From a virus, in the IMG/VR virus record IMGVR_UViG_3300033233_000081, positions 1-40,754 of that record: a stretch of 40,754 nt of DNA; one strand, given 5' to 3'. The first letter of the stretch is position 1; every line of letters starts with the position of its first letter. The notes under the pieces were generated by a model. That model was not told the origin of the DNA. It was given only the letters and a program-made list of their open reading frames with translations, and ran no database searches. Below are positions 1 to 40,754 of the stretch, in pieces. A program made the translations under genes and the position numbers.

Positions 1-127
1 AATTTGTTGCGCATCTATAGCAAATTGGTAAGTTTTCAAAGGAAATTAAATTGGCGTCAGCACTTCTGCACAGTCGGCAAATTTCAACGTTTCCGTTTCG
101 ATCGACTATGGTTGTTGTGTTGTTGTT
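1..127. repeat. Terminal direct repeat, copy 1 (circular-closure overlap)
   Basis: Identical base for base to 40628-40754. A 127-base exact overlap is what assembly of a circular molecule with k=127 leaves behind, so the physical genome is most likely 40,627 bp and circular in the assembly. It could reflect a real terminal redundancy, but the exact 127-base length favours an assembly overlap. An open reading frame runs through the join without interruption, which supports closure. Confidence 0.95.
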
Positions 128-142
128 GGTTAATTGTTTCAT
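1..142 (-). CDS. Amidoligase with zinc ribbons, 5' end (gene crosses the contig junction)
   Basis: Start of the gene whose remainder lies at 39636-40754. Reading leftward, ATG at 142 follows a ribosome-binding site (AAAGGAG, seven bases upstream) and opens MKQLTNNN. The frame continues through base 1 into the sequence before 40628, giving one 377-residue protein with no stop at the join. This segment encodes residues 1-47 and includes the first two CxxC pairs (C22/C25 and C41/C44). The shorter frame beginning at 40616 uses a TTG and would lose three CxxC pairs, so ATG 142 is the better start. The function is described under the 39636-40754 entry. Confidence 0.85.
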   Translation of the reverse strand, partial: MKQLTNNNTTTIVDRNGNVEICRLCRSADANLISFENLPICYRCATN

Positions 143-205
143 GGCTTTCTCCTTTCTTGGTTTTTTGTTGTTTTTTGTTTTTTGTTACTATCGATAGACT
201 ACACC

Positions 206-265
206 ATAAACTTATTATATACGATTTTTTTGTCAATATTTTTTATCATCATCACAAAAATTTTT
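206..265 (-). promoter_or_regulatory. Candidate leftward promoter region of the amidoligase gene
   Basis: A perfect TTGACA (minus strand of 231-236) lies about 90 bases upstream of the amidoligase start. It has an AAAAATTTTT tract (256-265) 19 bases upstream, the same arrangement as the two well-formed promoters at 37588 and 38365. A TATAAT (214-219) is present, but only 11 bases from the -35. At 16-17 bases there is only a poor hexamer (TAAGTT/AAGTTT). Promoter identity is therefore uncertain. Confidence 0.35.
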
Positions 266-332
266 TTCAAGCAATTTCAATGGTTTATGACGATCGAGAA
301 AATTTTTTTCTTTTTGGGAACCAATTTGGAGT

Positions 333-350
333 TTACCGGGCGACCGGTAA
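333..350. promoter_or_regulatory. 18-bp perfect palindrome, 7-4-7 geometry
   Basis: TTACCGG-GCGA-CCGGTAA, perfect 7-bp arms around four bases. It lies 12 bases before a tandem trio of palindromes with the same geometry. This size and symmetry suit a dimeric repressor operator of TetR type. No such repressor is encoded in this window. Confidence 0.5.
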
Positions 351-362
351 GTTTTAGGTTAT

Positions 363-418
363 TGAATGAACCTTCATTCACTGAATGAACCTTCATTCAC
401 TGAATGAGCACTCATTCA
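363..418. promoter_or_regulatory. Three tandem 18-bp palindromes (operator-like array)
   Basis: Three palindromes at 363-380, 382-399 and 401-418, each separated by one C, so the period is 19 bp. Copies 1 and 2 are TGAATGAACCTTCATTCA. Copy 3 is TGAATGAGCACTCATTCA, where an A-to-G change in the left arm is matched by T-to-C in the right arm, keeping perfect symmetry. From memory, TGAATGA-N4-TCATTCA matches the binding consensus of Bacillus subtilis FadR, a TetR-family fatty-acid repressor. The identity of the binding protein is inference. Confidence 0.65.
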
Positions 419-489
419 TCGCCCACCGGGTCTGCAAGCCTGTTGTTGCTGGGTGCCACATCATCCCTCCCCCCACCCCTAAAATTTCC

Positions 490-638
490 CTTGCTTTTTT
501 CTTTCTTCTTGTTTAAGGTAATTATGCGAGTTGCGATATACATCACTTGATCCTTTCTGCCCGATAGGTGGCTTGCCGGGCTCTTTCCTATCGGGCATTT
601 CTTTTTCTCTGCACTTTTCTCTTGCTTTTTTCTTTCTT
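490..638 (+). repeat. Direct repeat pair flanking a leader hairpin
   Basis: The 18-mer CTTGCTTTTTTCTTTCTT occurs at 490-507 and again at 621-638, 131 bases apart, on either side of the hairpin at 558-597. The copies diverge straight after the repeat. They may be remnants of a duplication or binding sites in the leader of the rightward operon. Confidence 0.6.
558..606 (+). terminator. Rho-independent terminator-like hairpin upstream of the rightward operon
   Basis: An 11-bp perfect stem (558-568 with 587-597, TGCCCGATAGG/CCTATCGGGCA) around an 18-base loop, followed by TTTCTTTTTCT on the plus strand. The opposite strand has no T run. It lies only 70 bases before the first rightward gene, so it either ends transcription crossing the control region or acts as an attenuator or antitermination target in the late leader. 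Confidence 0.65.
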
Positions 639-676
639 TTTGCTATTGTTATCTTGGACTAATATAGGAGGTGGGT

Positions 677-934
677 ATGTATATAATCGTAAAGGGTAAG
701 CGTTCTCCCTTACAGGAACGGTTGTTGGAGCAGTGCGAGGAAGGAAGATATCAGGCCAAACAGAATCAGAGATTACTTTCCTCTCCTAGTTATATAGACA
801 TGTCTGAGGCTCAATCTCTTCTTAGCCAGCAGACTCGTGTAGAGGATTTTTCTGGTGTAGCGGATGTTTTCAAGTCGAATCCTCTGCAGTATGAAGCTGT
901 TGGCGAGTCTGGTGTAAAGAAGGGGCAGATGTAA
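677..934 (+). CDS. Hypothetical protein, first gene of the rightward operon
   Basis: An 85-residue protein starting MYIIVKGKRS. ATG 677 is chosen over GTG 671 because AGGAGG at 666-671 sits at the right distance from it. The protein is hydrophilic, with no membrane segment or recognisable motif. Its C-terminal half is rich in Ser/Gln. The stop codon overlaps the portal start (TAATG at 932-936), so the two are translationally coupled. Its place just before the portal is one where small terminase-associated or head-assembly proteins are often found, but nothing in the sequence shows that role. Function not recognised. Confidence 0.75.
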   Translation: MYIIVKGKRSPLQERLLEQCEEGRYQAKQNQRLLSSPSYIDMSEAQSLLSQQTRVEDFSGVADVFKSNPLQYEAVGESGVKKGQM

Positions 935-2367
935 TGAAGAAGGGAGAGGAAGAGCTAAGGCAGATTGTATCTACTTGTATAGCCAGGCGTCCTGCTCTAG
1001 TGGACAGATACTTACGTGTGTTGGAGTCGTTTGTAGATATACGGACATCCAAGAATGTTCTTAGAAGGTATATCAATCTAATTTCCTCTTTGATCTATCG
1101 TTCTGACAATGTGATTTTCGAGTTACAACCAGACGTATCGGATGCTTTACTAAAGGAAGTGCAGGATGGTTTTTACAGGGAAGGGATAGATGTTGTCTTG
1201 TATGACTTAGCCAAGCTAGCGGAGCTATGGGGCTTTATTGGTCTCCGTGTAGAGCCCCGTAGGGACGGCGTCAAATTCCGTCCAGTTTTCCCTTTTGATA
1301 TCCTCTTTTATTATCCAGACCTAGATATGGATGATGACTCACAGGTTCTAGTGTATGTGCTTCGTATGGGCAAAGACGAGTATGAGAAGCGGTTTGGCGA
1401 GGTATCTATTCCAGACAGGACAGTTTCTCCTTTTAGCAGATTTTTCGATGTAATTAGTTCTACGGAGGAGCTCACACGGATTGTAGATTTGAATCCGAAC
1501 GAGTATTACGAGGTGTATGAGGTCTGGTATAAGGATCCAGGAGAAAGCTCGTGTTATGTAGCCACACTGGGTTTAGATTATACAATTCGTGATCACTTTA
1601 AGTCCCCATTTGTATCTGACCATCCTTTTGCCTTTTATGTTCCATCTTACCTTCCTGGCAACATCTATGGTTTTGTAAACGGCGAGCAGTGTATACCAGC
1701 GCAGGAAGGGATAAATGATATAGAAGAACAGCTTCCTTCTTTGGTAGAGAGATTAGCATATCCTCCAGTTATTCTAAAGTCTTTCCAAGGTCTTTTGACT
1801 AGGGAGGATGTAGTAAATGAGCTCCGCAAACCTTCCGGTGTGGTGCTTGTAGATAGTCCAGACATGGCTGTAGAAGAGGTTGTCCCCAAAATAGATCCAG
1901 GTGTTCTCTCCACTTTGTCTGATCGATATGAGCGAAACATCTTGGACACCATTGGTATATCGGAGGTTATGCTAGGTCACAGCACTAAAAACATAAGGTC
2001 TTACACGCATGCTCTTTTAGCATCCCAATTTTCCTCTTCGGAAGTAATCGTCCGTGCTCTCAAGTTTGAGCAGTTCATCGAACGTGTGATGACTCTGTAT
2101 GCTATGTATAAAGTTCTATGCACAGACAAGTTTCCTTTCTTGGCAAAGACGCCCCTCAGGGTAGAGGTATATGCCCACACCACATCTCCTGTTCTCTTGC
2201 AGAACTTTACTACACTTATCCTAGAGTTGAACGCACGTGGACTCATACCACCAGAGGTAGCCATAGAGCTACTACCTATTCCGCACAAGGATAGGATAAA
2301 AGTAATAATACAGAGAGCGAGGGAGGCGGCAATTGTTCAAGAAGCCAGAGAACAAAACAAGCAATGA
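934..2367 (+). CDS. Portal protein
   Basis: A 477-residue protein that would form the ring at the capsid vertex through which DNA is packaged and ejected. Evidence: length and composition typical of tailed-phage portals, an N-terminal helical region followed by a mixed alpha/beta part (about residues 90-260, FRPVFPFDILFYYPD and similar), then a helix-rich C-terminal half with VLGHSTKNIRSYTHA-like and ERVMTLYAMYKVL segments typical of portal stems and crowns. The C-terminal end is charged and helical (IQRAREAAIVQEAREQ). It starts within the stop codon of the preceding gene. It also fits by elimination: terminase and capsid genes are identified elsewhere and no other portal candidate exists. 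Identification is by general likeness rather than a diagnostic motif. Confidence 0.75.
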   Translation: MKKGEEELRQIVSTCIARRPALVDRYLRVLESFVDIRTSKNVLRRYINLISSLIYRSDNVIFELQPDVSDALLKEVQDGFYREGIDVVLYDLAKLAELWGFIGLRVEPRRDGVKFRPVFPFDILFYYPDLDMDDDSQVLVYVLRMGKDEYEKRFGEVSIPDRTVSPFSRFFDVISSTEELTRIVDLNPNEYYEVYEVWYKDPGESSCYVATLGLDYTIRDHFKSPFVSDHPFAFYVPSYLPGNIYGFVNGEQCIPAQEGINDIEEQLPSLVERLAYPPVILKSFQGLLTREDVVNELRKPSGVVLVDSPDMAVEEVVPKIDPGVLSTLSDRYERNILDTIGISEVMLGHSTKNIRSYTHALLASQFSSSEVIVRALKFEQFIERVMTLYAMYKVLCTDKFPFLAKTPLRVEVYAHTTSPVLLQNFTTLILELNARGLIPPEVAIELLPIPHKDRIKVIIQRAREAAIVQEAREQNKQ

Positions 2368-2377
2368 GGGTGATACT

Positions 2378-3151
2378 TTGAGTTGGAAGGCTGTAATTTG
2401 GGTTCATACTAACATTAACACTATAGATGTAGGAGAAGCCGTAGGTGTATTTGTTCGCACATCTGACAATCCGAACATACCAAATCCTATTAAAAACAAT
2501 ATTGTAAACAACTTCTCGGACATAGACGATCACAATGGTAGGCAGTATATTTGGGGTGCGAATTTTGTAGTTACGTCTGATGAAGGCGGAAAGGTTTGTA
2601 TAGCTCTAGAGCTGGATGCCAATACAACTAGGGTTGGAGTTAAACCTGCTAGAACAGAGATCCCAGATCCATTTATTTGTGGCTTGCATCTTTGCACAGC
2701 TACGAACGAAGCAGCCAAGCCGTGTAGTTGTGCTATACACGTTATGGGCTACTGGCAGGATGGGATAGATCTTTCGGATTTTTGTAAAGCAGGTATTTAT
2801 TTTTCTCAGAAGCTCATACGATCTTATGTAGAATCTATTGTAGATATGTCTTGGTTCGATGCTACGCATGATATAGGATGCAGCAAGGGAGCGATAGTTC
2901 TTCCTGCTCCTGGTGTTCAGATGTCTTCTGTCATTCAATGGACACCGACTGAGCATGGTAGTTATGGGAAGGAATCTTTTGTAGGTGTTCTCACATGTTC
3001 CACTAATCCTCCTGATACTGGGAAGTTTGCTATTGTAGGAAGATACGTTACTCCGGATTATCGGAGAGTGGATGTGTATGATCGGTTATTCGTATCTGGT
3101 AGAGATATCTTAGCAGAGATAGATGAGATCAGGCAGAGGTTAGGAATGTGA
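2378..3151 (+). CDS. Tail fibre or baseplate-like structural protein
   Basis: About 257 residues from TTG 2378, which follows GAGGGTG (2365-2371). The frame is also open from TTG 2333, inside the portal gene, so the start is uncertain. The C-terminal third contains a module (AIVLPAPG ... VIQWTP ... GKFAIVGRY ... RRVDVYDRLFVSG) that clearly matches the repeated module of the fibre gene at 4131-5804 (AIKMPTG ... AIQWQP ... GNFRIIGRY ... RRVMILSDDVNIDG). It therefore belongs to the same adsorption apparatus. It ends in a short helix (AEIDEIRQRLGM), perhaps a trimerisation or docking element. The stop overlaps the GTG start of the next gene. Confidence 0.65.
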   Translation: MSWKAVIWVHTNINTIDVGEAVGVFVRTSDNPNIPNPIKNNIVNNFSDIDDHNGRQYIWGANFVVTSDEGGKVCIALELDANTTRVGVKPARTEIPDPFICGLHLCTATNEAAKPCSCAIHVMGYWQDGIDLSDFCKAGIYFSQKLIRSYVESIVDMSWFDATHDIGCSKGAIVLPAPGVQMSSVIQWTPTEHGSYGKESFVGVLTCSTNPPDTGKFAIVGRYVTPDYRRVDVYDRLFVSGRDILAEIDEIRQRLGM

Positions 3152-3750
3152 TAAGCGAATGGCAGTCTAGAAATTACGAAGGTATCGAATCTCCCTTAGC
3201 GTATACGATCAGAAAGGGTAAGTGGACAGATCGTCCTATCTGGACGCAATACACTACTTGGTGGGTAGAGATATCTGTTGTAGCTGGGTTCAATATAGAT
3301 CATCCCTTTCTCTGGTATTTACTCTTATGGATGCCTGATCCGAATAATGTATCTACAAGGAATGTGTTTATCCTTTCTGGTTCTGTGACGGGTGTGTCGT
3401 TTGTGACCAACATTCCAGCTTGCAAAGCTGTCATAGACGGTGGATTTACTAGCGGTAATGCTTTTCTTAGCAATGTCGATGGTGTCTTTATGTTTATCGG
3501 ACTTTCTTTATGGTTTACCCTTGCTTATAGTAGTCCGATTGATTACAATATGGTTGTATCTGGTGATATGGTTAACTCCGAGTTGGACGCCTGTGACGCC
3601 GGTATGTTCTGTGATAATAACCAGGGAGTCTACGGGTTATGCTTTGGGGTGGATACTTACGATTTATCCTTACCCCATCTCTTACTAACATTCTCTGATG
3701 TAGCCTTCTGTGATACGAGCAATAATATCTATTACTGTGTAGGAGGATAA
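3148..3750 (+). CDS. Hypothetical fibre-region protein with WxDRPIWxxYTTW motif
   Basis: A 200-residue protein starting at GTG 3148, which overlaps the preceding TGA. It is rich in aromatic and beta-prone residues and in Cys towards the C-terminus (DACDAGMFCDNNQ, YYCVGG), without a clear membrane anchor despite hydrophobic stretches. Residues 26-38 read W-T-DRPIW-T-Q-YTTW. The same motif occurs at residues 57-69 of the head-tail adaptor-like protein at 11286-11906. Its position between two fibre genes suggests a virion component, perhaps linking fibre to tail hub. Family not recognised. Confidence 0.6.
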   Translation: MISEWQSRNYEGIESPLAYTIRKGKWTDRPIWTQYTTWWVEISVVAGFNIDHPFLWYLLLWMPDPNNVSTRNVFILSGSVTGVSFVTNIPACKAVIDGGFTSGNAFLSNVDGVFMFIGLSLWFTLAYSSPIDYNMVVSGDMVNSELDACDAGMFCDNNQGVYGLCFGVDTYDLSLPHLLLTFSDVAFCDTSNNIYYCVGG

Positions 3751-3751
3751 G

Positions 3752-4117
3752 ATGTTAGTCTTAACAAAGATAGTATCTGACAAGATTATAGGCGACATGA
3801 ATAATGTTGCATCTATTGGGTTAGGATACAATGGGACGGAGATGTCCGGTAATGGTTATAGCAGAGTAAGTGTTCCTCTCGGGTTATTTACATTTAGTTC
3901 AGAGGATGTGTCATATTATTATTATAAGAACTCTTCCCAGATTCTCTTTCCTAATGCGACTGGTAACTGGGGGAGCATAAATGAAATCTACTTCTTCGAC
4001 AGTTCCGGCAATAAGCTCTATACCTTTACATTGGATTCTGCTCTTGGTATAATTACAGGTGTGACGTTTGTGATAAACGCTGGAGGATTGGTCTTGAAAG
4101 TGAGCAAACAGAGCTAG
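3752..4117 (+). CDS. Small phage structural protein, NGxxIxFPxATGxWG type
   Basis: A 121-residue beta-rich protein with a strong ribosome-binding site (GGAGGATAAG before ATG 3752). The segment YSRVSVPLGLFTF followed by SSQILFPNATGNWGSINEIYFFDSSGNKLY matches a pattern common in small tail or fibre-associated proteins of many phages, where ITFP-ATG-WG-V precedes a conserved F-D-GG-L block. It lies immediately upstream of the main fibre gene, as expected of a fibre connector. Family assignment is from memory of the pattern. Confidence 0.6.
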   Translation: MLVLTKIVSDKIIGDMNNVASIGLGYNGTEMSGNGYSRVSVPLGLFTFSSEDVSYYYYKNSSQILFPNATGNWGSINEIYFFDSSGNKLYTFTLDSALGIITGVTFVINAGGLVLKVSKQS

Positions 4118-4130
4118 GAGGTATTGAGAT

Positions 4131-5804
4131 ATGGGTTGGTATTCTACACCGTTCAACTATGATGGTACAAGCCCTACACAAGTTAGGGATGATTTACAGA
4201 AAGCCAATGAGAATTTCCAGGTGCTGTCGGACGTATTCGAAAACGGCACGCCCCTCTCTGGAAAGATAAAGTCTAGTTATATTCCAGGTGGAGGTGGGAA
4301 TGTATCTGGAGACATTACTGTAAATTCTGTTACGATATCCAATCCGAATGAGGTTAACTTCGGTATAGATCTGACATCCAACCCAGCTGGTTTTTATCAA
4401 GCTGCTATTAAGATGCCTACTGGTGTTAAAGGTTCTGCTATCCAGTGGCAGCCTTCAAAGTTAGGCTGGGGTGAGGGGGAGTCTAAGATAGGTGTAGACT
4501 CTGATGGTAATTTTAGGATTATCGGCCGTTATAACAGCACGGGCACAAGGAGGGTGATGATTCTAAGTGATGACGTTAATATTGACGGCAATCTGACTGT
4601 AGGTGGGACGATATCTGTATCTGCCCCAACATTTCAGCACATAGATATTAAGACTACATCTTCGGATACTTACGGATTAAACTTTCGTAATGGGGTCAAC
4701 AACTTTACCAATTCTGCGTGCATATATATGCCTCCCCCTGGGACGTATGGTAACCAAATTCTGTGGGGGCTCGACCCAGCTGGTGATAGCAGGATAGGGC
4801 TTAGCACCGATGGAACATTCTTCATAGTTGGTTCAGGAGCGAGTCCTAATAGAGTAGTGTCGATCAGTGATCATCTTATTGTAGCAGGTAATCTGACTGT
4901 AGGCGGGACAATCTCTGGGAACGTAATCTTCCCAACGGCTCCAACATTTCAACATGTGGACATTAAGACTACATCCTCAGACACCTATGGGTTAAACTTC
5001 CGTAATGGTTATAACAATTTCACAGGTTCTGCGTGCATAATCATGCCGAGTAAGGGGACGTATGGCAACCAGATCTTGTGGGGGGACAAAGCAGATGGAG
5101 ATTGTAGGATAGGGGTTGACACTAACAAGAATTTCATTATCATCGGGTCATATAGTAATCCTGCTGACACCACCAGCCCCAGGTTGGTGACAATCAATGA
5201 CAACCTTACTGTGTCAGGTAATCTCACTGTAGGTGGGACAATATCTGGGAATATTTCCCTACCCTCTACTCCGACATTCCAACACATAAACATCCAGACC
5301 ACGTCTTCGGATACTTACGGGTTAAACTTCCGCAACGGTTACAACAACTTCACAAGTTCCGCTTGCATTCTCATGCCGACAAGTGGAGATGGCAATAAGA
5401 TCTCGTGGGGGAATCCAGATCATGACAGCACAATAGGACTTAATTCTAGTGGGAATTTCTTCATATTTGGGTCAGGCAGCACAACTAGGACGGTGTTGCT
5501 TTATGATAATCTTAGTGTGGCAGGAACTGTTTATCAGGGGTCCGATTTGTCTATGAAAGAGAACATCGAGCTATTTCCCGACTCCGCACTTAGCTTGATA
5601 AAGGGTATAGATGTTTACAAGTATTTATTCAAGGCAGATCAGAGAGAGCATGTTGGATTTATAGCGAATTATGTGAAAGATGTGTTCCCGATGGGTGTGA
5701 CAGTAAGCGAAGAAGATGGTAAATGCTCGATAAATATTTTGGACATGTTGGCATTGTTGTTTAAAGCAGTAAAGGAGATTGCAGACCATGTGGCGAATAA
5801 TTAA
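4131..5804 (+). CDS. Tail fibre with repeated beta modules and C-terminal S74 chaperone
   Basis: A 557-residue fibre protein. Residues 1-60 form the presumed attachment end. Then come four homologous modules of about 105-110 residues, each with NFG/LNFRNG, a C-I-MP-G step, an I-WG step and F-I-G near its end, and separated by GNLTVGGTIS linkers. The C-terminal 87 residues form an S74 intramolecular chaperone: SDLSMKENI at S471, the expected autocleavage serine, then KYLFKADQREHVGFIANYV and a final coiled coil. In this family the domain drives trimerisation and cuts itself off. The last codons overlap the next gene's start. Receptor binding presumably resides in the variable loops of the modules. 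Confidence 0.85.
   Translation: MGWYSTPFNYDGTSPTQVRDDLQKANENFQVLSDVFENGTPLSGKIKSSYIPGGGGNVSGDITVNSVTISNPNEVNFGIDLTSNPAGFYQAAIKMPTGVKGSAIQWQPSKLGWGEGESKIGVDSDGNFRIIGRYNSTGTRRVMILSDDVNIDGNLTVGGTISVSAPTFQHIDIKTTSSDTYGLNFRNGVNNFTNSACIYMPPPGTYGNQILWGLDPAGDSRIGLSTDGTFFIVGSGASPNRVVSISDHLIVAGNLTVGGTISGNVIFPTAPTFQHVDIKTTSSDTYGLNFRNGYNNFTGSACIIMPSKGTYGNQILWGDKADGDCRIGVDTNKNFIIIGSYSNPADTTSPRLVTINDNLTVSGNLTVGGTISGNISLPSTPTFQHINIQTTSSDTYGLNFRNGYNNFTSSACILMPTSGDGNKISWGNPDHDSTIGLNSSGNFFIFGSGSTTRTVLLYDNLSVAGTVYQGSDLSMKENIELFPDSALSLIKGIDVYKYLFKADQREHVGFIANYVKDVFPMGVTVSEEDGKCSINILDMLALLFKAVKEIADHVANN
4629..5540 (+). repeat. Internal DNA repeats of the fibre gene
   Basis: Three near-identical units begin at 4629, 4944 and 5274 (periods 315 and 330 bp) with ACATTYCARCAY and a following stretch encoding SSDTYGLNFRNG. 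A more diverged fourth copy lies upstream from about 4325. All length changes are multiples of three. The repeats could recombine to change fibre length. Confidence 0.85.
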
Positions 5805-6033
5805 GGAATTGTTTGACATTGGGCATGAGATTGGTAGTAATAAGAGCTGGTATCACAGCAAGACCGTATGGTTCAATATAGCCGCTCTTATTGCTGCAGC
5901 TGTGGACTATAAGGCAGGGGGTGTAACATCTCAGCAGGACATACAGACAATAGGGCTTGGGCTGTTTGCTATGGTCAATCTAGCATTAAGGTTAACAACC
6001 AAGAGACCTATAGGAGGAAAGCAGGATGGATAA
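5788..6033 (+). CDS. Small membrane protein, holin candidate
   Basis: An 81-residue protein. ATG 5788 is chosen over TTG 5779 because AAAGGAG (5771-5777) is correctly spaced only for the former. Two hydrophobic stretches are seen, residues 27-40 (VWFNIAALIAAAVD) and 52-69 (IQTIGLGLFAMVNLALRL), with a basic C-terminus. The KSWYHSKTVWFN lead-in before the first segment recurs in small phage membrane proteins encoded next to lysins. It overlaps both the fibre stop and the next gene and lies two genes before a cell-wall hydrolase, so a holin role is reasonable but unproven. Confidence 0.6.
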   Translation: MWRIIKELFDIGHEIGSNKSWYHSKTVWFNIAALIAAAVDYKAGGVTSQQDIQTIGLGLFAMVNLALRLTTKRPIGGKQDG

Positions 6034-6325
6034 CATTAAGCAGTTGATTCTATCCAAGCTTAGCTGGTTAGAGAGGTTTATCCTTTCGTTATTCGAGCGG
6101 GGTGTTGTTGACTATCTAGAAAAGCTTCTCCCTGTGGCGGTAGGTATCGTCACAAGTCTTATGCAGAATAATACTCTTACCTCTGAGCAAAAGAGAGCAG
6201 AGGCTGTTAAGCAGCTTGGGGATGCCGCTAAGAATACTGGAATAGATGTCGGGCTTTCTGTTCTTAACTTAGCAGTAGAGATGGCTCTACAGAAGGTGAA
6301 GGCTTATGGTGATAAGACCAATTGA
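6026..6325 (+). CDS. Holin-associated or membrane-proximal protein (LLH-type likeness)
   Basis: A 99-residue, mostly helical protein with a strong AGGAGG site and start overlapping the previous gene by 8 bases. Residues 34-47 (LLPVAVGIVTSLMQ) are moderately hydrophobic. The second half (SEQKRAEAVKQLGDAAKNTGIDVGL...AVEMALQKVK) resembles the C-terminal cytoplasmic part of LLH-type phage holins, where an EKR-A-L pattern is followed by a short helix ending IE-AV. It sits directly before the lysin gene, which begins 20 bases before this gene's stop. Likely a lysis accessory; no clear full transmembrane segment. Confidence 0.5.
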   Translation: MDNIKQLILSKLSWLERFILSLFERGVVDYLEKLLPVAVGIVTSLMQNNTLTSEQKRAEAVKQLGDAAKNTGIDVGLSVLNLAVEMALQKVKAYGDKTN

Positions 6326-6725
6326 TATCAAAGTTACGGGATTAACGGTGTTTGGGGAAGCTAGGGGCGAACCCCACGAAGGTCAGATTGCTGTGGCACA
6401 AGTTATCCGCAATCGTGCCCTGGCCAATAACACCTATCCTGCTGTCGAGTGCCTGCGACCTTACCAGTTCTCCTGCTGGAATAAGAACGATCCCAACTAC
6501 CCTATCTTGCAATCTGCGTTGAGAGGTGAGAGTGATATTCCTTCTGCATTCTATGAGACAGCAGATAATGTCTTGAATGGTAAGGTGCTCTTGGATGAGG
6601 TGGGGGGCGCTAGATACTATATGACCAAGAGTCTGTATTACTCTAACAAGCGTCCCTCTTGGGCAAACAAGTTAAGGGTAGCAACAGAAATTGGTAACCA
6701 CGTGTTTCTAACAGAGGAGGAGTAA
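6306..6725 (+). CDS. Endolysin, SleB-like cell wall hydrolase
   Basis: A 139-residue single-domain lysin. Residues 15-44 (VFGEARGEPHEGQIAVAQVI-RNRALANNTYP) are the hallmark of the SleB/CwlJ hydrolase family, with E18 of GEARGE the expected catalytic glutamate. The following QFSCW (54-58) and a later GARYYM and P-W-L block also fit. Proteins of this family cleave peptidoglycan glycan strands, and phages use them as lysozyme-like endolysins. There is no signal peptide, so a holin is needed for export; two candidate membrane genes lie just upstream and overlap. There is no cell-wall binding domain. ATG 6306 has only a modest ribosome-binding site and depends on coupling to the upstream gene. Confidence 0.85.
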   Translation: MVIRPIDIKVTGLTVFGEARGEPHEGQIAVAQVIRNRALANNTYPAVECLRPYQFSCWNKNDPNYPILQSALRGESDIPSAFYETADNVLNGKVLLDEVGGARYYMTKSLYYSNKRPSWANKLRVATEIGNHVFLTEEE

Positions 6726-6726
6726 G

Positions 6727-7026
6727 ATGAAGTTCAAGAAGGAAGATCTGGACAAGGTTATGGTTGGACTCAATGGTGAGCCTATGGTCTTTGCTGGTGA
6801 CAACACTGAGATTACTTATCGGAATGCTATCCTGGCTTCTCTCGCTAGAGATGATTCTCAAGAGATTGAACAGAAGATGAAGTGCTGGACGCTGTTAAAG
6901 AAGATTATGAGCGATGACGACGTGATCGATCTAACCTCGGAAGATATAAGCTTGATCAAAAAGAAAGCAACATTTTTACCAACGATTCCTTTTGGCCGGT
7001 TAGTAGACTTTCTAGAGGGGGTATAG
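6727..7026 (+). CDS. Hypothetical protein after the lysin
   Basis: A 99-residue acidic, helical protein with an excellent GAGGAGTAAG site before ATG 6727. It contains EITYRNAILASLARDDSQEIEQKMKCWTLLKKIM and ends FGRLVDFLEGV. No membrane segment or signal peptide is present, so it is not a spanin. Its composition and position between the lysin and second fibre genes are all that can be said. It might be a fibre-assembly chaperone, but nothing in the sequence decides this. Confidence 0.7.
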   Translation: MKFKKEDLDKVMVGLNGEPMVFAGDNTEITYRNAILASLARDDSQEIEQKMKCWTLLKKIMSDDDVIDLTSEDISLIKKKATFLPTIPFGRLVDFLEGV

Positions 7027-7032
7027 TGAGGG

Positions 7033-8679
7033 ATGCAAGTCCCATACAATTTTCAGCAGGTAATAAATAATAATCAGTATCAGGTAATAAACGGGGTTAA
7101 GTGTTTCCCCGTCAGTATGCTGGATGCAAATTTTAGTTATCTCTGTAATGTGGTAACTGTTGGATCAACTGCTCCTACGGTATCGTATGACGGCCAGTTC
7201 TGGTTTGATGGAACTACGCTTAAGATAGCTCAGTCTTCCTCTTGGGTAGATATTAAGGTTGCTAATGCTGTGAACGCTGATAAGCTGGGCGGGATCCTTC
7301 CTAGTCAGTTTCTGAGGTCTGATCAGAACACAACCTGTTCAGGTGGTATTACAGCTCAACAGTTTGCTTCTACAACTACATCTGCACCTCCTCTTGTTGT
7401 AAGTAGCAACCAGTTAGTGACAAATCTCTGTGCGGACTATCTGGATGGTTACCACCTGGATTCTACTAACGCTGTGACAGGACAGCTTGTTCAATTTGAT
7501 ACGGCTAATGTTAAGCTCAGTGCTGCACCGATCTATGTTGTATCTGGTAAAGTTGGGATTGGTGTTACATCCCCTCGGGCGAGTCTGCATGTGAGTGGTG
7601 TGGAGAGTATCCATGTTGGTTATAACGGTGTCCCCTATCCTACAACACCATCTAATGGGGTTAATATCGTTGGTGAAGGTGCGTATTCTGATTTTATGCT
7701 ATCTGTAACTGATGGCTCTGCTAGAGTGAATATGTATTGGAACGCTTACTATGATTATTCTGCTGGTGCGCACAAATATATTGTCAGTAATGAGGCTGCT
7801 AATAGGTTCTCGATGGGTGGTAGTTATTTTGGGTTCTATGGTGCTTCTGCCGGAACTGCTGGTAATGCTATATCATGGACACAGGTAGCTGAGTTTGCAA
7901 GTGGGGCGGATGTGTGGTTGAGTCCGAGAGGGACATCAAGTGACTTCTATATAAATTCCAGTGGCAATGTTGGTATTGGGACGACATCTCCCTCCTGCAA
8001 GTTACATGTAGTCAGTGATTATGTTTACATAGGTTCATCTAATACAAATAGGCCACGTGTTCAGATTCATGCTCCCAGCAGCACTAGTGATACATACAGT
8101 GGAATAGATTTCTTTGTTGACACCACACAGTATGGTGGAATTTATGTTAACGGATATACTAAGAGTGTGAATGTCTGGCAGCTTACGGCAAGTAATCTCT
8201 TACAGAGGGTCATAATTCCTTATTGTTCTACAACAAACGAGGGGCAGCTCTCTGTGGCAATTCTAGACCCTGTGCATGGCGTTTACAAGTCTGACTTTCC
8301 TTCTGGGTGGTTTGGTGGACTCGGCATCTGCAATCTTACTTGCACTGGGATTTACTATGATACACTAACTCAACGTTCAGATGCAAATTTAAAAACGGAC
8401 GTTCAACCGCTATCGGATTATCTGAATACTGATTGTCTAGACGTTATCTCTTGTCTGAAACCGGTAAAGTATGTATATGTGGATGATCCTCTGAAGACCA
8501 ATCGGTTCGGTTTTATTGCTCAGGATGTGTCTGAGGTCTGTCCAGAACTTGTAACGATCGATACGGAAGGCAAAGCGAGCTTGAATTATATGGATCTAAT
8601 CGCACTGCTGACCAAGGGAATTCAGGAGCTTAATGATACGATTGGAAAGATTATTCAGAAAATTGGTGGGATTAGTTAA
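7033..8679 (+). CDS. Second tail fibre/spike with C-terminal S74 chaperone
   Basis: A 548-residue protein. The N-terminal part (residues 1-120) carries the phage fibre pattern SYDGQFWFDGTTLKIA...VKVANAVNADKLGG. Two GIG-TSP-LHV repeats (VGIGVTSPRASLHV and VGIGTTSPSCKLHV) are typical of fibre and spike shafts. The C-terminal 100 residues are an S74 autocleaving chaperone: SDANLKTDV at S449, then KYVY and RFGFIAQDVSEVCPELV, ending in a coiled coil. ATG 7033 is preceded by a G-rich site that is not ideally placed. This phage thus has two independently chaperoned receptor-binding candidates. A possible promoter and a structured RNA element follow. Confidence 0.85.
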   Translation: MQVPYNFQQVINNNQYQVINGVKCFPVSMLDANFSYLCNVVTVGSTAPTVSYDGQFWFDGTTLKIAQSSSWVDIKVANAVNADKLGGILPSQFLRSDQNTTCSGGITAQQFASTTTSAPPLVVSSNQLVTNLCADYLDGYHLDSTNAVTGQLVQFDTANVKLSAAPIYVVSGKVGIGVTSPRASLHVSGVESIHVGYNGVPYPTTPSNGVNIVGEGAYSDFMLSVTDGSARVNMYWNAYYDYSAGAHKYIVSNEAANRFSMGGSYFGFYGASAGTAGNAISWTQVAEFASGADVWLSPRGTSSDFYINSSGNVGIGTTSPSCKLHVVSDYVYIGSSNTNRPRVQIHAPSSTSDTYSGIDFFVDTTQYGGIYVNGYTKSVNVWQLTASNLLQRVIIPYCSTTNEGQLSVAILDPVHGVYKSDFPSGWFGGLGICNLTCTGIYYDTLTQRSDANLKTDVQPLSDYLNTDCLDVISCLKPVKYVYVDDPLKTNRFGFIAQDVSEVCPELVTIDTEGKASLNYMDLIALLTKGIQELNDTIGKIIQKIGGIS

Positions 8680-8687
8680 ATAAAGTG

Positions 8688-8719
8688 TTGACTTTCTGTA
8701 AATGATATGCATTTATGAG
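8688..8719 (+). promoter_or_regulatory. Weak candidate promoter before the capsid genes
   Basis: TTGACT (8688-8693) is a good -35. The best downstream -10 is TATGAG (8714-8719), 20 bases away, which is longer than usual; at 17-18 bases the hexamers are poor. It lies just after a stop codon and just before the structured element at 8722-8850, so a separate capsid transcript is plausible but not demonstrated. Confidence 0.3.
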
Positions 8720-8721
8720 TA

Positions 8722-8850
8722 TGGGGGAGAGGACTAACTATATGGTTGAAATAAAAGGAGATAATAGATGGCTAGACGGACTAGGCGTAAAGCACGACGC
8801 AAAGCTCGCAAGTAGCGAGCGGTCCTTCTAGTGGTTAGTTCTCTCCCCCA
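8722..8850 (+). ncRNA. Nested-hairpin structured element, three-way-junction-like, around a micro-ORF
   Basis: Outer stem: 8722-8739 pairs with 8833-8850 over 18 positions, with two G-U pairs and no mismatch. Middle stem: 8772-8781 pairs with 8822-8831 with one mismatch, extendable by G-U pairs at both ends. Inside it a 6-bp hairpin (8804-8809 with 8815-8820, GCTCGC/GCGAGC) and a weaker 4-bp hairpin (8785-8788 with 8797-8800) could make a three-way junction. The ribosome-binding site and start of a 15-codon ORF sit in the internal loop 8740-8771. The next gene's AGGAGG begins about eight bases after the outer stem. It could be a regulatory leader, a processing signal or an RNA with its own function. 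Pairing was worked out by eye. Confidence 0.65.
8768..8815 (+). CDS. 15-residue Arg/Lys-rich micro-protein
   Basis: ATG 8768 follows AAAAGGAG (8753-8760) at a 7-base spacing, one of the best ribosome-binding sites in the window. The product is MARRTRRKARRKARK: 10 of 15 residues are Arg or Lys and there is no acidic residue. That composition suggests RNA, DNA or capsid-interior binding (protamine-like), or that its translation itself matters as a leader peptide. Its last codons form the arm of a small hairpin, and the whole ORF is enclosed by the 18-bp outer stem. It lies directly before the scaffold/capsid genes. Confidence 0.6.
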   Translation: MARRTRRKARRKARK

Positions 8851-8867
8851 GAGAACAGGAGGATAAT

Positions 8868-9203
8868 ATGAATGGAGAAATGGCACCACAGATGGGAGCA
8901 ACTGGGAGCCCGATCGGGATGGAAGAGTATGCAGACATAGTAGTAGCTATGTGCATAAAAGGGTTAGAAGAAGCTCTCGGTATTTACTCTTCCACTTCTG
9001 AGAAAGGGCAGGTCTGCCTAGATTGTCTTAAGAAATTAAGCAAGGTTGTGCCAGATGCAGACCAGAAATTAGCTAAGGCAGCACAAGCTACGCAAGCTGC
9101 TCAGGCTGGTATGCCTCCTGGGGCGGGTGGAATGCCACCTGGAGGAGCTACGCCAACACCGACTCCACCGCCTACCGCTGGTGGTGGAGCACCAATTATG
9201 TAG
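8868..9203 (+). CDS. Small head-assembly region protein with Pro/Gly-rich tail
   Basis: A 111-residue protein with ACAGGAGGATAAT before ATG 8868. Residues 18-75 are helical (MEEYADIVVAMCIKGLEEAL...). The C-terminal part is low-complexity: AATQAAQAGMPPGAGGMPPGG followed by TPTPTPPP and a glycine run, likely disordered. It lies upstream of another small gene, the scaffold and the capsid, an arrangement common in podoviruses of many groups. A virion or assembly role is probable, but the exact job is unknown. Confidence 0.65.
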   Translation: MNGEMAPQMGATGSPIGMEEYADIVVAMCIKGLEEALGIYSSTSEKGQVCLDCLKKLSKVVPDADQKLAKAAQATQAAQAGMPPGAGGMPPGGATPTPTPPPTAGGGAPIM

Positions 9204-9213
9204 GAGGATAATT

Positions 9214-9384
9214 ATGGCTACTAAAGGGAAAGGTTCGGCAAAGATCAACCCTGGAAAGTATGGTGGATATGTTACTGGCGATTATTGGGGATACAATCCT
9301 CGTAACAGTGAGCCAAACGATAAGCTGTTTAGTAAGTATAGAAAGAACCTTAAGATAGACAGACCTGTTGCTCAGGGTAAATAG
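9214..9384 (+). CDS. Small basic protein upstream of scaffold
   Basis: A 56-residue protein starting MATKGKGSAKINPGKYGGY. ATG 9214 follows AGGAGGATAATT. A longer open frame exists upstream from 9127, but it overlaps the preceding gene and has no ribosome-binding site. It is rich in Lys, Gly, Tyr and Asn and looks disordered, as seen for capsid-associated minor proteins. Not recognised. Confidence 0.65.
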   Translation: MATKGKGSAKINPGKYGGYVTGDYWGYNPRNSEPNDKLFSKYRKNLKIDRPVAQGK

Positions 9385-9393
9385 GAGTAAGAT

Positions 9394-9882
9394 ATGGAAG
9401 ATACAAAGGCTCCAGAACAGCAGCTGCAGGAAATGCAGGAGTTTATCAGGAGCGCATATGAGGATCCTGATCTTCGTCCACATCTGAAGACTCTCTTAGA
9501 CAAATTCGGTATAAGCCTACCGGAACCTCCATATGAAAAGGAAGTTAAGAGGGTCAAAGAACAGTATGATGAGGAGATCAACGGTCTGAAGAAGAAATTG
9601 GAAGAGCAAGAGAAATCTCGGAGGGAAGAACAATTTATCAAGACCCTTGAGAGTTACGGTTTATCCAAGGATGATTTTCAGGATGTGTTAGATTTTGCCA
9701 AACAGAATGGGATCATTAACTTCGAGACGGCAGTCCGCTTGTATGTGAGCGAGAGACTCCAGAAATCAAGAAATAGTCTTCCCATCCGTGCCAGACAAGA
9801 TGACGATGTAGTAAAGAGATATTCTGGTATTGATGGGAAGGATAAACTTGTAGAGGATGTATTATCAATGTTAGGGAGGTAA
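9394..9882 (+). CDS. Scaffold protein
   Basis: A 162-residue charged helical protein immediately before the capsid gene. Residues 45-85 (EVKRVKEQYDEEINGLKKKLEEQEKSRREEQF) form a predicted coiled coil, the usual core of phage scaffolds. The N-terminus is Gln/Glu-rich (APEQQLQEMQEFIRS) and the C-terminus basic (IRARQDDDVVKRYSG...LVEDVLSMLGR), the end that commonly binds coat protein. Scaffolds guide procapsid assembly and then leave or are degraded; no head protease is recognisable here. Length and position fit well. Confidence 0.75.
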   Translation: MEDTKAPEQQLQEMQEFIRSAYEDPDLRPHLKTLLDKFGISLPEPPYEKEVKRVKEQYDEEINGLKKKLEEQEKSRREEQFIKTLESYGLSKDDFQDVLDFAKQNGIINFETAVRLYVSERLQKSRNSLPIRARQDDDVVKRYSGIDGKDKLVEDVLSMLGR

Positions 9883-9891
9883 TATGGAGAG

Positions 9892-10956
9892 ATGGCAACG
9901 ACAGTAAACATTCCGTTTTTGACTGGTGGAGCTTTTCAAGACTCTGCACAGCTTAAACGCTTTCTGGATACAACCAGGAGAAATTTTATTGCTTATGCGG
10001 TAGCGCAGAATCTTCCCAAGATATCGCCAATGGTAAGACTTATTCTCGAGAGAGCGGATCAAAAACCGTTCCAAGCTGCTTTTATTGTGCAGCCAGTCTA
10101 TCCTGATCTCAGCTCTCCTAGCCCACAGTATCTCGATACCAGTGGTAACTTTACGATTAACGATTTCAATGCAGAGACAATAAATGCTATCTTTGAGCCT
10201 GCTGTAATGGGTAATACAATCAGACTGAATGAGTTCGAGATCGCTCAAGCAGATTCCCCGAATAAGGTTGTAAATGAACTGGCGATTAAGGTAAGCGACA
10301 TCGGGCTTCAGACATTTGCGAAGCTTACGAACGATCTTATTAGATCCAGAACAAACGACAAAGAGTTTTACGGCATCCTCGATGTGGTCGGGATCTCTGG
10401 TGTGTTTGGCGAGTTAGATAGAACAACTTATACTTGGTGGATTGGAACTCAGTATTCCTACGCTACCGACCTTGGTAATGCTTCCAATGTCTATCAGGGT
10501 ATCGAGAGAGGCGTAAACAAATACATGAAAAATGTTGGGAACATGTTTGGTTTGCCTTCCTGTGGATTTACCGACTATGCCACATTCCAGAAGATTATCG
10601 AGTCCTTTACTCCGCTTGAGAGATACAATGTTGGGCATGTAGCAGAGATTACCGAAGTAAGAGAACATACCGTCAAGGGTGTTATTGTTGGTGGTGTTCC
10701 GGTCTTTCCGGATCCTTACCTTAGCCCATATGATGCTGGTGGTGGCAATTATGTTGGCGATATCATTTATCTCAACCTAAATAATATTCACTTCTCCTTT
10801 GCAAGCCCGTTTAGTTTCTATACGACCGAGTGGCAGCCTGAATACATCAATGCTAAGCTCTCTTGGTTGTCTGTATTTCTGATTGGTGGTCAAATGTGGT
10901 CTGAACGTCCGAAGGCACATTTGGTGGTTAAGGGTGTTCCTAGTATGAACCTATAG
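9892..10956 (+). CDS. Major capsid protein
   Basis: A 354-residue protein directly after the scaffold gene. It is uncharged overall, with a helix-rich N-terminal arm (QLKRFLDTTRRNFIAYAVAQNLPKISPMVRLI), a long helix around residues 130-160 (VVNELAIKVSDIGLQTFAKLTNDLI) and alternating beta/loop segments, in line with HK97-fold coat proteins of podoviruses that assemble around a scaffold. The C-terminal region (NNIHFSFASPFSFYTTEWQPEYINAK) looks like the A-domain core. No protease-cleavable delta domain is apparent. Position and composition give good but not motif-level support. Confidence 0.8.
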   Translation: MATTVNIPFLTGGAFQDSAQLKRFLDTTRRNFIAYAVAQNLPKISPMVRLILERADQKPFQAAFIVQPVYPDLSSPSPQYLDTSGNFTINDFNAETINAIFEPAVMGNTIRLNEFEIAQADSPNKVVNELAIKVSDIGLQTFAKLTNDLIRSRTNDKEFYGILDVVGISGVFGELDRTTYTWWIGTQYSYATDLGNASNVYQGIERGVNKYMKNVGNMFGLPSCGFTDYATFQKIIESFTPLERYNVGHVAEITEVREHTVKGVIVGGVPVFPDPYLSPYDAGGGNYVGDIIYLNLNNIHFSFASPFSFYTTEWQPEYINAKLSWLSVFLIGGQMWSERPKAHLVVKGVPSMNL

Positions 10957-10971
10957 CATGGGAGACTGGAT

Positions 10972-11289
10972 ATGATCGTTAAGAACCAAGACAGAAGGCT
11001 CATCCTCTTGGATAAGACAGATGGGAAGATATATGAGCTAGACCCGAACGCAGATACGGTAGTCCCAGATTCCCTCTGTGTAGAGTTTCTGGGATATGGG
11101 GCTACCGACAATCATCATTACGATGTGTGCAGAAAGAGGCTCGAGTTCTTGAGGTTTGAGCCTACTGTAATGCAAGAGCTTAGGGACGATCCGGATGCAG
11201 ATAAAGTGAATATTGTGACTGTTGACTATTTAAAGAGTCTGCAGTTCGAGACAGGTAAGGTCATAGAGAGGCGAACCAAGAAAGCATGA
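10972..11289 (+). CDS. Hypothetical head-associated protein
   Basis: A 105-residue protein between the capsid and an adaptor-like gene. The N-terminal half is beta-like (DRRLILLDKTDGKIYELDPNADTVVP), then a short charged helix and a basic C-terminus (VIERRTKKA). ATG 10972 follows GGGAGACTGGAT. Its stop overlaps the next start (ATGA at 11286-11289). A head-completion or decoration role would fit its position, but no family is recognised. Confidence 0.65.
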   Translation: MIVKNQDRRLILLDKTDGKIYELDPNADTVVPDSLCVEFLGYGATDNHHYDVCRKRLEFLRFEPTVMQELRDDPDADKVNIVTVDYLKSLQFETGKVIERRTKKA

Positions 11290-11906
11290 GCCTGACAGCA
11301 GCTGATTATTTTAGAAGGCTGTTTGATTTTTATCCTGTCGCTTATGATGAGTCGCCCTTCCTGTATAGAATCCTCAACAAAGCCAGACAGGATGTGGCGG
11401 ATAATTTTTGTCTCAAGAAGAGCACACATTCTTCTGTTAACAAATATGCTAGGTGGTTTGATCGTCCTATATGGAATCTTTATACCACTTGGTATATTCT
11501 AGGGAATGCTCCTCTTGCGAATATCTCTAGGGTATGGCGTGTGTATTATGTAAATCCAGACAGGGATTATGTTAAGAAGCTGGATCAAGTTACTTACGAT
11601 GATATCGTGAAGGATGTAGAACCTGCTGGATATATATATGACCAGGTTGAGAAGACAATTTCTATTGTTCCATCTACTTGGAATCACCAGGAGAACGAAT
11701 ATATCGACATACTTTACACGCCTCTACTCAATCAGATGTATAATCTCTATGATCAAGAAGACCTCATACCGGATGAGTTGTTGGATTGTGTTGCTCTTCG
11801 TATGGCTTACATGCTTGCTATGAACGACATGCAGTATACACTGGCAGAATTTCTTAATAACCAATGGAAAATGGAGCTCTTTAGAAGTGTCAGGGCGAGA
11901 GGCTAG
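11286..11906 (+). CDS. Head-tail adaptor-like protein
   Basis: A 206-residue protein with an N-terminal helix pair (LTAADYFRRLFDFYP...PFLYRILNKARQDVADNF), a beta-rich middle (RVYYVNPDRDYVKKLDQVTYDD...IYDQVEKTISIVPS) and a C-terminal helix (LDCVALRMAYMLAMNDMQYTLAEFLNNQW). This helix-beta-helix plan is that of tail adaptor (tail tubular A-like) proteins that dock under the portal. Residues 57-69 carry WxDRPIWxxYTTW, shared with the fibre-region protein at 3148-3750. It overlaps the preceding gene by four bases and the nozzle-like gene follows at once. Confidence 0.6.
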   Translation: MSLTAADYFRRLFDFYPVAYDESPFLYRILNKARQDVADNFCLKKSTHSSVNKYARWFDRPIWNLYTTWYILGNAPLANISRVWRVYYVNPDRDYVKKLDQVTYDDIVKDVEPAGYIYDQVEKTISIVPSTWNHQENEYIDILYTPLLNQMYNLYDQEDLIPDELLDCVALRMAYMLAMNDMQYTLAEFLNNQWKMELFRSVRARG

Positions 11907-11909
11907 GAC

Positions 11910-13937
11910 ATGGCTAAGCGAAGGAAGCAGAACGAGATTGTTCAGAACATTGAACAAGATTTTCATATCTTGGGATTGGCAACCAATGTGGGAGATGCCA
12001 CAACCAAGCCTGGGATGTGCCAGAGGCTTGCGGCCATGCCAGACCTCAAGCTCGGATGGAAGAAAGTCCCTAAGAGCACCGCCTTCTTCACTTCTTCTTT
12101 TGGTGCTCTGAATGGGTTTAACAACGACGGAAGGTATGCTTACCTCTGGTATAGTAAATCTTGTGAAGTTGTAGATACAGTTAACAAGACGTCAATCAAG
12201 GTAACGGTGGACGAAGATGCCCAGTGGGCGGGTGGATATGATGACCTGCTCTTTTTTGTTACCACTGCAAGTAAGATCTATAGATTCAAGCGTGACGGAA
12301 CCCTTCTTTCGACATACAACACTGCAAATGGCAACAGAGCCTGTGTATATCGAGGCCGTCTGTTTGTAGCCAACGGTAAAACACTTTATTTTTCTTCGGT
12401 AGACTTTCAGGATGTAAGCGAAACAAACTTTGCTACTAATACTACAGTTCCCCAAAATCCTAAGGTAAACTATGCTTCTGGAGGCAGTCTGACAGGAGCC
12501 TATTATTATAAGGTCTCCGCCAGTGCTGGTGATGGTGGGTGGACAGGACTCAGTGTAGAAGTCAAAGCTATAGTTTACGCCGCCCCTACAAATCTAACTA
12601 TACTGGCCTCTGCTGGTGGTAGCCTTACGACAGGAACATATTATTATCGTGTCTCTTCCTTGGATGATGCAAATAATGTTTATAGAGCCACAAATGAAGT
12701 ATCTGCTACGACAGATAACACAAACAAGACAGTAACTCTCTCCTGGTCTCCTGTTGAGGGTATATCTAGATATAGGGTATGGAGAGGAACATCTGCTGGG
12801 CAGGAAAATCAGTATGTGGACGTCACAGGAACATCCCTTGTAGACAATGGAACCCTTACCTGGGTGAATGCTAATTTCGTAGAGAACGGGACAGTTGTCT
12901 TGACTTGGGATGCTCCGTCTGGTGCTATTAAATATCGTATCTGGAGAGGAACAACAAGCGGTGGAGAGAGTCAATATGTAGAGACAACATCTACCACATT
13001 TGCTGATACTGGTGGTCTTGCCTGGACTTCCGGAACACCACCAAAAGATGTCTTTCTCTCTACCGAGGGTGGAGGGTATATACTCATTACCCATCCGACA
13101 GTTTCTTGGATAAGTTGGCTTTATGTCATCAACGATATGCTCTATGTGTTCACGGACGGTAATCTATTTATTCTCTCTTCTAGTATAGCATCCAACATTC
13201 CTTCTAGTTTTTATCTCTTGGATACGGGTATCTCTATGCCGTTTGCCAACTCCACCTTGATGGTGATACGGGATCTTATCTTCCTTGTAGATAAGACCGG
13301 AATATATAGACTTAAGACAAACACTCTTGAGCGAATAGACAATCTCGTTGCAGATCAAGTCCCTTTGTTAGATCATTTCAAGGCTGGGACGTTCTCGTTT
13401 GAGGACAAGAATTGCTTAGCCATTCCTTATAGGTATGATGATCTTACTCTCTGTTATTGTATAGAATATGATATTTGGTTCCAGCTACCGTTTAGAGCAA
13501 TACGAAGCTTCACGAATCCTAATAGTGAGAATTGCTCTTTGGTCGAATATCCGTATCCAGGGCAGACAGGAATGGTAGCATTACATGTGATGTTCAACCA
13601 GACTACGTATTATCCGATGACGGTCAGATTGTGTCCGTTTGATCTTGGCATTAAGAGATACAAATACATACGAGAGATGCTTATAAAGACCAACGTAGCA
13701 TGTCCAGTAAAGGTCGGGTTCGATGATGAGTATGTCACAGAAAGACTTGTTCAATACTATACCGATCTAGTAGGATATAAACCCACACTACTAAAGAAGG
13801 GCGTCTACCTCTGGTTAGAATTCTCGGAAGACTCTGAGACATTTATGTATGTTCATTTTATCAAGATGAAGCTTACCCTACTGGGAGAAATCAATTACTT
13901 CTATGGGCAGACTCCAGCATGGTTAGGGCCAAGATAG
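11910..13937 (+). CDS. Tail nozzle-like protein with fibronectin-III-like inserts
   Basis: A 675-residue beta-rich protein. The first part (residues 1-180) has propeller-like features (YDDLLFFVTTASKIYRFKRDG, ACVYRGRLFVANGKTLYFS) typical of the tail-nozzle proteins of podoviruses (T7 gp12 / P22 gp10 roles). Residues about 185-380 contain fibronectin-III-like repeats, including two close copies: VTLSWSPVEGISRYRVWRG and VVLTWDAPSGAIKYRIWRG, each followed by a T-S-G-Q/E-QYV stretch. The propeller-like pattern resumes from residue 390 (WLYVINDMLYVFTDGNLFIL). The inserts may decorate the tail and help adhesion. The final codons overlap the next gene. Confidence 0.65.
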   Translation: MAKRRKQNEIVQNIEQDFHILGLATNVGDATTKPGMCQRLAAMPDLKLGWKKVPKSTAFFTSSFGALNGFNNDGRYAYLWYSKSCEVVDTVNKTSIKVTVDEDAQWAGGYDDLLFFVTTASKIYRFKRDGTLLSTYNTANGNRACVYRGRLFVANGKTLYFSSVDFQDVSETNFATNTTVPQNPKVNYASGGSLTGAYYYKVSASAGDGGWTGLSVEVKAIVYAAPTNLTILASAGGSLTTGTYYYRVSSLDDANNVYRATNEVSATTDNTNKTVTLSWSPVEGISRYRVWRGTSAGQENQYVDVTGTSLVDNGTLTWVNANFVENGTVVLTWDAPSGAIKYRIWRGTTSGGESQYVETTSTTFADTGGLAWTSGTPPKDVFLSTEGGGYILITHPTVSWISWLYVINDMLYVFTDGNLFILSSSIASNIPSSFYLLDTGISMPFANSTLMVIRDLIFLVDKTGIYRLKTNTLERIDNLVADQVPLLDHFKAGTFSFEDKNCLAIPYRYDDLTLCYCIEYDIWFQLPFRAIRSFTNPNSENCSLVEYPYPGQTGMVALHVMFNQTTYYPMTVRLCPFDLGIKRYKYIREMLIKTNVACPVKVGFDDEYVTERLVQYYTDLVGYKPTLLKKGVYLWLEFSEDSETFMYVHFIKMKLTLLGEINYFYGQTPAWLGPR

Positions 13938-14302
13938 AGGATGATGAGCTTAAGTTTATTGAGAATGCCACGCAGGATCACATTAGCTTTGTCGAAGCTA
14001 CGAATGCGATCATTCGCTCTCTAAATCTGAATATTCCAACAATCCTTCCCTTTGAGCTTATTTTGAGAGAGGCAAGAGATCAGAGGGAGTTCATACAGAT
14101 CAATCTTCAATTTCATCAATTCTTGAACGATACGTTACATTCTGTTCTAGCATCTCTTCCTGTTCCTGTTATCTTCATACCAAAGATTTTACCTGCTAGT
14201 TCCTTTGAGCAACTTAAGATGGTAGAATATATAATGCACCAGGATATAGATACAGTGTTTCAACAACTGTCGGAGGAATACAATGTCAATCAAGCTCGGT
14301 GA
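13919..14302 (+). CDS. Hypothetical tail/head protein
   Basis: A 127-residue protein overlapping both neighbours by about 20 bases. It is almost entirely helical with hydrophobic heptads (FIENATQDHISFVEATNAIIRSLNLNIPTILPFELILREARDQ). It has no Cys and no membrane segment. The location between nozzle-like and adaptor-like genes suggests a connector or plug component. The ribosome-binding site is weak, so translation is probably coupled to the upstream gene. Not recognised. Confidence 0.65.
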   Translation: MVRAKIEDDELKFIENATQDHISFVEATNAIIRSLNLNIPTILPFELILREARDQREFIQINLQFHQFLNDTLHSVLASLPVPVIFIPKILPASSFEQLKMVEYIMHQDIDTVFQQLSEEYNVNQAR

Positions 14303-14909
14303 CTATCTGAAGAATATTAAGATGTTTATCGACCCACGGGAGTTGGGTATAGATGATGTTAGGTTAATAGAGGCTATCAACTCTGCCAGGCTGTGGGTTA
14401 CAAGTGATATGGAACTGTTCGACGGTTGCTCCTTCGTAGTGAACGGATGGGGTATAGATGGATTTGTAGGAATCCCGAGGAGGGTCTACTTCACATCTTA
14501 CCAATTCCCAGATGTAAGAGTCAGATTGCTGGATACACCAGGAATTCAGATAGAAGTGCATAGAGGCTTGTTTGATAAAGAGATATATCCGTGCGGATAC
14601 CGGGTGGAAGCTGGTAAGATTATCTTACTTCCAGCTGGGACTTACAAGGGCGTTTTGGATGTTGTCTATCTACCGTGGTTTAGGCGATTCGAGGAAGGGA
14701 GTGACGAGGAAGAGAAGGATGATATTATCCCAGATATCTATAAGATGTTGGTGGTCTATAGGGCTTGTTCATTTCTAGTCGGTGGTGATATCCAGAGGTT
14801 TTTTATGTTGCAGTATGATTGTTTGGCGGAACAGTTTAGGAGGTTAAAGAGTGGAAAACAGATATCTATATCATCTAGAACAGAACAAGATAATCTTCGA
14901 GCTAATTGA
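14283..14909 (+). CDS. Second adaptor-like connector protein
   Basis: A 208-residue protein with GGAGGAATACA before ATG 14283. It has an N-terminal helix with INSARLWVTSDMELF, a central beta domain (RVYFTSYQFPDVRVRLLDTPGIQIEVHRG ... GKIILLPAGTYKGVLDVVYLPWF), then a C-terminal helical part (IIPDIYKMLVVYRACSFLVGGDIQRFFMLQYDCLAEQFRRL). This is the same overall plan as the protein at 11286-11906, so both may be head-tail connector components, one perhaps analogous to P22 gp4. There is a negative loop EEGSDEEEKDD around residue 140. It overlaps the next gene by 59 bases. Confidence 0.55.
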   Translation: MSIKLGDYLKNIKMFIDPRELGIDDVRLIEAINSARLWVTSDMELFDGCSFVVNGWGIDGFVGIPRRVYFTSYQFPDVRVRLLDTPGIQIEVHRGLFDKEIYPCGYRVEAGKIILLPAGTYKGVLDVVYLPWFRRFEEGSDEEEKDDIIPDIYKMLVVYRACSFLVGGDIQRFFMLQYDCLAEQFRRLKSGKQISISSRTEQDNLRAN

Positions 14910-15264
14910 TGCTATGCTCAAGAACGGTCTCTATTTCGCTCATAGAGACTTTCTTGTTGTCTATTGCAGGACAGATCTGGAGACGGCAAAGAAGATAGTT
15001 GAGACGCAGGATTTCTATCTAGGTGATTTAAAGCTTGAAGGCGAAGTAGGACTGGTATATCATTTCTGGGGAGATATAAAAGATATAAAGGATGTGCTGT
15101 CCCTTCTTAAGTTAGCAAAAGAAATGTTCACGCACCTGCTCTATTGGGACAGCAGAGCCGAAAAATGGGTTCTAAGGAGGATAAGAAATGGGAGCGAGAA
15201 AGCCGAGTGTGCCACAATGGCAGAAGGAATATCAAGAGTTCATGCAGAGAGTCTCCTCCTCTAG
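14851..15264 (+). CDS. Hypothetical protein in the virion gene cluster
   Basis: A 137-residue protein starting at GTG 14851, which follows AGGAGGTTAAAGA, a strong site that decides the start. It overlaps the previous gene by 59 bases and the next by 77. The sequence is mixed alpha/beta (IIFELIDAMLKNGLYFAHRDFLVVYCRTDLETAKKIVE) with a hydrophobic helix near residue 100. No known family. The long overlaps on both sides are unusual even for a phage, and the C-terminal 25 residues are constrained by the next reading frame. Confidence 0.6.
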   Translation: MENRYLYHLEQNKIIFELIDAMLKNGLYFAHRDFLVVYCRTDLETAKKIVETQDFYLGDLKLEGEVGLVYHFWGDIKDIKDVLSLLKLAKEMFTHLLYWDSRAEKWVLRRIRNGSEKAECATMAEGISRVHAESLLL

Positions 15265-15700
15265 TCCGACGCCTGGTGTTACATCTGATTTATATACCAC
15301 AGTGATGGGATCTCTGATGAGGCAATATAGTGAGAAGGTAAATCCTGCATTTCAGAAGGCTCTGACTTATGGAGAGAGGACACAAACTACGGGTGCGGTC
15401 GGAGATTATAGCAATCTTAAGGATTTCTTTCAGTCTTCTTTGCAGAAAAATATGCAGTCGTATCAGCAAAAGACAGCTCCTGTCGCGCAAGAGATTGCTT
15501 CTACCGCCGGCTCCCCAGAGGCCTATCAGACCTTCAAGCTTGCGACAGAAGGATCTAGGAGATTTGGTTCTCATCTCGATTTTAGCAATATACAGAAGTC
15601 GTGGCAGGAATGGAAAGAGGGTATCAATAGATCCATGGCCGAACTAGGAATACAAGGGTTTGATATAGAAGAGCAATTTAAGAAATGGTATGGAGGATAA
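15188..15700 (+). CDS. Probable internal virion protein (small)
   Basis: A 170-residue Gln/Ser/Lys-rich helical protein with AAGGAGGATAAGAA before ATG 15188. Low hydrophobicity and repeated amphipathic helices (SLMRQYSEKVNPAFQKALTYGERTQ, FFQSSLQKNMQSYQQKTAPVAQEIA) are typical of podovirus internal or ejection proteins. Near the C-terminus KSWQEWKEGI resembles the KSWEDWQKSAWG ending of the next protein, suggesting a shared docking motif. It belongs to a run of four genes that likely make up the ejected internal body. Confidence 0.6.
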   Translation: MGARKPSVPQWQKEYQEFMQRVSSSSPTPGVTSDLYTTVMGSLMRQYSEKVNPAFQKALTYGERTQTTGAVGDYSNLKDFFQSSLQKNMQSYQQKTAPVAQEIASTAGSPEAYQTFKLATEGSRRFGSHLDFSNIQKSWQEWKEGINRSMAELGIQGFDIEEQFKKWYGG

Positions 15701-15703
15701 GAT

Positions 15704-16306
15704 ATGGCAGCTGTAGCACCAATCATTACAGCAGTAGCAGGATTAACAGCAATAGGGACATCTCTTTATGGGCTTATAAACGCCCCGAAACCTCCTAGCC
15801 CAAAGATTCCAAGGGAGGTTTTTAGTCAAATCCAAGCTAAGCTTCCTTCCATTAGTGGACTTTCCGAACAGGCAAGGCAGAACATAGCTCAGGCTCTGGA
15901 GCAATACCGAGCTGGGCAGCTTCTACCACAATATAAGACGATGCTTGATGATGCATATAAACAGAAATACGAACAGACTATGTCCAATCTAAGTGCCAGA
16001 GGTTTGGCAAATTCTTCTGTGGCTCTGCAGGCAAAATCCGAGTTAGACAGATGGTATCAGAACACTTACTATGATCTTCTAAATCAGCAATTAAAGACAG
16101 CTCTCAGCCAGCAGGGATTAGCACAAGCAGATATTGATACTCTGACTAGAGAATTGCAGGCATATGGATCCGCCACGCAAGGATATCTCATGGGGACTCA
16201 GGCGACAGCCGCAACTACATCTGGAGCTATGCAGGGGTTATCTAGTGGTTTCTCTAGTTTAAGCAAGTCTTGGGAAGACTGGCAGAAGTCGGCTTGGGGA
16301 GCATAG
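15704..16306 (+). CDS. Probable internal virion/ejection protein
   Basis: A 200-residue protein with GGAGGATAAGAT before ATG 15704. The N-terminus is a hydrophobic helix (APIITAVAGLTAIGTSLYGLI, residues 4-24), followed by long Gln/Ala-rich amphipathic helices (QARQNIAQALEQYRAGQLLPQYKTMLDDAYKQKYEQ...). This combination, a membrane-active N-terminus plus a helical body, is characteristic of small phage DNA-ejection proteins. The C-terminus is SSLSKSWEDWQKSAWGA. It lies before two larger internal-protein candidates. Confidence 0.65.
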   Translation: MAAVAPIITAVAGLTAIGTSLYGLINAPKPPSPKIPREVFSQIQAKLPSISGLSEQARQNIAQALEQYRAGQLLPQYKTMLDDAYKQKYEQTMSNLSARGLANSSVALQAKSELDRWYQNTYYDLLNQQLKTALSQQGLAQADIDTLTRELQAYGSATQGYLMGTQATAATTSGAMQGLSSGFSSLSKSWEDWQKSAWGA

Positions 16307-16315
16307 GAGGTTATT

Positions 16316-17935
16316 ATGCCTTTAGAGGATATTATCGGAGATGCGGTAGTGACAGGGGCAATTCCTAGGTCTGATGACTGGAAGACGGTAGTAACAGGGA
16401 AAATTCCCAGACATGGTGCACAGGATACTAGCGGAACAGTAGCGGAAATCATAGGGAAATCCCTAGCTGGTATTGATCGTTTTGTGAGGGGTGGTTTAGA
16501 GGGATTGTTCGGGCAGCCTACACAGGCTTCTGATAAATCTGGACAGCGAGTAACAGGGAAGATCCCGAAAGAACAGGCGCAGAAACAGGAGATGGACGTA
16601 GGCGCCAAAGTTCAGGAGTTAATGTCCAAGCTTAGTGAGGAAAATATAAAGAGAGCGCTTGAAGTAATCAGATATAGTGGCAAACCATATACTATGGGAT
16701 CCTTTGTGGAAGCTTACTCTATGGCCACTCAGGACAAACTCTCAGCACCAGAGAAGGAAGCACTAGAGGGACTAGAGAGGCTCGTTGGTAAGGACACTCC
16801 TATTATGGATGAGACTGGAGGACTTACCCCGAAGGTAAGCAGAAATAAGAGCGTAGTCACAGGGAAGATTCCCAAGCCACAGATTCAGACGTCTTCTTTA
16901 TCTGGCACACATGAGAAGCTTGCAACCGTTCTCGGGGGAGAGAGTCCCTCTGTTATAGAACAGTCTACAGTTAGTGCTATCAATGAGCTATTTAAAGGGA
17001 ACACAGAGGAATACAAAAAGAAGGCAGAAGAGTCGGACGCTAAGCTAGCTGATGCAATGAGTCGATATGCCGATGTGTCTGGCAAGGTGTTCGATAAACT
17101 ATTGGAGGTGTATAAACCGCTCATAAACTATGAGATCAAAGACGAGGGGAAGAAGAACGAGCTTTTCAGGAATCTTGCGATTGCTATCACAGGTCTTGCT
17201 TCAGTTGGTATGGGTGGGGCTGCTGTTCTTGGCTTTACTAGCGCTCTCCCAAATGTGATGAAACAATGGAGAGAGATGGACGAGGAAGAATACAAGCGTC
17301 AGTTAGAACGATTTAAACTTGAGCTAGAAAAGGCAAAGCTGCATGGTGATATTCTTTTAGAGAAGTTGAGAAATGATAGGGATGCCATATTGAAGGACAT
17401 GACTCTATCCCAGCAAGAGAAAATGACGTATCTGAAGATGCTGGAGCAGAATAAGCTAGAGTGGCTTAAGTTCAATACAAGGATGTTGCATGATGCTATG
17501 GTAGCAGCTAATAAGGTCACCACAGGCGGTGGAGATGCTTGGGAAAGACACACTGCTGTGAAGGCTAGAGCTGCGGAGGAGATAGAACAATTGTATAAAC
17601 AGGCGGAGGATGTAGAAAAGACCGACAGTAAGAAAGCGGAAGAGCTTAGAAGACAGGCTACCTTACTCGGTTCTGTATATGGTATCAAGGCTCCTAGTGT
17701 GGCAAAGAAGGAAAAGAAAGTCGATGTAGGATACTACAAGTCCTTCTTGGAGCTGAAGAGACAACTAGAGGAGCAGGTCGCTAGAGGTAACTATGTGGAA
17801 GCTAAAAAGATTGTGGAGCAATTACAGGAGGTGGCCACAAAAGCTATGGAGAATACGGGCGATAAGACTCTTTGGAGTGCTATCAATAGGATGTTAGAGG
17901 ATCCAAGATATACGATTATAGAGCAAGGGAAGTAA
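16316..17935 (+). CDS. Internal virion protein with four V-T-G-K-I-P motifs
   Basis: A 539-residue protein with GGAGGTTATT before ATG 16316. The first 190 residues carry a short motif four times: VVTGAIPR (11-18), VVTGKIPR (25-32), RVTGKIPK (78-85) and VVTGKIPK (180-187). After that comes a helical body with a hydrophobic segment (LAIAITGLASVGMGGAAVLGFTSALP, about residues 287-312) and long charged coiled coils (EEEYKRQLERFKLELEKAKLHGDILLEKLRNDRD and on). The membrane-like segment plus coiled coils suit an ejection protein. The motif is not one I know; it could be a docking peptide or a processing site. Confidence 0.65.
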   Translation: MPLEDIIGDAVVTGAIPRSDDWKTVVTGKIPRHGAQDTSGTVAEIIGKSLAGIDRFVRGGLEGLFGQPTQASDKSGQRVTGKIPKEQAQKQEMDVGAKVQELMSKLSEENIKRALEVIRYSGKPYTMGSFVEAYSMATQDKLSAPEKEALEGLERLVGKDTPIMDETGGLTPKVSRNKSVVTGKIPKPQIQTSSLSGTHEKLATVLGGESPSVIEQSTVSAINELFKGNTEEYKKKAEESDAKLADAMSRYADVSGKVFDKLLEVYKPLINYEIKDEGKKNELFRNLAIAITGLASVGMGGAAVLGFTSALPNVMKQWREMDEEEYKRQLERFKLELEKAKLHGDILLEKLRNDRDAILKDMTLSQQEKMTYLKMLEQNKLEWLKFNTRMLHDAMVAANKVTTGGGDAWERHTAVKARAAEEIEQLYKQAEDVEKTDSKKAEELRRQATLLGSVYGIKAPSVAKKEKKVDVGYYKSFLELKRQLEEQVARGNYVEAKKIVEQLQEVATKAMENTGDKTLWSAINRMLEDPRYTIIEQGK

Positions 17936-17936
17936 C

Positions 17937-20900
17937 ATGGATGCTCTATTTATAAAGGATTTTGCTACAGAGAAGATAACTCCATCTTTTGTCGATACAG
18001 TAAAAGCTGTTGCGTTGGGTGGTGGAGCTATCGCTGCTACCGCTCTTGCTGCTCCTGCTGGTGCTGCTCTTGCTCCTGTTGGTCTCGAAGCTGTCGGGAG
18101 TATAGCGCTTCCTATTCTGGTTGGTGGGCTGGAGAAGAGATATGTAGTCCCGAAGGTAAGAGAGCTAAGTGAGCCCGTCGGTAAGGTAACAGATATCGGT
18201 GTAGAAGTTGCTGGCGGACTCAAGCCTGGAGTCATGGCAGAGAAAGCTGTTCAGAGTGCTGCTTCTGCTTTTAGGTTGTCTCTCAAGCGTGCTCTTGCTG
18301 GCGGCATTGCTAGTGGTGCTGCTACAGGAACTATGCGAGAAATAGGGGGAGAAGATGTAAACTTGCCAAAGGAGATTGCTGGTGGTGGTCTTAGTGCTGT
18401 CGCTGTTACACTTCCTGTCCATGGACTACGAGGGTCTTTTCACCTGGTTGGTGATATTTTGAGTAAGACTAAGACGTATAACAAGGTGAAGGATCTTGCA
18501 GGTAAGCTGGTTGATAAAGTGTTCTTTGATGATGTCCCCAAGAGTGTGAGGCGACTGCTTGGTGGGTTTCCTTCCCTGGAAGCAACAGGAGAGGCGGTTC
18601 TAAATAATCAGTCAGAGAGAATTGCAAGGTTTATTGCGTCTAAGGAATTTACAGATTATTATGTGGGGTATCTAAAGAGGTTCTACGAGGACGGAGAAGT
18701 AGAGTTTATACTCAACTACGAGGATAAGTTCCATCCTCTCAGAAGAACATCCGTTGCTGCCGCTCTAGAGCTTATGCCTCGTGATCTCTTGGAGAAGTTT
18801 TACAACGAAGTGTATAAACCTTTGGGGAGATATGGTTATGAGGCATACGAAGCCTTTAGCAATAATTGGTATACCATAGCAACTAGAGATCTTGTAAAAG
18901 AGTTCAGAAGGATACATGCTCGATACAAGGACGAATATCTGAATACCCTCAAAGTTTACAACCTCGTTGTATCTCCGCACAAAGACCTTATTACAAGGCT
19001 GCAAAGCGTTAAGAGCATTTTAGACTTGCCAGAGAGAATCAAAAAGGTAGGCGATTTTAGGAAGATAAAAGAAGAAATAGATCCGAAAGCATACGAAGAA
19101 ATCAATAAGCTATATCTCAGAGCATTAGCAGCTACGGGTAGGGCATCCGATGCTAAGTATGTAGTCAGAAACCTCTTGGCTAACAGAGAACTAGATTCGT
19201 ATTCCATTTTTGTTCTGTCTCAGAATCCGGAGCGGCAGAAATTCTTTCTAGCAGCAGTCAAAGGTGCGGCAAAGTATATTGGCGAGAGAGCCAAATCAGA
19301 CGAAGAAGTAAGGGAAATTCTAAGGACAAAGATTGCGAAAATACTTGTCCCAAAGGTAAAGGTAAAAGATGTTGCGGTCGAGGCAGAGAAAGCATTCAGG
19401 AAAGACATAGGGTTCCCGTTCGAGTCCGATATTCTTGTATCGTTTTTCAAGATGGGCAACAAAGCACTGAACAGCAAGCTCATCTCCAGCAAGGAGTTAA
19501 AGGCGTTAGAGGAGGCGTTCAACTTCAAGAAGACTACTATTAAGAGAGGATTCAGGCGATCACTTGCTTTTATAGATAAGCTGAGGGGAGTCGGTATAGA
19601 ACCGGCAACAACGATACGAGAGACGGAAGAGAACATCGCCAAGGGTCTACTGAAGTATATAAAGAAAGACCCGTCGTTGGATCATCCTCTCTTTGTCCAG
19701 TTTCTCACCTATATGCCCAGGGAGAACTTTTACCCGCTTAGGTTCAGAACCGAGGATGTTATTGATATCTCCGAAGCTATAGACCAGTATATAGGGGCAA
19801 ACGCTGCTTCCTGGCGAAACGCTCTCAGGAGAAGGAAAGTCGCAACGCTAACAGAACATATTGGCCATGCGTTGAGAAGTAAAACACCTGAAGCACTATA
19901 TCCAGAGTTCAAGCAGAGTTCTGACCTAGTGAAAGCCTGGGTAACGGGAAGGCAGCTTCCGCTGGCGATAGGAGAATACAAGAAATTTGTAAATAGCGCA
20001 GTCGGGACATGGGGTGTCCATACGGAACCGAAGATCCAGAAGCTTGGCCTCCTGAAGACAGAGCGATGGAACTGGGAGAAGATCCCACCCATCTGGGGCG
20101 TGACTACGCAAACGATTTACATGCACCGAGGCCTTAAGCAGATGCTCGATAATCTTATGTCCTATGCGAGACTGAGGCCTGATATTCCCTGGGCAAGACA
20201 AGGAAGTAATGCTCTTACGTGGGTGAATAGCATGATCAAGCATATGGTGCTCAAGTTCTCTCTGTTCCATGCGGTTACTTTAACCAAGTCTGCAGTGTCG
20301 GCGAATGTTCCTTTGGAGGTAACAACCACAGCGCTAAGGAATGCTTTATGGAGTGTCTTTCAAGGCAAGAGCGTCTACGATGTTGCTAGTGCATATGATG
20401 AAGTTATAGACTTTCTGATGCTTGCTAAAAGATCAGACTTAGCGCCATTTCTTAGTGTCGGCATGTCTCAAATGGACAAGGAGCTTAGGGGCAAGTTCTT
20501 ACAGAGCCTCTATGATAAGCTTAGTTCTAGTCCATATATTGGACGATATTCAGATAAGATATGGACGACGTTCAATCTAGACGAACATCTGACATGGGAC
20601 TTGCTGTATCGGGATTACAAGATCCTCATTGCGAAACACTATGTAGATATGTTCAAGAGAGGCGAACTCTCATTGGAAGAGGCAGTCAGAAACATAGAGG
20701 AAATCAACAATATCTTTGGTGGTGCTAAGGACTGGTTCTTCATTTCCCCGAAGAAACAAATGTGGTTGAGACTTTTAGTATTCGCTCCTGACTGGTATCT
20801 TTCCCTCTGGCGAAACTTCTCTAGGTGGGCTGCTAAAGATGCGACATCTCTAGTTGTAGACTTCTACCCTGCTATGCTCAGATTACACTTGTATATAGCA

Positions 20901-21845
20901 AACATTATTCACTCAGCGGTTAATGGACAGAGCATATTTGAGAGAGTTTCGGAGGATCCAATAGAAGCGTTGAAGAACTGGAGGGATCTATTCAGGATAA
21001 CCATCCCACTCGTTGACAAGACGGGCAGGAGAAAACTCCTGAGTCTAGATATTGCTAGCGTAGAACTCGAGCCACTCGAAATGTTCTTCGGAAGTGCTTT
21101 TCTGCTGGAGAATGTTGGGAAGGTGCTTACCAGGAATGACATGACGGTGATGGAGAAGCTCATGTTTTTGTTTGGCGGGATGAGCAAAGAGTTCGGGAAG
21201 TATCTGACAACGAAGATGTCCTCCTTAGCCAGACTGACAGGGGAGCTTACATCCAATAGAGACCTCCCGCTATCGGAGAGGCTCATAGCTGGGATAAAAT
21301 CCATTGTCCCTATCGGGCTGATAGGCGCTGTTGGTCTGAGATATAAGAACTATGCTACCCTCCCGAATGACAGGTGGTTCATGGATTTCGCTCAGTTCAT
21401 GGAAGCATTATCGTTCAAGGCCAGGATCATGGATGATTTCGAGGATTATGTTGTCCGTAACATGCACAACGAGTTTGTGCAGAAGGATATAGACAGATTC
21501 TTCGACGAGTATATGGAATTATCAGCAGATCTCAGAAGGATGGATCTTATCCCGTCCAAGAGTAGGAATAACTTCTACGAGAGCATTGGTGCCGGGATCG
21601 TCAGGAAGCTGATGAAGGAGCTTTACATCACTGATCAAATAGATGCGGCAGTTAAGTATAGAGATAGAGAAGCGCTAGAGGAGATTAGAAGGACTGCTCT
21701 TTCTAGGACAATCCAGTCAATAAGGGAATCTAGACTGAGCCCGAGGATAAAGGCGGTTGCCTTACGAGAGGTTAAAAGGGTGGTCGATGCGGTTCTAAGA
21801 GAGAGAATGAGACAAGGCAGAGTAGAAGCATATAAGGAGGACTAG
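17937..21845 (+). CDS. Large internal virion/ejection protein
   Basis: A 1302-residue protein, the largest in the genome. An Ala/Gly-rich hydrophobic stretch covers about residues 25-63 (VALGGGAIAATALAAPAGAA and onward) and could insert into the host membrane. The rest is helical and strongly charged. A central portion (about 765-990: MIKHMVLKFSLFHAVTLTKSAVSANVP ... WLRLLVFAPDWYLSLWRNFSRWAAKD) recalls the conserved core of large podovirus internal proteins that carry a FAPxW-S-motif. No lytic transglycosylase motif is seen. ATG 17937 is one base past the previous stop. In this class the protein is ejected first and forms part of the trans-envelope DNA channel. Confidence 0.7.
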   Translation: MDALFIKDFATEKITPSFVDTVKAVALGGGAIAATALAAPAGAALAPVGLEAVGSIALPILVGGLEKRYVVPKVRELSEPVGKVTDIGVEVAGGLKPGVMAEKAVQSAASAFRLSLKRALAGGIASGAATGTMREIGGEDVNLPKEIAGGGLSAVAVTLPVHGLRGSFHLVGDILSKTKTYNKVKDLAGKLVDKVFFDDVPKSVRRLLGGFPSLEATGEAVLNNQSERIARFIASKEFTDYYVGYLKRFYEDGEVEFILNYEDKFHPLRRTSVAAALELMPRDLLEKFYNEVYKPLGRYGYEAYEAFSNNWYTIATRDLVKEFRRIHARYKDEYLNTLKVYNLVVSPHKDLITRLQSVKSILDLPERIKKVGDFRKIKEEIDPKAYEEINKLYLRALAATGRASDAKYVVRNLLANRELDSYSIFVLSQNPERQKFFLAAVKGAAKYIGERAKSDEEVREILRTKIAKILVPKVKVKDVAVEAEKAFRKDIGFPFESDILVSFFKMGNKALNSKLISSKELKALEEAFNFKKTTIKRGFRRSLAFIDKLRGVGIEPATTIRETEENIAKGLLKYIKKDPSLDHPLFVQFLTYMPRENFYPLRFRTEDVIDISEAIDQYIGANAASWRNALRRRKVATLTEHIGHALRSKTPEALYPEFKQSSDLVKAWVTGRQLPLAIGEYKKFVNSAVGTWGVHTEPKIQKLGLLKTERWNWEKIPPIWGVTTQTIYMHRGLKQMLDNLMSYARLRPDIPWARQGSNALTWVNSMIKHMVLKFSLFHAVTLTKSAVSANVPLEVTTTALRNALWSVFQGKSVYDVASAYDEVIDFLMLAKRSDLAPFLSVGMSQMDKELRGKFLQSLYDKLSSSPYIGRYSDKIWTTFNLDEHLTWDLLYRDYKILIAKHYVDMFKRGELSLEEAVRNIEEINNIFGGAKDWFFISPKKQMWLRLLVFAPDWYLSLWRNFSRWAAKDATSLVVDFYPAMLRLHLYIANIIHSAVNGQSIFERVSEDPIEALKNWRDLFRITIPLVDKTGRRKLLSLDIASVELEPLEMFFGSAFLLENVGKVLTRNDMTVMEKLMFLFGGMSKEFGKYLTTKMSSLARLTGELTSNRDLPLSERLIAGIKSIVPIGLIGAVGLRYKNYATLPNDRWFMDFAQFMEALSFKARIMDDFEDYVVRNMHNEFVQKDIDRFFDEYMELSADLRRMDLIPSKSRNNFYESIGAGIVRKLMKELYITDQIDAAVKYRDREALEEIRRTALSRTIQSIRESRLSPRIKAVALREVKRVVDAVLRERMRQGRVEAYKED

Positions 21846-21846
21846 T

Positions 21847-21993
21847 ATGCCTAAGAAGCTAGATGACTGTGTAAAGAAAGTCCGAAGGGAAGGATACACA
21901 AAAGATCAAGCATATGCCATTTGCTCTAAGACCACAGGCTATGTTAGAAAGAAAGGCGGCGGTTGGAAGAAGAGAAAGAAAAGCAAGAAATAG
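21847..21993 (+). CDS. Small basic protein with C-x17-C pair
   Basis: A 48-residue protein with AAGGAGGACTAGT before ATG 21847. It reads MPKKLDDCVKKVRREGYTKD, then QAYAICSKTTGYVRKK and a Lys/Gly/Trp-rich tail (KKGGGWKKRKKSKK). The pattern C-x-K-(x)-EGY-x-K-xx-A-AIC-TG recurs in short phage and plasmid proteins; I know no function. The very basic tail suggests nucleic-acid contact. Two Cys residues (C8, C26) could be paired or metal-bound. Confidence 0.65.
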   Translation: MPKKLDDCVKKVRREGYTKDQAYAICSKTTGYVRKKGGGWKKRKKSKK

Positions 21994-22002
21994 GAGGAGC
22001 AC

Positions 22003-22338
22003 ATGTGGAACGAACTTATTGATAAGCTTAAAAACGTGTCTGCCAAACTTATGGACGAAGTGGAAAGTCGAGTTGATAGTGGTGAGACTAATCAGGAGAC
22101 TCTTGCTCTTCTGAAGGAAGTCAGACAGACTATCGCTCTGGCATATAAGATGCAGCTAATTACGAAGGGGGAGGTGGAGGACTTTCGGGAAGAGGGAACA
22201 GAGGACGAGTTTGAGGATCTCAAGAAAGACATATCTATAACCGAGGTTCCAGAGGAAGATGAGGCAGATACCACCGAAGGGAAGGACGAAGAAGAGGAAG
22301 AAGAGGATGACATCGAGAAGATACTGAGGGATTTCTAG
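22003..22338 (+). CDS. Acidic small protein upstream of terminase block
   Basis: A 111-residue protein with AGGAGGAGCAC before ATG 22003. The N-terminal 60 residues are a helix pair (ELIDKLKNVSAKLMDEVESRV...TLALLKEVRQTIALAYKMQL). The C-terminal half is extremely acidic (EEDEADTTEGKDEEEEEEDD) and ends DIEKILRDF. It could be a small terminase or a DNA-mimicking or assembly protein. The helical N-terminus with a short linker is compatible with a terminase small subunit, but no helix-turn-helix is evident. Confidence 0.6.
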   Translation: MWNELIDKLKNVSAKLMDEVESRVDSGETNQETLALLKEVRQTIALAYKMQLITKGEVEDFREEGTEDEFEDLKKDISITEVPEEDEADTTEGKDEEEEEEDDIEKILRDF

Positions 22339-22348
22339 GAGGGAGACG

Positions 22349-22597
22349 ATGGAAATGCTTAAGCTTGTGCTTGGTATACTGGTTAATATGCGCTATTTTG
22401 CTTACTTCATCTCAACAGCTCTCGGTTTTGTGCTGTTCATACTATCGCTCGAGAAGATTCAGTGCTTACCTTATGTTCTTACCTTCTTGTTTATATCATA
22501 CATACCCCTGTTGTTTGGGAGGAAAGAGCATGGAGTTAGACGAGAGAACGTTGGTCTTGGAGGTCAAGATGCAGAATTTAGAGAAGACACTCTCTGA
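22349..22597 (+). CDS. Two-transmembrane protein, holin-like
   Basis: An 82-residue protein with AGGAGGGAGACG before ATG 22349. Two hydrophobic segments, residues 16-34 (YFAYFISTALGFVLFILSL) and 42-56 (YVLTFLFISYIPLLF), are followed by a hydrophilic, charged tail. The last 23 codons overlap, in another frame, the start of the next membrane gene. Size and topology suit a class II holin. With the candidate at 5788 the phage would have two holin-like genes in separate places, so one may have another role. Confidence 0.55.
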   Translation: MEMLKLVLGILVNMRYFAYFISTALGFVLFILSLEKIQCLPYVLTFLFISYIPLLFGRKEHGVRRENVGLGGQDAEFREDTL

Positions 22598-22739
22598 GTT
22601 GAATGAGAAAGTATGCTCGATATCAGCTCAATTAACTGAGTTGCGCATTCTTATTGAGAGATCAGAGAAGAAGCTGGCCATTGCTGTTCTTAGCTTTATT
22701 GCTGCTCTGATCATACAGTTTATTGTGAGGAAGTTATGA
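22530..22739 (+). CDS. Tail-anchored coiled-coil protein, XhlA-like
   Basis: A 69-residue protein. The frame is open from 22365, but ATG 22530 follows GGGAGGAAAGAGC and yields a compact protein, so that start is preferred. Residues 1-45 form a coiled coil (VLEVKMQNLEKTLSELNEKVCSISAQ...) and residues 49-66 a transmembrane segment (LAIAVLSFIAALIIQFIV) with a basic RKL end. This is the layout of XhlA, a membrane protein of Bacillus PBSX-type lysis cassettes. It overlaps the previous gene by 68 bases and its TGA overlaps the next ATG (ATGA). Confidence 0.55.
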   Translation: MELDERTLVLEVKMQNLEKTLSELNEKVCSISAQLTELRILIERSEKKLAIAVLSFIAALIIQFIVRKL

Positions 22740-23005
22740 ATCTCGACAAGAGACTTCTCTTCGAGTATTTACAACAGATTAGGACTGAATTGCAGGGGGA
22801 CAAGCGACTAATGCTGGAGATCTCTAAGTATCTCAAAGAGAAGGGGTTCGTTGTGCCAGAGGATGATTTCGATAAACAGTTCTGGAAGGCTATGGCCAGG
22901 TTTGTGGATAAGCATGGTTATCTAGCTAGGGACTACGTTCTGCTTTCTATAGAAGCATACAGAAGGGGTATTCGATATGGCAAAGCTAGATCCTGTCTTT
23001 GCTAA
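22736..23005 (+). CDS. Hypothetical protein, candidate terminase small subunit
   Basis: An 89-residue helical, charged protein (LLFEYLQQIRTELQGDKRLMLEISKYLKEKGFVVPEDDFDKQFWKAMARFVDKHGY). It starts at the ATGA overlap with the membrane gene, and its last 29 bases overlap the terminase large subunit start, implying translational coupling. A gene fused this tightly to the large terminase is often the small subunit. The length is short for that and no DNA-binding motif is clear, so the call rests on position. Confidence 0.5.
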   Translation: MNLDKRLLFEYLQQIRTELQGDKRLMLEISKYLKEKGFVVPEDDFDKQFWKAMARFVDKHGYLARDYVLLSIEAYRRGIRYGKARSCLC

Positions 23006-24749
23006 TTTTCTTAAGTATTCTAGGCATATTATAATCATCTCGAAGGATAAGGGATTCATGCACCTCTCCAAGGGTAGCTGGTATGGTAGTCAGAAATACT
23101 TGATCTACAGAATGTGGGAGGCTGTGAAAGAGAACGACGAATGCAGAACGTTCGTAATCCTGAAAGGTAGACAGATGGGTATCACAACAATTCTCCTCGG
23201 TCTAGATCTCTTCTATGCCTACACTGTGCGAGGTGCCCGACTGGCGATAATGATGAACGATTACATAAACGCAAACCTTGCCAGGAAATCGATCATAAGC
23301 GACTATCATATGAACATCCCTCCGAAGCAAAGAAGAGCAGACCTGGTGACCAACACGAGGGATTTTACCAGGTTCGATAACTTCTCGGAGATTCATTACT
23401 TATACACCTCAGATAGATCGAACAAGAAGGGAACTGTAGGCCGATCTCGAGGCTTCAACTACATACACGCATCCGAAGTGGCTTACTTCAAGAACATGGA
23501 AGATCTCTTTGCTGTGAGAGCATCTCTCTCTAGTTCGCATCCATATCGAATGTTCATCTACGAATCTACGGCGAATGGTTACAACGACTTCTACGATATG
23601 TGGGAGACAGCTAAGAAATCCCCTGTTCAGAGGGCGGTCTTTCTAGGATGGTGGCTAAAGGAAGATTACAGGATTGACCCCAAAGAGGAGCCGGCCGCTT
23701 ACAAGTTTTATTCATACTCTCCCAGTTCAGAGGAGGCCGCCTGGATAAGGCAGGTTAAAAAGCTCTATGGTGTGGAAATATCTATGGCTCAGCTTGCTTG
23801 GTGGAGAAAGCAGCTAGCGGAACAATACATGAACGATGAGAACTTCTGCTTGCAGGAATTCCCATTCACAGAGTATCAGGCCTTCCAACTCTCTGGTATG
23901 CGCTTCTTCAATACGAACATCATTAACACTCAGCTAGATCATGTGAAGGAAGCTAAACCAGAAAAATATCGGCTCTACTACAACGGAGAATTTATCATCG
24001 AGAAGGATTCTTCTGCAGCCAACCTCACCATCTTCGAGAAGCCAGAGCAAGGCGGAATGTATGCCGTCGGTGTAGACCCAACCATGGGAGCCAATATGGA
24101 ATCCGATAACGCTGTCATACAAGTGTTCAGGTGTTATAGGGATAGAATCGAGCAGGTAGCAGAGTTCGCAGATAACCAGGTAGATCCTCAGGCACTGGCT
24201 AGATATGTCCTCCTCCTGGCGTCAATCTACAACAGCGCAATGGTAATCCTAGAGGTTACCGGGGTAGGTCACTCTACCCTATCAGAGATAGATAAACTCA
24301 AAAAGGAGGGTTGGGTTCCAGAAGTTAAAAACCTTCCGGAAGAGCTAAGAGAAGTGTTCAACACTAATATCAGAAAATCCAGGGAATATCTCTACAGCAG
24401 GCAAGATGCTCTTAGGAAAAGTTTTGTGAGGCATTGGAAAACTACGGCCGAAACCAAGATATCCCTACTCGGTGCGTTCCGTGGTGCTCTTACAGAAGGG
24501 AAAATCATTCTCAGGTCTAAGGAATTGATCGAGGAGATGACCAGGGTCGTGAAGGACGGGTCTGTCATAGAAGCCCAGAGCGGATGGCATGACGATAGAG
24601 TTATTGCAGCTGCCCTGTGTTGGGAATGCTATGACAAGTTCCTGAGAAGGACAGCCCCTGACCAATACGAAACAGAAGAAACTAGACTTAACCAGCAGGC
24701 AACCAATGTCATTAAGATAGGCGATCTGACACTTAGACTGATAGCATAG
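22977..24749 (+). CDS. terL: Terminase large subunit
   Basis: A 590-residue DNA-packaging motor. The ATPase domain has a terminase-type P-loop KGRQMGITT (63-71), with Arg/Gln in place of the usual spacing and Lys ahead of it, and Walker B-like NYIHASEVAYF with E167 as the catalytic acid. The RNase H-like nuclease domain shows YAVGVDPTMG (D367), VILEVTG (E426) and GWHDDRVIA (D539/D540), the three acidic sites expected to bind metal. All key residues are present, so it should be functional. It would dock on the portal and cleave concatemers. It overlaps the preceding small gene by 29 bases. Confidence 0.95.
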   Translation: MAKLDPVFANFLKYSRHIIIISKDKGFMHLSKGSWYGSQKYLIYRMWEAVKENDECRTFVILKGRQMGITTILLGLDLFYAYTVRGARLAIMMNDYINANLARKSIISDYHMNIPPKQRRADLVTNTRDFTRFDNFSEIHYLYTSDRSNKKGTVGRSRGFNYIHASEVAYFKNMEDLFAVRASLSSSHPYRMFIYESTANGYNDFYDMWETAKKSPVQRAVFLGWWLKEDYRIDPKEEPAAYKFYSYSPSSEEAAWIRQVKKLYGVEISMAQLAWWRKQLAEQYMNDENFCLQEFPFTEYQAFQLSGMRFFNTNIINTQLDHVKEAKPEKYRLYYNGEFIIEKDSSAANLTIFEKPEQGGMYAVGVDPTMGANMESDNAVIQVFRCYRDRIEQVAEFADNQVDPQALARYVLLLASIYNSAMVILEVTGVGHSTLSEIDKLKKEGWVPEVKNLPEELREVFNTNIRKSREYLYSRQDALRKSFVRHWKTTAETKISLLGAFRGALTEGKIILRSKELIEEMTRVVKDGSVIEAQSGWHDDRVIAAALCWECYDKFLRRTAPDQYETEETRLNQQATNVIKIGDLTLRLIA

Positions 24750-24753
24750 AGCC

Positions 24754-25215
24754 ATGGGGCATTCTAGAACATTACTAGCTATAGAAAGAATCAAGAACAA
24801 TCAATATAAGTTAGACGACCTAGATTACCACAGAAGTCCGGAATTTAGAGATAAAGTCTTTTCCAGAATCAGAGTAGGTAGTTCAGAACATACCCTCCTG
24901 CACTTCCTATATGCTCTGTCAGTCTTCATGAATCACGACTATCAAAAGGTATTGCTTTTGGTCTACGCCACCATGCGGGATAAGCTCGAGGAGAAGCTAG
25001 GGCAGATCTGGAGAGATAAATGGTTAGATGCTGTTCTTGTTCTGCTTGATATAGTTAGGGAGAACGTGAGATTCGAGAAAGCGGTGTTTAACTATCCAGA
25101 TGAGAGGATTCCACAACCAAAGGTCATCATCGACCCCAGTTATGCGGAGGACTTATATCCGATCATTGCTAAGAGGTTCGGTATCTTTAAGTGCTCTGAG
25201 CTCCCGGAGGAGTAG
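24754..25215 (+). CDS. Hypothetical protein, last gene of the rightward block
   Basis: A 153-residue mainly helical protein four bases after the terminase stop. It has LLHFLYALSVFMNHDYQKVLLLVYATM and WRDKWLDAVLVLLDIVREN as hydrophobic helices with charged flanks, not long enough for clear membrane spans. Its ribosome-binding site is weak. Position suggests a packaging-associated function. Not recognised. The convergent hairpin at 25223-25242 begins eight bases after its stop. Confidence 0.65.
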   Translation: MGHSRTLLAIERIKNNQYKLDDLDYHRSPEFRDKVFSRIRVGSSEHTLLHFLYALSVFMNHDYQKVLLLVYATMRDKLEEKLGQIWRDKWLDAVLVLLDIVRENVRFEKAVFNYPDERIPQPKVIIDPSYAEDLYPIIAKRFGIFKCSELPEE

Positions 25216-25242
25216 ATAAATAACCCCCTCGCTCGAGGGGGT
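25213..25242 (-). terminator. Convergent hairpin between rightward and leftward operons
   Basis: An 8-bp GC-rich stem (25223-25230 with 25235-25242, ACCCCCTC/GAGGGGGT) around GCTC. On the minus strand it is followed by TATTTATC, a modest T-rich tail; on the plus strand no T run follows. It most likely ends leftward transcription and may hinder rightward transcription too. Confidence 0.55.
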
Positions 25243-25309
25243 GCAACTGGGTAATGCCTCGGAATGACCGGTAGTGAACGCCGATGCCACCCTAACCTCG
25301 ACCGAGGGA

Positions 25310-25489
25310 TCAGGTGGTCGTTTCTTGCTTATCACATTCTTCTCCTTTGGTCAATAGCTCTGACCACCCCATAGGGTCGATTTCTGGCTTCTCTGTGTGA
25401 ATCTGTATCCAATGCCAGACAGCCCCCACCAAGGGAGTGATATCCACATAGATCCCATCCTTTAACTTCCTCTCGATCAGTTCATTCAT
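25310..25489 (-). CDS. Small hypothetical protein at the end of the leftward block
   Basis: A 59-residue protein starting MNELIERKLKDGIYVDITPL at ATG 25489 (complement of CAT at 25487-25489), with a G-rich GGGGGTGTGAG just upstream as ribosome-binding site. It contains VGAVWHWIQIHTEKPEIDPMGW and ends DKQETTT. Balanced composition, normal codon usage and the spacing to the helicase gene argue for a real gene. No family recognised. A perfect TATAAT on the minus strand (25606-25611) lies about 120 bases upstream, without a good -35. Confidence 0.55.
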   Translation of the reverse strand: MNELIERKLKDGIYVDITPLVGAVWHWIQIHTEKPEIDPMGWSELLTKGEECDKQETTT

Positions 25490-25633
25490 CTCACACCCCC
25501 GCCAGATTTGATCCAGGACGTTAACTTTTAGACCACCACGTATGTTTCATCGTCCTTTTCAAATTTCGATTCTGAGGCCATTTTCAGGCTCGTAGAGAAA
25601 GACCTATTATAACCCATTGATTCTACTAGTGAT

Positions 25634-27067
25634 TCACTCGATAATATACAGCTCATTCTTTGCTCTTGTTGCTGTTGTATAAGCGATTTTGTTTCTTTCC
25701 TTCTCGTCCATCTCTCTCCTAGTCGGGATATCTAGCTTCATAATCACCACATCCGCCTCCGCCCCTTTGGCTTTGTGTGTGTTCATAATATTCACTTTGG
25801 GATCATACCAGATCGGATTCTTAGTCAATTCCAGAACCAGCTCGCTCTCGTCCTCAGTCAGTCTCATGACCTTGAGTAATCCGTATATCCCCATACGTTT
25901 GAGCCCGTTCACCACAACATCTGCTTCCGGAAAGTCTGATACCATCTTGTCTCCCAGGATGTCTGCTATCTCTAGTAGACGAGTTTTGTTCTTTGCATAC
26001 TTAGCTGGAATATGTTCCAACACCTTCAGGTCTCGCATCCTGAGCCAACCCTGCTCTAACCCAATCCAGAACCTGACAAGAGAATTAACCTTAGCGCTAA
26101 AGGGAAGATCGTCGAATAACTTGTGTGGGATACCCTCTCTGCACAATGTGCTACTCATCTGCTCGGCCGTTCTGATTCTGTATGTCAGAAGAAGGGTATC
26201 CTTGTTTGGATCCAGCGCCTCCATGAAGTAGCTGATATGTCTAACCTTCCCGTGCTTTCCGTTCCCGGTGATTCTCTCTCCCCAGACCTGATATTGGCTT
26301 GCGTATTCTGCTACCTCGTTGCAACACCTATGGCTAGGGACAAGCTGTTTTATCGGTTCGTATGACGTAAGATACTTGTCGCTGGTATTGGCAAAAGTGT
26401 AGATATTCTGGTTCGGATCCCCAACCAGAAGGATGTTCCTAGAACAGAATCTTCTAACCAACCTCCAGACCAGAGGGCAGATGTCGTTTGCCTCGTCTAT
26501 CACCACGTAGGGAACTTCAATGCTCAGGTTGAGTCCCAGCATGAGTGTCTCCGTGTAATCGAACTTTCCCAGACTATACATGTATTCCCGAAAGTCCTCG
26601 AATAACCGCTTGAATTCCTGTGGTGACATGCCATAATGAGCATAATCGCCACTCTGTTCCCAATACGCCTCTGGTTGTTTGAGCGATAGTCTACAGTTAT
26701 TGAAATGATCGTAGATGTGCCCAGTCTCCTGGTAGAATCCTCCCCTCATATACCTGAGTTTGATTTTAGGGAACCCCTTCGATTCAAACCACTCGGAAAT
26801 ACGATTGAACTGCAAGGGAGCATAGGCGTAACCAGCCCTTCTATAATGCTGTGCAATGTAGCTGTGGAATGTGGATACCTGCAGAGTATGTTCCTGTTGC
26901 TGTAGCTTTTCATTCAGCATCCTTGTTGCCATGCGGGAGAACGTCAGAAGTAGTGTATTGTCTGCTGTGAATTTATCCTTGAGCTGAACCAATGTGTTCG
27001 CCAACCATGTTGTCTTTCCACTCCCTGCGAGCCCCCACACCGTTGTTACCTTCAGTTCTCTGCCCAT
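25634..27067 (-). CDS. SF1 DNA helicase, UvrD/Dda-like
   Basis: A 477-residue helicase. ATG 27067, with AGAAGGAGACTAAGC before it, is chosen over the upstream frame from 27097. Motifs: P-loop WGLAGSGKTT (11-20), motif II VVIDEAND (D191/E192), motif III GDPNQNIYTFA (216-226), motif IV with SHRCC, motif V NTHKAKGAEAD and motif VI YTTATRAKNELYI at the C-terminus. All superfamily 1A signatures are intact, so ATP-driven DNA unwinding is expected. It is shorter than UvrD/PcrA (about 700 residues), lacking most 1B/2B insertions, and so is closer in size to T4 Dda. It lies downstream of the primase, two bases after the preceding stop. Confidence 0.93.
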   Translation of the reverse strand: MGRELKVTTVWGLAGSGKTTWLANTLVQLKDKFTADNTLLLTFSRMATRMLNEKLQQQEHTLQVSTFHSYIAQHYRRAGYAYAPLQFNRISEWFESKGFPKIKLRYMRGGFYQETGHIYDHFNNCRLSLKQPEAYWEQSGDYAHYGMSPQEFKRLFEDFREYMYSLGKFDYTETLMLGLNLSIEVPYVVIDEANDICPLVWRLVRRFCSRNILLVGDPNQNIYTFANTSDKYLTSYEPIKQLVPSHRCCNEVAEYASQYQVWGERITGNGKHGKVRHISYFMEALDPNKDTLLLTYRIRTAEQMSSTLCREGIPHKLFDDLPFSAKVNSLVRFWIGLEQGWLRMRDLKVLEHIPAKYAKNKTRLLEIADILGDKMVSDFPEADVVVNGLKRMGIYGLLKVMRLTEDESELVLELTKNPIWYDPKVNIMNTHKAKGAEADVVIMKLDIPTRREMDEKERNKIAYTTATRAKNELYIIE

Positions 27068-27069
27068 GC

Positions 27070-28839
27070 TTAGTCTCCTTCTCTGACCTCTAAGCAATCA
27101 TCGTGTATCATCACATAATACTTGGTGTAGCCATAGTCTGTATCGCCAAAGAGGATCATGTCTTCCGATACTCTGGGCTCATACGGCTCAAACACGGTGG
27201 CCAGTTTCCTTGCGATTTCCTCACTCCCGCATTGCAAGCACACAGCAGCCCTTCTTTCCAGTCTTCCGAGAATATCGGCCATGATACTATCTGATGCATT
27301 ATCTTCGGATAGTCTTATCTTTGCTTTGCCGTCCCTGGTTACAAACACAATACCGAGCAGTCTGGCTTCGTTTAACATCTCTGGTGGGACTTCAGTAAGG
27401 ATGTCATCCACAGAATTATTGAGAAAATCTTTCAATATCTCCCTAGTTTCAATCTTCTCATTTTGCTGTATCTCTTCCTGTGTTAGCTCGAATACAAAGC
27501 ACTCCATACTTCCATAACGATATGACTCTGTGATCTCCGCAAGGATCCTGGAGAACGTGTGGTAGTCGCCAGGATACACTTCGATGTTGTCTCTTATGTG
27601 TCTTAGCAGTTCTACCTTGGGAACATAGGCCTTATCGTTCTCTACATACTTATGCACCGTGTGGAATATTCTGAACTCCGCCTGATCCCTCAGTGCAGAC
27701 TGCAGATGTTTCAAAGATGGAACTCTGAGAGCATTCGTTACAATGTTCTTGATAGTCCCAACGATCTCTTCCTGCGCTTTCTGTTCTATGTCTCTGGTAT
27801 CAATATCTGCCTTATGTAAGAGATATCGGGCGAAGATGCGCCAGACTGTGGTGAGCTTTATCTTCTTGCTTCTGGCATAATACGAATCTGTGAATTGCTC
27901 CATCCCAGGAATGCTTCCTAACAACTTGTAACCCTCCGGAGCAACAAACTTCCTTAGGGGTATTTCTTCTGTGACACCCTGCTCTTTCAGGATCAACATT
28001 ATTCCGTTTCCGGTAAGTCTATATCTAATAGATTCAATGTGTATGGCCTCCGCACTATCTACTAATAGAGCTATCTCATCTGGAGACAGAACGATTCCAG
28101 GGTAATTATCTTTGTAATACTGGAATGCATCACTATCTTCATAAGACTCAACCATACGGAGCACTTCTGCCGGGATCTTGTATTTGTCAGCTTTCCCGGA
28201 ATCATTTATAAGTTTCGAGAGCAGGACTCTTGTATTGATGTGGTCGAGGAAATGACCCTTAGAATCCACTGCGAAGGCAAACTTGTCCTTACCGTCTACA
28301 GCAAGAATCTCTCCTGTTAGGAACATTCTCAGTGCTGTTATGCCTTTCAGGTTCTGGCTCAGTGTGATCTTCTTGGTGTTTCTCTTAACAAACTCCAGTT
28401 CTTCCCTGGTAAGGCTTTGGAATGTAATCCCATAATATTTACGATCTGACGGATCTATGCAGAACACTGGCGTGGGATTCTCAAACACCTCAGCATCTGA
28501 GATATCTATAATCTCCCCGACTACAACTCCTCTCTTCGCATCGCCAGGGAATTTGAATCCCAACGTGTGAAAGATATACATAAACTCCTCATCACCGACT
28601 CTCACCCTCCCGACAGGATACGCAAGGAACTTATCTCTCGCTTTGGAAGCACGCCTTTCCTTGGTAACATATCCAAACCATACACCGTCCAGGACTAGCT
28701 TCTCAAAATTAAGAGCCCCCTTTCTAGCCCCTTCAGCCAAGTCCCTAAACGTTTCAGTTATGCCGAGATGAGTCACTACGGTCTTAGGAACGTCTTTAAA
28801 TCTCTCAATCAATATCTGCCTAAGATCCTCCTGATACAT
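27070..28839 (-). CDS. Large unknown replication-block protein
   Basis: A 589-residue protein between primase and helicase genes, with GGGGGAATAACC before ATG 28839. I see no Walker motif, no polymerase or nuclease motif and no membrane segment. It is mixed alpha/beta, with VFCIDPSDRKYYGITF, a helical middle (VWRIFARYLLHKADIDTRDIEQKAQEEIV) and a C-terminal part with one CLQC pair (AAVCLQCGSEEIARKLATVFEPYEP) before a Tyr-rich end (DTDYGYTKYYVMIHDD). Its size and placement make it the best candidate for a missing replisome part such as a helicase loader, polymerase adaptor or divergent enzyme, but this is only positional inference. Confidence 0.75.
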   Translation of the reverse strand: MYQEDLRQILIERFKDVPKTVVTHLGITETFRDLAEGARKGALNFEKLVLDGVWFGYVTKERRASKARDKFLAYPVGRVRVGDEEFMYIFHTLGFKFPGDAKRGVVVGEIIDISDAEVFENPTPVFCIDPSDRKYYGITFQSLTREELEFVKRNTKKITLSQNLKGITALRMFLTGEILAVDGKDKFAFAVDSKGHFLDHINTRVLLSKLINDSGKADKYKIPAEVLRMVESYEDSDAFQYYKDNYPGIVLSPDEIALLVDSAEAIHIESIRYRLTGNGIMLILKEQGVTEEIPLRKFVAPEGYKLLGSIPGMEQFTDSYYARSKKIKLTTVWRIFARYLLHKADIDTRDIEQKAQEEIVGTIKNIVTNALRVPSLKHLQSALRDQAEFRIFHTVHKYVENDKAYVPKVELLRHIRDNIEVYPGDYHTFSRILAEITESYRYGSMECFVFELTQEEIQQNEKIETREILKDFLNNSVDDILTEVPPEMLNEARLLGIVFVTRDGKAKIRLSEDNASDSIMADILGRLERRAAVCLQCGSEEIARKLATVFEPYEPRVSEDMILFGDTDYGYTKYYVMIHDDCLEVREGD

Positions 28840-28852
28840 GGTTATTCCCCCT

Positions 28853-29734
28853 TTATTCTGTTATAAATTCTCCTTCTCTTGAAATAGGATAGTATCTATT
28901 GCAACCGAAACAATACGCCCCACGTCCGTCCTCAAATATCAGCATGGATGGATTCTTATCGTTGTGAAACGGACATCTGATCATGTATCCTTTTCTTGTC
29001 CTCTGAGCCCTGTATCCGTATTTCGCCAGGATTCTATCAAGCGCCCCCTCGGCAGGGAAGTCGGAATAGGATATGTTCTTGTTTGACTCTCGCTTTACTA
29101 AAGGGATCCTCTGTCTTGGGGTTCTTCTGGATCTCAGGAGCCTAGATTCCGACTCTCCATTCCTTGTGCCAAGTAGTCTAACAGCTTTTAAGGATGTGAT
29201 CCCTCGGTCTACATAAGCAAGATCGTTCCAGCCAAGCAAGATCGAGAGAGGATCGTATTCCCAAGATTTGGGAACAATGGATATGATTCCCAGCCAGTTC
29301 CTCCTACCTTCATGCTCGCTTGTGTATCCAAGCATGTTGAGTTTGAATCCCATCTTGCCTAGGTATCCCACCAAGGAATTAAGAACACTCCTCTCGAACA
29401 CCTCAAACTCTGGGAAGTTTTCCTGTGGCCATGTCTTTCTCAGATCAAGATCGATACCTATAAAGTGCAACCGGTAGGGCGAGGTCAAAGACATATTAGG
29501 TTTTTCATTGAACTGTTCCAGGTTGCTTACCTTCCTTGTCGAGAGGTGGATCCCGTAGGCGTAGTTCTGATGCTGGGATATGAAGTCGAGAATCTGCTCT
29601 TTCTTGCCGGCAAGACGACCGGTGAAGGTTTTATCCCCATTCGGGGCATATTGTAACAGGATATATTCGTCTTCTAGCAGCTCGTCGAATGCAATATCTA
29701 AAAACGTCATAACCTCATTTAGATAACATCTCAT
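28853..29734 (-). CDS. Primase: AEP-like catalytic domain with C-terminal CHC2 zinc finger
   Basis: A 293-residue protein. Residues 90-195 carry primase-polymerase (AEP) features: FIGIDLDL with D95 and D97 as metal ligands, YTSEHEGRRNWLG as the central motif, then YVDRG with D176 and VRLLGTRNG (185-193), like the RLPGT-N pattern of this superfamily. Residues 236-282 are a CHC2-type zinc finger: C254-P-F-H257-NDKNPSM and YC275-F-G-C278. In DnaG and T7 gp4 primases that finger is N-terminal and tied to a TOPRIM domain; here it is C-terminal to an AEP-like domain. It would synthesise primers for phage replication. It overlaps the upstream gene by 20 bases. Confidence 0.75.
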   Translation of the reverse strand: MRCYLNEVMTFLDIAFDELLEDEYILLQYAPNGDKTFTGRLAGKKEQILDFISQHQNYAYGIHLSTRKVSNLEQFNEKPNMSLTSPYRLHFIGIDLDLRKTWPQENFPEFEVFERSVLNSLVGYLGKMGFKLNMLGYTSEHEGRRNWLGIISIVPKSWEYDPLSILLGWNDLAYVDRGITSLKAVRLLGTRNGESESRLLRSRRTPRQRIPLVKRESNKNISYSDFPAEGALDRILAKYGYRAQRTRKGYMIRCPFHNDKNPSMLIFEDGRGAYCFGCNRYYPISREGEFITE

Positions 29735-30062
29735 GGTCTATCTCCAGTAGATCTGGAATCCACGAGCGTCCCTTCTTTTTCCAGGACAGGACAGCAATCC
29801 GCCATCCTGCCTGGAGTAATACCTCCAGTGTTTCTCTCTGTTCTAAGATTTTTCTCTTCCTGGCAGCTCTATTGGAAGAGGTTGTAACCTGGACGGCGAG
29901 TGTTCCATGCTCTGGGGACACTGCCAGGAAGTCTACAAATCCAAATAAGTCGTTATGTTTGTATGCAAACGAGTTCCATGTTTCCGTCTTCTCTACCAGG
30001 GGATAACCCAGGTTTTTTAAATAGTCCTTTGTTTTCGCATATAGAGAATTCTTTACCCGCAA
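29715..30062 (-). CDS. Restriction-endonuclease-fold-like protein
   Basis: A 115-residue protein, probably starting at TTG 30062 after GGAGGAGCTCT. The core reads NSFAYKHNDLFGFVDFLAVSPEHGTLAVQVTTSSNRAARKRKILE. This DLFGF-D ... QVT-xS-N-xx-R pattern is familiar from phage and bacterial proteins of the PD-(D/E)XK fold, in which the expected E-x-K is replaced by Q-V-T. It may cut or only bind DNA. The N-terminal 36 codons overlap the XRE gene in another frame (110 bases), which is unusual. Function in replication or recombination is plausible from the neighbours. Confidence 0.6.
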   Translation of the reverse strand: MRVKNSLYAKTKDYLKNLGYPLVEKTETWNSFAYKHNDLFGFVDFLAVSPEHGTLAVQVTTSSNRAARKRKILEQRETLEVLLQAGWRIAVLSWKKKGRSWIPDLLEIDHEMLSK

Positions 30063-30288
30063 AGAGCTCCTCCATGTTCACCCCAAATAACTCAACCAGC
30101 TTTTGAGCTACCCGCCAGTCTATTTTCCTTGTCCATCCATATTCAATGTTGAGATAAGTCTCGTGGGAGATCCCGAGGATCTTAGCCATGTCCCTACTAG
30201 AAAGTCCTTTATCCTGCCTTGCAAGGAACAGATTATATCTGACAGGTCTTCTCACTCTTGCCTTTATTACCTTCTTTCTTGCCCCCAT
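29953..30288 (-). CDS. XRE-family transcriptional regulator
   Basis: A 111-residue protein with GGGAGGGTTTAAG before ATG 30288. Residues 15-78 form a Cro/CI-type helix-turn-helix: RYNLFLARQDKGLSSRDMAKILGISHETYLNIEYG...AQKLVELFGVNMEELF, containing the expected S-x-x-x-x-A-xx-L-GIS-xx-T-xx-IE pattern. The basic N-terminus (MGARKKVIKARVRR) adds DNA contacts. The tail beyond residue 80 lies over the start of the next gene and is probably disordered. With no integrase in the genome, it more likely times leftward gene expression than maintains lysogeny. Confidence 0.85.
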   Translation of the reverse strand: MGARKKVIKARVRRPVRYNLFLARQDKGLSSRDMAKILGISHETYLNIEYGWTRKIDWRVAQKLVELFGVNMEELFAGKEFSICENKGLFKKPGLSPGREDGNMELVCIQT

Positions 30289-30289
30289 C

Positions 30290-30985
30290 TTAAACCCTCC
30301 CTGTTATTCTAAAGACTCCCATACGATCTCCAATAATCCCGTTCTTCCTCATAAGGTTGACAAAGCCTTTATATCTTACTCCCATATCCTTGGCAAGATA
30401 CATCAGAGCCTCTTGAGTAATGAACTCCCCCGAGATTGCTTGCTGCTCTATCATCCTTTTAGCCTTCTCCACAACTTCCTTCTCCCAGTCGCTCTGCAAA
30501 ATCTCCACCGCACTTGTAAGCCCGGTAATCTCCCGGTCGTATATCACCTTCGTTCTAGCAATTAGCCCATGTTCCCTAAGTATCCTAAGCAGGCGGTAGT
30601 ATGTAATCCTGTATTTCTCACAGAGAGGGAGAAGATGTTCTTTGCTGAGCCAGAGGCACTTCTTCCAGATTATCTTACGCTCTCGTTCTATGATCTGCCT
30701 GGCTTCTTCTACGAGCTCATCAACAGAGAAATTGGCATCTCCACCCAAGATGTAACAGGATATGTTGCTTTGTTTTTCGGGATCCCATGTGAGGAATGAT
30801 ATATTCGACAACATCCCCAATTTCTTCAAAGTCTTTCGTGCGTAATCCAGCGGGTAATCATATTTGAAACAGAACGTAGACAGCTCGCCCGAGACAAACA
30901 ACTTGAGCCCGTTCTTACTAATTACAGCTTCCGGATGCTCAGCCAAGAATTTCTGAAAATCTTCTTTTATTCTAACTCCGTCCAT
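30290..30985 (-). CDS. Putative DNA-binding protein with three repeated helical motifs
   Basis: A 231-residue protein. ATG 30985 follows AGGAGGGTTGTT, so it is preferred to the upstream frame from 31027. Three similar stretches appear: FCFKYDYPLDYARKTLKKLGML, LCEKYRITYYRLLRILREHGLI and LAKDMGVRYKGFVNLMRKNGII. Each has the look of a winged-helix/helix-turn-helix recognition unit with a Y-xx-(L/F)-x-(R/N)-xL-(R/K)-xx-G-(L/I) core. A protein with three tandem units could bind an iterated site, for example an origin or the operator arrays of this genome. No known family. It overlaps the upstream gene by 19 bases. Confidence 0.6.
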   Translation of the reverse strand: MDGVRIKEDFQKFLAEHPEAVISKNGLKLFVSGELSTFCFKYDYPLDYARKTLKKLGMLSNISFLTWDPEKQSNISCYILGGDANFSVDELVEEARQIIERERKIIWKKCLWLSKEHLLPLCEKYRITYYRLLRILREHGLIARTKVIYDREITGLTSAVEILQSDWEKEVVEKAKRMIEQQAISGEFITQEALMYLAKDMGVRYKGFVNLMRKNGIIGDRMGVFRITGRV

Positions 30986-31575
30986 AACAACCCTCCTGTC
31001 TTCTTTGCTAATTCTAAGTTGAGCCACTGCCCATAGTGCATAATTACTAAGGTCTCGTATTCCTGCCTAGCCAGGAAGCGCCTCGCTCTCTCTAACGACA
31101 TGTGCGAGTTCGATATACGCTCCGCCAGGCTAAGCGGGAGCTCGTGATTCAGAGCACTGTTCCAGAGTGTATGTTCATCGTAATCGATCCCGAACAGGAG
31201 CCATCTGAGTTTAGGGAATTGGTAGGGGATGTCGTATGTGTCCACAGCGTAGAGAGCATATTCTGAGCCCCTGCGAAGAAGGAAGCCGTAGCAATCGACA
31301 TCGTGCATCAGAAGCACAGTCTTTACCAGAACATCCCCTACTCTTACTACACTCTTATGGCTAAAGTCCCTGTTCGGATACAGCACCCTACAGCCACGAT
31401 ACTCAAACTCTCTCGCCTTCCTGACATGATCCCCGTGCATATGCGACACCAAGCAAGTCCTCCCGAACAGGCTGGTTTGGGGGAGAGCCCCCGCATCCAG
31501 GAGCACTCCCCAGATCTCGCACGAGGATCCTTTATCAGAGCTGGAACTATATACCCTGATCTCGCTTGAGTTCAT
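30967..31575 (-). CDS. Metallo-beta-lactamase-fold hydrolase
   Basis: A 202-residue protein. Metal-binding motifs are in order: SHMHGDH (H45, H47, D49, H50), LLMHD (H91), a VDTYD acid (D112), and NSHMSLERARRFL (H158) followed by IMHYG (H180). The N-terminus SSSSDKGSSCEIWGVLLDAG matches the start of phage and bacterial members in which SSS-G-N-c leads to iLiDaG. Members act as nucleases, phosphodiesterases or other hydrolases; phage copies often sit in replication blocks. The ATG has GGAGCGTATTT upstream. Substrate unknown. Confidence 0.85.
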   Translation of the reverse strand: MNSSEIRVYSSSSDKGSSCEIWGVLLDAGALPQTSLFGRTCLVSHMHGDHVRKAREFEYRGCRVLYPNRDFSHKSVVRVGDVLVKTVLLMHDVDCYGFLLRRGSEYALYAVDTYDIPYQFPKLRWLLFGIDYDEHTLWNSALNHELPLSLAERISNSHMSLERARRFLARQEYETLVIMHYGQWLNLELAKKTGGLLWTELE

Positions 31576-31777
31576 AAATACGCTCCAGCCCGAGCCTGCT
31601 TGTCAATTCCCGCTCTGCTTCTACCTCCTGCATAACCCTCGCCAGATTCAGAACAGATTGCCACTCGCTGACAAGAGCCTTACTTACGTAGTTAGCAGTT
31701 ACGAAGTCGTCGTGCTTAATGTAGAACTTAATTACTTCTAAGCAGAGGCGTTCCAGAAGCTCACTTTCCCTGATCAT
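31547..31777 (-). CDS. Small helical protein A
   Basis: A 76-residue protein starting MIRESELLERLCLEVIKFYI at ATG 31777 (GGGAGGAAGGAA upstream). It is all helical and charged: KHDDFVTANYVSKALVSEWQSVLNLARVMQEVEAERELTSR. It resembles the next protein upstream in the operon (31761-31952) around an LC-x-x-V ... A-xx-V-x-xL-xxxW-xx-xxxxA pattern, so the two may be tandem duplicates. It overlaps the metallo-beta-lactamase-fold gene by 29 bases. Function unknown. Confidence 0.65.
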   Translation of the reverse strand: MIRESELLERLCLEVIKFYIKHDDFVTANYVSKALVSEWQSVLNLARVMQEVEAERELTSRLGLERIYELKRDQGI

Positions 31778-31952
31778 TTCCTTCCTCCCTTGGGATCTTT
31801 CCCATTGCCGAGTCAAAGATCTCGTCCCAACGATCCTTCAACTCCTGTGCTAAGTAGAGCCCCTCCGCAAGGTAACCTCTCTCAATACAAACATGCATAG
31901 CTACATTGCAAACATGATCCATGATCCTATGCTTCAATACGTCTAATCTCAT
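31761..31952 (-). CDS. Small helical protein B
   Basis: A 63-residue protein from ATG 31952 with AAGGAGGAGGAGTAAC upstream, one of the strongest sites in the block; the longer frame from 31985 lacks one. Sequence MRLDVLKHRIMDHVCNVAMH, then VCIERGYLAEGLYLAQELKDRWDEIFDSAMG. It is helical, with two Cys and several His, and is weakly similar to small protein A, its downstream neighbour. Function unknown. Confidence 0.65.
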   Translation of the reverse strand: MRLDVLKHRIMDHVCNVAMHVCIERGYLAEGLYLAQELKDRWDEIFDSAMGKIPREEGNDQGK

Positions 31953-31953
31953 G

Positions 31954-32346
31954 TTACTCCTCCTCCTTGGTAAATGGTTTAGCATAATGTGGGATCATTG
32001 CCATACACCTAACCAGAACATCTATCAGACCCAATCTGTCGACATATGCACCACAATTATTCTCAGGGTCTTTGAGAACATATTTCCCACTGTCTGAACA
32101 GCATGTCTCCAGGTAGCCGAGCAGTTGTGGCACATCACTAAAGCGTTCGACAAACAGGTGAGCATGCCAGGGATTCTGAACAATGAGCACACATTCAGCA
32201 AAGGTATCGATGAGAATGATGGTGATATCCTCTTCAACCTTGATCTCAAAGATATACGGATCGACTGACGACAATGCTCCCCACCTGATAACGCTTCCCT
32301 TCTCTAGTCTTTTCGGTCTGTCGTCTTCTACTCTCGATTCTGTCAT
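31954..32346 (-). CDS. Hypothetical protein
   Basis: A 130-residue protein. ATG 32346 overlaps the upstream stop (ATGA) and follows GGAGGGTGCAGAG; a second ATG at 32361 would lie within that site. It is beta-rich at first (VIRWGALSSVDPYIFEIKVEEDITIILIDTFAECVLIVQN) and helical later, with several Cys (CCSDSGKY, NNCGAYV). No family recognised. Adjacent genes have tight spacing, so it belongs to the leftward operon. Confidence 0.65.
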   Translation of the reverse strand: MTESRVEDDRPKRLEKGSVIRWGALSSVDPYIFEIKVEEDITIILIDTFAECVLIVQNPWHAHLFVERFSDVPQLLGYLETCCSDSGKYVLKDPENNCGAYVDRLGLIDVLVRCMAMIPHYAKPFTKEEE

Positions 32347-32861
32347 CTCTGCACCCTCCATCTTGTAAACACATCTCTAAATCTGACACCATTACTCTTA
32401 AGAATCAACGCCAGTTCCCCCGGATACACTACTCTTATCTTGCCATCCTGCTCCTGCTTCCCACCTCCCCTCGATAGGACTATTTGTTTGCCCCCGAATT
32501 TGCTCTGAAACTGGGGCTTAACATCTAACACTACCCTGTCCCCAGCCAGGTTAAACAGCTCTTCCATGCTGTTCAACTCCTCCACACTGCCTTCTCCAGG
32601 GAAGGGTTCCCACCGCTCAAACACATCCTCGATACCAAAGGAATGCTCATCCAGCCATCTCCGAAGCCACCTCTCGTCTGTGATTAAGCTGGATCTTCCA
32701 CGATAAATAGGGATATGTCTCGTGTCAGATTTATCCTTAACTACCTTCACAACGTCCGCTAACTCGTGGACATATTCTTTTTTGGTAAAGAGCACCATGT
32801 CCTGCTGAAACATGTTGACCTCCTCCCTGCTCTGTGTTATATTAACTTTAAACAAAACCAC
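32343..32861 (-). CDS. Hypothetical protein with alternative starts
   Basis: About 172 residues from GTG 32861, which lies six bases after AAAAGGAGGG, exactly the leader arrangement seen before other genes of this block. An internal ATG at 32813 (156 residues, MFQQDMVLFTKKEYVHELAD) has its own GGGAGGAGGTCAAC site, so two products are possible. The protein is mixed alpha/beta with VDKSDTRHIPIYRGRSSL-like and GKQIVLSRGGGKQEQDGKIRVVYP segments, and ends FRDVFTRWRVQR. No recognised motif. Confidence 0.6.
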   Translation of the reverse strand: MVLFKVNITQSREEVNMFQQDMVLFTKKEYVHELADVVKVVKDKSDTRHIPIYRGRSSLITDERWLRRWLDEHSFGIEDVFERWEPFPGEGSVEELNSMEELFNLAGDRVVLDVKPQFQSKFGGKQIVLSRGGGKQEQDGKIRVVYPGELALILKSNGVRFRDVFTRWRVQR

Positions 32862-32886
32862 CCACAACCCTCCTTTTGGTTGGTTT

Positions 32887-32911
32887 CCCCTCCCATTTGG
32901 GAGGGGTTTTT
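32887..32911. promoter_or_regulatory. Intergenic hairpin in leftward leader (copy 3)
   Basis: Stem CCCCTCCC (32887-32894) with GGGAGGGG (32899-32906), loop ATTT. In the leftward direction it is followed by an AAACCAACCAAAAGGAGGG leader for the gene at 32861. The T5 run (32907-32911) is on the plus strand, so it would act as a terminator only rightward. A processing or stability role on the leftward transcript is possible. Confidence 0.6.
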
Positions 32912-32915
32912 GTTT

Positions 32916-33995
32916 CTACATTAGCTCAGCACCCATTATCATAACCCGGTAGCGATAACAATATATGTCGATCCAGTTGTTATCGGCTCCAGGATCGGAT
33001 AAACTGACTATGTCTCTCTCCACAGGTTTTAGGGCATCCAGCAGATATTGTATGTTGAATATCTTATTGACCTTCTCGTTTTCTCTGTCATCAAACGTCG
33101 CTGGGATGTCGATCAATGAGGTGATGGTTCCATCGACATCCTGAGAGAATAGACGTATGCTGTTGGGGTTGTCTGGATCCACTTCCATGTGGACATAATT
33201 TGCCTTGCTAATCTTTCTAATCTGCTTCAATGCATCGATCATATCCCAAGCGTTCACATAAACCACAGTCTTGTGTTCCTTCGCCAGCACTAGTTCGTAT
33301 TCCGGGAGAATGTAATCCTTCAGCCATACCCCGATCGTGTGCCTCCCTATCTCTATTACCAGCATATCATATGAGATGCCGATATTCCCCACCTTCGCCT
33401 TCGCTATGCTGACAGCATCGGCGACAAACTTGGCAGAAGAACTGTGAATGCACAATCTCTCCGTGATGCCGAGAGGTTCTTTCATGTCGTATACCGCCAG
33501 CCTGAAACTATCAGAAGCATAGAGTGTTTTCCCGTTCACTATGTGTATGACGCTAGGATTCATGGCGTGCTCACGCCCTGCAGCATGGGCAGTATGACTG
33601 AATGCATTCGATAGCTCTTCTACAGGAAACTGCCATACCTGAATATCGCTATGCACATGGTAGGCCATGTCCGAAGAATCGATAAGCTTCAATACAAAGT
33701 TACCAACCTTCATAGTCATATTGTCCTTGTCTATCTCTAGTGCTATGGTGTGGTTTTTCTTCCCTGTTTCTCTGACAGCATTCAACAGGCTCTTCCTTTC
33801 AACAGCCACATCACAATCGATGTCGCCTGTGTAGAATTCTGAAACAACCTCCGTGTGCCCATTCATTGCAAACAGCTTGGTTATCCCCCCTCTAGATCTT
33901 AGAAATATAAATCCAGATCGATAGAAGTTTCCCTCGGGCATCTTGTTCATGATTGCCAATGCCTCGACGAGCTCTTTTGTGTTGAATTTCATCAT
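32916..33995 (-). CDS. DNA polymerase III beta-like sliding clamp
   Basis: A 359-residue protein. ATG 33995 (or the adjacent 33992) follows AAGGAGGGTTTAAC; the frame is open from 34052 but lacks a site there. It has the DnaN fold pattern: an N-terminal KFNTKELVEALAIMNKMPEG like DnaN domain I, LYASDSFRLAVYDM (the conserved A-T/S-D-xx-R-LA element), and near the end NIQYLLDAL matching FN-xx-YL-DAL, followed by a Y-R-VMIMGAEL end in place of the usual YVIMPMRL. Length equals typical DnaN (about 365). It would tether a polymerase, presumably the host's since none is encoded here, to DNA. Confidence 0.85.
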   Translation of the reverse strand: MMKFNTKELVEALAIMNKMPEGNFYRSGFIFLRSRGGITKLFAMNGHTEVVSEFYTGDIDCDVAVERKSLLNAVRETGKKNHTIALEIDKDNMTMKVGNFVLKLIDSSDMAYHVHSDIQVWQFPVEELSNAFSHTAHAAGREHAMNPSVIHIVNGKTLYASDSFRLAVYDMKEPLGITERLCIHSSSAKFVADAVSIAKAKVGNIGISYDMLVIEIGRHTIGVWLKDYILPEYELVLAKEHKTVVYVNAWDMIDALKQIRKISKANYVHMEVDPDNPNSIRLFSQDVDGTITSLIDIPATFDDRENEKVNKIFNIQYLLDALKPVERDIVSLSDPGADNNWIDIYCYRYRVMIMGAELM

Positions 33996-34019
33996 GTTAA
34001 ACCCTCCTTGTTGGTTGTT

Positions 34020-34040
34020 CCCCTCCCAAGGCGGGAGGGG
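34020..34040. promoter_or_regulatory. Intergenic hairpin in leftward leader (copy 2)
   Basis: Stem CCCCTCCC (34020-34027) with GGGAGGGG (34033-34040), 5-base loop. The same stem sequence occurs at 32887-32906. Leftward it is followed by AACAACCAACAAGGAGGG and the clamp start. No T run follows on either strand. Confidence 0.6.
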
Positions 34041-34048
34041 TCTATCTA

Positions 34049-34297
34049 TCAAACCGACTTTCTCGTCACCAGAACAATGCCATCATCGCACCTGAACGAT
34101 AAAACCAGCTGGTTGTTCTGCTTATCAAACTTGCCATAGCACTCTGATCTATCACCAATCTTTAAGCGATCTACAAAGGTATCCCAGGTGACCTCTACCT
34201 TGGCCACAAATTCGTTCATCTCTAAGGATACAATCTCCTGATCTCCGAATGCTTCCTCTAACAGCTCAACATAACTTTTAATCTTCTCGACTTTCAT
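34049..34297 (-). CDS. Hypothetical protein between RecT and clamp
   Basis: An 82-residue protein with GAGGAGGGCAAAA before ATG 34297, overlapping the recT stop by 20 bases. The N-terminal helix (KIKSYVELLEEAFGDQEIVSLEM) is followed by beta strands (KVEVTWDTFVDRLKIGD ... NNQLVLSFRCDDGIVLVTRKSV). No family recognised. Tight coupling to recT suggests a recombination accessory role, but that is inference only. Confidence 0.65.
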   Translation of the reverse strand: MKVEKIKSYVELLEEAFGDQEIVSLEMNEFVAKVEVTWDTFVDRLKIGDRSECYGKFDKQNNQLVLSFRCDDGIVLVTRKSV

Positions 34298-35021
34298 TTT
34301 TGCCCTCCTCTATTTCAGAATAATCTACATCTACAAATTCAACTTCGCCCTGTTCTTCTACCTGCTCGGGCTCCTTGTCCTGTGCGAGCGCCTGGACGAA
34401 TTCGACAGAGATAATCCCATACTTCGAGAGCATGCGCTTGAGCAGGGTCTTTTTGGCCATTGCCCAGAAGTCCGTCTTCCACGGGGAAGAGGGGTTGTCA
34501 TAGGACTTGGAAAACCTCTTGCCATGCTGCTCCGCTTCTTCCTTGGTTATGGAATCCCAGCACTCAAAGCCACTGACTAACTGGAAATAGCCAATAAGAC
34601 CAACAATCTGATCACTAAGGGGTTCGCCTTGTTTCTCTATCTCGCCAGTGATTCGCTTGGCTATCCGCTCGCCCTCATAGACCTCGGTAACAGCGATGCG
34701 CTTATACTGCCCGGATCTGAGAGCAAGCTGAATCAAGCCCCGATAGCCAAGCTGAAACTGCGGGATCGTCCGACTGCCCCGCTTATAGGGCACTAAGTAT
34801 GCGTAGCCAAGCGCAGAGACTATCGGTAGCTTAAGAGCCGCCGCCTTCAATGCTTCCCTTAAGACGTCCCCGGGATCGCAGTCCCTAAGCCCCGTGTTGG
34901 AGTAGGCCTCCACCAACGAGGCCAGGAACGAACCCGCTTCCTTACCGAGTGCGTCTACGAACTTTTGTTTTACACTCGGCGTTGCCAACAACTGGTTCAG
35001 TTTCGCAATGTTGTTGCTCAT
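34278..35021 (-). CDS. recT: RecT-family single-strand annealing protein
   Basis: A 247-residue protein with TGGAGGACAGAC before ATG 35021. The diagnostic core is LPIVSALGYAYLVPYKRGSR, PQFQLGYRGLIQLALRSGQYKRIAVTEVYEGE, then WDSITKEEAEQHGKRFSK and DFWAMAKKTLLKRMLSKYG, which match the conserved segments of RecT/Bet-type annealases. The acidic C-terminus (EEQGEVEFVDVDYSEIEEG) is common in the family. It promotes annealing of complementary strands in phage recombination. No RecE-type exonuclease is recognisable; the nuclease-like 115-residue protein is a possible partner. The start lies 80 bases inside the upstream ATPase gene. Confidence 0.93.
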   Translation of the reverse strand: MSNNIAKLNQLLATPSVKQKFVDALGKEAGSFLASLVEAYSNTGLRDCDPGDVLREALKAAALKLPIVSALGYAYLVPYKRGSRTIPQFQLGYRGLIQLALRSGQYKRIAVTEVYEGERIAKRITGEIEKQGEPLSDQIVGLIGYFQLVSGFECWDSITKEEAEQHGKRFSKSYDNPSSPWKTDFWAMAKKTLLKRMLSKYGIISVEFVQALAQDKEPEQVEEQGEVEFVDVDYSEIEEGKNESRED

Positions 35022-35772
35022 GTCTGTCCTCCACTGTTACTGTTAGTTCTTTGTCATACTCTTTCCAGGTATATACTACTTGCCATTTTTGCTTGGCACT
35101 TTCAATGAATGAGGGGCTCAGCCTCTCTCCGTCGTCCACCAGTTTAAAGAACCTGATCCCTAGGCGCTCTTCTATATCAGCCACACAATCAAACAGCATC
35201 TCTACTTTCTCGGCATAAGACTTGTAGTGGAACTCGCTCACGGAGTCCCACTTTACGAAAAGGGGATCCTCATTCATGGCCTGCCTCTGGTGGCTTATAT
35301 CAACAGAGAGATCATCGTATCGGCGCATGAGCTCGATAACTTCATTAGTGATGCGCATAGGTGGAACCACCTCGCACGAGTGCAGATAGTCTGACATGTC
35401 ATGTAAGAATTTCAATCTGTTTTTGATCTTACGGTGCTCTGATTCCAGCCGGCAGAGCTCAGGATACAGTATCTCCTTCACCAGAAGGGATGGATGCCCC
35501 TCGTGCAACTGCGGATAAATCAAGGCGGGATGCACTGGAAGCTGTGGCAACTCGGATCCCATTAGGGTAAAGCGAACTGTAGCACCAGGGATCCGCTTAT
35601 GCCCTTTAGCATCTTGGCCAGAGAAAACATACAGGATAGCACCAACAACGGTGGTCTTACCTGCCCCCGTCCGGCCAGCTATGCGGACATGCTTACCCTC
35701 GGGAGTAATGGAAAGGTTGCTGATAGTAAAGAAATTATTGATACTCACACTTTTTAATTGATAGTCCTTCAT
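34942..35772 (-). CDS. RecF/SMC-like ATPase N-terminal half
   Basis: A 276-residue protein; ATG 35772 follows GGGAGGGTTGAAC (a TTG at 35778 is less likely). Residues 5-42 (LKSVSINNFFTISNLSITPEGKHVRIAGRTGAGKTT) are typical of SMC/RecF/Rad50 N-lobes, with P-loop GRTGAGKTT at 33-41. The rest is helical (SEHRKIKNRLKFLHDMSDYLHS...) and I see no ABC signature or Walker B, so only the N-terminal half of an SMC-like ATPase is present. It may work as a recombination mediator with RecT or need a partner for the missing motifs. The C-terminal 26 residues overlap recT. Confidence 0.75.
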   Translation of the reverse strand: MKDYQLKSVSINNFFTISNLSITPEGKHVRIAGRTGAGKTTVVGAILYVFSGQDAKGHKRIPGATVRFTLMGSELPQLPVHPALIYPQLHEGHPSLLVKEILYPELCRLESEHRKIKNRLKFLHDMSDYLHSCEVVPPMRITNEVIELMRRYDDLSVDISHQRQAMNEDPLFVKWDSVSEFHYKSYAEKVEMLFDCVADIEERLGIRFFKLVDDGERLSPSFIESAKQKWQVVYTWKEYDKELTVTVEDRHEQQHCETEPVVGNAECKTKVRRRTR

Positions 35773-35797
35773 GTTCAACCCTCCCTTTGGTTTTGTA

Positions 35798-35817
35798 GGG
35801 AGCCCGGGCGGGCTCCC
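35798..35817. promoter_or_regulatory. Intergenic hairpin in leftward leader (copy 1)
   Basis: Stem GGGAGCCC (35798-35805) with GGGCTCCC (35810-35817), loop GGGC. Leftward it is followed by TACAAAACCAAAGGGAGGG and the ATPase start. This is the third case of an 8-bp GC-rich hairpin placed between a stop codon and the AACCAA-GGAGGG leader in this block. Confidence 0.6.
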
Positions 35818-35827
35818 GTGTTTGCGA

Positions 35828-36196
35828 TTAGTCTATATAGGCGAAGCCCTTACATCCGATGACGTTGCCTTCGGGATCCCTGACGAGGTCGTGCGGAACG
35901 AGAAAGTCACGTCGCTGGAATAACTGTGCAACGGGGAGCGATACCACATAGAACACATTTTCCTCTTGGACAGGGAGATCCGGTGCGATGAAGCCTTTTC
36001 TGAACAACGGGTATTCGCCAATGATTCCGCAGAAAACGTTATCCTCGATCATTCTGAGCGGGTCAGCTGCCTTGGGGATCTCAAGGATAACCTCCATGTT
36101 TTTGTTTACGATCTTGATCGGATGCGGGGTCGTGTTGTAAACCCTAACGTCCCCAAGGTCGACGAACCCAAATCTCTCTTCCATGCTTTTCTTCAT
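35828..36196 (-). CDS. Conserved small phage protein
   Basis: A 122-residue protein with AAGGAGGGACAAAC before ATG 36196. The sequence VRVYNTTPHPIKIVN, a Pro-containing middle, then NVFYVVSLPVAQLFQRRDFLVPHDLVRDPEGNVIGCKGF resembles a family widespread in phages and bacteria whose C-terminal half reads YIVS-xVA-xxxxR-DL-xP-xx-VRD-G-IIGC. Members are short and have no known function. It is part of the leftward early block. Confidence 0.65.
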   Translation of the reverse strand: MKKSMEERFGFVDLGDVRVYNTTPHPIKIVNKNMEVILEIPKAADPLRMIEDNVFCGIIGEYPLFRKGFIAPDLPVQEENVFYVVSLPVAQLFQRRDFLVPHDLVRDPEGNVIGCKGFAYID

Positions 36197-36221
36197 GTTT
36201 GTCCCTCCTTTTTATGTCATG

Positions 36222-36728
36222 TTAGTCTAGTGATGCGAAGGCGTCTTCCTTCTCACCTTCGATCTCAACCACGATGCCGTCCACCTGGACGACACCAAAC
36301 CCTTCTTCGACCTCAAGATTCCCGTCTATAGCTTGCCCCCTTGCTCTCTTCCAGCGGTATTCTACAAAGGGACTGTCAGTGAGGACGAGGGCGGCACGAT
36401 GGTTATCATCCGGTTCGTAAGTGAGAATCTCACAGGGACATGTGTCAACTGTAACGCTAGACTCGTGCCAGCCTAGCCAACTAGCTACGGCACAGCGGGT
36501 ATAGACGTTGAACAAGTTCTTATCGCCGGGAAGGAGTATTAGATCCTTTCTGCCCCGGACGATTCTAACGTTTTTAGCCGGTAGCTCCAAAAAATACCTG
36601 TCTTCTGTATGAGTTACCAGTTTAGGCGAGACCCATATAATAAAGGTCGGTCTGCGCCCGATCCTGACTTGGAACAAGACTTTTTCGTTAGAATATACGT
36701 ATTTCTTAACATCCAATTTTTCTTTCAT
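36222..36728 (-). CDS. EDA(L/F)ASLD-tail family protein 1
   Basis: A 168-residue protein; ATG 36728 has GAAAGGAGGGTTAATC upstream. Its core RPTFIIWVSPKLVTHTEDRYFLELPAKNVRIVRGRKDLILLPGDKNLFNV and its end GVVQVDGIVVEIEGEKEDAFASLD match the genes at 36754-37233 and 37818-38318. All three share a beta-rich domain with IWV-PKL, ELP, K-LIL-PG and NLFNV, a later ALVLT, and the same C-terminal octapeptide pattern. An OB-like or other small beta fold is possible. The conserved acidic-hydrophobic tail suggests a docking peptide. No known family. Confidence 0.7.
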   Translation of the reverse strand: MKEKLDVKKYVYSNEKVLFQVRIGRRPTFIIWVSPKLVTHTEDRYFLELPAKNVRIVRGRKDLILLPGDKNLFNVYTRCAVASWLGWHESSVTVDTCPCEILTYEPDDNHRAALVLTDSPFVEYRWKRARGQAIDGNLEVEEGFGVVQVDGIVVEIEGEKEDAFASLD

Positions 36729-36753
36729 GATTAACCCTCCTTTCATACTTTTG

Positions 36754-37233
36754 TCAATCTAGAGATGCGAGGGCATCTTCCTTTTCGCCCATGGCCTCTT
36801 CTATAGTGCCATCCAGGCGAATGACTCCGAAGCCCCTTTCAATAATCTGCCCCTTGAAAGTCCACGACCGCACCGTTTTCCATCGGTATTCAACATCGGT
36901 CGCTTCCGTCAGAACGAGTGCGGATTGATAGCCGGGGTTGTCCTGGTAGAAATACACCTTGCCACCGGTATCAATCTCAATGTCAGCTTCATCCCAAGCC
37001 CCGTATAGAGCTCTCACCACCCGCACATTGAACAAGTTCATAGTGCCAGGTCGCAGGATAAGATCGCTCTTCCCCTGGGAGAGCTCAACGTTCACAGCGG
37101 GGAGTTCGAGAAAACACCCGTCCCCGGTCTTGGTTATCAATTTTGGGGATACCCATATAATATAATTGGGTTTATACCCCACCTTTAGCTGATACAATGC
37201 CCCGATCTTCCTCAAAATCATTTTCTGTTTCAT
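36754..37233 (-). CDS. EDA(L/F)ASLD-tail family protein 2
   Basis: A 159-residue protein; ATG 37233 has TAAGGAGGGTGTGCC upstream. It is the closest relative of family protein 1: KPNYIIWVSPKLITKTGDGCFLELPAVNVELSQGKSDLILRPGTMNLFNV, then ALVLTEATDVEYRWK, and the end GFGVIRLDGTIEEAMGEKEDALASLD. The tandem order with protein 1 (26-base gap) points to gene duplication. It belongs to the leftward early operon starting at the promoter at 37588-37616. Confidence 0.7.
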   Translation of the reverse strand: MKQKMILRKIGALYQLKVGYKPNYIIWVSPKLITKTGDGCFLELPAVNVELSQGKSDLILRPGTMNLFNVRVVRALYGAWDEADIEIDTGGKVYFYQDNPGYQSALVLTEATDVEYRWKTVRSWTFKGQIIERGFGVIRLDGTIEEAMGEKEDALASLD

Positions 37234-37245
37234 GGCACACCCTCC

Positions 37246-37524
37246 TTATGGTATGATAAGTTCTGGAACGACTTGATATCGGCCAGACCGAATGTTGGCC
37301 TTAACCTCTCTTGCGTTTTCACAGCCGAGAAATCGGACTACAAACTTCGTGGTAGTCCTGGAATAATCCCAGTAACGACTAGATAGACGCACACCGTCCA
37401 CACCCTTGGATGCCACTACCTTGCCATAGGAGACAAGATAGTGATTGCCGTCCGATGTAGAAATCACAATGTGGTTATTTTGCGGGCGTCCATTCCATTC
37501 AAACTGCTCAACTTCCTTGATCAT
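37246..37524 (-). CDS. Small protein, SYGK-VA/DYSRTTTKF type
   Basis: A 92-residue protein, first gene after the promoter at 37588-37616, with CCAAAAGGAGGGTAAC before ATG 37524. The segment GNHYLVSYGKVVASK ... RLSSRYWDYSRTTTKFVVRFLGCENA resembles a small phage/plasmid protein family (possibly the one named DUF8033) in which SYxTxVA is followed by YYDYSxTTxKxxxxFL. Function unknown. As the promoter-proximal gene it should be strongly expressed early. Confidence 0.65.
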   Translation of the reverse strand: MIKEVEQFEWNGRPQNNHIVISTSDGNHYLVSYGKVVASKGVDGVRLSSRYWDYSRTTTKFVVRFLGCENAREVKANIRSGRYQVVPELIIP

Positions 37525-37587
37525 GTTACCCTCCTTTTGGTTTTTGGTTTTGGTTGTTGGTTATCGTTCCCTTCTGTTTACACTTCC

Positions 37588-37616
37588 TATATAACACAAC
37601 TCGGTTAATTTGTCAA
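37588..37616 (-). promoter_or_regulatory. Strong leftward sigma-70-type promoter (main early promoter)
   Basis: Minus strand TTGACA (37611-37616), 17-base spacer, TATATA (37588-37593), preceded by TGT, so an extended -10. The spacer ends in GTTGTGT, as in the promoter at 38365 (GTTGTGC). An AAAAATTTTT tract (37639-37648) lies 22 bases upstream of the -35 and may be an UP element. It would drive 37524 down through the replication genes. Confidence 0.88.
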
Positions 37617-37656
37617 GGGAAATTTTTGTGTTTCGATAAAAAATTTTTCGGTTGCT

Positions 37657-37717
37657 CTGCCGCTGGAACCTGCCACTGCCGCTCGCGCTGCCGCTCGTTC
37701 CCATACGCTGCCGCTCG
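37657..37717. repeat. CTGCCGCT short repeats upstream of the early promoter
   Basis: CTGCCGCT occurs at 37657, 37676, 37688 and 37708, with a one-base variant (CTGCCACT) at 37670. Copies 2-4 continue as CTGCCGCTCG. The block is GC-rich in an AT-rich setting and lies 40-100 bases upstream of the -35. It may bind a regulator or be a remnant of a repeat element. Confidence 0.6.
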
Positions 37718-37781
37718 CTCTCAGCAACGAGAGTCCATGCTACGTTGTCAAAGAGGCAAACTCGATCCCCTCGGGCGGGGC

Positions 37782-37809
37782 AAAAAGGGGCAGGGGATGT
37801 CCCCTGCCC
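37782..37809 (-). terminator. Rho-independent terminator of the 37818-38318 gene
   Basis: On the minus strand GGGCAGGGG/CCCCTGCCC (plus 37788-37796 with 37801-37809, 4-base loop) is followed within a base by TTTTT (plus 37782-37786). It is a textbook intrinsic terminator, nine bases after the stop codon, making the upstream gene monocistronic. Confidence 0.85.
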
Positions 37810-37817
37810 TCGTTGGG

Positions 37818-38318
37818 CTAGTCTAGGCTAGCGAGAGCATCTTCTTCAACCTGTTCCTCTGTGCCATCCAAGCGGATAACTGAGATACCTTCTGGAATGT
37901 TGCCATAGAGGCGCCCGGTTCTCGTCCAGGAGAATTTGACAAAGTCTTCACTCGTCAGAACTAGTGCGCCTTGGCTAATGCCCAGATTGCCACGTGGGGA
38001 ACTGAAAATGTAGTAGTAATAAACTTCGCCAGGGGAAAGAATGGTAATGCGAGAATCACCACGATAACCACATCTAACAAAAACGTTAAACAAATTTCTA
38101 TTCCCCGGCTTGAGAATGAGATTCTTCTTGCCCCTCTGAAGCTCAACACCGCTAAGCGGGAGCTCGATAAAAGCATCTTCCCCGTCCTTCCCGACAAGCT
38201 TAGGGTTTACCCAGATGTGGAAGGTTGGACGATCATGTTCTTCTTGCCCCACCTTCCAGAGATAGAATACCTTACCTTCGGCTTGTCTCTCAATCAAAAC
38301 AACCCTAGTCTTAGCCAT
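37818..38318 (-). CDS. EDA(L/F)ASLD-tail family protein 3 (monocistronic)
   Basis: A 166-residue protein; ATG 38318 has CCAAAAGGAGGACTGGTT upstream. It has the family core HDRPTFHIWVNPKLVGKDGEDAFIELPLSGVELQRGKKNLILKPGNRNLFNVFVRCG, then GALVLTSEDFVKFSWTRTG and the end ISVIRLDGTEEQVEEDALASLD. Unlike its two paralogues it has a private promoter (38365-38393) and a private terminator (37782-37809), so it is probably expressed at its own, perhaps highest, level. An early host-takeover or ssDNA/clamp-interacting role can be imagined, but the sequence does not show it. Confidence 0.7.
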   Translation of the reverse strand: MAKTRVVLIERQAEGKVFYLWKVGQEEHDRPTFHIWVNPKLVGKDGEDAFIELPLSGVELQRGKKNLILKPGNRNLFNVFVRCGYRGDSRITILSPGEVYYYYIFSSPRGNLGISQGALVLTSEDFVKFSWTRTGRLYGNIPEGISVIRLDGTEEQVEEDALASLD

Positions 38319-38364
38319 AACCAGTCCTCCTTTTGGTTTTCCTTGTCCCTAACAGGACGTCTAG

Positions 38365-38393
38365 TATATAGCACAACGCAAATTTTTTGTCAA
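38365..38393 (-). promoter_or_regulatory. Strong leftward promoter of the 37818-38318 gene
   Basis: Minus strand TTGACA (38388-38393), 17-base spacer, TATATA (38365-38370) with TGC just before it (extended -10). AAAAATTTTT (38413-38422) lies 19 bases upstream of the -35. Nearly the same layout as the promoter at 37588-37616. Confidence 0.88.
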
Positions 38394-38436
38394 TACTTTT
38401 TGTAGGGGAACGAAAAATTTTTAGTCCAAGGGGAAA

Positions 38437-38795
38437 ATGCCCCGACTACGACTAATGCCCCAAGGGAAAGATGCCCCTAATTTGCCCCAGGAGATACCCG
38501 GGAGATACCCAGGAAATACCCCAAAAAGGGGTATAAACTGCCCCTAGGATGCCCAGGAATACCCGGGTAAGGGGTATAAGATACCCCGGGAGGCCTCGGC
38601 AATACTCCGGGATACCTCGGCGAGGCCTCGGCAACATGCCCCATATACCCATTACCAAGGTAAGATGCCGGCCAAGGGAAATATGCCCATGAAAGCATAA
38701 GGCATACCTCGGGAGGCATAAGAGATGCTCCGGGAGGCATAAAACATGCCTAGGAAAGCATGCGATGCCCAAGGGAAAGTATAAGATGCTTGCTA
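38437..38795. repeat. Array of about 20 short GC-rich palindromic units
   Basis: About twenty copies of ATRCC(C/T) (ATGCCC, ATACCC, ATACCTC, ATGCTCC) spaced on average every 18 bases, many followed by CCGGGA/AGG or facing GGTAT/GGCAT in reverse, so that local units read like ATACCCGGGTA, CCTCGGGAGGCAT or CCCCAAAAAGGGG. No unit is repeated exactly. The block lies directly upstream of the 38365 promoter. Open frames across it are products of the repeat, with no ribosome-binding site. Possible origin, binding array or expanded mobile palindrome. Confidence 0.7.
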
Positions 38796-38945
38796 GACTA
38801 AGAGAGAAAGCTTAATTGATCGCTCGTAGGCCTCGTCTTGCCCCTGTAGGCCTATTCGTCCTTCGCTCGTCCTTCAATTTGACCTTTCCTTTTTGCAAAG
38901 AAAGGGAAAATCCCTTATTTGATAAGCACTAGAGCAAGGGGTTTT

Positions 38946-38963
38946 ACCTACCAAGTGGTAGGT
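38946..38963. promoter_or_regulatory. 18-bp perfect palindrome, 7-4-7 geometry, followed by TATATA
   Basis: ACCTACC-AAGT-GGTAGGT with perfect 7-bp arms. TATATA follows at about 38966-38971 and a TTTACC lies 17 bases before that, so the palindrome would occupy the spacer of a weak plus-strand promoter, a classic repressor position. The 13-mer TACCAAGTGGTAG recurs at 39137-39149. Confidence 0.55.
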
Positions 38964-39136
38964 TTATATATAGAGATGATTTTTTACATTGCCTTTTTCT
39001 TGACATGCGCAAGACGTCCTTGGGAATACTAGGATTGCATGCAAGACACTGCCAACATGCTTGCTCTAAAACGTTAACGAAAACAACAACTTAGCTTTTT
39101 GGTTGTCAACCACCAAGGAACATCGTTTTGTCACTT

Positions 39137-39148
39137 TACCAAGTGGTA
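39137..39148. promoter_or_regulatory. Second copy of the TACCAAGTGGTA palindrome
   Basis: A 12-bp perfect palindrome identical to the core of the 38946-38963 site, 188 bases away. The outer arms are not symmetric here. Two copies of one palindrome in non-coding DNA suggest a common binding protein. Confidence 0.5.
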
Positions 39149-39426
39149 GATAAGTCTAAGTATTCGATTATATTGGGGATCGAAGAAGGACGAGAGAGAG
39201 AACATCGAATTTTATTGAAAACCCCTATAAGCAAGGGATTTTTAAGGGAAAATGAGGTGCAAAAAAAATTTGCAGGCCGTCTAAGTATCTAAAACTCCTT
39301 AAATATTCCAATTGGGTAATTTGATAATCGTTCTCAAAAACCTTAGATAATTGTTTGACAGCTCGGCGGACGTTGATACATCTAGCTTTGCAGGCAAGAC
39401 AGGGAACGAAAAAAGGACGTGAAAAG

Positions 39427-39440
39427 GTGATTATAATCAC
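39427..39440. promoter_or_regulatory. 14-bp perfect palindrome GTGATTATAATCAC
   Basis: Perfect symmetry over 14 bases, with a partial second copy (TGATAATCA) a few bases downstream. It lies in non-coding DNA about 150 bases downstream of the amidoligase terminator. A protein-binding site is possible. Confidence 0.4.
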
Positions 39441-39583
39441 GTAAATGATAATCACTATCAAAAATCCGGGAAAGTAAGGCGTAGTCTAGGTCTATAGCTC
39501 AGCAAATAAGCATCCATGCAATCCGGGAATAGTCGAGTGGAAGTTTTCCCTTTGGAAGTTTTTCTTTGGTAAGTGGAAGGGTG

Positions 39584-39612
39584 AATAAGAAAGGGGAGCG
39601 AATTGCTCCCCT
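39584..39612 (-). terminator. Rho-independent terminator of the amidoligase gene
   Basis: AGGGGAGC (39592-39599) pairs with GCTCCCCT (39605-39612) around a 5-base loop. On the minus strand the stem is followed by TTCTTATTC. It begins 24 bases after the amidoligase stop, which makes that gene a single-gene transcript. Confidence 0.75.
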
Positions 39613-39635
39613 AGATTGTTGTTGTTATGTTTGGT

Positions 39636-40754
39636 TTACCAGATATCACGTTCGATCATATAGTTAATCAATACTCGGTTTTCGTCTATCCCTTGATCCA
39701 TGATGTAATCCATAAATCCGTTCCACCCACGTTTTTGTATGGAGCGAATCCCATATCTTTTGCAATATTTGACTAGATTGTTTACGAATCTGAGTGTAGC
39801 TTCAAGAACTAGATGATCCAAAGTTCCTTTGAATACTCTAAATTCAATGGTGTTTTTGTTCTGGAAGTTTATTGAATAGTAACGTGATTCCCCGTTCATC
39901 ATTAAAGCTTGATCGTAATCATACGTATCATAGCGATCGCTCCATCGTGATATTTGGTATTGTGATTTTCTCGAAAACTTCACGATGTTTTCCCAAAAAT
40001 GTTCAAAGAAAAACAGGATTCTTGATTCCACTTCAACGATTCTTCTATAGGTCTTACCAAGATTCAATCGGTTTATGTGGATGTGCAATCCACAAGTCGA
40101 AGTTTTGTCACTTCTATAACCGTTTTCCCTTAGAAATTGGAATGCTTTCCTCCATGGTATTTCTTCCAAGTGAACTTGCAATTTGGCCGGGTGAGATACA
40201 ATTTCAAAACCATCGTGCAAGCTGCCATCGTGTTTAATGTAAATGTATTTCTCATTTTCTCCATCATTCATTATATCAAGCAATTGGCTTGCTTTATAGC
40301 CATCTTCACCACCACCATCAACTTCCAATTCAATCCCAAACAACAAATCCCTTTGGTAATGGCCATAATACTTTGGTTGCGGTTTGTATCCATAATTATG
40401 GATACAATCATCGTAGTTTATGTTTTGTTCCTCAAAACCGCTGTAGCACTCTGGACAAACGTATTCATAACCATCAAATAATGTGTCGTCACGATGTACA
40501 AAAGTGTTGCAAACTGGACAGCGGATATAATCTTTTGTGCACTCGTAACACAACACATTGCCTTGTGAATCTTCAATTCTATGGTAAGAAAACACAACTG
40601 TTCTTCCACAATTCAAGCAACTTGGGAAATTTGTTGCGCATCTATAGCAAATTGGTAAGTTTTCAAAGGAAATTAAATTGGCGTCAGCACTTCTGCACAG
40701 TCGGCAAATTTCAACGTTTCCGTTTCGATCGACTATGGTTGTTGTGTTGTTGTT
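39636..40754 (-). CDS. Phage amidoligase with N-terminal zinc ribbons (continues at 1-142)
   Basis: Main part of a 377-residue protein whose first codons lie at 128-142 beyond the contig join. Residues 1-110 hold six CxxC pairs (C22/25, C41/44, C51/54, C74/77, C84/87, C105/108), enough for three zinc ribbons. The catalytic part matches the COOH-NH2 ligase (Amidoligase_2) family: LLFGIELEVDG (143-152), IKHDGSLHDGFEIVSHP (178-194), CGLHIHINR (226-234) and NTIEFRVFKGTL (306-317). These enzymes, related to glutamine synthetase, are thought to form amide or isopeptide bonds on peptides or cell-wall components. The gene is AT-rich compared with its neighbours, isolated, and has its own terminator, so it looks like an acquired moron. 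Confidence 0.85.
   Translation of the reverse strand, partial: NNNTTTIVDRNGNVEICRLCRSADANLISFENLPICYRCATNFPSCLNCGRTVVFSYHRIEDSQGNVLCYECTKDYIRCPVCNTFVHRDDTLFDGYEYVCPECYSGFEEQNINYDDCIHNYGYKPQPKYYGHYQRDLLFGIELEVDGGGEDGYKASQLLDIMNDGENEKYIYIKHDGSLHDGFEIVSHPAKLQVHLEEIPWRKAFQFLRENGYRSDKTSTCGLHIHINRLNLGKTYRRIVEVESRILFFFEHFWENIVKFSRKSQYQISRWSDRYDTYDYDQALMMNGESRYYSINFQNKNTIEFRVFKGTLDHLVLEATLRFVNNLVKYCKRYGIRSIQKRGWNGFMDYIMDQGIDENRVLINYMIERDIW
40628..40754. repeat. Terminal direct repeat, copy 2
   Basis: Exact copy of 1-127. Counting one copy gives a 40,627-bp circle. It lies inside the 5' part of the amidoligase gene. Confidence 0.95.

Follow-up and report, generated by a model that had tools for sequence, protein, structure and literature searches.

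Why would a phage enclose a gene of only 15 codons in a long stem directly ahead of its capsid genes? This question is raised by positions 8722 to 8850 of IMG/VR record IMGVR_UViG_3300033233_000081, which we analyzed over its positions 1-40,754 (40.75 kb, referred to here as the window). The first-pass annotation had described an outer stem with an Arg/Lys-rich micro-ORF inside it and had placed both before the capsid block, a position that was confirmed by the arrangement of the locus, as follows.

8688..8716, + strand: candidate promoter, TTGACT (8688-8693), 17 nt, ATTTAT (8711-8716), read from the sequence; boxes at the same place in relatives
8722..8739, + strand: outer stem, 5' arm, from pairing and covariation
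8755..8760, + strand: Shine-Dalgarno sequence (SD) of the micro-ORF, AAGGAG, within the loop that the stem closes, read from the sequence
8768..8815, + strand: micro-ORF MARRTRRKARRKARK, 15 aa plus stop; mainly synonymous changes, family in relatives
8833..8850, + strand: outer stem, 3' arm, from pairing and covariation
8857..8862, + strand: SD AGGAGG of the next gene, 6 nt past the stem, read from the sequence
8868..9203, + strand: gene of unknown function after the stem, 111 aa, the first full-size gene of the capsid cluster, from gene calls
9892..10956, + strand: major head protein gene (PHROG 9953, E = 9.1e-06), similar to the annotated major capsid proteins (MCPs) of MW202753 and MW202825

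The portal-like, tail-fibre, major-head, and large-terminase genes lie on the + strand of the window, and the helicase, primase-like, clamp-like, and RecT genes lie on the - strand. The phage encodes a TerL-type terminase, which shares 49% identity with that of Hydrogenobaculum phage 1, a contig assigned to the host Hydrogenobaculum via CRISPR spacers (PMC7689252). We refer to the group of the window as the HP1-like clade, whose hosts are presumably Aquificae of hot springs. A DNA similarity search with the window gave no match among named phages, and a search for tRNA or tmRNA genes found none. In the gene order of the clade, a tail-fibre/lysis block splits the portal gene from the head cluster, suggesting that the micro-ORF is the first gene of a transcript of its own. 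Such a separate head-cluster transcript may, as a guess from gene order, be the reason why the stem arose in the HP1-like clade. At the end of the early arm, positions 39636-40616 (- strand) gave weak PHROG matches to amidoligase enzymes and strong ones to families of unknown function.

Within the window, all 18 positions of 8722-8739 and 8833-8850 pair with each other, and the pairs that are not Watson-Crick are all G-U. A scan for inverted repeats with arms of at least 14 nt and a spacing of at most 250 nt returned this stem as the sole one above 86% complementarity in the 40.75-kb window. Folding the element, as the first-pass annotation had suggested, gave a minimum free energy (MFE) of -57.8 kcal/mol, far below that of shuffled sequences (-33.2 ± 3.6 kcal/mol; z = -6.9, 0 of 200). 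The outer stem with only G-U exceptions thus holds by pairing, by fold energy, and by the covariation in relatives described below. The same annotation had also proposed a 10-position middle stem and a three-way-junction-like fold. A middle stem of 6 + 5 bp with one mismatch is present in the MFE fold of the window, but the consensus fold of the four closest relatives retained neither this stem nor the junction, and no common interior stem was apparent in more distant members of the clade. Upstream of the stem, the candidate promoter predicts a transcript start at ∼8721-8724, which is the base of the stem. The -10 box of the window (ATTTAT) is weak; the relatives L199 and L200 carry an exact TATAAT and a TATACT, respectively.

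We collected relatives by a capsid-protein scan of viral contigs, which yielded three very close loci (L002 to L004), and by an alignment out to a relative of 46% identity, which added L199 to L204. One further contig, L211, came from an independent search with the protein of the next gene; it encodes MARRKRKKTRKAGRKAGRRKKRTTA within an 18-bp stem, at whose base AGAGAGGC replaces the GGGG run. The same layout of promoter, stem, basic micro-ORF, and SD of the next gene was found in all 11 examined clade loci, which correspond to about 8 distinct sequences from few independent lineages, one of them found via the neighboring gene alone. The candidate promoters are σ70-like (TTGACA or TTGAAA plus a -10-like box), the stem begins roughly 5 to 12 nt later and spans 13 to 20 bp, and the enclosed ORF has a strong SD and encodes 15 to 25 aa. 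The peptides of the clade are MARRTRRKARRKARK, MARRTRRRARRKARK, MARRKKRATRKKSRK, MARRKKRTVRKKARK, MARRKRRKKRTSRKKKR, MARRKRRTKKRTSRKKKR, MARRKRRAKKRGSRKKKR, and MARRTRRKKRTTKRTKRAKRS. L003 and L004 both derive from the 61-kb record IMGVR_UViG_3300033233_000042, which contains two head-gene blocks separated by ∼41 kb. The capsid proteins of these blocks share 95% and 98% identity with that of the window, and two related genomes of ∼41 kb were probably joined in the assembly of this record.

In 10 of 10 loci, the stem scored better than all 300 shuffles of its own flanks, and no equally high stem score occurred elsewhere in these ten loci. Among the eight distinct stems, 95% of cells are paired and two-sided changes are seen at 12 of 16 pairs. 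The resulting covariation score was 0.786, compared with 0.262 ± 0.046 after shuffling (0 of 500 shuffles reached 0.786) and at most 0.18 after sliding; the arms had been anchored by complementarity, a bias toward structure that cannot account for the covariation, since the arm sequences differ so much. Judged by this pattern, the outer stem is under selection as a stem.

The enclosed ORF gave a corresponding result at the protein level. Its start codon is preceded, seven bases upstream, by AAGGAG, and its product in the window is almost purely arginine and lysine. In three separate locus pairs, substitutions were more synonymous than expected from random placement (P = 0.022, 0.0072, and 0.0042), with arginine and lysine swapping only with each other and A, T, S, V, and G varying freely. 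By these substitution patterns the micro-ORF is under selection as a protein, and it is intact and never frameshifted in the clade, supporting the earlier view of it as a real gene. The covarying stem and unbroken ORF that the first-pass annotation had proposed to look for in related phages were therefore both found within the clade. No family match for the peptides or the element was obtained in PHROGs, Pfam, or Rfam, where the peptide scans covered versions of 20 to 36 aa, peptides of 13 to 15 aa being too short to scan; a degenerate DNA pattern for the peptide retrieved one close contig only. Taken across the loci of the HP1-like clade, the comparison shows a conserved stem around an SD-led polycationic micro-gene.

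The geometry of this unit bears on how it could work. In the ten loci measured, the stop codon of the ORF lies 19 to 37 nt short of the 3' arm, and the 3' base of the stem is followed by the next SD after 4 to 8 nt and by the next start codon after 16 to 20 nt. The stem is predicted to be paired with a probability of at least 0.94 at 37 to 75°C in 10 of 10 loci, and the SDs are predicted to be mostly unpaired at 75°C. A terminating ribosome should consequently leave the stem closed, and a ribosome could load on the next gene alongside it. The earlier suggestion of a translational switch for the capsid genes was thus not supported, given that translation of the ORF should not melt the stem; in the modeled folds, geometry and pairing at 75°C favor a permanent 5' clamp over a switch driven by ribosomes.

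We therefore favor, with a probability of about 0.5, a closed mini-gene that heads the capsid transcript, encoding an abundant polycationic peptide of the head module with its stem serving to clamp the 5' end of the mRNA. Transcription is predicted to begin where the stem begins, and the 5' end of the message would then lie in a duplex expected to protect it from 5'-end-dependent decay and to remain closed at high temperature. Both ribosome sites would remain single stranded, allowing the micro-ORF to be translated repeatedly without opening of the stem. The peptide would then be a late, abundant, nucleic-acid-binding component of the head module, most likely helping to neutralize or order DNA during packaging, similar in kind but not in descent to the J/VP8 proteins. 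We infer both the peptide function and the RNA stabilization by analogy with two known cases: bacterial mRNAs are stabilized by 5' stem-loops (PMC7509114), and Microviridae package their DNA with short Arg/Lys-rich peptides (PMC11281519).

A profile reaching capsid proteins of 24% identity extended the survey to 80 loci of another clade, which includes the Manatee Spring phages MW202753 and MW202825. All 62 of these sister-clade loci with sufficient upstream sequence carry one or more basic micro-ORFs with an ATG start and an SD, located 1.0 to 2.1 kb ahead of the capsid gene; 49 of the 62 carry two, typically MYKKMKRGRKTRR and M(A)RKARKGRKSRK. The 68 kb preceding the capsid genes contain 111 such ORFs, compared with 1 in 1,056 kb elsewhere, and the micro-ORF family is thus far more widespread than the enclosing stem, which was found around none of the 49 tandem pairs. 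These peptides without an enclosing stem indicate that the functions of peptide and stem need not be linked. Given the same gene neighborhood and the common MAR start, the peptides of both clades are likely homologous, a question that 13 to 15 residues are too few to settle. Between the tandem ORFs, directly 5' of the second SD, we found a covarying H-type pseudoknot (AGGG..GGCUNNCU..CCCU..AGNNNGCC) at L113:4473-4539 and at the corresponding position of some 43 further loci; it had no Rfam match and may be a translational control element of its own. In MW202753 (L007:4740-5038), the GenBank record misses the micro-ORFs and instead has two minus-strand hypothetical proteins over them and the pseudoknot. 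L113 and L109 carry a GGGGGAG..CTCCCCC hairpin past the second micro-ORF and immediately 5' of a TTGACA promoter-like box, a placement suggesting that the head-gene promoter of the sister clade follows the micro-ORFs rather than preceding them. Farther out, G002 (30% MCP identity) has a shorter and less basic ORF, MAREPERTERGKRR, after a portal-size gene and without a stem, whose homology is uncertain. The far relatives (L193 to L198; P22/Mx8-like, TM7, CRP-7, and others), Mx8 and BUCT555 among them, showed no similar basic micro-ORF ahead of the capsid gene. In the 19-kb record of Hydrogenobaculum phage HP1 (L009), the window capsid protein had no match and the region is not comparable.

Among other explanations, the basic peptide could, as the first-pass annotation had also considered, bind the stem or the neighboring start region and tune head-gene translation as a feedback switch. 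Such autoregulation would fit an arginine-rich peptide whose gene lies within its potential RNA target, the mere 4 to 8 nt between the 3' arm and the next SD, and the covarying pseudoknot that also adjoins the sister-clade micro-ORFs. Yet the stem sequence has changed nearly completely between relatives whose peptides are similar, so that recognition would need to be of plain duplex; moreover, the conserved internal loop or bulge that arginine-rich-motif peptides usually need is absent, and the peptides remain where the stem is not found, which together make autoregulation unlikely. Similarly doubtful is a more general version, in which the polycations (one or two, 9 to 25 aa) are protamine-like head peptides of a very common tailed-phage lineage that recognize their own cis RNA structure, either the 5' stem or the inter-ORF pseudoknot, and thereby set the dose of peptide versus capsid protein; if true, peptide and RNA would form a self-contained control unit for which tailed phages offer no described precedent. 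Cleavage by an RNase III-type enzyme, which would release the peptide message as a small, stable RNA separate from that of the capsid genes, we also regard as improbable. Operons of phages such as T7 use such sites, and a duplex of 16 to 20 bp ahead of the capsid genes would suit the idea, but for double cleavage this duplex is on the short side, the enzyme would need to cut both arms of a stem whose loop holds the ORF, and conserved cleavage determinants were not seen.

The remaining alternatives fit the anatomy of the locus less well, and we rejected both an attenuator and a packaging RNA on these grounds. A leader-peptide attenuator, in which a ribosome stalled at Arg/Lys codons shifts RNA pairing and with it capsid-gene expression, is very unlikely even though a short ORF does precede the operon and L201 and L202 have a T-run after the 3' arm: the other loci lack the T-run, a ribosome at the stop codon, 19 to 37 nt away, does not cover the 3' arm, no conserved alternative helix and hence no pair of mutually exclusive structures was found, and the peptide sequence has been kept between very distant relatives and in other contexts. 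Still less probable is an inverted repeat acting at the DNA level, as a replication, regulator, or packaging site. The arms are also inverted repeats in the DNA, just downstream of a promoter; however, G-U pairs occur in the stems of the window, L199, L200, L201, and L202, the arms lack the sequence conservation expected of a protein-binding site, and a gene occupies the center. The least probable reading of all, at a very small chance, is a structural or packaging RNA like the pRNA of phi29 with an incidental ORF, a role that the earlier annotation had itself offered as a guess. The unit of 126 to 195 nt has paired ends and its own promoter and lies beside head genes, but its interior is conserved as protein and not as RNA, unit length and loop vary widely, no terminator is present, the next SD follows the stem after 4 to 8 nt, and the phage has a TerL-type terminase and no Rfam match to the element.

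The mini-gene with a 5' clamp that we favor shares its individual parts with known kinds of elements, namely, 5' stabilizing stems and J-like peptides; what is surprising is that they are combined and that the peptide family is so broad. In the account of PMC7509114, which cites Emory 1992 for the ompA class of 5' stem-loops, the likeness lies in a strong stem at or near the (here predicted) 5' end of a strongly expressed mRNA and a single-stranded ribosome site, and as far as that account describes the class, the present element differs in that its stem holds a whole gene in a loop of 90 to 160 nt, with a second ribosome site directly after it. As expected of a 5' stabilizer, the stem is predicted from pairing to be stable and to leave the SD out of the duplex in 10 of 10 loci, and promoter-like boxes precede the stem in all clade loci, with the start near the stem base being a prediction. 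The J/VP8 proteins of Microviridae are likewise very short, Arg/Lys-rich, and encoded with capsid genes, whereas the peptides described here belong to a double-stranded DNA (dsDNA) tailed phage, measure 9 to 25 rather than roughly 25 to 40 aa, and lack the hydrophobic/aromatic C-terminal capsid anchor of J/VP8 (PMC11281519). The phi29 pRNA resembles the element in its paired 5' and 3' ends, similar length, and phage head context; the element differs in its conserved ORF, its unconserved interior RNA, and the TerL-type terminase of its phage, and it showed neither conserved interior junctions or loops nor a match to an Rfam covariance model. Phage lambda N binds the boxB hairpin of phage RNA through an arginine-rich motif of similar length. 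An arginine-rich peptide beside a phage RNA hairpin is common to both systems, but the peptides of the clade (15 to 25 aa) have no activation region, and no conserved small hairpin or nut-like sequence accompanies them. Rfam searches at gathering and permissive thresholds returned nothing or chance matches only, and neither the peptides nor an element of such a form were found described in the open-licence literature, in agreement with the earlier statement that no described element of this form was known.

If the peptides are present in virions, tailed dsDNA phages would own protamine-like micro-proteins that have been overlooked, as they fall below the usual length of gene callers and yield trypsin fragments too small for routine proteomics. 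The breadth of the family would allow virion checks by exact mass in many uncultured phages. With its enclosing stem, a very small gene would have a simple means of keeping its message stable and strongly translated, and the stem is predicted to remain paired at hot-spring temperatures. Separately, L015, a relative of 47% identity, contains a very lysine-rich short ORF, MNLKMKTKKKMKRKTKRKLKKPKMKMKKQKNN, at 2323-2421, upstream of its terminase gene.
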